Below are positions 1 through 42,361 of a DNA stretch of 42,361 nt, one piece after another (the first letter of the stretch is position 1; the number at the start of each line of letters is the position of its first letter). Source of the DNA: Paracoccaceae bacterium (GTDB lineage: Bacteria; Pseudomonadota; Alphaproteobacteria; Rhodobacterales; Rhodobacteraceae); the NCBI GenBank assembly GCA_013139635.1, contig WTAL01000014.1:1-42361 (forward strand), read 5' to 3'. The translations under genes and the position numbers were made by a program. Below the pieces are notes generated by a model that was not told the origin of the DNA, searched no databases, and was given only the letters and a program-made list of their open reading frames with translations.

Positions 1-162
1 GGTGGCATTTCGGTGGCGCTGGCGCTTTCGGTGCCGGATAACGAATATAAGCCGCTGATATTGTCGATCACCTATATTGTGGTGCTGTTTAGCATCATCG
101 TGCAGGGGCTGACAATTGCGCCTTTGGCCAAGCGGTTGGACCGAGAGCAAGAGCTACTTTAG
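1..162 (+). CDS. C-terminal end of a CPA1-type Na+/H+ antiporter (partial)
   Basis: The frame is open from the first base to a TAG at 160-162 and gives 53 residues; the start lies left of the window. The visible part has a glycine-rich GGISVALALS stretch, a charged loop, a hydrophobic last membrane segment (around ITYIVVLFSIIVQG) and a short basic tail ending APLAKRLDREQELL. This matches the end of the membrane domain of NhaP/CPA1 sodium-proton exchangers, in which a GG-xS/A-xALA segment precedes the last helix. The role would be exchange of Na+ or K+ for protons across the inner membrane. The family assignment is by resemblance of a short tail only, so another transporter of the CPA superfamily is possible. 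Confidence 0.6.
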   Translation, partial: GGISVALALSVPDNEYKPLILSITYIVVLFSIIVQGLTIAPLAKRLDREQELL

Positions 163-722
163 CTCACCACGCGGCGCGTCTGGCCTTGCCCTGCTTGGCG
201 AGGCTGCACGCGCGCCGCCCTGCGAATCCTGCGCCCGTTGCAGCCCGCGCTGATGTTTTTGCGCGGCGCGAGCCTGACCTCTCGAAACAGCACTACATTT
301 GACGCGCCGCCGCAGCGTCGCACACGCATTTTTTCCGTAGGGAAAAAGCCGCCCGCAGGGCGTATACGGCGGTGCGGCCACGCAAAATTTGGCCGCTTAT
401 GCGCACCTTGGTCAATTTCGGTTGCGGGGCCTAACCCCCTGGTTTTTCGGCGGGAGTGCGCCGGGGGTTTGCAGTGGTTTGTGCCGGTTATCTGCACCTA
501 AGTTCTTACCTGCGCTTGCTTTTCGAAGCACCAACCCTGAGCCAAAGGGCGGATTTTTATACCTCTAGAGTAAGCGCGGGCCTCGCTCGCACGGCAAGCC
601 CTTTTTCAGCTAGGCCGCTATGCGCGTAGAAAATAAAATGCCCGACACAATCCACTCCCGGACCTTACGGCCCGCTTAGGCATAGCAACGGAATTTAGCT
701 AAATTTTATGAAAATGCGGTAA
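163..722. other. Long intergenic stretch without a recognisable gene
   Basis: Open frames exist on both strands here (for example 238-501 plus and 159-497 minus), but they are arginine/proline-rich, overlap each other and resemble no family, which is typical of GC-rich non-coding DNA. Visible structures are a hairpin with arms TTTTTCC (330-336) and GGAAAAA (341-347), flanked by further GC-rich partial inverted repeats, and a perfect 14-bp palindrome AATTTAGCTAAATT (692-705). I looked for tmRNA, RNase P and SRP RNA signatures and saw none. An unrecognised small RNA cannot be excluded. Confidence 0.5.
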
Positions 723-866
723 ATGACATCATCGCAAAGTTTGTTAGCTGAGTAACGCTAAGGGAGAATATTCAGTAAATATGCGTGGCTAACTCGAAGT
801 TTTTGCAATCCTGTAAGCCGTTGATATGCCTATTCCGAACTGTTTTGCAGCTTGGAATTCTTTTGT
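723..866 (-). mobile_element. Solo end of a Tn3-family transposon with resolvase C-terminal remnant
   Basis: Bases 725-768 match the terminal inverted repeat of the larger Tn3-family element at 5759-8890 (shared blocks ATCATCGCAA, TTTGTT, GCTGAGTAA and GCTAAGGGAGAA). The similarity continues inward through CTGTAAGCCGTTGAT into a minus-strand resolvase tail that ends at the stop codon at 789-791. That tail reads AAKQFGIGISTAYRIAK, which is the helix-turn-helix of a serine resolvase and parallels AAKQLSIERSTAYRIAK in the intact-length element. Resemblance fades near 866. No transposase or second end is nearby, so this is a relic. Its orientation is the same as that of the large element. Confidence 0.8.
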
Positions 867-869
867 TCT

Positions 870-925
870 TTGTCTTAAACTTGTAGAATATATGTAAGAA
901 AACTGTCGCAATCCTTTCCTAATAA
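870..925 (+). promoter_or_regulatory. Pho-box array and promoter of the pst operon
   Basis: Four heptamers related to the PhoB half-site CTGTCAT occur with an exact 11-bp period: TTGTCTT (870-876), TTGTAGA (881-887), ATGTAAG (892-898) and CTGTCGC (903-909), separated by AT-rich tetranucleotides AAAC, ATAT and AAAA. A -10-like TAATAA lies at 920-925, ten bases after the last unit, which is the spacing of PhoB-activated promoters where the Pho box replaces the -35. The pstS start codon is about 50 bases further on. The array is inferred from spacing and half-site similarity; single heptamers are degenerate. Confidence 0.65.
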
Positions 926-975
926 GAGAGCGCTCGACCAATCGGGCGACTGAAATTTGGGAAAGAAACCAAGCT

Positions 976-2004
976 ATGACAAAGACATTGACCGCGATTG
1001 CCGTTTTGGCACTCACCACAGGGGCTGCCGCCGCGCAGGAGCGCATTTCGATTGTAGGCTCCTCTACTGTATTTCCGTTTTCCACCACCGTTGCCGAGCA
1101 TTTCGGCAAGGCCACCGAGTTTGCCACGCCGGTGGTAGAGAGCACCGGTTCGGGCGGCGGTTTGCGCCTGTTTTGCGCCGGTGTCGGGGCAGATACGCCA
1201 GACATCACCAACGCTTCACGCCGCATTAAGGCGTCCGAAGTGGCGGGTTGCGCTGAAAATGGTGTGACAGACATTACCGAAGTGAAAATCGGCTATGACG
1301 GCATTGTTTTGGCTAATTCGGTAGAAGCGGCGCAGTTTGATCTAAGCCTGCGGGACATCTTTTTAGCGCTAGCGGCGAATGTGCCCGATGGTAATGGCGG
1401 CACCATGCCAAACCCTTACACCACTTGGGCCGAAGTGAACCCTGCCCTACCAGCCACTAAGATTGAGGTTATGGGCCCGCCGCCAACATCTGGCACGCGG
1501 GACGCTTTTGCCGAGCTGGCCATGGAAGGCGGTTGCAAAACTTTTGACTGGATTTCCGAGCTGAAGGGCGAGGACAAATCGGCTTATAAAGAGCTGTGCC
1601 ATACCCTGCGCGAAGATGGGGCTTATGTTGAAGCTGGCGAAAACGACAACCTGATCGTGCAAAAACTGGCGGCCAACCCTGATGCGCTTGGCATTTTTGG
1701 CTATAGCTTTCTGGAGCAAAATGCCGACCTCGTGCAAGGCTCTATCGTGAACGGTGTTGCGCCGGAATTTGAAGCCATCGCTGCGGGTGATTACCCGGTT
1801 TCGCGCTCGCTCTACGTCTATGTGAAAAACGCACATGTGGGCGAAGTTCCGGGCATTGCGGAATTTGTTGCTGAATTCACCAATGAGGAAACTTGGGGCG
1901 AATTTGGCTACCTTGCTGAAAAAGGCCTGATCCCGATGGGCGAAGCAGAAATGGCGCAATTTGCTGAAGATGCTGCCAACCTAACCCCGCTTTTGCTGGA
2001 TTAA
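976..2004 (+). CDS. pstS: Phosphate ABC transporter, periplasmic phosphate-binding protein PstS
   Basis: A 342-residue protein with a short signal peptide (about residues 1-20, ending AAAAQE). The mature part starts with ISIVGSSTVFPF and then STGSGGGLRLFCAG, the phosphate-contacting SSTVxP and TGSGGG loops of PstS; TSGTRDAF near the middle is another ligand loop. PstS captures orthophosphate in the periplasm and delivers it to the PstCA channel. The ATG at 976 has a GGGAAAG-like ribosome site and follows the Pho-box array. It is the first gene of pstSCAB-phoU. The protein is of the longer, alphaproteobacterial PstS type. Expression is expected to be induced by phosphate starvation through PhoB. 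Confidence 0.95.
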   Translation: MTKTLTAIAVLALTTGAAAAQERISIVGSSTVFPFSTTVAEHFGKATEFATPVVESTGSGGGLRLFCAGVGADTPDITNASRRIKASEVAGCAENGVTDITEVKIGYDGIVLANSVEAAQFDLSLRDIFLALAANVPDGNGGTMPNPYTTWAEVNPALPATKIEVMGPPPTSGTRDAFAELAMEGGCKTFDWISELKGEDKSAYKELCHTLREDGAYVEAGENDNLIVQKLAANPDALGIFGYSFLEQNADLVQGSIVNGVAPEFEAIAAGDYPVSRSLYVYVKNAHVGEVPGIAEFVAEFTNEETWGEFGYLAEKGLIPMGEAEMAQFAEDAANLTPLLLD

Positions 2005-2010
2005 AAACAT

Positions 2011-2040
2011 GGCGGGCATCCGGTTGGGTGCTCGCCTTTT
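2011..2040 (+). terminator. Hairpin between pstS and pstC, probable partial terminator
   Basis: GGCGGGCA (2011-2018) can pair with TGCTCGCC (2029-2036) with one G-T wobble, and four Ts follow directly. It sits in the 54-bp gap between pstS and pstC. A partial terminator or processing hairpin here would explain higher levels of the binding protein than of the permease, as is usual for such operons. The structure is read from sequence; its activity is inferred. Confidence 0.55.
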
Positions 2041-2058
2041 CTACGTGTAGGAGCCGAT

Positions 2059-3003
2059 ATGGCACAGCGAGAAATATCGTTAACAGGGCGCAAGCGTCCA
2101 TTAGAAACCCTGCTGAAACTGACGCTTAATCTGGCGTCGGTTTTAGCGATTTTTGTGACCTTGGGCATTGTGCTTTCCATGGTGTTTGAAGCATGGAAAT
2201 TCTTCCAGATGGTCTCGGTGACCGAGTTTTTGTTTGGGCTTGAATGGTCACCTCAAACCGCCATTCGCGCAGACCAAGTTGGTTCTTCGGGCAGCTTTGG
2301 CGCGGTGCCGCTGATTGCCGGCACCTTGCTGATAAGCAGCATTGCCATGGTGGTGGCCGCCCCTATCGGGCTGATTTCGGCGATTTACCTTTCCGAATAT
2401 GCCAGCGCGCGGGTGCGGGCATGGGTTAAGCCGCTGCTGGAAATGCTGGCGGGCATTCCCAGCGTTGTTTACGGGTTTTTTGCGGCACTTGTGGTGGCCC
2501 CGTTTATCAGAATGAGCGGCGGGCAGTTTGGGCTGGAGGTGGCTTCAGAAAGCGCGCTGGCGGCAGGGCTGGTGATGGGGGTGATGATTATTCCGCTGAT
2601 CTCTTCACTGTCGGATGACGTTTTGAATGCGGTGCCAAGCTCTTTGCGTGAGGCCTCGCTGGGGCTGGGGGCCACGCAGGCTGAAACCATCAAAAAGGTG
2701 ATTGTGCCTGCCGCCATTCCGGGCATTGCGGGCAGCTTTTTGCTGGCGGCGTCAGCGGCCATAGGCGAAACTATGATTGTGGTCATGGCGGCAGGGCTGG
2801 CGGCCAACCTGACAGCAAACCCCTTGGAGGCCGTAACCACGGTCACCGCGCAAATTGTGGCGCTATTAACGGGCGACCAAGAGTTCGATAGCGCCAAAAC
2901 CCTGTCGGCCTTTGCGCTGGGGCTACTGCTTTTTGCCACCACCCTCATTCTCAACATCATCGCGATGCGGATCGTTAATAAATATCGGGAACAATATGAC
3001 TGA
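2059..3003 (+). CDS. pstC: Phosphate ABC transporter permease PstC
   Basis: This 314-residue inner-membrane protein has an ATG start preceded by GTAGGAG at a good distance. It begins with a basic cytoplasmic stretch, a first membrane segment (about residues 22-42), a periplasmic loop containing LEWSPQ and then the conserved permease core beginning GSFGAVPLIAGTLLIS. The ATPase-contact loop SLREASLGLGAT is present near residue 195, followed by AAIGETM and further membrane helices. With PstA it forms the phosphate channel energised by PstB. From memory, many alphaproteobacterial PstC proteins carry a long N-terminal extension; this one does not, and the 54-bp gap to pstS leaves no room for it. 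Its stop overlaps the pstA start by 8 bases. Confidence 0.93.
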   Translation: MAQREISLTGRKRPLETLLKLTLNLASVLAIFVTLGIVLSMVFEAWKFFQMVSVTEFLFGLEWSPQTAIRADQVGSSGSFGAVPLIAGTLLISSIAMVVAAPIGLISAIYLSEYASARVRAWVKPLLEMLAGIPSVVYGFFAALVVAPFIRMSGGQFGLEVASESALAAGLVMGVMIIPLISSLSDDVLNAVPSSLREASLGLGATQAETIKKVIVPAAIPGIAGSFLLAASAAIGETMIVVMAAGLAANLTANPLEAVTTVTAQIVALLTGDQEFDSAKTLSAFALGLLLFATTLILNIIAMRIVNKYREQYD

Positions 3004-4243
3004 TCTTTTCACCACAGCTAGCGGGCATTTACGCGCCCGCCACCGTGCCGAATGGCGCTTTCGCTGGCTCGGGCGGCTGGCGATTGTGTTTTCGCTCGGG
3101 TTTCTCCTTATCATGCTGTTTTCCATCACCAGCCTTGGCAAAGGCGCGCTGAGCCGTGCTGAAATCCAGCTTTCCATAGACCTAAGCGCGGCCAGCAGCC
3201 TTGAGGATGTGAACTTCCAAAAAGCCGTGCGCAGCGCATTGTTTGCAACCTTTCCCGAGGTCACAGACCGGAGTGATAAACGTGCGCTGCTCAAGCTGCT
3301 CAGCTCTGATTCAGGCTATGAGCTGGCGCGCATGGTTGAGGAAAACCCCGCCTTGCTGGGGCAGGAAACCACGCTTTGGTTTACCGCCTCGGACGACATA
3401 GACATGTATGAAAAAGGCGCGATTGACGCCAACCTGCCGGAAAACCGGCGCCGCTTGAAAGACACCACCCTTGGCTGGGTGCGCACGTTAGAAAGCCGCA
3501 ACGCCCTGCGCTCGGTGTTTAACACGGCGTTTTTCACCTCGGGCGATAGCCGCGAGCCAGAGCTGGCAGGGATATTCAGCGCGCTGGTTGGCTCTATATT
3601 GTCGCTGATCGTGTGCTTTGCGCTGTCGTTTCCGCTGGGGATAATGGCGGCGCTCTCGCTGGAGGAGTTTTCCAAAAAGAGCCGCTGGTCGGATTTTATC
3701 GAGGTTAACATTAACAATCTAGCGGCGGTGCCTTCAATTGTGTTTGGCCTGCTGGGCATGGCGATAATTCTGAATGTCTTTGGCCTGCCGCGCTCCTCGC
3801 CTTTGGTCGGGGGGATGGTGCTGGCCCTGATGACATTGCCAACCATTATTATTGCCTCGCGCGCGGCCCTGCGTTCGGTGCCGCCGAGCATTCGTGAGGC
3901 CGCGCTTGGCATGGGGGCAACACGGGTGCAAACCACCTTTCACCACGTTTTGCCGCTGGCCATGCCGGGGATGCTGACGGGCGCGATTGTGGGTATGGCG
4001 CGGGCTTTGGGTGAAACCGCGCCGCTGATTATGATCGGCATGGTGGCGTTTATTGTTGATGTGCCGCAAGGGTTTACCGACGCTGCGACCTCGCTTCCAG
4101 TGCAGATTTTCCTCTGGGCTGACAGCCCCGAGCGCGCCTTTCTGGAAAAAACCTCAGCGGCAATTCTGGTGCTGTTGGGCTTGTTAATTGTGATGAACAT
4201 CGCGGCGGTTGTGCTGCGCAAAAAATTCGAACGCCGGTACTAG
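2996..4243 (+). CDS. pstA: Phosphate ABC transporter permease PstA (long form)
   Basis: The product has 415 residues. I place the start at the ATG 2996 ([10 protein letters not shown]), which overlaps the end of pstC; the frame is open further upstream but that would run deep inside pstC. One membrane segment near residues 33-52 is followed by a roughly 150-residue periplasmic region, the DUF3333-type extension seen in alphaproteobacterial PstA. After it comes the usual permease domain: helices from about residue 190, the coupling loop [12 protein letters not shown] and [10 protein letters not shown]. It is the second half of the phosphate channel. There is no strong ribosome site at 2996, consistent with translational coupling to pstC. 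Confidence 0.93.
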
Positions 4244-4253
4244 GAGTGTTTTT

Positions 4254-5018
4254 GTGAGTAAAGAACCAATTATCACCACACGCAATGTAGACGTGTTTTA
4301 TGGGGACAAACAGGCGCTGAACGGCGTGACGCTGGATGTGCCCCGCAACAAAGTGACCTCGCTTATTGGCCCCTCAGGCTGCGGCAAATCTACCTTTTTG
4401 CGCTCGATTAACCGGATGAATGATCTGGTGGATATTTGCCGCGTTGAAGGTGAGATTATGGTCGAGGGAAAAAATATTTATGACAAAGATGTGGATGTGG
4501 TCGCCCTGCGTGCCCATATCGGCATGGTGTTTCAAAAGCCCAACCCCTTTCCGAAGTCGATTTTTGAAAACGTGATCTATGGGCCGAAAATCCATGGTAT
4601 GATCAAGTCGAAATCTGACGCCGAAGAGATTGTGGAAACCAGCCTGCGCCGCGCGGGGCTGTGGAAAGAGGTGGCGGACCGCTTGCAAGAACCGGGCACC
4701 AGCCTGTCAGGCGGGCAGCAGCAGCGCCTGTGCATTGCGCGGGCAATTGCGGTAAAGCCAAGCATCATTTTAATGGACGAACCAGCCTCGGCACTGGACC
4801 CGATTGCCACGGCGGTGATTGAGGAGCTGATTGACGAATTACGGCAAAATTACACCATCATCATCGTCACCCATTCCATGCAGCAGGCGGCGCGGGTGTC
4901 ACAGCGCACGGCGTTTTTTCATATGGGCGACCTTGTGGAATCTGGTGCCACCAAGGAACTGTTTACCTCGCCCAGAGACGAGCGCACCCAGAACTATATT
5001 TCAGGCAGAATAGGATAG
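4254..5018 (+). CDS. pstB: Phosphate ABC transporter ATP-binding protein PstB
   Basis: The 254-residue ATPase powers the PstCA phosphate channel. Walker A is GPSGCGKS at residues 39-46, the Q-loop is in VFQKPNPFP, the ABC signature is LSGGQQQR and Walker B is [13 protein letters not shown]; the H-loop is [23 protein letters not shown] is the usual PstB N-terminus. I choose the GTG at 4254 because AGGAG (4242-4246), which overlaps the pstA stop codon, sits eight bases upstream; an earlier ATG in frame at 4209 would lie inside pstA. The gene is directly followed by phoU with a 3-base gap. Confidence 0.95.
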
Positions 5019-5021
5019 ATT

Positions 5022-5744
5022 ATGGAACATATCGTTAGCCGATTTGATAAAGACGTAAAGCGCATTGAAAAGCTCCTGCAAAAAATGGCGGGGCTGGCGG
5101 TGGACCAGCTGGAAATGGCGACCAGAGCGCTGGAAACCCACGATACCACCCTTTCCCAACAGGTGGCAGAGGGCGACAAAGAGATTAACGCGTTGGAGGC
5201 CCGGATTGACGAGTTGGCCGTACGCCTAATCGCCCTGCGCCAGCCCATGGCCGAGGATCTGCGCCACGTGGTTTCGACCCTGAAAATCTCTACCAATATC
5301 GAGCGCTTTGCGGATTATGCAAAAACCATGGCCATACGGGTGCCGGCTTTGGCCAGTGGTAAGCCCGTGGACAGCGCCATCAAAACCATCCGCCGGATGA
5401 GCAATACGGTGGCCTCAATGATGACCGACGCCCTGCAATCTTTCATTGAGCGTGATCTGGTGTTGGCCGAAGCGACAGGCAAGCGAGACCTGAACGTGGA
5501 CCAGATGAACAGCGCGCTTTTCCGCGAAATGCTGACCTATATGATGGAAAACCCACGCAATATCGAAGCCAGCACCCACCTTCTGTTTATCGCCAAAAAC
5601 CTTGAGCGCGCAGGCGATCAGGTGTGCAACATCACCGAACAAGTGAGCTTTTTGGTGACAGGCGAGATCTTTGAAAACAGAGGGAATGGCGGCCCGAAAA
5701 CTAAGGGCATCGGGGATGAATCGACGGCAAAACATAGACATTAA
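5022..5744 (+). CDS. phoU: Phosphate signalling regulator PhoU
   Basis: The product has 240 residues made of two PhoU helical bundles. EHIVSRFDKDVKRIEKLL opens the first repeat; RQPMAEDLRHVVSTLKI and the second-repeat equivalent LFIAKNLERAGDQVCNITEQV carry the conserved acidic metal-binding surface. PhoU links the Pst transporter to the PhoR/PhoB system and keeps the Pho regulon off when phosphate is plentiful. The gene is the last of the pst operon in this window. In many relatives phoB follows phoU; here the decayed Tn3 element starts 14 bases after the stop codon and no phoB appears in the window. The last 20 residues (GGPKTKGIGDESTAKHRH) look atypical and could reflect a mutated or borrowed terminus. 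Confidence 0.93.
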   Translation: MEHIVSRFDKDVKRIEKLLQKMAGLAVDQLEMATRALETHDTTLSQQVAEGDKEINALEARIDELAVRLIALRQPMAEDLRHVVSTLKISTNIERFADYAKTMAIRVPALASGKPVDSAIKTIRRMSNTVASMMTDALQSFIERDLVLAEATGKRDLNVDQMNSALFREMLTYMMENPRNIEASTHLLFIAKNLERAGDQVCNITEQVSFLVTGEIFENRGNGGPKTKGIGDESTAKHRH

Positions 5745-5758
5745 GTGCTCGCAAAAGG

Positions 5759-5802
5759 TAGGCGTCATCGCAAGGTTTGTTCGCTGAGTAAGGCTAAGGG
5801 AG
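5759..5802 (+). repeat. Left terminal inverted repeat of the Tn3-family element
   Basis: It starts TAGGCGTCATCGCAAGG and ends GGCTAAGGGAG. It matches the reverse complement of 8847-8890 at 37 of 44 positions by hand alignment, with the outer 15 bases identical. The true transposon end may be the GG at 5761, since the TA before it is shared by both sides. Confidence 0.9.
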
Positions 5803-5823
5803 AACATTTGGTGATATGCACGG

Positions 5824-6371
5824 TTAACCCAAAGCTTTTGCAATTCTGTAAGCCGTTGATCTTTCAATGCTGAGCTGTTTTGCCGCCATTCCTGCTCTGA
5901 TAAGTTTCTGCAATGCCGAAACCGTTTCTGCATCCAGCTTTGACCGTCCCGGGTTTTTGCCCCGTTTGCAGGCGGCAGCAATGCCGTCGCGGGTGCGTTC
6001 GGAAATCAACCGACGTTCAAAATGGGCTATGGCCCCGAACACATGGAACACCAGCTCACCTGCGGCACTGGATGAGTCTAGTTTTTCATCAAGGCTGATC
6101 AGGTTGATGCCGCATGATTTCAGATCCACAACCGTTTCCAGCAATTCCTTTAGGGTTCGCCCTAGCCGATCAAGGCGGATAACGCAGAGGCTATCCCCCG
6201 GGCGGGCGAAATCGATCAAGCTAGCCCAGGGCGTTCAAACTTTTTGCCCGAGATGACATCTTCAAAAACCCGGATGGCTCCAGCATCTTTTAACCGTTCG
6301 GTTTGCGCCGATGTGTTTTGCTCGGACGTCGAGACGCGGGCATAACCGAGGATGCCGCCGGTTCTGGTCAT
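5824..6371 (-). pseudogene. tnpR: Serine resolvase of the Tn3-family element, frameshifted
   Basis: The N-terminal part (ATG at 6371) reads GILGYARVSTSEQNTSAQ, with the catalytic serine in ARVST, and runs to KKFERPGLA followed by a stop at 6216-6218. The rest continues in another frame from LIDFARPGDSLCVIRLDRLGRTLKELLE through GAIAHFERRLISERT to the C-terminal helix-turn-helix ending STAYRIAKALG. Joined, they give about 182 residues, the normal length of a Tn3-type resolvase. A single base loss or gain between about 6216 and 6235 accounts for the break. A functional protein would resolve cointegrates at the res site beside it; this copy cannot. Confidence 0.88.
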
Positions 6372-6394
6372 TTGGATTGCCTTTTTATCGTTCG

Positions 6395-6514
6395 TTCTAG
6401 GGACAGTCATTATGCGGTCCACAAAAGGGTTGTATTCATCACTATTTTTGTCTCTTTATTTGTCCCTAATTATGGCTTGTCCCTAAATTACCGACACCAA
6501 TTTAAGGACACATC
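6395..6514. promoter_or_regulatory. Candidate res site and divergent tnpR/tnpA control region
   Basis: The spacer between the two divergent transposon genes holds two exact copies of TTGTCCCTAA (6460-6469 and 6477-6486, 17 bp apart), a degenerate copy TTGTCTCTTT (6448-6457) and an inverted related block CTAGGGACAG (6398-6407). Resolvase subsites of Tn3-family res sites are arranged as such degenerate inverted and direct repeats in exactly this position. The assignment as res is inferred from location and repeat content. Confidence 0.45.
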
Positions 6515-8815
6515 ATGGCAAAACGTCACCTGTTACCATCAAGCGCACGGGGAAGCTTCTTTGAGATCCCGCCAGATATGGCGTCACTGGAACAATACTA
6601 CGTTTTGGCCACGGACGATCTTGATCTGATCAGCTCGCGGTGAGGGCTAGAAAACCGGCTGGGGCTTGCCATTCATATTGCCTTGCTTCGCCACCCGGGC
6701 GGCGCACCGCGTGCTGGCCATCAAGCATCTTGGCCTCAGGCCATTTCTGAGGGAAGATTTTAAACCAGCGCTGGAATTTGCAACACAGGCGGCGTTTGGC
6801 ACAGATGAAGGTGTTGCTATTATGCGTGGCCTGTTGGCGGGTTTGGCCGAAGCCAAGCTGGTACATCCCTGCACCGCTACATTGGAGCGCATCGGCCTTG
6901 CAGGTCGGGCACGGGCGCAACGATTGGCAGCACAGATGGCCGAGATAAATATAGTGCTGACGGATGCCTCAATCGCCATGTTTGAACGCTTGACGGGCCA
7001 GTTGTTTACGCGCTCCAAACGTAAACAGGATCAAACCCTGCAAGCAAGCCAGCCGCAAATTGGCCGCCTTACCGCTTATCAAAGAGCAAGACTACACCGG
7101 AAAACGGAACCTGCCAGATGTGGTGCCAATGCCTTTTGCTGCAAAACACTGGAAATCCTTGATATTCAAAGATAACAAACCAAGGCGCCAGATTTATGAA
7201 GCAGCCGTGGTGGCCACTTTGCGGGATCACCTTCGAGCCGGTGATGCCTTGGTTAAAGGCAGCCGAGATTATTGTCGGTTCGATGCGTATCTGATGCCCA
7301 AGGCTAAGGCTGCCCATATCATGAGCGAAACGGGCTTACCTGTTGATGGGCGGGTTTGGTTAGTGCAGCGCCGCAATCTCTTGAAACAGCGATTGCGAGA
7401 CGTGGAGCGTAAACTGAAACGTGGTCAGCTGGAAGGGGTCAGGATTGAAAATGGGCGGTTGAAAATCACACCTCCCTCTCATGGTTTGCGATGCAAACCA
7501 TGAGAGGGCAATGCATGATCCAGTAACACCCCCGGCCGGTGAACAGCTCGACCGCGCGATTGATATCGTCATGCCACGCATTCGCATTACAGAATTGCTT
7601 TGGGATGTGGGCCGTCACACCAGCTTTCTTGATACCTTCACCGATTTACGCTCGGGGCGTACCAATGCCAATCCCGCCACGGTTCTGGCCTCTGTATTAG
7701 CAGGCGTAACCAACTGGATTGGAGCGCATGGCGCAAGCCTCCAAAAATGTCAGCCACGCCCAACTATCTTGGGCTTCAAACTGGTATCTGCACCCCGAAA
7801 CTTACAGCGATGCACTAGCGCGAATTATTGATGCCCACCACGCTTTGCCATTTGCCCAAATCTGGGGCCAAGCAGAGCACACTTCTTCTGACGGGCAGTT
7901 CTTTGCAGCCGCGCGGAATTCCGGAGAGATCAACGCCAAATACGGACACGACCTTGGCTGAAAATCTATTCCTTCCTGTCTGGTCAATACGGATCATTCC
8001 ACTCAAACGTAATCGGGGCCACCTCAGGGGAAGCCCCGTTTGTGCTGGATGGTCTGATGGGAAATGCCGCCCAATTCAATCCGCTGACCCATTACGTTGA
8101 TACCGGCGGAGTGTCAGACCATGTCTTTGCCCTGTTCTATCTGCTTGGGCTTAAACTGGCACCTCGGTTACGAAATTTTCCGGATCGGCGGCTAGCTAGT
8201 TTTGGGAAGCCAAGTGTCTGGAAAGGGTTATCACTCCTCATGAGCAAACCGATAAACGAAGGGGTTATTTTGAGCCATTAGGATGATGTCATCCGGCTGG
8301 CAGCCAGCGTGAAAAACGGCTCCGTAAAGCCCTCAGCCTTGCTGCGAAAGCTGGGAGCCGGCCGCCAGCAAAACCGCCTCTATCTTGCCCTTGGCGAAAT
8401 TGGCCGGATTGAACGCACTCTGTTCATGTTGGACTGGATAGAAAATCCACAGTTGCGCCAAGAAAGTCAGGCGGGCCTGAATAAAGGTGAGGCGCGCCAC
8501 ACTCTGGCCAAGGCCGTTTTCGCGCATTCGCATGGGCGCATTAATGACCGATCTCCAGATGCGCAGCAAAAACGCGCCATGGCGCTCAACCTTGTCATTG
8601 CCGCGATCATATACTGGAACACGATGTATATAAATAAAGCGGCAGATTATTTGCAGCGGGCTGGAAAACTTCCTGACCCAAGCCTGCTAAAGCATGTCTC
8701 GCCCCTAGGCTGGACCCATATCAACCTCACAGGCGATTATGTCTGGGATTCTGGAGCTGCTGAACGCTCAAACGAGCGCCCACTGCACCTCAGCTACGTG
8801 AGAAAGTGGGGCTGA
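6515..8815 (+). pseudogene. tnpA: Tn3-family transposase, multiply disrupted
   Basis: The ATG at 6515 begins MAKRHLLPSSARGSFFEIP, the usual Tn3 transposase start, but an in-frame TGA follows at 6641. Recognisable segments then appear in shifting frames: HLGLRPFLREDF and the ERIGLAGRARAQRLAA region (from about 6700), IYEAAVVATLRDHLRAGD (about 7190), PRIRITELLWDVGRHTSF (about 7570), SHAQLSWASNWYLHPETY (7750), the HYVDTGGVSDHVFALFYLLG region (8090) and LSPLGW-like SPLGWTHINLTGDYVW (8700). All three catalytic acids of the DDE domain are still readable: D in SSDGQFF, D in FVLDGL and E in LNKGEAR. Breaks include internal deletions near 6700, 6950 and 7060, single-base losses near 7710 and 7960, a small palindromic insertion at 7472-7508, and a TGG-to-TAG type nonsense at 8279. 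Confidence 0.9.
7474..7508. repeat. Perfect hairpin (16-bp arms) inserted in the transposase pseudogene
   Basis: CCCTCTCATGGTTTGC (7474-7489) is followed by GAT and then its exact reverse complement GCAAACCATGAGAGGG (7493-7508). Removing 37 bases (7472-7508 or 7474-7510) restores the reading frame, joining GRLKITP to MHDPVTPPAGEQ, which leads straight into the conserved PRIRITELL segment. This indicates that the palindrome is an insertion and not part of the original gene. It resembles a small REP-like palindromic element. Confidence 0.75.
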
Positions 8816-8846
8816 AGATGTAAAATCAACAAGTTTGCTATATGCT

Positions 8847-8890
8847 CCTCCTTAGCGTTACCCAGCGAGCAAGCATTGCGATGACGCCTA
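8847..8890 (-). repeat. Right terminal inverted repeat of the Tn3-family element
   Basis: This is the reverse-complement partner of 5759-5802. Read on the minus strand it begins TAGGCGTCATCGCAATG and continues GGGTAACGCTAAGG. The GTAACGCTAAGG block also matches the solo end at 723-770, which is therefore related to both ends. Confidence 0.9.
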
Positions 8891-8930
8891 AATGGACCGC
8901 GCGGTGGTGTGTCCTTGGGCGCAACATGGC

Positions 8931-8967
8931 AAAAAAATGGGCCGCCTTCATATGTATGAAAGCGGCC
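8931..8967 (-). terminator. Rho-independent terminator of the broken outer-membrane protein gene
   Basis: On the plus strand, a run of seven As (8931-8937) precedes a hairpin with arms GGCCGC plus TTCATA (8940-8952) and TATGAA plus GCGGCC (8955-8967), with one mismatch. Read on the minus strand this is a strong stem followed by a T-run, 21 bases after the TAA at 8988-8990. The terminator has outlived the decay of the gene. Confidence 0.8.
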
Positions 8968-8987
8968 ACAATTCTGGGTAAAAAGGC

Positions 8988-9491
8988 TTAAAACGAGATG
9001 CCGGCCCGAAGTTTGACGGTCGATATAAGCTGGTTTGTAAAAGCCGTGTTTACGCCGGGGGGTTGAAATCTCCGTTTAAGTTGCGCGCCAAATACCCGAC
9101 AACACCGTAAACCAGCGCGTTTCCGAGTGCGTAGCCAACGCGCGCTTTGGCATCAATGGTATCATTGAGAGGCGTTGAGACTGAAATTGGCTCAATGGGG
9201 GTGATCGTATAATCTAGCTCACCACCAAAAACGATGTTTCCGCGCTGCATGTTGTAGCCCGCAAACACCCCGAAAAGGGTATTGTTGCTCACATCGCTAT
9301 TTGCATGGAAGTTGGCGAGGTTGCCACTGGCAAAGCCGACATTTGCGCCGCCATAAAAGCCGGACCAATCAGCGCCCGTGGGGGCGGGCATAGTAATAAG
9401 GGCGTCTGGTGCGGGTGCATCTATGCTGCCAGCTGTGGCAGATACCGTGAGCGCCATAAAAGTTGCGCTTGATAATACGGGCCTTTTTCAC
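8988..9491 (-). pseudogene. Outer-membrane beta-barrel protein (Omp25/RopB-like), broken
   Basis: The central part is a clear small beta-barrel porin-like protein: WSGFYGGANVGFASG, then VFAGYNMQRGNIVFGGELDY and AKARVGYALGNALVYGVVGYLARN. Three signs of decay are visible. A likely GTG start at 9491 with GGAGAA upstream is one base out of frame with the signal peptide PVLSSATFMALTVSATA. The main frame stops at GDFNPPA (9050-9052). The typical barrel ending, VKLRAGISF with a terminal phenylalanine, lies in another frame and stops at 8988-8990. The protein is also short for the family, suggesting an internal deletion before the last strands. An alternative is a short expressed fragment from the ATG at 9457, which seems unlikely to fold. 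Confidence 0.75.
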
Positions 9492-9603
9492 TTATTCTTC
9501 TCCAAAATGAAATCATTAATAGTCGTTAATCTAAATGGTTGAGCGCGCCTGAAATCAACCGTTTAAAGGCGCTGAAAGCCGATGCGATATGCATAGGGCA
9601 AAC

Positions 9604-9626
9604 AAACCCTGCTAGAGCGGGGTTTT
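9604..9626. terminator. Weak hairpin with short T-run between Omp pseudogene and lyase gene
   Basis: AAACCCTGC (9604-9612) can pair with GCGGGGTTT (9617-9625), with one G-T pair and a TAGA loop, and the right arm ends in four Ts. No intact plus-strand gene lies upstream, so it may be a leftover terminator or a leader hairpin. The rest of the 9492-9703 gap shows nothing recognisable. Confidence 0.3.
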
Positions 9627-9703
9627 GCCATGTGGAGAACGGGGACGTTGAAATATAGCTTGCTTTGCTTACATTTATTGCAGGATTTAAAAAAGGACCC
9701 TCC

Positions 9704-10444
9704 ATGCGCTTTGCCCTCCCTATCATTTTGGCCCTCGCCACACCTGCCCTCGCGGATGACCGCGCCAGAGAACTTTCCTTTCTGGCCCCTTTAATGCCGA
9801 GCGCGCTGGCGGAATACGGCAACCTTCAGGTGCCTGCGATAGAGAACCTGGACATTGTGACTGAAAACGGTGAGGCCTTTCTGGAGCTGCGAATGTTTGA
9901 AGGGCAGGCAATGACGCTGAAGGGCTATCGGGCCGAGGTGTCGGTAGATTTCCCATATGCCGAGGGCGACACGGTTGTTTACGCGTGGCGGCTGCGCATT
10001 CCGGCGGATTCTGGCGCGGACCCTGAAAACCGTTGGTGGCTTTTGGGCCAGTGGCATGACCAGCCGGATAGGCGGATCGGGGAAAGCTGGGACGGCTTTG
10101 CGCTGCGCACGCCGCCGGTTTTGCTGGGGTATGGCCATGTTGACGGCCAAGAGGTGATCTCGCTGGCTTACGGCGCGCCGGATACGCTGGGCGTTGCCTA
10201 TACCGCGCTTACGCGCGATGTGTGGCATGATTTGCGGGTGGAAATTCATTGGTCTACGGGGGCGGATGGCTGGGCCAAGGCCTTTATGGATGATATGGAC
10301 ACGCCCTTTGCCGAGGCCACGGGGCGCAATATGTTTAACAGTTATCAGCACTTCTTTAAGCTCGGGATGTATCGCCACCCCGATATTCAGCTGAATAGCC
10401 GCGTGCAGCTGGATGATTTACGGATCGAAATCATTAGCGACTAA
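9704..10444 (+). CDS. Secreted polysaccharide-lyase-like protein (heparin lyase I fold, tentative)
   Basis: The product has 246 residues starting MRFALPIILALATPALADD, a clear signal peptide cleaved near residue 18. I choose the ATG at 9704 because AAAAAGGA precedes it and the signal peptide begins there. The mature part contains WRLRIPADSG, NRWWLLGQWHDQPD, LRTPPVLLGYG, VWHDLRVEIHW and a C-terminal strand LDDLRIEI, a pattern I associate with the jelly-roll polysaccharide lyase family related to heparin lyase I (Pfam Polysacc_lyase). Such proteins bind or cleave acidic polysaccharides outside the inner membrane. Catalytic residues cannot be assigned from sequence alone, so the substrate is unknown. 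It stands alone ahead of fur. Confidence 0.6.
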   Translation: MRFALPIILALATPALADDRARELSFLAPLMPSALAEYGNLQVPAIENLDIVTENGEAFLELRMFEGQAMTLKGYRAEVSVDFPYAEGDTVVYAWRLRIPADSGADPENRWWLLGQWHDQPDRRIGESWDGFALRTPPVLLGYGHVDGQEVISLAYGAPDTLGVAYTALTRDVWHDLRVEIHWSTGADGWAKAFMDDMDTPFAEATGRNMFNSYQHFFKLGMYRHPDIQLNSRVQLDDLRIEIISD

Positions 10445-10504
10445 GGATATGGCTTCCCCCTGCCCGCGCCATCTTATAGAGTGGCGTCAAAGGGTGGCCA
10501 AGGC

Positions 10505-10918
10505 ATGACACAAGACACAATTATTGCACGCTGCGAGGCCAATGGCCTGCGGATGACAGACCAACGGCGGGTGATTGCCCGCGTGCTAGAGGGCTGCGCT
10601 GACCACCCCGACGTGGAGGAGATTTACCTGCGCGCCAGTAAGGTGGACCCGAAAATCAGCCTCGCCACGGTTTATCGCACCGTAAAGCTGTTTGAAGAAA
10701 CCAGCATTTTGGAGCGGCATGAATTTGGTGACGGGCGGGCGCGCTATGAGGATGCTGATCGCGAACATCACGATCATTTATTTGACATCCAGACCGGGGA
10801 GGTTATTGAGTTTTGTGACCCCGAGATTGAAGCGCTGCAAGAGCGAATCGCGGAAAAGCTTGGCTACAAGCTGCGCGGGCATAAGCTGGAGCTTTACGGG
10901 GTGCCTTTGAAGAAATAA
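10505..10918 (+). CDS. fur: Fur-family metal-responsive transcriptional regulator
   Basis: The product has 137 residues. A winged helix (residues about 1-80: RMTDQRRVIARVLE, then ISLATVYRTVKLFEE) is followed by a dimerisation and metal-binding domain with HHDHLFDIQTGEVIEF. The lack of CxxC in this segment is typical of the alphaproteobacterial Fur/Mur branch, which may respond to manganese or iron and haem status. I take the ATG at 10505 (MTQDTIIARC), with AAGG upstream; an in-frame ATG at 10481 gives a non-conserved extension. The downstream DMT permease starts 21 bases after the stop, so the two may be cotranscribed. Whether it is functionally Fur or Mur cannot be told here. Confidence 0.9.
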   Translation: MTQDTIIARCEANGLRMTDQRRVIARVLEGCADHPDVEEIYLRASKVDPKISLATVYRTVKLFEETSILERHEFGDGRARYEDADREHHDHLFDIQTGEVIEFCDPEIEALQERIAEKLGYKLRGHKLELYGVPLKK

Positions 10919-10939
10919 CAGGGCCTTTCGGGAGCGCAG

Positions 10940-11815
10940 ATGAAGTATTCAGATAATATGGTTGGCATTATGCTGATGCTCGGAGCCATGGCTATGTTTG
11001 CCGTGGAGGATGCTTTTATTAAAAAGCTGGCGGGCGGCATGGGTACGGGGCAGATATTGGTTATTATCGGCGCGGGTGGCTTTGCGGTTTTTGCATTGAT
11101 TGCCAAGCGGCAGGGCCGGCAGGTGATTAGCCGCGATTTGCTGCTGGGGCCGGTTTTACTGCGCAATTTTGGCGAGATTCTGGGCACATCGGGCTATGTG
11201 CTGGCGGTGGTTTTAACCCCGCTTTCAAGCGCTTCGGCTATTTTGCAGGCCACGCCTTTGGCGGTGGCGTTGGGGGCGGCGCTATTCCTCAAGCAAGCCG
11301 TGGGCTGGCGGCGCTGGGTGGCGATTGGCGCGGGCTTTATCGGTGTGCTGATTGTTATTAGGCCGGGGCTGGAGGGGTTTCAGCCCGCCTCGTTATTTGC
11401 TGTGCAAGGGGTGATCGGGCTTTCTATACGGGATTTGGCCACGCGGGCGATGCCGGGGCGGGTTAGCAGCATGGTGCTTTCGGCTTATGGCTTTGGAGTC
11501 GTCGTTCCGGCGGGGCTGATTATAATGCTGTTTGAGGGGCCGGCGGTGATGCCGGACGGACCGCAATCGGCGCTTATTGCGGCGGCGCTTATTGTGGGGC
11601 CTGTGGGCTATTATATGATCGTGGCGGCCATGCGGGTGGGCGAGGTGGCGGTCGTGACCCCCTACCGCTATGTGCGGCTGGTTTTTGCGATGATTATTGG
11701 CGTGCTGGCCTTTGGCGAAGTGCTTGATTTTTATACCATACTGGGGGCGTCTATTATTATCGGCTCGGGGCTGTTTACGATTTACCGCGAGCGATTGGCC
11801 CGAAAAGCGCTTTAA
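10940..11815 (+). CDS. DMT-superfamily (EamA) permease
   Basis: The product has 291 residues and about ten hydrophobic segments arranged as two EamA repeats. The first repeat ends around RPGLEGFQ; the second includes YYMIVAAMRVGEVAVVTPYRYVRLVFA and the usual GEVLDFYTILGASIIIGSGLF ending. Proteins of this family export metabolites such as amino acids or riboflavin, and the substrate cannot be read from sequence. The ATG start has GGGAGC just upstream. It lies 21 bases after fur and 62 bases before eno. Confidence 0.85.
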   Translation: MKYSDNMVGIMLMLGAMAMFAVEDAFIKKLAGGMGTGQILVIIGAGGFAVFALIAKRQGRQVISRDLLLGPVLLRNFGEILGTSGYVLAVVLTPLSSASAILQATPLAVALGAALFLKQAVGWRRWVAIGAGFIGVLIVIRPGLEGFQPASLFAVQGVIGLSIRDLATRAMPGRVSSMVLSAYGFGVVVPAGLIIMLFEGPAVMPDGPQSALIAAALIVGPVGYYMIVAAMRVGEVAVVTPYRYVRLVFAMIIGVLAFGEVLDFYTILGASIIIGSGLFTIYRERLARKAL

Positions 11816-11862
11816 TTCTGGCCTTCAACGGTATACATAGCGCGCAACAATAACCCAAGTAG

Positions 11863-13444
<1,582 letters not shown>

Positions 13445-13448
<4 letters not shown>

Positions 13449-13762
13449 GGTTTTTGGGCTCCGGAGGCGAGGGTGTAAAAGGCGCGGTCTTCGCGGTGGA
13501 TGAACTGCGCGCGCTTGGCTAATTCGTAGTTTTCACGGCCGGCATCACTGTTGGCAAGGCGGGCGCGGTATTGCTCATAATCGGCCAGGTTTTTGACATT
13601 GTAAATGCCGTAAGCGGTGGTGGTATTGCCCTCGTGCGGGGCAAAATAGCCGATAAGATCAGCCCCCGCTTGCGGGATGGCTTCGCCCCAGTTGCGGGCA
13701 TATTGCGCGAACTGGTCGCGCTTGAAGGGGTCGATCTCGTATTTGATAATGCAGGTTAGCAT
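13445..13762 (-). CDS. NIPSNAP-family small protein
   Basis: The product has 105 residues beginning MLTCIIKYEIDPFKRDQFAQYARNW, with IGYFAPHEGNTTTAYGIYNV and a REDRAFY segment near the end, the pattern of NIPSNAP dimeric alpha-beta barrel proteins. The function of bacterial members is not established. The ATG at 13762 has AAAGGAGA upstream. It is the first gene of a two-gene operon that diverges from an ArsR-type regulator, which suggests that the regulator controls it. Confidence 0.75.
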
Positions 13763-13809
13763 GGAATCTCCTTTGGTTGCCGGTGATTGGTAACAGTTGA
13801 TTTGCGAGT

Positions 13810-13833
13810 ATAGTTTCACTAAGATCGAACTAT
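13810..13833. promoter_or_regulatory. Candidate operator overlapping the ArsR start codon
   Basis: ATAGTT (13810-13815) and AACTAT (13828-13833) form an inverted repeat with a 12-base spacer, in the 69-base gap between the divergent NIPSNAP-like and ArsR genes. The right arm runs into the ATG of the regulator. A -10-like TATAGT (13809-13814) overlaps the left arm. Position and symmetry suggest autoregulation; the arms are short. Confidence 0.35.
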
Positions 13834-14518
13834 GATAGAAGGACCAAACATTTCTGGCATTGCGGCGCTTATTGGCGACCCTGCGCGGGCCAATATGCTA
13901 ACGGCGCTGATGAGCGGCAAGGCTTTGACCGCGAGTGAGCTGGCGCTGGAGGGCGGGGTTATGGCCCCGACGGCCAGCAGCCATTTGCAAAAGCTGGTGG
14001 CGGGCGGGCTGATTACGGTGCGCAAGCAGGGGCGGCACAAGTATTATACGCTGGCGGAGGACGACATTGCCGAGCTTTTGGAGCGGCTGATGGGCGTGGC
14101 GGCGCGGACGGGGCAAATGCGGGTGCGCACAGGGCCAAAGGACCCTGCCCTGCGGCGGGCGCGGGCCTGTTATGGGCATCTGGCCGGAAATATGGGTGTG
14201 CAAATGCTGGAGGCGATGCTGCGGGACGGGATGGTGGCTGGGCATGCGGGGGCGCTGGAAATTATGCCCTTGGGGCTTGAAAAAATGCGGGCGCTCGGGG
14301 TGGAGATTGAGGGCTTGAAGCTGCCGGTTTGCAAGCCTTGCCTTGATTGGTCGGAACGCAAAAACCACCTTGGGGGCCAGCTGGGCGCGGCTGTTTTTAA
14401 ACGGCTTATTGAGCTGGGCTGGATGCGGCGGCGGCCCGATAGCCGTGTTGTGGCTTTTAGCGCTGAGGGGTTGAGGCAATTTGAGATTCACTTTCCGAAG
14501 GATGGGAAAATACTATGA
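13832..14518 (+). CDS. ArsR-family regulator with C-terminal extension
   Basis: The product has 228 residues. The first 85 or so form an ArsR winged helix: GDPARANMLTALMSGKALTASELA, then TASSHLQKLVAGGLITVRKQGRHKYYTLAE. A further 140 residues of unknown role include CKPCLDWSERKNHLGG, whose CxxC and histidine could bind a metal or sense a ligand; this long form is a known subgroup. The ATG at 13832 has no Shine-Dalgarno sequence and lies only about ten bases after a possible start site, so the message may be almost leaderless. The stop overlaps the cupin gene by four bases. Confidence 0.82.
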   Translation: MIEGPNISGIAALIGDPARANMLTALMSGKALTASELALEGGVMAPTASSHLQKLVAGGLITVRKQGRHKYYTLAEDDIAELLERLMGVAARTGQMRVRTGPKDPALRRARACYGHLAGNMGVQMLEAMLRDGMVAGHAGALEIMPLGLEKMRALGVEIEGLKLPVCKPCLDWSERKNHLGGQLGAAVFKRLIELGWMRRRPDSRVVAFSAEGLRQFEIHFPKDGKIL

Positions 14519-14937
14519 CAAGTGCTGCCAAAATTATTGAAAAGCTGAGCCTAGCACCCCACCCAGAGGGCGGGTGGTATCGGCAAACATGGCTTGCCAG
14601 CGGTGTGGGGCGGCCCACGGGCAGTGCGATTTACTATTTGCTGGAGACGGGGCAAAGCTCGCATTGGCACTGGATTGATGCAACGGAAATTTGGCATTTT
14701 CATGCGGGGGCACCGCTGGTGCTTTCAACGGCGGCAAGTGATGCAGGGCCAGTGGTGGAAACCGTGCTGGGGCCAGATATTTTGGCGGGGCAAAGCGCGC
14801 AGGTAATTGTGCCGGAGCGGCACTGGCAGGCGGCGCGGAGCTTGGGGGATTACACTTTGGTGGGCTGCACGGTTTCGCCAGCTTTCCATTTTGAGGGCTT
14901 TCATATGGCGGCGGCGGGCTGGGCACCGGGGGCTTAG
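14515..14937 (+). CDS. DUF985 cupin-domain protein
   Basis: The product has 140 residues with the complete pattern of this cupin family: LAPHPEGGWYRQTW, SAIYYLLETGQSSHWHWIDATEIWHFHAG, a middle strand region and the signature ending GCTVSPAFHFEGF. Family members are small beta-barrels of uncertain function, in some cases linked to sugar or NDP binding. It starts with the ATGA overlap of the upstream regulator and is presumably cotranscribed with it. Confidence 0.88.
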   Translation: MTSAAKIIEKLSLAPHPEGGWYRQTWLASGVGRPTGSAIYYLLETGQSSHWHWIDATEIWHFHAGAPLVLSTAASDAGPVVETVLGPDILAGQSAQVIVPERHWQAARSLGDYTLVGCTVSPAFHFEGFHMAAAGWAPGA

Positions 14938-14981
14938 GCTTGAAACTGCGCATTTTTCGCCCTAGGGTTGCTTAGGGGGAC

Positions 14982-15791
14982 GTGATGGAAAATAGAGACA
15001 GCGCCTTTGTGGGCACGATACCTGAGAATTATGAGCGGCATTTTGTGCCGATTATCTTTTCGCAATATGCCGAGATATTGGCGAACTCGGTCGGCCACGT
15101 GGACGGTGACGTGCTGGAGCTGGCTTGCGGCACGGGCGTGGTGACCAGAGCTTTGGCCCCCTTGCAGGCATCGGGCAGGTATGTTGCCACTGACTTTAAC
15201 CCGCCAATGCTGGAGATTGCCAAGGCCAAGGCGCACGGGGAGCATTTGGAATTTCAGGTGACGGATGCGATGGCTTTGCCGTTTGAAGCTTCGCGGTTTT
15301 CAACCGTTATTTGCCAGTTTGGCGTTATGTTTTTTGCGGATAAACCCAAGGCCTATGCGGAGGTGGCGCGGGTGCTGAAACCCGGTGGCAAATATGTGTT
15401 TAGCGTGTGGGACTCGCTGGCGCATAACCATTTTGCGCGCACAATTCATGAGGGGATTGGGGCGCTTTACCCTGATGATCCGCCGCAATTTATGAAGCTT
15501 CCGTTTGGGTATTTCGATTTGCGGCAGATTGTAGCGGAGCTACAAGGGGCCGGATTTGGGAGGGTTACGATTGAGGCGATTCCACTGACCTCACACGCGG
15601 CTAGCCCGCGCGAAGTGGCGCTTGGGTTTGGCATGGGGGGGCCGCTTTCAAATGAGGTTTCGGCGCGGGGCACGCTGAGCATTGAAGCGGTGATTGATGC
15701 GCTGGAAGAGGTGATGAAGGCGGCCTATGGAGATGGGCCTTGTGCGGCGCCGATGCAGGCGTTTCATATTTGTGCGGCGCTGCCGGAATAA
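14982..15791 (+). CDS. Class I SAM-dependent methyltransferase
   Basis: The product has 269 residues from the GTG at 14982, or 268 from the ATG at 14985; both follow a weak AGGGGGA site. Motif I is VLELACGTGVVTRAL, motif II region ATDFNPPMLEIAK, and later FSTVICQFGVMFF and VARVLKPGGKYVFSVWD, all typical of UbiE/COQ5-like methyltransferases. The acceptor substrate cannot be inferred. It lies 44 bases after the cupin gene. Confidence 0.88.
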   Translation: MMENRDSAFVGTIPENYERHFVPIIFSQYAEILANSVGHVDGDVLELACGTGVVTRALAPLQASGRYVATDFNPPMLEIAKAKAHGEHLEFQVTDAMALPFEASRFSTVICQFGVMFFADKPKAYAEVARVLKPGGKYVFSVWDSLAHNHFARTIHEGIGALYPDDPPQFMKLPFGYFDLRQIVAELQGAGFGRVTIEAIPLTSHAASPREVALGFGMGGPLSNEVSARGTLSIEAVIDALEEVMKAAYGDGPCAAPMQAFHICAALPE

Positions 15792-15842
15792 ATTGGCATG
15801 GTGCTTTCCCTTGGCCGTAATGCGCGCTAAAAGGTGGAAACC

Positions 15843-16487
15843 ATGATGGAAAATGACATGCCCGAACAAGATTTTGCCCAGATTTATCTGACAACCCCGA
15901 CTGAATTTGACCTTGAGGCTTTTAAGCCCCGCTTGGCGGCGGTGCTGGCGGCGGTGCCGGTTTCTTGTGTGCGCATTGCGCTGACCACGACGGATGCGGG
16001 GCTGCTGGGGCGGGCGGCTGACCAGCTTCGTGATATTTGCCACAAGTTTGATGTGGCCATTGTGGTGGATAACCACTTTTTGCTGGTGGAAAAGCACGGG
16101 CTTGATGGCGTGCATTTGGTGAGTTCTTCCCGCCATGTGCGCGAGGCGCGCAAATTGCTCGGGGAGGATGCGATTGTGGGGGCGTATTGCGGCAGCTCTC
16201 GGCATGCGGGGATGACGGCGGCTGAGATTGGCGTGGATTACATTAGCTTTGGGCCGGTGGGCGACATGGGTGGGCTTGGCGACGGGGCGCGGGCCGATGC
16301 GAGCCTGTTTCAGTGGTGGAGCGAGATGATCGAGGTGCCTGTGGTGGCCGAGGGCGGCTTGGACGATGACAGCCTGCGCGCGGTGCGTGACCATGTGGAT
16401 TTTGTGAATTTTGGTAGTGAGATTTGGCAGGCTCAGGATGCGGCTGCCGAGGCCGTTCGGCTCGTCGCAATACTCAAAGGGGCCTAA
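15843..16487 (+). CDS. Thiamine-phosphate synthase-like protein
   Basis: The product has about 214 residues from the ATG at 15843, preceded by AAGGTGG; a GTG in frame at 15834 is an alternative. The TIM-barrel pattern of ThiE is visible: VAIVVDNHFLL, GLDGVHLVSSSRHVREARKLLG, IVGAYCGSSRHAGMTAAEIGVDYISFGPVG and PVVAEGGLDDDS. ThiE joins the pyrimidine and thiazole parts of thiamine. Some expected residues differ (CGSSRH in place of GxSxH), so this may be a divergent paralogue rather than the main ThiE. It ends two bases before galE. Confidence 0.75.
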   Translation: MMENDMPEQDFAQIYLTTPTEFDLEAFKPRLAAVLAAVPVSCVRIALTTTDAGLLGRAADQLRDICHKFDVAIVVDNHFLLVEKHGLDGVHLVSSSRHVREARKLLGEDAIVGAYCGSSRHAGMTAAEIGVDYISFGPVGDMGGLGDGARADASLFQWWSEMIEVPVVAEGGLDDDSLRAVRDHVDFVNFGSEIWQAQDAAAEAVRLVAILKGA

Positions 16488-16488
16488 T

Positions 16489-17520
16489 ATGCCTAAGATA
16501 CTTGCGACCGGCGGGGCCGGGTTTATTGGCAGCCACGTGGTGCTGGAGCTGCTGAACAGCGGCTATGAAGTGGTTGTTTTTGATAACCTTACCAACTCGT
16601 CACGGACGTCAATTGAGCGGGTTGGGCGGATGTCTAATGGCGCGCCGGTGTTTATCGAAGGGGATATTCGGGACGGGGCGGCGCTGGATGCGCTGTTTGA
16701 AGCGCATGATATTGCGGCCGTTATTCACCTTGCGGGGCTGAAAGCGGTGGGGGAATCTGTGAGCCAGCCTGAGCTTTATTATGATGTGAATGTCGCGGGG
16801 AGCACCTGCCTTTTTAACGCTATGTTGCGGCACGGGGTGAAGCACGGGGTGTTTTCATCATCTGCCACGGTTTATGGTGAGCCAGCGCCCGAAACCATGC
16901 CGATGGACGAGCATGTGTCCACGGGGCCGGTGAACCCGTATGGCAAAACCAAGCTGATGGTGGAGCAGATTCTCACCGATATTACCAGTATCGGGCCGGG
17001 GTGGGCCTCTATGATTTTGCGGTATTTTAACCCTGTGGGGGCGCATAAATCTGGGAAAATTGGGGAAGACCCGCTGGGGTTTCCGGATAATCTGTTTCCG
17101 TTTATTGCGCAGGTGGCAACGGGGCAGCGGGAGATTCTCAATATTTTTGGCGATGATTATAACACGCCGGACGGCACGGCCATTCGTGACTATATTCATG
17201 TGATGGATTTGGCACGCGGGCATGTGAAGGCGATTGATTATTTGCTGGGCAGCAAGGCGGTGGATAACAAAACGCCGGTGGTGAACCTTGGGACGGGGCA
17301 TGGCTCCTCTGTGAAAGAGGTTCATGCGGCTTGGGAGGCGGCATGCGGCTTTAAGATTGCAGCGCAGGTGGCCCCGCGGCGCGCGGGGGACGTTACGATT
17401 TACTGTGCTGACGCGCGCAAGGCCAAGGAGATGCTTGGCTGGGAAGCTGAATTTGACCTTGAGAAAATGTGCGAAGATCATTGGCGCTGGCAAGCGGCTA
17501 ACCCCGAGGGGTATCGCTAG
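16489..17520 (+). CDS. galE: UDP-glucose 4-epimerase GalE
   Basis: The product has 343 residues from the ATG at 16489, which lies directly after the ThiE-like stop. The NAD-binding TGGAGFIGSHVVLEL motif, the DIRD segment, HLAGLKAVGES, the catalytic SSSATVYG and YGKTK (Tyr-xxx-Lys), and the late substrate-binding region with TPDGTAIRDYIHVMDLA identify a GalE-type epimerase. It interconverts UDP-glucose and UDP-galactose for cell-surface polysaccharides. The C-terminal ADARKAKEMLGWEAEFDL is also typical. Confidence 0.95.
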   Translation: MPKILATGGAGFIGSHVVLELLNSGYEVVVFDNLTNSSRTSIERVGRMSNGAPVFIEGDIRDGAALDALFEAHDIAAVIHLAGLKAVGESVSQPELYYDVNVAGSTCLFNAMLRHGVKHGVFSSSATVYGEPAPETMPMDEHVSTGPVNPYGKTKLMVEQILTDITSIGPGWASMILRYFNPVGAHKSGKIGEDPLGFPDNLFPFIAQVATGQREILNIFGDDYNTPDGTAIRDYIHVMDLARGHVKAIDYLLGSKAVDNKTPVVNLGTGHGSSVKEVHAAWEAACGFKIAAQVAPRRAGDVTIYCADARKAKEMLGWEAEFDLEKMCEDHWRWQAANPEGYR

Positions 17521-17582
17521 CACTGGTAATGCACATGGTTTGTGATTAAGTGTTGAATACTCTGAATAGGTAAGGAAATATC

Positions 17583-18086
17583 GTGGTAATTGTAGAAATC
17601 TTTGTCATCTTGTCGCTCTATATTTACGCACTGTTTCGGCTGCCTGAAATGCGCATTGCAGGCACCATTATTGCAGCCACGCTTATTGGTGGCTTGGCCT
17701 ACTATACCTTCACCGCACCGTCGGCCCCTGAAGAGGAGCTGAACCGGATCGCGGTGAGCGAGATCGTGCTGGAAGACGTGGACCTGACGCTGGGGCCGCG
17801 TGTGGCGACGCTCAGTGGGCGGGTGATAAATAATTCTGAAAGCTACATGCTGACCGGCGTTTTGTTTGACGTTAAGCTTTATGACTGCGCGGCGGAAGAC
17901 ACACCGCTGGCCGAGTGTTTTATCATCGGAGAAGACGATAATGAGGCCCGAATTAGCGCGCCTCCGGGGCAGCTACGGGCCTTTGATGCCACGCTTATTT
18001 TCACCAACCTGCCTGAAACCGAAGGGGTTCAGCGCTGGGGGTTTGAGGTGGTTTCATTACGTGCGCTAGAGATCGCTGAGCACTAA
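17583..18086 (+). CDS. Membrane-anchored protein of unknown function
   Basis: The product has 167 residues starting at a GTG with AAGGAAAT upstream. Two hydrophobic segments (about residues 3-20 and 25-43) are followed by a periplasmic domain of about 120 residues. That domain contains LTLGPRVATLSGRVINNSESYMLTGVLFDVKLYDC, which resembles the beta-sandwich domains (FxLYD-like) that help substrates or partners bind at the membrane. I do not recognise a specific family. It lies between galE and the large alpha-2-macroglobulin gene with gaps of about 60-70 bases. Confidence 0.65.
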   Translation: MVIVEIFVILSLYIYALFRLPEMRIAGTIIAATLIGGLAYYTFTAPSAPEEELNRIAVSEIVLEDVDLTLGPRVATLSGRVINNSESYMLTGVLFDVKLYDCAAEDTPLAECFIIGEDDNEARISAPPGQLRAFDATLIFTNLPETEGVQRWGFEVVSLRALEIAEH

Positions 18087-18156
18087 AGAATTTACACTTG
18101 GGATCAAAATTCCTGCTATAGTTGCGGTATTAGAACCACAATTATGAGATTTTTTT

Positions 18157-21100
18157 ATGTCAATTTTCCGTTTTTCCGCCGTTATGGCGTTGATTTCTAT
18201 TGCTTTTCCTAGTTTCGCCGAAGATAGCCCGATTCCCGAGCGGCGCAGCATGGCTTTTGAAAACACTGATCTTTATGGCGGTGATATCCGCACAATTTTA
18301 GAGACCACGCTGGATATTTGCGAAAACGCCTGCCTTGAAACGGCTAGCTGCTCGGCGCTGACCTTTAATGAAACCAAGGGTGCGTGTTTTTTAAAAAATA
18401 GCGCCGGAGCGCGGAGCTTTTTTGCCGGGGCGATCTCGATGGAGATCATGGATACCCCCTCGGCGCTGCTGGCGCGCGGGGTTCTGCGGGTCGAAGACCT
18501 TGGGTTTTTGCCTGATGGATACCTCACGAGGGCCACGCGGCGGGCAGCCCAGATCGGGCGGCAATATCCGGTTAATGACACGAGCTTGAGCGAGCTAACA
18601 CTGCGCTTTGAGGGCGCGATGGTGGCGAATGCCCATAGCAACGCGCTGAAATATGCCACGCAAATGCTGAGCTTTGAGGACCAAGGCGAAAACTGGCTGA
18701 ATGTGGCGACATTGGCGAGCAAAATTGCGCGGGTTGATAGCCAGCGGGCGGGCAGAATGCGCAGCCTCGCGCGGGATGCGGCGGTAAACGCCTACATGCG
18801 CAGTGGTGACAGCGTGGAGCGGGCCACGGCAATGGTGCTTTTGGCGCAGTTGCTGGAAACGGCTGGCGAGGGGCGGGACTCTATTGATGCTTTGCGGTTG
18901 GCGCAACGTTTGGACGCTCGCAGCAGCACAGCCGACGCGCTCGACCGCGCAATTGGGCTGTTTGGCTTTCGGGTGATTGACACGCAGGTGGATAACAACG
19001 CCGAGCGGCCAAGGATATGCGTGAACTTTAATGAAGACCTTGCGGAGCTGGGCGTGGAGTATGCCAGTTTTGTGCGCACAGCGGGCGGACTTCCGGTGGA
19101 AGCCGAGGGGGCGCAACTGTGTTTTGACGGGGTAACCCACGGGCAAACCTACCAAATTACACTACGCGAGGGGCTACCTGCGGCCAGTGGCGAAGTGCTG
19201 GTGAAATCGGTGAAGCTTTCAACCTATGTGCGCGATCGGGACCCGAGCGTGCACTTTATTGGCCGCTCTTACGTGCTGCCGATGAGTGATGCTCCGGCGA
19301 TTCCGGTGGTGACGGTAAATGCAGAAGAGGTGGAATTGCGGCTTTCGCGGATTGGTGAGCGCAACCTTGTGCCCACGATGCTTTATGGGATTCTCAACGA
19401 AAATCTGGACCAGTATTCCGAGGGGGATATTGCGAATGAGCGCGGGGAAGAGCTGTGGCGTGGCATTGGCGAGGTGGGCAGCACGCTGAACGCGGATGTG
19501 ATAACCGCCCTACCCCTTTCCACCGCGATCAAGGATTTTGAGCCGGGTATTTATGCGATGACAGCGCGGATTTCAGGCAGTGATATGCCGTGGGAGGAAG
19601 CGGCAACGCAGTGGTTTATTGTGACCGATCTCGGCGTGGAAACTATGCTCGGGGCCGATGGGCTGCACGCTTTTGCGCGCTCGCTGCGCAGTGCGGAGGC
19701 GCTGGAAGGCGTAACCGCGCGGCTGGTGGCAAGCAATAATGATGTGCTATTTGAGGCGCTGACCGATGCGGCGGGATATGCCCATATTCCGGCGGGCTAT
19801 ACTAGCGGTGAAGGGGGCAACAGCCCTGCGATGCTTCAGCTGATCAGCCCGAGTGGGGACTTTGCGTTTATTGATCTAAATGAAGCCGCGATGGACCTTT
19901 CGGACCGTGGGGTTTCGGGGCGGAGCACGCCGGCAAAAATTGACATTTTCGCCAGTTTTGAGCGCGGGGCATACCGGCCTGGAGAGGCTGTTTTTGCCAC
20001 GATTCTGGCGCGGAATGCGCAGGTGGATGCCACCGGCGAGCTGCCGCTAACGGCCGTGCTTTATCGGCCCGACGGGGTAGAGGCCAGCCGCTATGTGCTG
20101 GCAGATGCGGGCGCTGGCGGGCGGGTGTTTGAGCACGGGCTTTCGGCCAGCGCGATGCGCGGCACATGGCGGCTTGAAATACATGCGGACCCTGACGCGG
20201 CCAGCCTGAAAACTTTACCATTTTTGGTAGAAGACTTTGTGCCGGAACGTATTGATTTTACGTTAGAAATGGCGGCGGGCGCAGTGCGACCTACGGCGCG
20301 ACCTTCGCTGAGTATCGAGGCGGCTTATTTGTATGGCGCGCCTGCCAGCGGGCTGAGCATAAATGGCGAAGTGGAGGTGACCACAACGCGGGGGTATGCG
20401 GCCTATCCGGGCTACAAGTTTGGGCTGGTGGATGAGCCGTTTATCAACGGGTATGAGGGGATTTCGAGCGAGGTTTTGACTGATGATAATGGGCGGCTCG
20501 CACTGGCGCTGACACTGCCCACGATGGAGCCGGTAACCAAGCCTTTGCAGATGCGCGCCACAGTGCGGATGGCGGACGGCTCTGGGCGGCCTGTGGAGCG
20601 GACGATCACGCGGGAGATTTTGCCAGACGGGACGAGGATTGGCATTAAGCCGTTGTTTGACGGGGCGCTGCGCGAGGGGGCCGAGGCGGCTTTTGAGGTG
20701 ATCGCGATTGACGAGAATGCCGCGCGGGCCGAGATGGAAAATGTAAGCTGGGTGCTGTCACGCGTGGAGCGGCGCTACCAGTGGTATAAGCATAATGGCC
20801 GCTGGAATTGGGAGCCGATTACGCGGCGGGTGCGGGTGGCGAGCGGTGAGCTGGACCTAAGCGCTGACGGCGTGGCGCGGATTGGCGCACGGATCGACTG
20901 GGGGCGCTATGAGCTGAAAATCGTGCATACGGATGGCGGATATACCGCGAGTTCGTTCACCTTTAGCTCGGGCTGGTGGAGCGCGGATGCGAGCTCTGAC
21001 ACGCCTGACGTTCTGGATGTGAGCCTTGATAAGGCGCGCTATAACATCGGTGATGTGGCGCGGCTGCGGGTTGAGGCGCGGGATGCGGGTAAGGTTTTGG

Positions 21101-23577
21101 TACGGGTGGTTTCAGACCGGCTGATCTCTATGCAGGCGGTGGATGTGGCCGCGGGGGAAAGCTTGATCGAGGTAGCTGTGGCTGAGGAATGGGGCGCGGG
21201 GGCTTACATTATTGCCACGCTGATGCAGCCGATGGATGAAGCGGAGGGGCGCAACCCTGCGCGCGCGGTGGGGCTGGCTTATGCGCCGACCGACCCGAGC
21301 GATCGGATGCTGGCTGCCAGTTTTGACATGCCCGCCGAGGTGCTGCCTCGTGGGCCGCTAGAGGTGCGTTTAAAAGTTGAGGGCAGCGGGCCGGTTTATG
21401 CGACTATTGCAGCGGTAGATGTCGGGATTTTGAACCTGACGGGTTTTGAGAGCCCTGATCCGACGGGATATTATTTTGGCCAGCGGCGGCTGGGCATGGA
21501 ACTGCGAGACATTTACGGGCGGCTGATTGACGGCATGCAAGGCACGCCGGGGCTGCTGCGCTCGGGTGGGGACGGGGCTTTGGCGCGGGTGAACGCGCCG
21601 CCGCCAACCGAAGAGCTGATTGCCTATTTTAGCGGGCCACTGGAGGTGGACGCCGAGGGCTATGCGACGGCCAGTTTTGACCTTCCGGCCTTTAACGGCA
21701 CGGTGCGGCTGATGGCCGTGGTGTGGTCTGACACCGCTGTGGGCGAGGCGGAATATGACCTTTTGGTGCGTGACCCTGTGGTGGTGACCACAGCAATGCC
21801 GCGCTTTATGGCACCGGGTGACGAGAGCCGCCTTAGGGTGGATATTGCCAATGTTAACGGGCCAGCGGGCGAGTATACGGTGGCGGTTTCGGCCACGGGC
21901 GCGGTGCAGAGCAGCCTTTCTGAGGCGGGACTTAAAATTGCGGAAGGCGGGCAAGCCACGCTTGAATTTCCGCTACGTGCGAGCGCGGCGGGCGACGGCG
22001 AGTTGGCGGTGGTGCTCACGGGGCCTGAGGGCGCGCAATATGGGCAAATCATAAAGGTTTCGGTACGGGCGAATGACCCACTGATAATGCGGGCGCTTTC
22101 GGCGCCTTTGGCCGAGGGCGGCACGTTTACCATTGACGCTAATGTGTTTGCTGATTTCCAGCCGGGCAGCGGCACGGGCAGTTTTGCCCTGGGGCCGCTG
22201 GCGCGGTTTGATGTAGCTGGGATGCTGGACGCGCTGAACCGCACGCCGTGGGGCAACACGGAAACGAGAATTTCGCGCGCGATGCCGCTGCTTTATCTCG
22301 GCGATATCGCCGCGCAAATGAACCTTGATGGCACGTTTGACGTGCAGGCACGGGTGGAACAAGCGATTGAGGACGTGCTGAGAAACCAAGGTGCAAACGG
22401 CAGCTTTGGCCAGTGGCGGCCTCGTGGTGACGATTGGTGGCTTGATGCTTTTGCCACTGATTTCCTGAGTCGCAGCCGTGCGGCCGGATATAGCGTGCCC
22501 GAGCGGGCCTTTTCCCAAGCGCTGCAAAATCTGAACAACGCGATGAATTACGCTGGCGATTTCGAAAATGGCGGCGAGGCTATCGCCTATACGCTTATGG
22601 TTTTGGCCCGCGAAGGGCAGGCCAGCATTGGTGATTTGCGCTATTATGCTGACGTAAAAGCCGACGAATTTGCCACGCCGATGGCGCTAGCGCAGCTGGG
22701 GGCGGCTTTGGCGATGAACGGCGACCAAGTGCGGGCCGATACGCTGTTTGCGCTGGCCTATAGCAAGGTGGCGCGGGCGGTGGCGGATACCCGCACGTTC
22801 CGCTTGGATTATGGCTCACAACGCCGCGATATGGCGGCGCTTTTGGCGCTGGCCGTTGAGGCTGGCAGCACGGCGGTAGACATTGAGGCACTGGCAAAAC
22901 GGCTGGCAACGCCGGCGCGGTATTACTCCTCGCAGGAGCGGCTATGGCAGCTCATGGCGGCGCGGGCTTTGATAGCAAGCAGCGGTGGTTTTAGCGTGGA
23001 TGGCGTAGCGATTGACGGGCCTGCGATGGTTTATTTTGACGCGGAAACGCTGGCGGCAGGGCCGTTGGTGGTGCAAAATAACGGGGCGCAGGCTGGGGGG
23101 CGGCTTATGACGATGGGCGCGCCAGCTTATGATGAACCCGCCATGCAAAACGGCTACAGAATTGAGCGTTGGCTTTACACGATGGACGGGGAGCAGGCAG
23201 CTGAATTTGTGCAAAACGAGCGCTATGTGGCGATTTTGCGGGTCACGCCGGAACAGGAGCGGCGCGGGCGGCTGATTATCTCAGACCCGCTGGCGGCGGG
23301 GTTTGAGATTGATAATCCGAACTTGCTGCGCTCGGGCGATCTGAGCAAGCTCGATTGGTTGCAGCTGGATACTTCAGGCGTGAGCGAGTTTAGGGCTGAT
23401 CGGTTTTTGAACGCTGTTACGTGGGGCCGCAAAGATGCGATACAAATGGCCTATATCGTGCGGGCGGTAACGCCGGGCGTGTTTAGGCAACCCGCGGCGC
23501 TGGTGGAGGATATGTATCGGCCAAGCTTGCGGGCGACGACCAGCGTCAATACGGTTACGATTCTGCCCGCACAGTGA
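18157..23577 (+). CDS. Alpha-2-macroglobulin family protein with N-terminal PAN/Apple domain, thioester lost
   Basis: The product has 1806 residues with a signal peptide ending FPSFAEDS; there is no lipobox, so it is probably periplasmic. Residues about 40-80 form a PAN/Apple-like domain with four cysteines (DICENACLETASCSALTFN...GACFL). Repeated macroglobulin domains follow, with the family segments FASFERGAYRPGEAVFATI and VDVGILNLTGFESPDP, and a C-terminal alpha-toroid region. At residues 1366-1370 the thioester motif GCxEQ is replaced by GNTET, although the context (LDALNRTPWG...RISRAMPLLY) is intact. The protein therefore cannot form the covalent trap and must act by conformational trapping or structurally. 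It overlaps pbpC by four bases (GTGA), the usual bacterial pairing thought to protect the envelope from proteases while PbpC repairs peptidoglycan. Confidence 0.93.
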   Translation: MSIFRFSAVMALISIAFPSFAEDSPIPERRSMAFENTDLYGGDIRTILETTLDICENACLETASCSALTFNETKGACFLKNSAGARSFFAGAISMEIMDTPSALLARGVLRVEDLGFLPDGYLTRATRRAAQIGRQYPVNDTSLSELTLRFEGAMVANAHSNALKYATQMLSFEDQGENWLNVATLASKIARVDSQRAGRMRSLARDAAVNAYMRSGDSVERATAMVLLAQLLETAGEGRDSIDALRLAQRLDARSSTADALDRAIGLFGFRVIDTQVDNNAERPRICVNFNEDLAELGVEYASFVRTAGGLPVEAEGAQLCFDGVTHGQTYQITLREGLPAASGEVLVKSVKLSTYVRDRDPSVHFIGRSYVLPMSDAPAIPVVTVNAEEVELRLSRIGERNLVPTMLYGILNENLDQYSEGDIANERGEELWRGIGEVGSTLNADVITALPLSTAIKDFEPGIYAMTARISGSDMPWEEAATQWFIVTDLGVETMLGADGLHAFARSLRSAEALEGVTARLVASNNDVLFEALTDAAGYAHIPAGYTSGEGGNSPAMLQLISPSGDFAFIDLNEAAMDLSDRGVSGRSTPAKIDIFASFERGAYRPGEAVFATILARNAQVDATGELPLTAVLYRPDGVEASRYVLADAGAGGRVFEHGLSASAMRGTWRLEIHADPDAASLKTLPFLVEDFVPERIDFTLEMAAGAVRPTARPSLSIEAAYLYGAPASGLSINGEVEVTTTRGYAAYPGYKFGLVDEPFINGYEGISSEVLTDDNGRLALALTLPTMEPVTKPLQMRATVRMADGSGRPVERTITREILPDGTRIGIKPLFDGALREGAEAAFEVIAIDENAARAEMENVSWVLSRVERRYQWYKHNGRWNWEPITRRVRVASGELDLSADGVARIGARIDWGRYELKIVHTDGGYTASSFTFSSGWWSADASSDTPDVLDVSLDKARYNIGDVARLRVEARDAGKVLVRVVSDRLISMQAVDVAAGESLIEVAVAEEWGAGAYIIATLMQPMDEAEGRNPARAVGLAYAPTDPSDRMLAASFDMPAEVLPRGPLEVRLKVEGSGPVYATIAAVDVGILNLTGFESPDPTGYYFGQRRLGMELRDIYGRLIDGMQGTPGLLRSGGDGALARVNAPPPTEELIAYFSGPLEVDAEGYATASFDLPAFNGTVRLMAVVWSDTAVGEAEYDLLVRDPVVVTTAMPRFMAPGDESRLRVDIANVNGPAGEYTVAVSATGAVQSSLSEAGLKIAEGGQATLEFPLRASAAGDGELAVVLTGPEGAQYGQIIKVSVRANDPLIMRALSAPLAEGGTFTIDANVFADFQPGSGTGSFALGPLARFDVAGMLDALNRTPWGNTETRISRAMPLLYLGDIAAQMNLDGTFDVQARVEQAIEDVLRNQGANGSFGQWRPRGDDWWLDAFATDFLSRSRAAGYSVPERAFSQALQNLNNAMNYAGDFENGGEAIAYTLMVLAREGQASIGDLRYYADVKADEFATPMALAQLGAALAMNGDQVRADTLFALAYSKVARAVADTRTFRLDYGSQRRDMAALLALAVEAGSTAVDIEALAKRLATPARYYSSQERLWQLMAARALIASSGGFSVDGVAIDGPAMVYFDAETLAAGPLVVQNNGAQAGGRLMTMGAPAYDEPAMQNGYRIERWLYTMDGEQAAEFVQNERYVAILRVTPEQERRGRLIISDPLAAGFEIDNPNLLRSGDLSKLDWLQLDTSGVSEFRADRFLNAVTWGRKDAIQMAYIVRAVTPGVFRQPAALVEDMYRPSLRATTSVNTVTILPAQ

Positions 23578-25625
23578 GGCGTTTGCTGCGATATTTTACA
23601 GCGCTAGCCCTGATGGCGCTGGCGGCGCTCATTGTGCTGGATGACTGGGTGGCGCGCACAGGTTTACCCTCGCTGGAGCTGGAAACGGCGGTGACGGTGC
23701 TGGACCGAAACGGCGATTTGCTGCGGGCTTATACGGTTGAAAGCGGGCGCTGGCGGCTGCCGGTGGCGCTGGCGGACGTGGACCCGCATTACGTGGACAT
23801 GCTGGTCGCATTTGAGGATAAACGGTTTTATAGCCACATGGGCGTAGACCCTCTGGCGCTGTTGCGCGGATTTAGGCAATTTGTTTTTAATGGCCGGATT
23901 GTGTCTGGTGGCTCAACGATCACCATGCAAGTGGCGCGGCTTTTGGAGCGTGGGGAAACGGGGCGTTGGGGCGGGAAACTGCGGCAGATACGGGTGGCGC
24001 TGGCGCTGGAGCGGCGACTTTCTAAGGCCGAGGTTTTGGAGCTTTATGTGCAGCTGGCCCCGATGGGCGGCAATATTGAAGGCGTGCGGGCGGCGACGCT
24101 GACGTATTTTGGCAAGGAGCCGCGGCGGCTCACGCCCGCTGAGGCGGCGCTGCTGATCGCCCTGCCCCAAGCGCCGTCTTCTCGCCGGCCTGATCGCTAT
24201 GCTGCGGCGGCGCAGATCGCGCGCGATCGTGTTTTGGATAGGGCCGTGTTGGCGGAGATGCTGCCGGCGGATGAGGCGCAGGCGGGCAAGCGGGCAAATG
24301 TGCCAAGTACGCGAATTTCCTTTCCGATTTTGGCCCCGCATTTCACCGATGCTTTGCGGGCAGCGCAGCCGGAGCGGCGGCTTTTTGAAACCACACTGGA
24401 CAGGAGCTTGCAGCAAGGGCTTGAGGCGCTGCTTTTTGATGCCATGGAAACTCGCGAAAATGGGCTTTCGGCGGCGCTTGTGCTGGCCGAGCATCAGAGC
24501 GGCGATATTTTGGCCACGGTGGGCGCAGCGGATTTGTTTGACGCGCGGGCCGACGGATATGTGGATATGACGCGGGCAGTTCGGTCGCCTGGGTCAACGC
24601 TGAAACTGCTGATATATGGTATTGGGTTTGAGAACGGGCTGGCGACGCCGGAAACCATGATTGACGACAGACCGATGCGGTTTCGAGGCTATGAGCCGCA
24701 GAATTTTGATCGGCAGTTTAGGGGGACGGTGAGCATTCGGACGGCGTTGCAGCTTTCGCTGAATATTCCGGCCGTGGCGATGATGGATGCGATTGGGCCC
24801 GCGCAGTTTTTGGCGCGGTTACGGCGCGCGGGACTGGAGCCGAAACTGCCGAAAGGCGGTGCGCCGGGGTTGGCGATTGCGCTCGGGGGCATCGGGCTTT
24901 CGCTGCAAGATTTGGTGCAGCTTTATGCGGGGATCGCACGGGGCGGAGTGCCTGTGGTGCTTTCGGGGCTGGGCGGCGAGGCTGGCGGCAACCCGCTGCT
25001 TTTGCCGGGGGCGGCGTGGCAAGTGAGCGATATTTTGGCAGCGACGCCCCCGCCGGAAACGGGGGCAATAGGGCAGATCGCATATAAAACCGGCACGTCT
25101 TATGGTTATCGAGATGCGTTTGCCATTGGGTTTGACGGGCGGTTTGTGATGGGGGTTTGGATGGGGCGGCCCGATGGGGCGTCAGTGCCGGGATTGCAGG
25201 GGATTAAGGACGCCGCGCCGCTGCTTTTTGAGGCGTTTTCGAGGTTGGAAACCGAGCGCGTGCCGCTGCCAGCGCCGCCGCCATATGTGCTAACGGGCGC
25301 GGGGGAAAGCCTCCCCCTGCCCTTGCGGCATTTTATGGCGCGGGGGGATGCGAACTATTTGGACCCGAATAGGCCGGAAATTTCCTTTCCACCAGATGGG
25401 GCCGAGGTGGACCTTGGGCTTTCAGACGCGCGACGCGGGGCGGATTTGGTGCTGAAGCTGAAAGGCGGTGCGCCGCCGTTTAGCTGGATCATTAACGGCG
25501 AGGCGATCCTGCCCGCGCAGTATGACCGGCAAATGCTGTGGCCAGTGGAAAGCGGCGGATTTATGGCTGTTTCGGTGGTGGATTCGCTTGGGCGGGCGGC
25601 GCGGGTGCGGTTTTTCTTGCAATAA
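23574..25625 (+). CDS. pbpC: Penicillin-binding protein 1C, bifunctional peptidoglycan synthase
   Basis: The product has 683 residues, started by a GTG overlapping the previous stop codon. One N-terminal membrane anchor (about residues 8-24) precedes a glycosyltransferase domain with the catalytic glutamate in EDKRFYSHMGVD (Glu81) and GGSTITMQVAR. The transpeptidase domain has the SxxK motif at Ser341/Lys344 (SPGSTLK), SLN at 395-397 and KTG at 505-507. A C-terminal beta domain typical of PbpC follows (from about residue 590). All catalytic motifs are present, so the enzyme should be active in polymerising and crosslinking glycan chains. Confidence 0.95.
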   Translation: MRRLLRYFTALALMALAALIVLDDWVARTGLPSLELETAVTVLDRNGDLLRAYTVESGRWRLPVALADVDPHYVDMLVAFEDKRFYSHMGVDPLALLRGFRQFVFNGRIVSGGSTITMQVARLLERGETGRWGGKLRQIRVALALERRLSKAEVLELYVQLAPMGGNIEGVRAATLTYFGKEPRRLTPAEAALLIALPQAPSSRRPDRYAAAAQIARDRVLDRAVLAEMLPADEAQAGKRANVPSTRISFPILAPHFTDALRAAQPERRLFETTLDRSLQQGLEALLFDAMETRENGLSAALVLAEHQSGDILATVGAADLFDARADGYVDMTRAVRSPGSTLKLLIYGIGFENGLATPETMIDDRPMRFRGYEPQNFDRQFRGTVSIRTALQLSLNIPAVAMMDAIGPAQFLARLRRAGLEPKLPKGGAPGLAIALGGIGLSLQDLVQLYAGIARGGVPVVLSGLGGEAGGNPLLLPGAAWQVSDILAATPPPETGAIGQIAYKTGTSYGYRDAFAIGFDGRFVMGVWMGRPDGASVPGLQGIKDAAPLLFEAFSRLETERVPLPAPPPYVLTGAGESLPLPLRHFMARGDANYLDPNRPEISFPPDGAEVDLGLSDARRGADLVLKLKGGAPPFSWIINGEAILPAQYDRQMLWPVESGGFMAVSVVDSLGRAARVRFFLQ

Positions 25626-25648
25626 ACACCCCATATGCAGCATGGCCC

Positions 25649-25692
25649 TTGACCCGCGCCCAGAATCCCGCCAATACCTAATATAGGGTCAA
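25649..25692 (+). promoter_or_regulatory. Inverted repeat in the infC leader
   Basis: TTGACCC (25649-25655) and GGGTCAA (25686-25692) are exact reverse complements separated by 30 bases, just ahead of the infC ribosome binding site. The left arm could alternatively be a -35 element, though I see no good -10 at the right distance. A leader structure would fit translational autoregulation of infC. Confidence 0.3.
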
Positions 25693-25728
25693 AATGGCCC
25701 AAATGATCACAATTTAAGGACTTGAACC

Positions 25729-26280
25729 ATAGCTCGCAGACCTCACAACGCGCCTCCGCAGCGCGACACTGGCCCCCGCGCCAACGGGCGCATCCGCGCA
25801 GACGAAATCCGCCTGATTGGCGCTGAAGGTGAAAACGTTGGGGTGGTAACGCCTGAGCGTGGCATTGAACTGGCCAATGAAGTTGGCCTTGATCTGGTGG
25901 AAATCTCCCCCAATGCGCGCCCTCCTGTTTGCAAAATCATGGATTTTGGCAAGTTCAAATATGAACAGCAGAAAAAAGACAACGAAGCCCGCAAGAAGCA
26001 AAAAATCGTTGAGGTGAAGGAAGTTAAGTTCCGGCCAAACACTGATACCAACGATTATGACGTGAAAATGCGTAACGTGTTCAAGTTTTTGGAAAATGGC
26101 GATAAGTGTAAGGTAACCCTGCGGTTTAGAGGGCGCGAAATGGCGCACTTGAACTTGGGGCGCAAGCTGCTCGAACGGGTGGCGGCGGATGTGGTCGCGG
26201 CGGAAGCCGGTAAGGTGGACAGCATGCCGAAGATGGAAGGCCGACAGATGGTTATGATGATTAACCCTGTTAAGAAATAA
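25729..26280 (+). CDS. infC: Translation initiation factor IF-3 with a non-canonical AUA start
   Basis: IF-3 binds the 30S subunit, prevents premature 50S joining and rejects wrong start codons. The conserved body is clear: [75 protein letters not shown] and [13 protein letters not shown]. The first ATG- or GTG-type codon in frame (GTG 25843) would delete 38 residues of the N-terminal domain. Upstream, the family start [12 protein letters not shown] is encoded directly after an ATA at 25729-25731, at the position of the usual initiator, with AAGGA at 25716-25720 eight bases before it. The nearby TTG at 25722 is out of frame. The protein from ATA is 183 residues, the normal length. Rare start codons (AUU, AUC, AUA) are known for infC and permit IF-3 to repress its own translation. 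Confidence 0.93.
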
Positions 26281-26312
26281 CCTAACTTAAGCGTTTGTTA
26301 CACCACGGTATT

Positions 26313-26331
26313 TCCGGTGCTATGCACCGGA
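26313..26331. repeat. Perfect hairpin downstream of infC
   Basis: TCCGGTGC (26313-26320), loop TAT, GCACCGGA (26324-26331): eight perfect pairs about 33 bases after the infC stop. There is no following T-run, so it is either a weak terminator, an RNA 3'-end stabiliser or part of a repeat element. Confidence 0.6.
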
Positions 26332-26558
26332 CTTCGGCTCGGTAGCGGCGCGGCGATACTGCGCTTGTGGTGATGCCCTGTTCGCGCCGCGCTGCAACAT
26401 TATCGCATAGAGTGTATGCCAAAAAAGGCGTAAACTTATCGGCTGACCTTCGACACAAGCACCGCCTTTGCAACGCGGCGCGCACGCAGCTTTTCAAAAC
26501 AAACAAATGCCTGACGCGCCGCACCGAGCGCAGCGAGGCCACGCCCAACGGGAGGGTT

Positions 26559-26577
26559 CGTTTTGCGTAGCAAAACG
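26559..26577. repeat. Palindrome with GTA loop in the infC downstream region
   Basis: CGTTTTGC (26559-26566), GTA, GCAAAACG (26570-26577). The core resembles the inserted hairpin at 7474-7508, whose inner part is GGTTTGC, GAT, GCAAACC. This hints at a family of small palindromic elements in this genome. Confidence 0.6.
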
Positions 26578-26625
26578 GTGCCCGACCGGCGGGAGTATTT
26601 GCTTAAGGTAGGCTCAGGGCTGATT

Positions 26626-27018
26626 TCATTTGCCCGCGATGGCACGATCTCCCTTCAGCCATTTCAACGCATCTGGAAAATCGAACCCCAGTGAAATGAC
26701 GTCGCTCAGCAGGAGTATCCAGAGGTATATGGCGTAAGCTGTGCTGCCTTGCGGCATGGCAACAAGAAGCCATATTACAAGGATGCTCCAAGGAAGCAAA
26801 TGCGGCCACGCCATCATTTTTGAAAGGCCCCGCTCGTAAAGCATAATGGGGATATTGGGCAACATCGCCCCTATCGCCAGCACAGCAACCCACACACCCG
26901 CGGGTTGATACACAAAGAAGATAGCGGCGCTATTAACCGGCACCAAAATGCCAAACACCCATATTTGCACCCAAAGCGGCAGGCTGCGGTAAGATTGCCA
27001 AATATCCAGAAAAACCAT
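26626..27018 (-). CDS. Small integral membrane protein of unknown function
   Basis: The product has 130 residues from the ATG at 27018, preceded by GTGAGGG. About four hydrophobic segments are visible: VQIWVFGILVPVNSAAIFFV, VWVAVLAIGAMLPNIPIML, LLPWSILVIWLLVAM and YAIYLWILLLSDVISLGF, followed by a short basic tail with WLKGDRAIAGK. I do not recognise a family with certainty. It diverges from the acyltransferase gene (56-base gap between the start codons) and could share a regulatory region with it. Confidence 0.7.
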   Translation of the reverse strand: MVFLDIWQSYRSLPLWVQIWVFGILVPVNSAAIFFVYQPAGVWVAVLAIGAMLPNIPIMLYERGLSKMMAWPHLLPWSILVIWLLVAMPQGSTAYAIYLWILLLSDVISLGFDFPDALKWLKGDRAIAGK

Positions 27019-27073
27019 TATGCCCTCACATTCGCGGTTTGCACCCAAGACGAAAAGAATTAAACAGGGACAC

Positions 27074-27946
27074 ATGGAACGCAAAACAAAATTTCGTCAT
27101 TACATTGAGGCTGTGCTTATTTACGCGCTACCATGGGCGCTACGCCCCCTTCGCCTTAAATGGCGCATTGCAATCGGCGGAGCTATTATCGGCTTTGCGG
27201 TGCGCAGCGTTCCAAGCCTACGACGGCGGATCGAGCGTAACTTGGAGCTGGTTTTCCCCGAGCTCCCCAACAACAAAGCCCTGACAAAACGCGTGAGCCA
27301 GCATATTGGGCGCGGGTTCATGGTGCTTTTTTATAGCGAAGACTACCATAAAAACCTGAGCGGCGTGGTTATGGCTCCCAACGCGTTTGCTGAGATTGAA
27401 GCGGCGCAGGCAAAGGGCCAACCGGTTATTTTGGTTTCAGGGCATTTTGGCCAATGGGAGGCTATAAGGGTTATGCTTGCGCGTGCGGGCATGCCGAGCG
27501 CCTCGATTTACCGTGAATCATCAAACCCGATTTTTGAGCGCCATTTTGCAAAAGCTATGTCTGTTGGAAGCGCCGGGCTGTTTCGCACGGGCCTTAAAGG
27601 CACGCGAAACATGATGAAGCACCTCAGGGCTGGCGGGATCATTACCGTTTTGCTGGACCAGCGGGTGAACGAGGGCAAACCGCTTGATTTTATGGGTGTG
27701 CCCGCGCTGAGCTCGACCGTAATGGCAGAGCTGGCGGTGAAGACAGGCGCGCTACTTATGCCGATATATGCGGTGCTTGATGCTCAAGGCACCGTTCATA
27801 TTACTTTGGAGCCCCCCCTTAAGCACGAAGACCCCGTAGTGATGACTCAAAAGCTTAACGATAGCCTGAGTGCGCAGGTGCAGGCCCACCCCGAGCAATG
27901 GTATTGGCTTCATAATCGCTGGGCGCGGCCTGATATTTCCCAATAG
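27074..27946 (+). CDS. Lipid A biosynthesis-type acyltransferase (LpxL/HtrB family)
   Basis: The product has 290 residues from the ATG at 27074, with AGGGA upstream. One N-terminal membrane segment (about residues 10-42) is followed by SVPSLRRRIERNLELVFPEL, the catalytic HFGQWE motif at residues 124-129, the SIYRESSNPIFERHF substrate region and GIITVLLDQRVNEGKPLDFMG. These are the hallmarks of inner-membrane late acyltransferases that add secondary acyl chains to lipid A. Some family members in alphaproteobacteria act on other lipids such as ornithine lipids, so the precise acceptor is open. Confidence 0.88.
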   Translation: MERKTKFRHYIEAVLIYALPWALRPLRLKWRIAIGGAIIGFAVRSVPSLRRRIERNLELVFPELPNNKALTKRVSQHIGRGFMVLFYSEDYHKNLSGVVMAPNAFAEIEAAQAKGQPVILVSGHFGQWEAIRVMLARAGMPSASIYRESSNPIFERHFAKAMSVGSAGLFRTGLKGTRNMMKHLRAGGIITVLLDQRVNEGKPLDFMGVPALSSTVMAELAVKTGALLMPIYAVLDAQGTVHITLEPPLKHEDPVVMTQKLNDSLSAQVQAHPEQWYWLHNRWARPDISQ

Positions 27947-27986
27947 GTTTGGTGATCTCAATCTGCTAGAGAACCACCGCCAGTTG

Positions 27987-28010
27987 GTTTATTAACCTAG
28001 GTTAATAAAC
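27987..28010. repeat. Perfect 24-bp palindrome between convergent genes
   Basis: GTTTATTAACCT (27987-27998) is followed immediately by its exact reverse complement AGGTTAATAAAC (27999-28010), with no spacer. It is AT-rich and located in the 136-base gap between the convergent ends of the acyltransferase and the malonyl-CoA synthetase genes. It could be a protein-binding site or a weak bidirectional terminator; there is no T-run. Confidence 0.7.
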
Positions 28011-28082
28011 GGCAGCAAGCTCCAGTTTGTAATTTGGAATCAGTATGTTAAAGCCGTTTTAGACGCCAAGACTTAAAGAATC

Positions 28083-29504
28083 TCAGCCCATGTTTCCGAG
28101 TCGAATGCGCAGTTCATTTTTCTGAACTTTGCCCATCGTATTGCGCGGGAGTGCGTCCACAAAATGAACATCTTGCGGGCACTTAAAGCGTGCAATGTTT
28201 TGGCGGGCGCTCTCAATGATCGCGTCTTTGTTTGTTTCTGATTTCAAAACAATCACCGCAACCACCCGCTCTCCCAAGTCTTTATCTGGCAGGCCTATCA
28301 CTGCACTTTCTTGCACCTGAGGCATAGCATCTAAGACCGCCTCCACCTCTTTGGGATAGATGTTAAACCCCCCTGAAATGATCAGGTCTTTGCCCCGCCC
28401 CACGATGGTCACATATCCATCCGCATCTATTTGCCCAAGGTCACCCGTGATAAACCAACCATCGGGCCGCAGTTCCTCGGCCGTTTTTTCGGGCATATTC
28501 CAATAGCCGGAAAACAGGTTATCCCCCCGCACTTCAATCACGCCAATCTCTGCTTCAGCCGCATCAAGGCGCAGCTCGACCCCGGCAAGCGGCAGGCCAA
28601 CGGTGCCCGCGCGGCGGTCGCCATTATAGGGGTTTGAGGTGTTCATATTGGTCTCGGTCATGCCGTAGCGCTCCAAAATGGTGTGGCCAGTGCGGGCGTG
28701 CCATTCTTGGTGCGTACTGGCCAGCAAGGGGGCAGAGCCAGAGATGAAAAGGCGCATATTAGTGGCGGCTTGCGAGAGGGCTTCGGCTTTAAGCAAGCGG
28801 GTATAAAAGGTGGGCACGCCCATAAGGGCGGTGGCGCGGGGCATGGCATTAATTATGGCTTCTACGCTGAATTTTGGCATAAAATCCATGCAAGCCCCCG
28901 CCATTAGTACAACATTTGTAGCCACAAAAAGCCCGTGGGTATGAAACACCGGCAGCGCATGGATCAACCGATCCTCCGCCGTAAAGTGCCAAGCTTTTTG
29001 CAAGGTTTTCGCATTGCTCGCCAGCGCACGATGGCTCAGCATGGCCCCTTTCGAGCGCCCCGTGGTGCCCGAAGTATAAAGGATGGCCGCGAGGTCTTCC
29101 GGCCCGCGCGGCACGGGCTTAAAGCCCGAACGCGCCTCACTCAACAATGCCTCCAGCGTAAGCGCACGAGGCACAGGCCAGCCCTCTGGTGTGGGCGTCA
29201 CAAACACGCTCGGGGTCGCATCCTCAAGGAAATAAAGGGTCTCAGTGCGGGTATAGGCCGGGTTAAGTGGCACAATTATGCCACCCGCCAAAACAGTTGC
29301 AACATAAAGCTGAAGCGCTTCAACGGATTTCTCGACCTGCATAACCACGCGGTCCCCGGGGGAAATTTCCAACGCCGCCGCGAGCCGCTCAGCCCCTTGC
29401 CAAAAGGCGCCATATGTTAGCGGGTGCGGGCCGCAGATGAAGGGCTGGTCAGGCCGCATATTAGCGCGTAGCGCGTGGGCCAGATGGTTTGCTGAGGTTT
29501 TCAT
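28083..29504 (-). CDS. matB: Malonyl-CoA synthetase (MatB-type acyl-CoA ligase)
   Basis: The product has 473 residues of the AMP-forming acyl-CoA ligase family. The P-loop is YTSGTTGRSKGAM, the A5 region is LERYGMTETNMNTSNPYNGDRRAGTVG, and TGDLG and GRGKDLIISGGFNIYPKEVE are the usual C-terminal motifs. The MTETNMNTSNPY block is characteristic of MatB, which activates malonate or methylmalonate to the CoA ester. The ATG start overlaps the amidase stop by four bases. An amidase directly upstream suggests that malonate is released from a malonamate- or ureidomalonate-like compound and then activated. Confidence 0.88.
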   Translation of the reverse strand: MKTSANHLAHALRANMRPDQPFICGPHPLTYGAFWQGAERLAAALEISPGDRVVMQVEKSVEALQLYVATVLAGGIIVPLNPAYTRTETLYFLEDATPSVFVTPTPEGWPVPRALTLEALLSEARSGFKPVPRGPEDLAAILYTSGTTGRSKGAMLSHRALASNAKTLQKAWHFTAEDRLIHALPVFHTHGLFVATNVVLMAGACMDFMPKFSVEAIINAMPRATALMGVPTFYTRLLKAEALSQAATNMRLFISGSAPLLASTHQEWHARTGHTILERYGMTETNMNTSNPYNGDRRAGTVGLPLAGVELRLDAAEAEIGVIEVRGDNLFSGYWNMPEKTAEELRPDGWFITGDLGQIDADGYVTIVGRGKDLIISGGFNIYPKEVEAVLDAMPQVQESAVIGLPDKDLGERVVAVIVLKSETNKDAIIESARQNIARFKCPQDVHFVDALPRNTMGKVQKNELRIRLGNMG

Positions 29505-30886
29505 ATGGGGTCAATCGGGCTGGTGTTTACGCTAAGTATGCGCTCAAACGTGCGGGCGGCCGCGAGCAGCGTGGCCTCGCCTCGGTTCGGGCCAATAAGC
29601 TGGATACCCATCGGCATGCCAGATGGCATACGGCCCACGGGCAGCGAAAGTGCCGGCAGGCTGGTAAGGGTGGCGAGGTTAGAAAAGCCCAGCCAGTCAA
29701 GATAATCGACGGATTTGATACCGTTGACCTCGGGCGGGAACTCTATTTCTCGTTTGAGCGGCCCAAGGCCAACCACAGGGCAAGCGAGCACATCGAACGA
29801 CCCTAGCAATGCGGAGGTATCACGATAAAGCTGGGCGCGGGTGAGGTTGGCGCGGGCAAGGTCATCTGTCGTAAGGGCCGCTGCATCGGCAGCATTGCCT
29901 TTGATGGTTGGCTTGAAATGGCGGGTAATTTCGTCGGGCAAACCAAGCGCCGTGGTGGCAAAGCCAAGGGCGCGGATGGCGCGAAAGGCTTGGTTCATGC
30001 CCGAGGTATCCAAGCGAACCTCTTCCACCGTGCAGCCAGATTTTCCAGCCATGCGCAGGGCTTTAGCGAGGATTTCAGACACGTCGGTCTCTACAGGGGC
30101 ATGGCCGCAAAGATCAGGCATATAGCCGATGCGAATGGTTTCTGGCGCGGCCTCAACCGCGCTCAGAAAACTGGTAGGGGGCGCGGGGTAGCTGAGGGGG
30201 CCTTTAGCGCCTTGCATCGCGTCTAGAAACAGCGCGCAATCAGCAACGGTGCGGGCCATGGGGCCTTGCACGCCGAGGGTATCAAAAACTGTTCCGCTGC
30301 CCCCTGCCCTGCCGGGGCTGGGGCGCAGGCCAACCACATTGCAATAGGCGGCAGGGGTGCGCAGCGAGCCACCGTAATCAGACCCGTGGGAGAGCCAAAC
30401 TTGGCCGGTGGCGAGGCCGGAAGCCGCGCCGCCCGATGAGCCGCCCGCATTAAGCGCTTGGTTATGCGGGTTTCCGGTGCGGCCAAAAACCTCGTTAAAG
30501 GTGTTGGCCCCTGCCCCCATTTCGGGGGTATTGGTTTTGCCAACGACCAGCGCGCCGTGGGCTTCCATGGCCAGCACCAATGGGTCGGAGGCTTTGGGGA
30601 TGTGATCTTTGAAGCCGATTGTGCCGTAAGTCGTGCGAACATTTTCAACCTCGGTGAGGTCTTTTACGCCAATGGGGATACCGCCAAGGAGGGTATCGGG
30701 GAGGATCCGCGCGCGGGCGCGGGGAAAGCAGCGGGTGACCATGGCGTTTTGGTTTGGCTCGGTTTGGTTGATGCGGGATTCGGAGGCATCGAGCAGGTCT
30801 TGCGGAGAGATTTCACCGGATTTTAGAAGGGCGCGGACCTCAATGGCTGTGAGGGCGGTGAGCGCGGGGCCGGTGAAATTAGCCAT
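29501..30886 (-). CDS. Amidase-signature family hydrolase
   Basis: The product has 461 residues from the ATG at 30886 (MANFTGPALTALTA). The catalytic triad is visible: lysine in GGIPIGVKDLTEV, cis-serine in SDYGGSLRTPAA and the nucleophilic serine in NAGGSSGGAASGLA. The family hydrolyses amides, with malonamidase, urea-amide and ureidomalonase members. The coupling to matB favours a malonic-acid amide as substrate, but this is inference from context. The start overlaps the P1 peptidase gene by eight bases. Confidence 0.88.
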   Translation of the reverse strand: MANFTGPALTALTAIEVRALLKSGEISPQDLLDASESRINQTEPNQNAMVTRCFPRARARILPDTLLGGIPIGVKDLTEVENVRTTYGTIGFKDHIPKASDPLVLAMEAHGALVVGKTNTPEMGAGANTFNEVFGRTGNPHNQALNAGGSSGGAASGLATGQVWLSHGSDYGGSLRTPAAYCNVVGLRPSPGRAGGSGTVFDTLGVQGPMARTVADCALFLDAMQGAKGPLSYPAPPTSFLSAVEAAPETIRIGYMPDLCGHAPVETDVSEILAKALRMAGKSGCTVEEVRLDTSGMNQAFRAIRALGFATTALGLPDEITRHFKPTIKGNAADAAALTTDDLARANLTRAQLYRDTSALLGSFDVLACPVVGLGPLKREIEFPPEVNGIKSVDYLDWLGFSNLATLTSLPALSLPVGRMPSGMPMGIQLIGPNRGEATLLAAARTFERILSVNTSPIDPI

Positions 30887-31877
30887 GTTTATGCTGCCAT
30901 GTTTGTTGGGTGTCACCGGCCTCGGGGGTGGCCTCATAAATAGCGCGGGCAATGGCGCGGGAGAGGCAGAGGGCGGCGGCGTGGCCGATCATTAACGGGT
31001 CTACCACGGCGTCTTTTATCGGGATTTCACCTGTGGCGGCGGCGAATATCAGGTCGCCGTCTACGGGGGTGTGGCTGGGCAATATCGCCCGCGCCATGCC
31101 GTCTTGGGCCACGGTGGCAAGGCGGGTGGCTTGGGCTTTATCCATGATCGCATCGGTGGCGACGATGGCGATGGTGGTGTTGCCTTTTTCGCTGAACCCG
31201 CTCATTTTGGCGTTGCTTGGCAGCGCTAGGGGGTCTCCCATCGGGGCGGGGCCGAGGCCGCCGAACTCGGCTTGCACTTCCCATGGGGCGGCCCAGAAAT
31301 GGCCGGAGTCATGCGTGACAGCGCCGAAGGAATTAACGGCGACAAGTGCGCCGACGGTGTGGCCGCTTTCCAGCACGATGGAGGCGGAGCCGAGGCCGCC
31401 TTTAAAAGTGCCAGTGGTTGCGCCGCAGCCTGCCCCGACGGTGCCGAGGCTGAAATCAGCGGTGCGGGCGTTGAAGGCGCTGGTGCCAAGCGCGTGATAG
31501 GGGTTTTTCACCCAGTCTTTTTTGCCGCCGTTCACCAGATCAAACAAAATGGCGGAGGGGACCAGCGGGATGATGGCCTCGCCAACGGCAAAGCCACGGC
31601 CTTGGGCGCGCAGGGCATCTATGACACCGCTGGCGGCATCAAGGCCAAAGGCGGAACCGCCGGAGAGCACAAAGGCGTCCACTTCCTGCACCAGTTTATC
31701 AGGGGCGAGCATATCTGTATCGCGGGTGCCGGGAGCGCCACCCATGACGGAAACAGCCGCGGTAAAGGGCTTATCTCCGACCAGCACGGTGCTGCCGGAT
31801 TTCAGGGTTTTGTCTTCGGCATTGCCAACATAAAGCCCCTTAACATCGGTGATAAGATTGCGCGCGCCGGGTTTCAT
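30879..31877 (-). CDS. P1-family (DmpA/BapA-like) aminopeptidase or amidohydrolase
   Basis: The product has 332 residues that would self-cleave before a nucleophile in the region GGLGSASIVLESGHTVGALVAVN. NLITDVKGLYVGNAEDKTLKSG at the N-terminus, GGSAFGLDAASG and TVGAGCGATTG are family signatures. Members cleave D- or beta-amino-acid amides and peptides. It follows the SDR gene with a 4-base overlap and precedes the amidase, so the operon carries two different amide-hydrolysing enzymes. Confidence 0.88.
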   Translation of the reverse strand: MKPGARNLITDVKGLYVGNAEDKTLKSGSTVLVGDKPFTAAVSVMGGAPGTRDTDMLAPDKLVQEVDAFVLSGGSAFGLDAASGVIDALRAQGRGFAVGEAIIPLVPSAILFDLVNGGKKDWVKNPYHALGTSAFNARTADFSLGTVGAGCGATTGTFKGGLGSASIVLESGHTVGALVAVNSFGAVTHDSGHFWAAPWEVQAEFGGLGPAPMGDPLALPSNAKMSGFSEKGNTTIAIVATDAIMDKAQATRLATVAQDGMARAILPSHTPVDGDLIFAAATGEIPIKDAVVDPLMIGHAAALCLSRAIARAIYEATPEAGDTQQTWQHKHG

Positions 31878-32614
31878 ATGCAGCGGCCTCCGTCAACTTC
31901 CATGGCGACGCCGGTGATCATGCTGGCCTCATCCGAGCAGAGAAAACAGGCGGCGTTGGCCATGTCTTCGGGGGTGGAAAACCGGCCGAGCGGGATGGTG
32001 GAGATGAATTTGGCGCGGATTTCGGGGGTGTCTTCGCCCATGAATTTTTGCAGCAGCGGGGTTTCTCCGGCGACGGGGTTAATGGCGTTTACGCGGATGC
32101 CGAAGGCGGCCAGCTCAATCGCCATGGTTTTGGTGGCGGTGATCATCCAGCCTTTGGAGGCGTTATACCAGTTGAGATTTGGGCGGGGGGAGACGCCAGC
32201 GGTGGAGGCGACGTTGAGAATGACACCCTGCTCCGCCTCTTTCATCATCGGGACAATGGTTTTGGCGGAGAGGAAAACGGACTTGGCGTTGACGGCCATG
32301 ACGCGGTCAAACTCCTCCTCGGAAACCTCATCCATGGGCTGCAGCAGGTGAGTGATGCCCGCGTTATTAACCAGAATATCGACGCCGTCGAAGGTATCGC
32401 GGACGCGGGCGGCGAGGGCCTGCCAGTCTTCCATTTTGGACACATCGGCCTGAAAGGCCATGCCGTCATAAAGATCAGCGACGCGCTTGGCGGCGGCGTG
32501 GTCGATATCTACCACGATCACCATCGCGCCTTCCTCGAAGAATTTTTTAACGATGCCTTCGCCAAAACCGGAACCGCCGCCAGTTACAATCGCTGTTTTT
32601 CGTGCCAGTCGCAT
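31874..32614 (-). CDS. Short-chain dehydrogenase/reductase
   Basis: The product has 246 residues from the ATG at 32614, preceded by AAAGGAAA; a longer frame to 32641 is less likely. Cofactor-binding TGGGSGFG, NNAG, the catalytic serine in ASTAG and YNASK are all present. The family oxidises or reduces alcohols and ketones with NAD(P); VVDID after the second strand with an acidic residue suggests NAD preference. It is the first enzyme gene after the ArsR regulator and is coupled to the P1 peptidase gene. Confidence 0.9.
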   Translation of the reverse strand: MRLARKTAIVTGGGSGFGEGIVKKFFEEGAMVIVVDIDHAAAKRVADLYDGMAFQADVSKMEDWQALAARVRDTFDGVDILVNNAGITHLLQPMDEVSEEEFDRVMAVNAKSVFLSAKTIVPMMKEAEQGVILNVASTAGVSPRPNLNWYNASKGWMITATKTMAIELAAFGIRVNAINPVAGETPLLQKFMGEDTPEIRAKFISTIPLGRFSTPEDMANAACFLCSDEASMITGVAMEVDGGRCI

Positions 32615-32666
32615 GGAATTTCCTTTTGCTGTGTTCCGCACAATATGCGAGCAAAAAGGGGTTGGC

Positions 32667-32966
32667 TCAAGCCCGTATCTTTACTTGATCTCGCGCGGGC
32701 TCCACAAATTGGAAAAAAGTACGCAAATCGAGTGATATCCAGCTTTCACGACCTTTCGTTTTGCGTTTTAACAGACGGCCTTTATCAAGCTTTTGGAGAT
32801 GGAAGCTGAGGGTCGAGGCTGTGAGGCTGCTTTGCATAAGTAGGCTGTGAAACGGCACGCCCTTGGGGCCGGTTTCCTTTAGGATTTGGAAAATCATCTG
32901 GCGGCGAGGGTGGCCAAGGGCGTCAAAAAAATTGGCCATTGATTGGTGTTTAGGTGTTGGTTTCAT
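32667..32966 (-). CDS. ArsR-family transcriptional regulator of the downstream catabolic operon
   Basis: The product has 99 residues from the ATG at 32966 (MKPTPKHQ), with GAGGA upstream; the earlier ATG at 32996 would overlap the operator palindrome. The winged helix is evident: FFDALGHPRRQMIFQILKE, SSLTASTLSFHLQKLDKGRLLKRKTKGRES. There are no metal-binding cysteines, so it probably responds to a small molecule or another signal. The SDR gene starts 52 bases after its stop, in the same orientation. Confidence 0.85.
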   Translation of the reverse strand: MKPTPKHQSMANFFDALGHPRRQMIFQILKETGPKGVPFHSLLMQSSLTASTLSFHLQKLDKGRLLKRKTKGRESWISLDLRTFFQFVEPARDQVKIRA

Positions 32967-32991
32967 TGCGAATAGTCCTCGTTTGATTAAC

Positions 32992-33013
32992 TTCACTAAA
33001 CCAGTTTAGTGAA
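32992..33013. promoter_or_regulatory. Palindromic operator ahead of the ArsR-SDR-P1-amidase-matB operon
   Basis: TTCACTAAAC (32992-33001) and GTTTAGTGAA (33004-33013) are exact reverse complements with a 2-base centre. It lies 26 bases upstream of the ArsR start codon, where an autorepressor operator is expected. ArsR-family operators are typically 12-2-12-like palindromes of this size. Confidence 0.75.
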
Positions 33014-33084
33014 ATCAGTTTAACGCAACGTTAATAGATGTCGAAAATCGTCGTTCGAGAACGATTAGGAAAGGTCAGGTCAGG

Positions 33085-33627
33085 TTATCGCCGCTTGGAA
33101 AGCTCACGATATAGAGCTTCTTTGCTAACGCCAATCTCGTCGGCCACATGATGCCATGTGCCGCGCACGGGCAAACAACCGTGATTCCATGTAAGCCATG
33201 CCGTAAGCCGCTCAGCCACGGTTTTGAGCGCCAAAATCTCGGCACGCTTGCGGGCGGTGCGCATTTCAGCGGCCAAAAAGCGGGCATAAACCAAAGCGGC
33301 ATCCGGGCTGCTTTCCAGCAGGGTTTGCACAGATTTGCGCGGATAGGCCTTTAGCACACTGGGCTGTATGGCCATGGCGGCACAATGGTAACTATCTGAT
33401 AAAACGGAGGCTTCTGCGAGAACGCCTCCGGCATGGGCGCGTTGGAGCACCACCATGCCGCCATCTTCTTGAAACCTTACCAAATGCACCAGCCCGGATT
33501 TAACCACAAAAAGCGAGCTCACTTCGGCATCCATATCAAACACCATTTCTTGGCTCGCGAAACTGAGCTCTCGGTGGCGGATGCCGGACAGAAGTGACAA
33601 AAAACTGGGCTGCATGATAGGTATCAT
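33085..33627 (-). CDS. Crp/Fnr-family transcriptional regulator
   Basis: The product has about 180 residues from the ATG at 33627 (MIPIMQPSFL); a second ATG at 33615 is equally possible and neither has a clear ribosome site. A cyclic-nucleotide-binding-like beta roll (FVVKSGLVHLVRFQEDGGMVVLQRAHAGGVLAEASVL) is followed by the long dimer helix and a helix-turn-helix with TWHHVADEIGVSKEALYRELSKRR. The N-terminal cysteines of true FNR are absent. The gene diverges from a His/Met-rich periplasmic protein and an Fnr-type palindrome lies at its start. Confidence 0.82.
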   Translation of the reverse strand: MIPIMQPSFLSLLSGIRHRELSFASQEMVFDMDAEVSSLFVVKSGLVHLVRFQEDGGMVVLQRAHAGGVLAEASVLSDSYHCAAMAIQPSVLKAYPRKSVQTLLESSPDAALVYARFLAAEMRTARKRAEILALKTVAERLTAWLTWNHGCLPVRGTWHHVADEIGVSKEALYRELSKRR

Positions 33628-33628
33628 G
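33613..33628. promoter_or_regulatory. Fnr-type box at the start of the Crp/Fnr gene
   Basis: CATGATA and TATCATG (33613-33619 and 33622-33628) are perfect arms around GG. Within them, ATGAT-N4-ATCAT resembles the Fnr consensus TTGAT-N4-ATCAA at eight of ten positions. A TATAAT at 33661-33666 on the plus strand could be the -10 of the divergent gene. The site would be suited to repress the regulator and influence the plus-strand gene. Confidence 0.4.
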
Positions 33629-33681
33629 TTTGTGGGGCGGGCAAAGTGCAATACCTGATTTATAATCAAAGGGGAAAACCA

Positions 33682-34275
33682 ATGCTAAAGACAATTCTGG
33701 TGCTGGCGGCTTTTGCCGCGCCTGCTTTTGCGCAAACCACTCATACAGAGGGGATGGTGCATGTGGATGGTATGCATAGTGACGAACCAGCTATGGCCAT
33801 GGCGGGCATGGGTGCGACAGGCACGCCACTGGTTGAGGGCGGACAATCGGCTTTTAGCGCCATTGCCGAGGTGGTGGCGGCGCTGCAAGCGGACCCCAGC
33901 ACCGATTGGTCAGTCGTGGATATTGACGGGCTGCGGGACCACCTGCGGGACATGGATATTGTGACCATTGATTCCCGGAGTGTGGCCAGCGAAATCGAGG
34001 GTGGCCTTCGGTTTGACGTTACGGGGGAAGGTGAAGTGGTGGCCGCCATTCGCCGGATGGCCCGCGCCCATGCTGGCATGATGGACGGCGCGGATGGCTG
34101 GAATTATAGCACAGTGGACATCCCGAACGGGGCCGCGCTGAGCGTTACCGTGTTTGAGGCCTCTGATTTAGCGATGCTCAAAGGCCTCGGGTTTTATGGC
34201 ATTATGGCGTCGGGCATGCACCACCAAACACACCACTGGGCGATGGCCAGCGGTGCAGACCCGCACGCGCATTAG
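33682..34275 (+). CDS. His/Met-rich periplasmic protein of unknown function
   Basis: The product has 197 residues from the ATG at 33682, preceded by AAAGGGGAA, with a signal peptide ending AAPAFAQT. The mature N-terminus is rich in His and Met (HTEGMVHVDGMHSDEPAMAM) and the C-terminus reads GMHHQTHHWAM and ends DPHAH. The core contains DWSVVDIDGLRDHLRDMD and ARAHAGMMDG. The metal-binding composition suggests a periplasmic copper or similar metal role, but I do not recognise the family. Its end overlaps the convergent VOC gene by four bases. Confidence 0.7.
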   Translation: MLKTILVLAAFAAPAFAQTTHTEGMVHVDGMHSDEPAMAMAGMGATGTPLVEGGQSAFSAIAEVVAALQADPSTDWSVVDIDGLRDHLRDMDIVTIDSRSVASEIEGGLRFDVTGEGEVVAAIRRMARAHAGMMDGADGWNYSTVDIPNGAALSVTVFEASDLAMLKGLGFYGIMASGMHHQTHHWAMASGADPHAH

Positions 34276-34649
34276 GCGTAGCTGACGATCTCGTATTCGA
34301 TATCGTCATGGTCGTGGAAGTAAAACCGGCGGCCCGGCTCGTAATCGCCGTGGTTTGAGGTTTTGAGGCCCTCGGCCAACACGCGGGCCTCTACCGCACC
34401 AAAGTCATCGACCACCAGCGCCACGTGGTTTAGCCCGCCGCGAATATCGTAGCTCATGACTGTTTCCTCAGTGGTTTTGGGCGGGGTGTAAAAGGCGAGG
34501 TAGTCGTCTTTGTCACCGACATGGATGGTGTAGCCGCCATGAATCGAAGCCCCCTCCCAGCGGATTTTCCAGCCAAAAAGCGTGTCCATCAGTTTGGCCG
34601 CCCGTTGCGGGTCGCTCACGGTTATATTCACATGTTCAAGTCTTGCCAT
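34272..34649 (-). CDS. VOC-family (glyoxalase/bleomycin-resistance fold) protein
   Basis: The product has 125 residues with two beta-alpha-beta-beta-beta units: LEHVNITVSDPQRAAKLMDTLFGW and GGLNHVALVVDDFGAVEARVLAEG, ending DDIEYEIVSYA. Candidate metal ligands are His6, the central NHVAL histidine and a late glutamate. The reaction cannot be assigned. It diverges from soxR and a MerR-type promoter faces it, which suggests induction by redox-cycling compounds. Confidence 0.85.
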   Translation of the reverse strand: MARLEHVNITVSDPQRAAKLMDTLFGWKIRWEGASIHGGYTIHVGDKDDYLAFYTPPKTTEETVMSYDIRGGLNHVALVVDDFGAVEARVLAEGLKTSNHGDYEPGRRFYFHDHDDIEYEIVSYA

Positions 34650-34704
34650 TGTATTATCCTTTCAAATAGCCCGCCTTTTGCGGGTTGATTTCTTAAGGCT
34701 AGTC

Positions 34705-34728
34705 CCTCAACCTAACTTTAGGTCAAGG
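34705..34728 (-). promoter_or_regulatory. Candidate SoxR operator and 19-bp-spacer promoter for the VOC gene
   Basis: CCTCAACCTAA (34705-34715), CT, TTAGGTCAAGG (34718-34728) form an imperfect palindrome (9 of 11 pairs). Read on the minus strand, TTGACC can serve as a -35, followed by a 19-bp spacer that contains the palindrome and then TAGCCT as a weak -10. A 19-bp spacer with the operator inside is the mark of MerR/SoxR-activated promoters. The direction implies activation of the VOC gene. Confidence 0.5.
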
Positions 34729-34736
34729 ATTAATTT

Positions 34737-35189
34737 ATGCAAAAAACAATTTCTATCGGATATCTTTCAAAACGCACCGGCGTGGCGGTTTCGGCCATTC
34801 GCTATTACGAGGGGCAAAGGCTGCTTTTTCCCGAGCGGAATGCGGGCGGGCAGCGGCGATTTTTGAAGGCTGATATTCGGAGGTTGAGCTTTATTCTTAT
34901 CGCCCAGCAGTTCGGCTTCACCCTGCCGCAGATCGCTGAAACCCTTGGCACCCTGCCCGAGGGGCGCACGCCGACCAAGGCGGATTGGGCAGCGATTAGT
35001 GCGGATTTTAGGGCGGTGCTGGACGAGAAAATCGAGACCTTAACGCGGTTGCGAGATAACCTAGATGGCTGCATTGGTTGCGGCTGCCTGAGCCTTGATA
35101 AATGCAAGCTTTATAATGCGGATGACCGTGCAGCTAAGTACGGGGCTGGCCCGCGGTATTTAATGGGAGACCGGCCCGACAGCGCGTAA
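34737..35189 (+). CDS. soxR: Redox-sensitive transcriptional activator SoxR
   Basis: The product has 150 residues of the MerR family: ISIGYLSKRTGVAVSAIRYYEGQRLL at the N-terminus and the iron-sulfur motif CIGCGCLSLDKC with cysteines 112, 115, 117 and 123, exactly as in SoxR. The [2Fe-2S] cluster is oxidised by redox-cycling drugs or superoxide-generating agents, which activates target promoters. No soxS is expected in this group; SoxR usually controls a few efflux or detoxification genes directly. It diverges from the VOC gene. Confidence 0.93.
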   Translation: MQKTISIGYLSKRTGVAVSAIRYYEGQRLLFPERNAGGQRRFLKADIRRLSFILIAQQFGFTLPQIAETLGTLPEGRTPTKADWAAISADFRAVLDEKIETLTRLRDNLDGCIGCGCLSLDKCKLYNADDRAAKYGAGPRYLMGDRPDSA

Positions 35190-35201
35190 CCTAGGCGCGG
35201 T

Positions 35202-35579
35202 TCAAGTTTCAGCTATGAGTGAGCTAACATCAATAACCGTGCCGTCTGGATCCTGAACCAGCATCCGGCGCTGGCCATAAGGTGTGTTGGTGGGCGGCTC
35301 AATTATGGTGGCCCCTAAGATTTTTGCCTTGGTAAATATTAGCTCCACATCCTCGACAACAAAGGTCAGCATAACCCCTGCGGGTGGCTTTCTGATTTCG
35401 GCAGGCACTATCGAATGCTCCCGTGCCAAAATCCCGAACTCCAGATCCGGGCAGTCTGCGTGAGTAAAAATCACAAACCAGTCGGGCTCAAAATGGCGGG
35501 CCATGCCTAGAAGGTCTTGGTAAAAGCGCGCGGTTTTATCGACATCGGCACTCAGAATATTGGTGAAGGCTCTTTTCAT
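35202..35579 (-). CDS. VOC-family protein
   Basis: The product has 125 residues from the ATG at 35579 (MKRAFTNILSADVDKTARFYQDLLGM), with GGAGCC upstream. It has the usual two-unit VOC layout, ending TPYGQRRMLVQDPDGTVIDVSS; the PYGQRxxxxxDPDG signature fits glyoxalase/dioxygenase-like members. The substrate is unknown. It is convergent with soxR. Confidence 0.85.
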   Translation of the reverse strand: MKRAFTNILSADVDKTARFYQDLLGMARHFEPDWFVIFTHADCPDLEFGILAREHSIVPAEIRKPPAGVMLTFVVEDVELIFTKAKILGATIIEPPTNTPYGQRRMLVQDPDGTVIDVSSLIAET

Positions 35580-35663
35580 GCTGGCTCCTGAAATTTGGCA
35601 TGGTTTAATATCATTATGCCGGATTAGGCCGCTATATCGAGCCTCCAATAGCTCTGAAAAACC

Positions 35664-36797
35664 CTAATCCACAACCCATTCCACCTTAGGAATCCCTACA
35701 AATCGGGCGAGGCGCGCTAGCTCTGTATCCAGTTTTTTCCGCCGTGAATCATTCCAGTTCACGCCGCCTTCTGGCCAAAACCCAATGACCTTAAGCCAGC
35801 CAGCCTTCCGGTCGGCCTTTAGCTCGATCCGTCCTACAAACCGCGCGCCTTCCAGCAGCGGATACACGTAATACCCCCAGCGGCGCTTGGCTTTGGGGAC
35901 AAACATCTCGTTGCGATACTCAAAGCCAAACAGGCGCTCAAGGCGAGTGCGGTCCCGAATGGCGGGGTCAAACGGGTTGAGGATACGCAGGCGGGATGAG
36001 GGCTTGGGGGCGGGTTCGAGATTGGGGGCTTTGAAGGCGCGGCTGAGGCTGCCATCGGCGGCCTCAAGCTCGATTTCGGGCAGGCCCTCAGCCCAAGCGC
36101 GGGCCTCTTTGGTGCTGACGGCATCCCAGAATTTAGCGATTTCGTTGGCGGTGGCAAAACCGAGGCGGTTGAGCGCTTGGGTGCAAAGCCAGTCGATTTG
36201 CTCGTCATCGGGGCGATGATCTGTGTGCAAATAGGCGGGGAAAATCCGCTCGGCGAGGTCATAGAATTTGATGAATTTTTCGCGGTGGGAGGTGGCGAGC
36301 TCCCCTGCATACCACATTTTATCAAGCGCTTTTTTGTGGGGCGGCTTTGCCCACATTTTGCTTTCAGAATCAAGCTTACTGTTAAAAGCATGGGTGGAAA
36401 GCGGGCCCTCGGCCTCAATGCGGGCTTTGATATCGTGAATATTGTGCTGGCCGAGCTTGGAATCAAACCACTCACTTTTGGCCACATATTTACCCATGCG
36501 GGTGAATTGCCGCCGCCACATTGGCAGGGTTTGCATCGGGATCAGGCTGGCGTCATGGGTGAAATGCTCGAAAAGCTGGCGGTTTTTGAGCAACGGCCAG
36601 AGGTGCTTTTCACGGTAGTTTTGATTGCGAGACCACAGGATATGATGGTGGGCACGGGTGACGTTTCGGATGGTGTCAATTTGCACAAAGCCAAGCGCGT
36701 TGATGGCTTGCATCACGTCCAGCGGCCCCGTGGGGGCCGCGCTCAGGCCGTGGTTGTGGAGCCACAGCCTGCGGGCATCTGCGTTGGAGAGCTTCAT
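35664..36797 (-). CDS. YcaQ-family winged-helix protein (crosslink-repair glycosylase-like)
   Basis: The product has 377 residues. LGFVQIDTIRNVTRAHHHILWSR carries the QxD motif proposed as the catalytic centre of YcaQ/AlkZ-type DNA glycosylases, which unhook interstrand crosslinks. Later segments (FEHFTHDASLIPM, LNPFDPAIRDRTRLERLFGF, KRRWGYYVYPLLEGARFVGRIELK) also match the family. The start codon follows the stop of the small gene upstream with no gap (TAA then ATG), so it is translationally coupled to the ABC/aldehyde dehydrogenase operon. Confidence 0.9.
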   Translation of the reverse strand: MKLSNADARRLWLHNHGLSAAPTGPLDVMQAINALGFVQIDTIRNVTRAHHHILWSRNQNYREKHLWPLLKNRQLFEHFTHDASLIPMQTLPMWRRQFTRMGKYVAKSEWFDSKLGQHNIHDIKARIEAEGPLSTHAFNSKLDSESKMWAKPPHKKALDKMWYAGELATSHREKFIKFYDLAERIFPAYLHTDHRPDDEQIDWLCTQALNRLGFATANEIAKFWDAVSTKEARAWAEGLPEIELEAADGSLSRAFKAPNLEPAPKPSSRLRILNPFDPAIRDRTRLERLFGFEYRNEMFVPKAKRRWGYYVYPLLEGARFVGRIELKADRKAGWLKVIGFWPEGGVNWNDSRRKKLDTELARLARFVGIPKVEWVVD

Positions 36798-37169
36798 TTA
36801 TCCATGGTGGGACGCCACCATTTTGAGCGCTTTTTCAAGGGCATGTGCATTCTTTAGCCGTCCAAAGTGCATACTTACATTTTCAGGCAAGCTCAAAAGC
36901 TTCTGGCCTTTAGTGTTTAGGCTAAACCCAATCGACAGCCCCGCAACAACCCTAAGGTTTTCGATGATGTCATACCCCCCTATCCCCGTTTCCGTATGTT
37001 CAAGATAGACGGAATCCATCCCTAACTGCACATCCTGTTCACTTGGCGTTTTGCATATTTGAAAATCTAGCGCGGGGCGAGGGGAAGGAAACAGGAACGC
37101 GACCGAAAGGTTGTAATGATCTTCAACCACTTCGGCGCGAAGGGGGTGAAGATCAAGGGTTTCAACCAT
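36798..37169 (-). CDS. Small protein resembling Imm10-type immunity proteins
   Basis: The product has 123 residues from the ATG at 37169 (MVETLDLHPL), overlapping the aldehyde dehydrogenase stop by eight bases. The segment EQDVQLGMDSVYLEHTE, then GGYDIIENLRVVAGLSIGF and the LSLPENVSMHFG strand resemble the layout I remember for the Imm10 immunity family. No toxin gene is adjacent. Codon use appears less GC-rich than that of its neighbours. It may be an unrelated protein of unknown function. Confidence 0.55.
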   Translation of the reverse strand: MVETLDLHPLRAEVVEDHYNLSVAFLFPSPRPALDFQICKTPSEQDVQLGMDSVYLEHTETGIGGYDIIENLRVVAGLSIGFSLNTKGQKLLSLPENVSMHFGRLKNAHALEKALKMVASHHG

Positions 37170-38606
37170 GGTGGGCGGCCACGGTTTTGAGGGTCGAAAA
37201 CCCGTAGAGCGCCTCAAAACCCTTTTCGCGGCCATGGCCTGATTTGCCGACCCCGCCGAAGGGCAGCTCTACCCCGCCGCCTGCGCCGTAATTGTTAATA
37301 AACACCTGCCCTGCCCGCAGTTTTTTGGCCATGCGCATTTGGCGGGCGCCGTCTCGGGTCCAGATAGAGGCGACGAGGCCATAGGCCGTGCCGTTGGCTA
37401 TTTTTAGCGCATCGGCCTCGTCATCAAAGGGGATGATGGCCTGCACGGGGCCGAATATTTCGGCTTGGGCGAGGGGGTCATCGGGGGAAATGCTGCCGTA
37501 AAGCGTGGGGGCGAAATAGTGGCCACCTATGGGGAGGCCCTCGGCGAGTTGGGCTTGGGCGAGGATGTTTTTGGGTTTTGCGGCGGCTATGAAGCCCTCA
37601 ACAATGTCCTTTTGGCGAGCGGAAATGAGCGGGCCGATGTCGAGGTCTGCTTCGGCGGGGCCGACGACGAGTTCTTTGTAGCGGGCGGCCATCATGACGC
37701 TGAGTTTTTCGTAAATGCCGCGTTGCATGAGGATGCGGGAGGAGGCGGAGCAGGTTTGGCCGGCGTTTTGGATGCCGGCGTTTACGAGGAACGGAAGGGC
37801 TGCTTCAAGGTCGGCATCGTCAAACACGATTTGCGGGGATTTGCCTCCGAGTTCTAGCGTAACGGGGATGACGTTTCGGGCGGCGGCGGCTTGGATGAGT
37901 TCGCCCGTGGCGACGGAGCCTGTGAAGCTGATGTGGTGGATGCCCGTGTGGTTGCTGAGCGCCGCGCCTGCTTCGGCCCCGAGGCCGGGAACGATGTTAA
38001 GCGCGCCTGCGGGGAGGCCCGCTTCGGTGGCGATTGCCCCGAAAGCGAGGGCTGTGAGGCAGGCTTCTTCGGCGGGTTTCAGCACGGTGGCGTTGCCCAT
38101 GGCGAGGGCGGCTCCCACCGAGCGACCAATGATTTGCATCGGGTAATTCCATGGGACGATGTGGCCGGTAACGCCGTGCGGTTCGCGCAGGGTGTAGACG
38201 GTGTAGCCGTCTAAGTAAGGGATGGTTTCGCCGTGGATTTTATCACACGCGCCGCCGTAGAATTCGAGATAGCGCGCGAGGGCGATGGCATCGGCGCGGG
38301 CCTGCTTGAGGGGCTTGCCAACATCGGCTGCCTCAAGCGCTGCCAAGTGGTCCACTTTGTCGAGAACGGCGGCAGACATACGCTGCAGCACACGCCCACG
38401 GTCGACCGCCGCCATGGCGCCCCACTCGCCGTTAAGCGCTGCCTCGGCGGCGTGCACGGCGGCATCCACATCGGCTTTTTGGCCGCGCGCAATGCGGGAA
38501 AGCTCTTCGCCGGTGGAGGGGTTTTCGAGGCTTAGGGTCTCGCCTCCTTGCGGGGCAACCCATTTTCCGCCGATCAGGCATTTACTGGCATCAAACCATG
38601 TATCAC

Positions 38607-38610
<4 letters not shown>
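37162..38610 (-). CDS. NAD(P)-dependent aldehyde dehydrogenase
   Basis: The product has 482 residues, full length for the family. The active-site glutamate is in TLELGGKSPQIVF, the catalytic cysteine in NAGQTCSASSR; the PWNYP motif and the GNATVLKPAEE cofactor region are present, as are EIFGPVQAIIPFDDE and the C-terminal FGGVGKSGHGREKGFEAL. It oxidises an aldehyde to a carboxylate; its resemblance is to the betaine-aldehyde or gamma-aminobutyraldehyde group. The ATG overlaps the ABC ATPase stop by four bases, which suggests a pathway for an imported amine or peptide-like compound. Confidence 0.93.
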
Positions 38611-40192
<1,582 letters not shown>

Positions 40193-40196
<4 letters not shown>

Positions 40197-41023
40197 TGGC
40201 GGTCACGGCGGAGTTTGGGGTCGAACAGGTCTCGGAGGGCGTCACCCATTAGGTTGAGGCCAAGGACTGTGAGGACGATGGCGAGGCCGGGGAAAAGCGC
40301 GAGGTGCGGAGCGAAGCTGACCATGGTTTGGCTGTCAGCGAGCATCCGGCCCCAGCTGGGGATGGGGGGCTGCGCGCCGAGGCCAATATAGGAGAGGGCT
40401 GCTTCGGCGAGGATGCCGAGGGAGAACTGGATGGTGCCTTGCACGATGAGCAGGTTGGTGATGTTGGGCAGGATGTGCTCGAAGGAAATGCGGAAGCGGG
40501 ACTTGCCGGAGACGCGGGCGGCGAGGACGAAATCTCGGGTCCAGAGGGAGAGCGCGCCGGCGCGGGAGAGGCGGGCGAAAACGGGGATGTTAAAAATGCC
40601 GATGGCGATGATGGCGTTGATGGCCGAGGGGCCGAAAACGGCGGTGATGAGGATGGCGATCAGGAGCGCGGGGAAGGCGAAAATGAGGTCGTTTCCGCGC
40701 ATGATGAACTCGTCTAGCAGGGAGCCTTTGCGAGCGGCGGCGGCGAGGCCAAGCGGCACACCAAGCAGCACACCGATGCCGACGGCGACGATGGCCACGG
40801 CGATGGAGGTGCGGGCGCCGACCATGATCATGGAGAAAATATCGCGGCCTAGGTGGTCGGTGCCAAACCAGTTGGTGGCGTCTGGGGAGTGGAGTTTGTT
40901 GACGATGTCTACGCCGCTGGTGCCGTAGGGAGTCCAAAAGAAGGATATGAGTGCGGCGGCGACGAAGGTGAAGGCCATGATGAAGCCGACGGAGAAGCCC
41001 GGCATTTTGAAGGCGCGTTTCAT
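40193..41023 (-). CDS. Oligopeptide-type ABC transporter permease (DppC-like)
   Basis: The product has 276 residues. About six membrane helices surround the DppC pattern LHSPDATNWFGTDHLGRDIFSMIMVGARTS and the coupling loop AARVSGKSRFRISFEHILPN. It ends GLNLMGDALRDLFDPKLR. It overlaps the DppB-like gene and the ATPase gene by four bases each, so the three are one translation unit. Confidence 0.93.
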
Positions 41024-41964
41024 GCGCGCCTCCTGAGGCGGGGGTCCACTAGGGCGTAGGTGATATCTACGAGGAAGGTGACGAGGATGACGGCGAAAAC
41101 GAGGAGCATGACGACGCTTTCAACGACGATGAGATCGCGCTGGGTGATGGCGGTGAAGATCATGCTGCCGAGGCCGGGGAGGAAGAAGATTTTTTCGATG
41201 ATGATGGCGCCTGCGAGGAGGAAGGAGAATTGGAGGCCGATGATTGTGAGGACGGGGATCATGGCGTTTCGCAGCGCGTGGTGGACCATGGCCCCGCGGG
41301 CGGTGCGGCCCTTGGCGCGGGCGGTGCGCATGAAGTCCTCGGACAGGGTATCGAGCAGCGAGGAGCGCATGACGCGGGCGAGGATGGAGGCTTGCGGGAG
41401 GGCCAGCACGAATGCTGGAAGGGTAAGGGCTTTTAGGGCCGCGAGCGGCTCATCCCAGCCGGGGAAGCCGCCAGCGGAAAAGAGGCCGTATTTGATGGCG
41501 AGAATGCTGACCATGATCATGGCAAACCAGAAATTTGGGATGGCCACGCCGAGCTGGGTGCCGCCCATCACCAGCCAATCAGCCCATGAGCCACGCTTGG
41601 CGGCGGCGATAATGCCGATGGGGAAAGCGATAAGCGTGGAGAGCAGGAGCGCGTAGAGGGCCAGCGGGAGGGAGACCCACACCCTGCCCTGCACCATCTC
41701 GGCGACCGGTACACGGTAGGTGTAGGAAATGCCAAAATCACCTTGCAGCAGGCCCGAGGCCCAGAGCCAATAGCGCGCCAGCAGGCCTTGGTCTAGGCCC
41801 ATTTGGGTGCGCAGGGCGTCCACCGCGTCTTGGGTGGCGTTAATGCCGAGCATCAGGCGGGCGGGGTCGCCGGGGATGATTTCAACCACGAAAAAGATCG
41901 CCACGGAGGCGGCGATAAGGCTGAGGCCGAGCGAAAGCAGGCGCTTTAGGGTGAAGATTAGCAT
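41020..41964 (-). CDS. Oligopeptide-type ABC transporter permease (DppB-like)
   Basis: The product has 314 residues from the ATG at 41964 (MLIFTLKRLLSLG), chosen because the family starts there; an upstream in-frame ATG lies inside the next gene. VVEIIPGDPARLMLG and LGLDQ-like MGLDQGLLARYWLW are typical of DppB, as are the coupling loop RTARAKGRTARGAMVHHALRNAMIPVL and the end VDITYALVDPRLR. It forms the channel with the DppC-like protein. No periplasmic binding protein is seen in the window. Confidence 0.93.
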   Translation of the reverse strand: MLIFTLKRLLSLGLSLIAASVAIFFVVEIIPGDPARLMLGINATQDAVDALRTQMGLDQGLLARYWLWASGLLQGDFGISYTYRVPVAEMVQGRVWVSLPLALYALLLSTLIAFPIGIIAAAKRGSWADWLVMGGTQLGVAIPNFWFAMIMVSILAIKYGLFSAGGFPGWDEPLAALKALTLPAFVLALPQASILARVMRSSLLDTLSEDFMRTARAKGRTARGAMVHHALRNAMIPVLTIIGLQFSFLLAGAIIIEKIFFLPGLGSMIFTAITQRDLIVVESVVMLLVFAVILVTFLVDITYALVDPRLRRRA

Positions 41965-42361
41965 GGGGTGGGCCTGCGATAGGCAATGAACCAGATGGTG
42001 AGAGCGGCAAGGGCTCCGGGTAAAGCAAATAGTGCGGCATGACCGATGGCGGTCCAAATCGAAATTCTCATTTCGTTTCCAATTTTCAAATTCAGTATAA
42101 ATACAATTATAAACGGGATGCTAAATCCAACGATTAGCGAAGCTCCCCATGTACGAAGGCCAGTAAAATGCGCTAGTAGCCAAGAGGGAATGCCGATGAA
42201 AGTTAACCAAAACATCCACAGGAAAAAGTAAGGAAAAAACACCCTGAAGCTCGTTTCCAATATATTCTCAAAAAAGATGGCTGCGCCGTCACTTTGGAAA
42301 CGGCCTATCCAATAATATGCAGTAAGGATCACTGCCCCCATTGCAGCGCCGCCCGCAAGGG
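41958..42361 (-). CDS. Membrane protein of unknown function (5' end probably outside the window)
   Basis: The frame is open from the right edge to the TAA at 41958-41960; the first ATG is at 42341, but the codons before it (LAGGAA) continue the same hydrophobic segment, so the true start is probably beyond the window. About four membrane segments are visible, including VFFPYFFLWMFWLTFIGIP and GHAALFALPGALAALTIWF. It resembles no family I know. By eye the DNA is richer in A and T than the ABC genes. It overlaps the DppB-like start by seven bases, so it is translated in tandem with the transporter operon. Confidence 0.65.
   Translation of the reverse strand, partial: LAGGAAMGAVILTAYYWIGRFQSDGAAIFFENILETSFRVFFPYFFLWMFWLTFIGIPSWLLAHFTGLRTWGASLIVGFSIPFIIVFILNLKIGNEMRISIWTAIGHAALFALPGALAALTIWFIAYRRPTPC

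Follow-up and report, generated by a model that had tools for sequence, protein, structure and literature searches.

Short palindromes are common in bacterial genomes, and in the open-access literature searched none has been described as lying mainly in transposase genes. Elements of the IS200/IS605 type leave no duplication, and their ends combine a hairpin, a guide tetranucleotide and insertion 3' of a short fixed sequence. The sources describe such a guide tetranucleotide, 5' of the palindrome, as an IS200/IS605 feature that has also been proposed for REP sequences (PMC8266576). REPs, which are found with RAYT/TnpAREP proteins, are described as dispersed palindromes of 20-50 nt that have a tetranucleotide at the hairpin foot and are recognized as single strands (PMC8266576, PMC3733652). 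GTAG and CGTC tags define known palindrome superfamilies, and the CGTC palindromes, with RPE-4 and RPE-6, are portrayed as short, sometimes intragenic, found mainly in Alphaproteobacteria, and having no dedicated transposase known (as given in PMC3733652). Two further comparisons come from the account in PMC2229807: the Rickettsia RPE lie in frame in varied, often conserved protein genes, and the Correia/NEMIS elements of Neisseria have a 107-bp form that is fused to many ORFs, including transposases of three classes.

The elements described here share something with each of these systems and differ from each. They are short, dispersed palindromes with a tetranucleotide at the foot of the hairpin, but in contrast to REPs this is GGCA, not GTAG, and another constant box stands on the opposite side of the hairpin. 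Unlike the Rickettsia RPE, they lie mostly in transposases and often have lengths that shift the frame. The Correia/NEMIS elements, as PMC2229807 describes them, differ in being longer, in having TA termini and a target duplication, and in not being confined to transposases. Compared with the ends of IS200/IS605 elements, the whole element here is one hairpin of about 40 nt with no gene.

The insert in a Tn3 transposase pseudogene

The starting point was a hairpin of 16 perfect pairs with a 3-base loop which, according to an earlier sequence-only reading, interrupts a dead transposase in the window (the whole stretch of DNA that was analysed, 42,361 nt). This feature is borne out at 7474-7508 (Table 1). 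Among the nine inverted repeats listed for the whole window with arms at most 40 nt apart, it alone is both perfect and longer than 12 nt; a simple calculation (42,361 x 41 spacings / 4^16) puts the number of such hairpins expected by chance at about 0.0004.

Table 1. Features of the window at and around the inserted element (positions are those of the whole stretch)
Feature	Position	Strand	Size, basis and remarks
Inserted palindromic element, probably a symmetric derivative	7474-7513	-	40 nt; comparison with three intact Tn3 TnpA; covariance model
Left arm of the perfect hairpin	7474-7489	+	16 nt, 100% complementary to the right arm; inverted-repeat search
Right arm of the perfect hairpin	7493-7508	+	16 nt; 3-nt loop at 7490-7492; inverted-repeat search
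Element start in its own orientation	7509-7513	-	CATTG, the C-RY-TG of the consensus; outside the hairpin, within the insert
Tn3-family transposase pseudogene, the host	6515-8812	+	tblastn; Pfam DDE_Tnp_Tn3 and DUF4158
Resolvase of the same Tn3-like remnant	5824-6219	-	Pfam Resolvase

The host lies in pieces in three frames, has further stops, and is 37-59% identical (tblastn) to intact Tn3 TnpA, the references being three transposases on plasmids of Yoonia, Sulfitobacter and Actibacterium. These relatives carry a recombinase gene beside the transposase, in the opposite orientation. In the protein-level comparison (tblastn) the window pieces stop at 7473 and resume at 7514, and the residues that flank this gap are contiguous in the intact relatives (in the Yoonia transposase, P548 and H549 are adjacent at the position of the window insert). 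The insert, which is absent from all three relatives, measures 40 nt by this comparison rather than the 37 bases that had been proposed; the two lengths have the same effect on the frame. A covariance model trained on 42 other copies assigns the element to exactly this interval, on the minus strand (model positions 1-39, 26.7 bits, E 3e-4). On its own strand the window element reads CATTGCCC TCTCAT GGTTTGC ATC GCAAACC AT GAGAGGG. (The core had also been likened to a palindrome at 26559-26577; the likeness is superficial, since that palindrome has the flanks of another repeat family, and kinship was rejected.)

A dispersed family with two constant boxes

The hairpin belongs to a family. The 15-nt arm, with at most one mismatch allowed, recurs at 22 places in 9 of the 13 genomes of the genus, its own included, against three matches for the reversed control, as the suggestion of a mobile palindrome had led one to expect. 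Most of these copies are not perfect palindromes, and their common left part differs from the arm. Uniqueness in the genome, together with presence in intact relatives, was to have counted against mobility; the perfect palindrome is indeed unique in its genome even with three mismatches, so that half of this test goes against the sequence-only reading although the arm recurs, and the relatives lack the insert. The exact arm and core pattern has 35 matches (including two perfect palindromes counted on both strands) in 17 of 394 Rhodobacteraceae genomes, the reversed pattern having none, and in the named genome collection it occurs in at least 117 stretches, of which the 80 listed are mostly from Rhodobacterales, with a few labelled Vreelandella, Kiloniellaceae, Hyphomicrobiales and others. 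A search with the left part revealed many variants of a more general arrangement, TGCCCGGCA - variable hairpin - GAGAGG, the GGTTTGC/GCAAACC core being just one of them. This general pattern is found at 104 places, a few of them not palindromic, in nine genomes (37 in the richest), and its reversed form at one.

The distribution centres on one bacterial family. At E 1e-4, the element is present in 35 of 110 Rhodobacteraceae genomes, each at least 95% complete; in a class-wide draw at E 1e-5 it is present in 2 of 144, namely the window's own genome and one other member of the Rhodobacteraceae. Among 72,556 plasmids the 39-nt and 37-nt consensus sequences match 12 records each, Rhodobacterales except for one Hoeflea. 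The 39-nt query has no match among 20,395 E. coli records. In a scan of viral sequences the matches listed were mostly other things, and the parser found a palindromic element in 8 of 80 fetched loci. A known structured RNA was considered and rejected, as six loci, the window's own stretch included, gave no Rfam match at E up to 1. Searches of the open-access literature yielded no account of these elements; the family, its residence in transposase genes, the exactness of its insertion without duplication and the recurrence of its sites all appear to be new.

In its standard form an element consists of C-R-Y-TGCCCGGCA, a covarying hairpin, and GAGAGGG, so that two constant boxes enclose a hairpin of variable sequence. 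The length is 37-43 nt in 204 of the 206 distinct strict sites (37 nt, 44 sites; 38 nt, 25; 39 nt, 78; 40 nt, 28; 41 nt, 24; 42 nt, 1; 43 nt, 4), with the 39-nt class favoured by the fetching pattern used for many loci; the remaining two are 36 and 45 nt. In a search that left the foot of the hairpin free, it is GGCA in 266 of 339 matches, which were not deduplicated, GACA in 26, and TCTC, the symmetric form, in 16. (It should be noted that the boxes, and mostly the hairpin pairing as well, were search criteria, which builds in part of the conservation seen in those sets; in particular, the invariance of GGCA in element alignments A3 and A4 arises by selection.) The tags of the known superfamilies are nearly absent: GTAG falls within the first 14 nt of the element in 1 of the 206 strict sites, and on the other strand in none, while CGTC lies within the element ends in none of the 206, rising to 13 and 4 when 6 nt of flank are counted.

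Compensatory changes preserve the base pairs of the hairpin, a result that stands without any pairing filter. When sites are picked by the two boxes alone, 145 of 188 distinct ones have at most one unpaired position. In such box-only sets, cells changed on both sides number 27 against 4.6 in shuffles for an inner segment of 20 nt (38 distinct), 36 against 11.3 for 18 nt (28 distinct), and 25 against 9.1 for 21 nt (20 distinct); the signal is weaker, 18 against 9.5, for 22 nt (31 distinct), where the end-to-end pairing scheme is unfit and 53% of positions pair. Alignments filtered for pairing agree, with 46 against 11.4 (slid controls 2-14) and 43 against 13.8 (slid controls 1-12). It is doubtful that the left box is a covarying dyad as well, since the count is 12 cells against 5.8 and the covariation score of 0.171 compares with 0.166 for a +3 slide. 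That one strand folds, rather than the duplex, is hardly shown by the wobble pairs: G.T exceeds A.C by 129 to 43 in the box-only set and by 51 to 40 without the closing pair (a larger excess seen earlier was favoured by the pairing filter), and because the excess shrinks to the closing pair, the choice of a folded strand is scarcely supported.

The window copy departs from this standard form in one respect. It has the hairpin, GAGAGGG, CATTGCCC and a match to the model from end to end; in place of the standard GGCAGT, however, it has TCTCAT, which makes its left half the exact complement of its right half. The symmetric form is seen in 9 copies, the window's included, at about seven host sites (three with shared flanks). 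Quasi-palindromes can undergo correction templated by the hairpin itself, and to judge from the sequence such correction is the simplest cause of the symmetric form, the window copy probably being a derivative that was made perfectly symmetric in this way. An ordinary 40-nt element would have entered the Tn3 transposase in minus orientation, and in a later step part of its left box (GGCAGT) would have been overwritten by the complement of the right box (TCTCAT). Secondary symmetrization, not youth, may thus explain why the palindrome is perfect. The sequence-only reading had taken this perfection as a sign of recent insertion; that claim loses its footing, as the host gene is decayed elsewhere too and the symmetry looks secondary. 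Its other proposal, palindrome formation associated with replication, may account for the perfect symmetry, but not for the insert itself.

Targets and the mode of insertion

Insight into the insertion comes from pairs of loci with and without an element. In an IS256 pair from Sulfitobacter (97.4% identity) and an IS66 pair from Tabrizicola/Gemmobacter (89%), exactly 39 nt have been inserted with no duplication, no loss, and no freedom to slide the boundaries. An IS5 pair (97.6%) comes from one strain of Loktanella salsilacus, where the filled copy lies on one plasmid and the empty one on another, and the filled copy again has exactly 39 nt more, with nothing duplicated or lost and no room to slide; from such filled and empty copies we infer that the elements can be mobile within a strain. 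For 44 of 132 further usable sites an empty homologue is present among the fetched loci. The best empty homologue differs by the exact length of the element in 31 of the 44, by +1 in nine, and by one to three fewer in four, these 13 inexact cases having lower identities. The target logo has C at -4 (.55), A at -3 (.58), T at -2 (.67), C at -1 (.85) and G at +1 (.68); the left target is mostly (C)ATC, as a preference rather than an absolute requirement. Covariation between guide and target (250 tests) was rejected as proof, because the top signals stem from few related host sites; the strongest correlation, which links the +1 base to bases 1 and 5 of the element, likewise involves few host sites.

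A MITE of a DDE transposon could also produce short, dispersed inverted repeats. This origin was rejected and is scarcely credible, since the three exact pairs have no target duplication, the variation lies inside the hairpin, and the two ends are constant and, in the standard form, different from each other.

IS200/IS605-like elements insert 3' of a short conserved target and duplicate nothing, as is also seen at the three exact pairs, and a clean insertion on the 3' side of a short preferred target, together with the constant foot tetranucleotide, fits HUH/Y1 logic. On balance we lean to the reading that these are non-autonomous mobile elements of Rhodobacteraceae which move as a folded single strand by such logic, and we hold it to be somewhat better than an even prospect. 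A trans-acting HUH/Y1-like enzyme would move the element in this form; cleavage would fall beside the short target, the GGCA at the foot of the hairpin would occupy the place of a guide tetranucleotide, and an element would usually break the gene that it enters. The covarying stem and the recurrent target sites make the mobilizing enzyme a tractable question.

The sequence-only reading had proposed a REP-like or other tiny mobile palindrome, perhaps near a Y1/RAYT transposase gene. It saw a real feature and guessed the right kind, in that a tiny dispersed palindrome has been inserted; membership among the GTAG-tagged REPs falls with the missing tag. A classical REP/RAYT pair with a resident Y1 transposase would suit the size, the palindrome, the foot tetranucleotide and the clean insertion, and Y1_Tnp is found in 4 of 12 genomes that bear the element and in 0 of 12 that are free of it. 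This association is weak at best. Y1_Tnp was not found in the other 8 of the 12 element-bearing genomes (several of them drafts), the window's own among them, which led to rejection of a resident RAYT. In addition, REPs are mostly intergenic in the accounts of PMC8266576 and PMC3733652, whereas these elements lie mostly in transposase genes. A resident REP/RAYT system is very unlikely.

Placement in transposase genes and its possible causes

Several samples indicate where the copies sit. In two element-rich genomes, the 82 frames flanking 44 distinct sites match 36 Pfam families, and the 25 listed are mostly transposase families (rve_3, 8 members; rve, 8; HTH_21, 7; IstB, 5; HTH_Tnp_1, 4), with an FAD-enzyme group, RNase_H and AAA_31 at one each; 88 control frames match 94 families, with no transposase among the 25 listed. 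Control stretches totalling 400 kb, taken at regular spacing from long contigs of these two genomes, contain no strict element, and a relaxed parser gives eight matches there that are non-palindromic in look; as these stretches were chosen after the exact-pattern places were known, the absence says little. The loci behind the full set of sites had been retrieved in three ways: with element patterns, with the model, and through DNA similarity. From the 181 sites with sufficient flank 40 were drawn at random, none of them from loci fetched by IS similarity. A transposase domain lies on a flank in 30 of the 40 (one, L295, below the Pfam cut-off, and four by HTH_21 alone, an IS3 domain), one site (L212) has an ArsR-type neighbour, and nine are unclear. 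These nine include L136 and L174, with HTH domains of a kind that occurs in transposases, and L178, with a weak enolase-like match below the cut-off. Of ten sites examined earlier, two of them also in the draw, seven had given transposase matches, two of these below the cut-off. As for plasmids, the 24 best places comprise six under an annotated transposase (IS256, IS5 twice, IS66, IS110, and one given as 'transposase'), 16 with no listed gene and two in unannotated records; none of the 24 lies under an annotated non-transposase gene. (Most IS-family names of unannotated hosts are our own assignments.)

It is quite possible, though we would put it a little short of even, that this placement reflects retention only: elements would insert anywhere and survive in dispensable IS and transposon genes, with hotspots that are simply occurrences of a short target motif. 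The motif is indeed short and not IS-specific, and the window host carries other frameshifts and stops. Few host stretches are otherwise open: after excision of the elements, 14 of 69, 17 of 66 and 9 of 53, about a fifth, are open over 600 nt by a crude and imperfect test, since the stretch examined can extend beyond the gene and open frames arise by chance in GC-rich DNA. Cuts of the wrong length leave 4-11 open frames per class against 9-17 for cuts of the right length, so that no coding constraint is shown by this test. Against retention, intergenic DNA, accessory genes and other pseudogenes should tolerate the elements too, and yet the 40 drawn sites include only one clear neighbour of another kind and the 24 plasmid places none under another gene. 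If the elements are merely retained, they are markers of IS history with exact boundaries.

On four reference transposases 83 of 225 sites can be mapped (IS3, 43; IS5, 24; IS66, 12; IS256, 4), with none on Tn3. They occupy 43 positions, and every position with more than one copy has a single orientation. Residue 35 of IS3 has eight copies of 37 to 41 nt and residue 121 of IS5 seven of 39, 40 and 41 nt, while IS3 252, IS66 307 and IS5 265 have five copies each and other multi-copy positions two to four. Clustering by flank places 79 elements in 31 clusters, with a single orientation in each of the 14 clusters listed. Elements of different lengths share a cluster in nine cases, and six of these clusters have clearly different hairpin subfamilies at the same nucleotide, which argues for repeated insertion. 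Since some copies at a shared site have surely been inherited with the IS, the number of copies overstates that of independent insertions.

A catalytic acid is at most five residues away from 12 of the 43 positions, where uniform placement would give 3.9 and placement at TC|G sites 4.7 (P at most 5e-5 in 20,000 draws; two acids listed for IS66, one for IS256). In IS5, seven copies of three lengths precede the first catalytic Asp; in IS66, five precede D307; and in IS91, three fall within the HUH motif. Catalytic motifs of IS5, IS66, IS256, IS3 and IS91 served as the reference, and the five-residue limit was set after viewing the data, so that this excess is a lead and not a proof. There is also a tentative reading, rather unlikely as we see it, in which a system found across Rhodobacteraceae writes 37-43 nt palindromes into unrelated transposase families, repeatedly near catalytic codons and in fixed orientation, as a parasite of mobile elements alone or as a silencing defence. 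Taken by itself, host-directed silencing, in which palindromes would be written into transposase genes, preferentially at catalytic codons, and inactivate them, is more doubtful still. The copies near catalytic residues speak for it, as do the seven model matches that L187 has within 1.35 kb (E 0.11 for the weakest) and the four elements found in one IS type. On the other hand, no defence gene is linked, the catalytic codons may merely offer ATC|GA, some elements are in frame in genes still annotated as transposases, and the IS with four elements has been amplified (see below). If the elements are targeted, they would be either hyperparasites of mobile DNA or a cellular means of disarming insertion sequences, and both could be tested in culturable marine bacteria.

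Many element lengths shift the reading frame, but 39-nt copies leave genes that are still annotated as IS256, IS5 and IS66 transposases. The 13-residue in-frame form adjoins a catalytic Asp, which bears on whether such a transposase still works. In a genome of two contigs there are six 99%-identical copies of a 1385-nt element (IS3-type by our own reading), each with the same four inserts of 38, 40, 38 and 38 nt, two in each orientation. No full copy free of the elements is among the matches in that genome, and three of the six copies end in 3-bp repeats.

Inserts of a similar size class are known as byp elements, and translational bypass or removal of the insert from RNA would leave the host gene working. 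The six copies that all keep the same four elements could be read in this way, as excision of the elements in silico extends the longest reading frame from 213 codons to 308. However, both orientations occur in one gene, few hosts are otherwise open, and the differences among the six copies in the long frame (5 non-synonymous, 2 synonymous) look neutral, as retention would also have it. Bypass was rejected on these grounds and is highly improbable. The sequences suggest instead that the insert-laden IS multiplied, perhaps helped in trans, and coding constraint has left no trace since then. A related IS, likewise laden with inserts, is present in a second genome as two copies that are 99.1% identical.

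Symmetric derivatives of the element

Nine copies of the element, the window copy among them, have the symmetric form; the host sites that they occupy number about seven. In these copies a portion of the left box is replaced by the complement of the right box; judged from their sequences, they look like a natural series of hairpin-templated corrections.

Coordinates of the features discussed (L-numbers are fetched loci)
Feature	Location	Basis
Symmetric copies	L061, L079, L093, L096, L112, L133, L165, L185, window 7474-7513	
Stretches dense in elements	L187 4-1348; L021 722-1924	Model hits
Second repeat family, example places	L003, L009, L013, L015, L016 near 1501	TTTGCNNNGCAAA match
Mupirocin-resistance label	L281 3332-3550	PLSDB prediction

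Host sites in transposase DNA

At L044, L052 and L088 the element lies within the HUH motif of IS91-type transposases, HH|PHVHM or PHIHM. The variant found there has T at its first base and A at its fifth, and is associated with a target whose +1 base is C. Elsewhere, two short stretches of transposase-like DNA each contain six or seven model hits from several subfamilies (weakest hit, E 0.11). In contig 1 of G025, a two-contig genome, a presumably IS3-type element is present in six copies (L283-L288) that are 99% identical, each with the identical set of four palindromes, both orientations being represented; no element-free full copy was found among matches within that genome.

A second repeat family and a plasmid annotation

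A different palindromic repeat family occupies window 26559-26577 and many of the genome's 49 TTTGCNNNGCAAA places (reversed control, 7), a count that includes the hairpin at 7474-7513. Flanks such as CTCCCGCC..CGG and TTGGGCGTGGCCTCG occur at many of these places. The sequence-only reading had likened the two window palindromes; membership of the 26559-26577 repeat in the 7474-7513 element family was rejected, as it belongs to a separate family with its own flanks.

On a marine Sulfitobacter plasmid, a mupirocin-resistance label predicted in PLSDB adjoins a Tn3 transposase; in our opinion, it is a false call.
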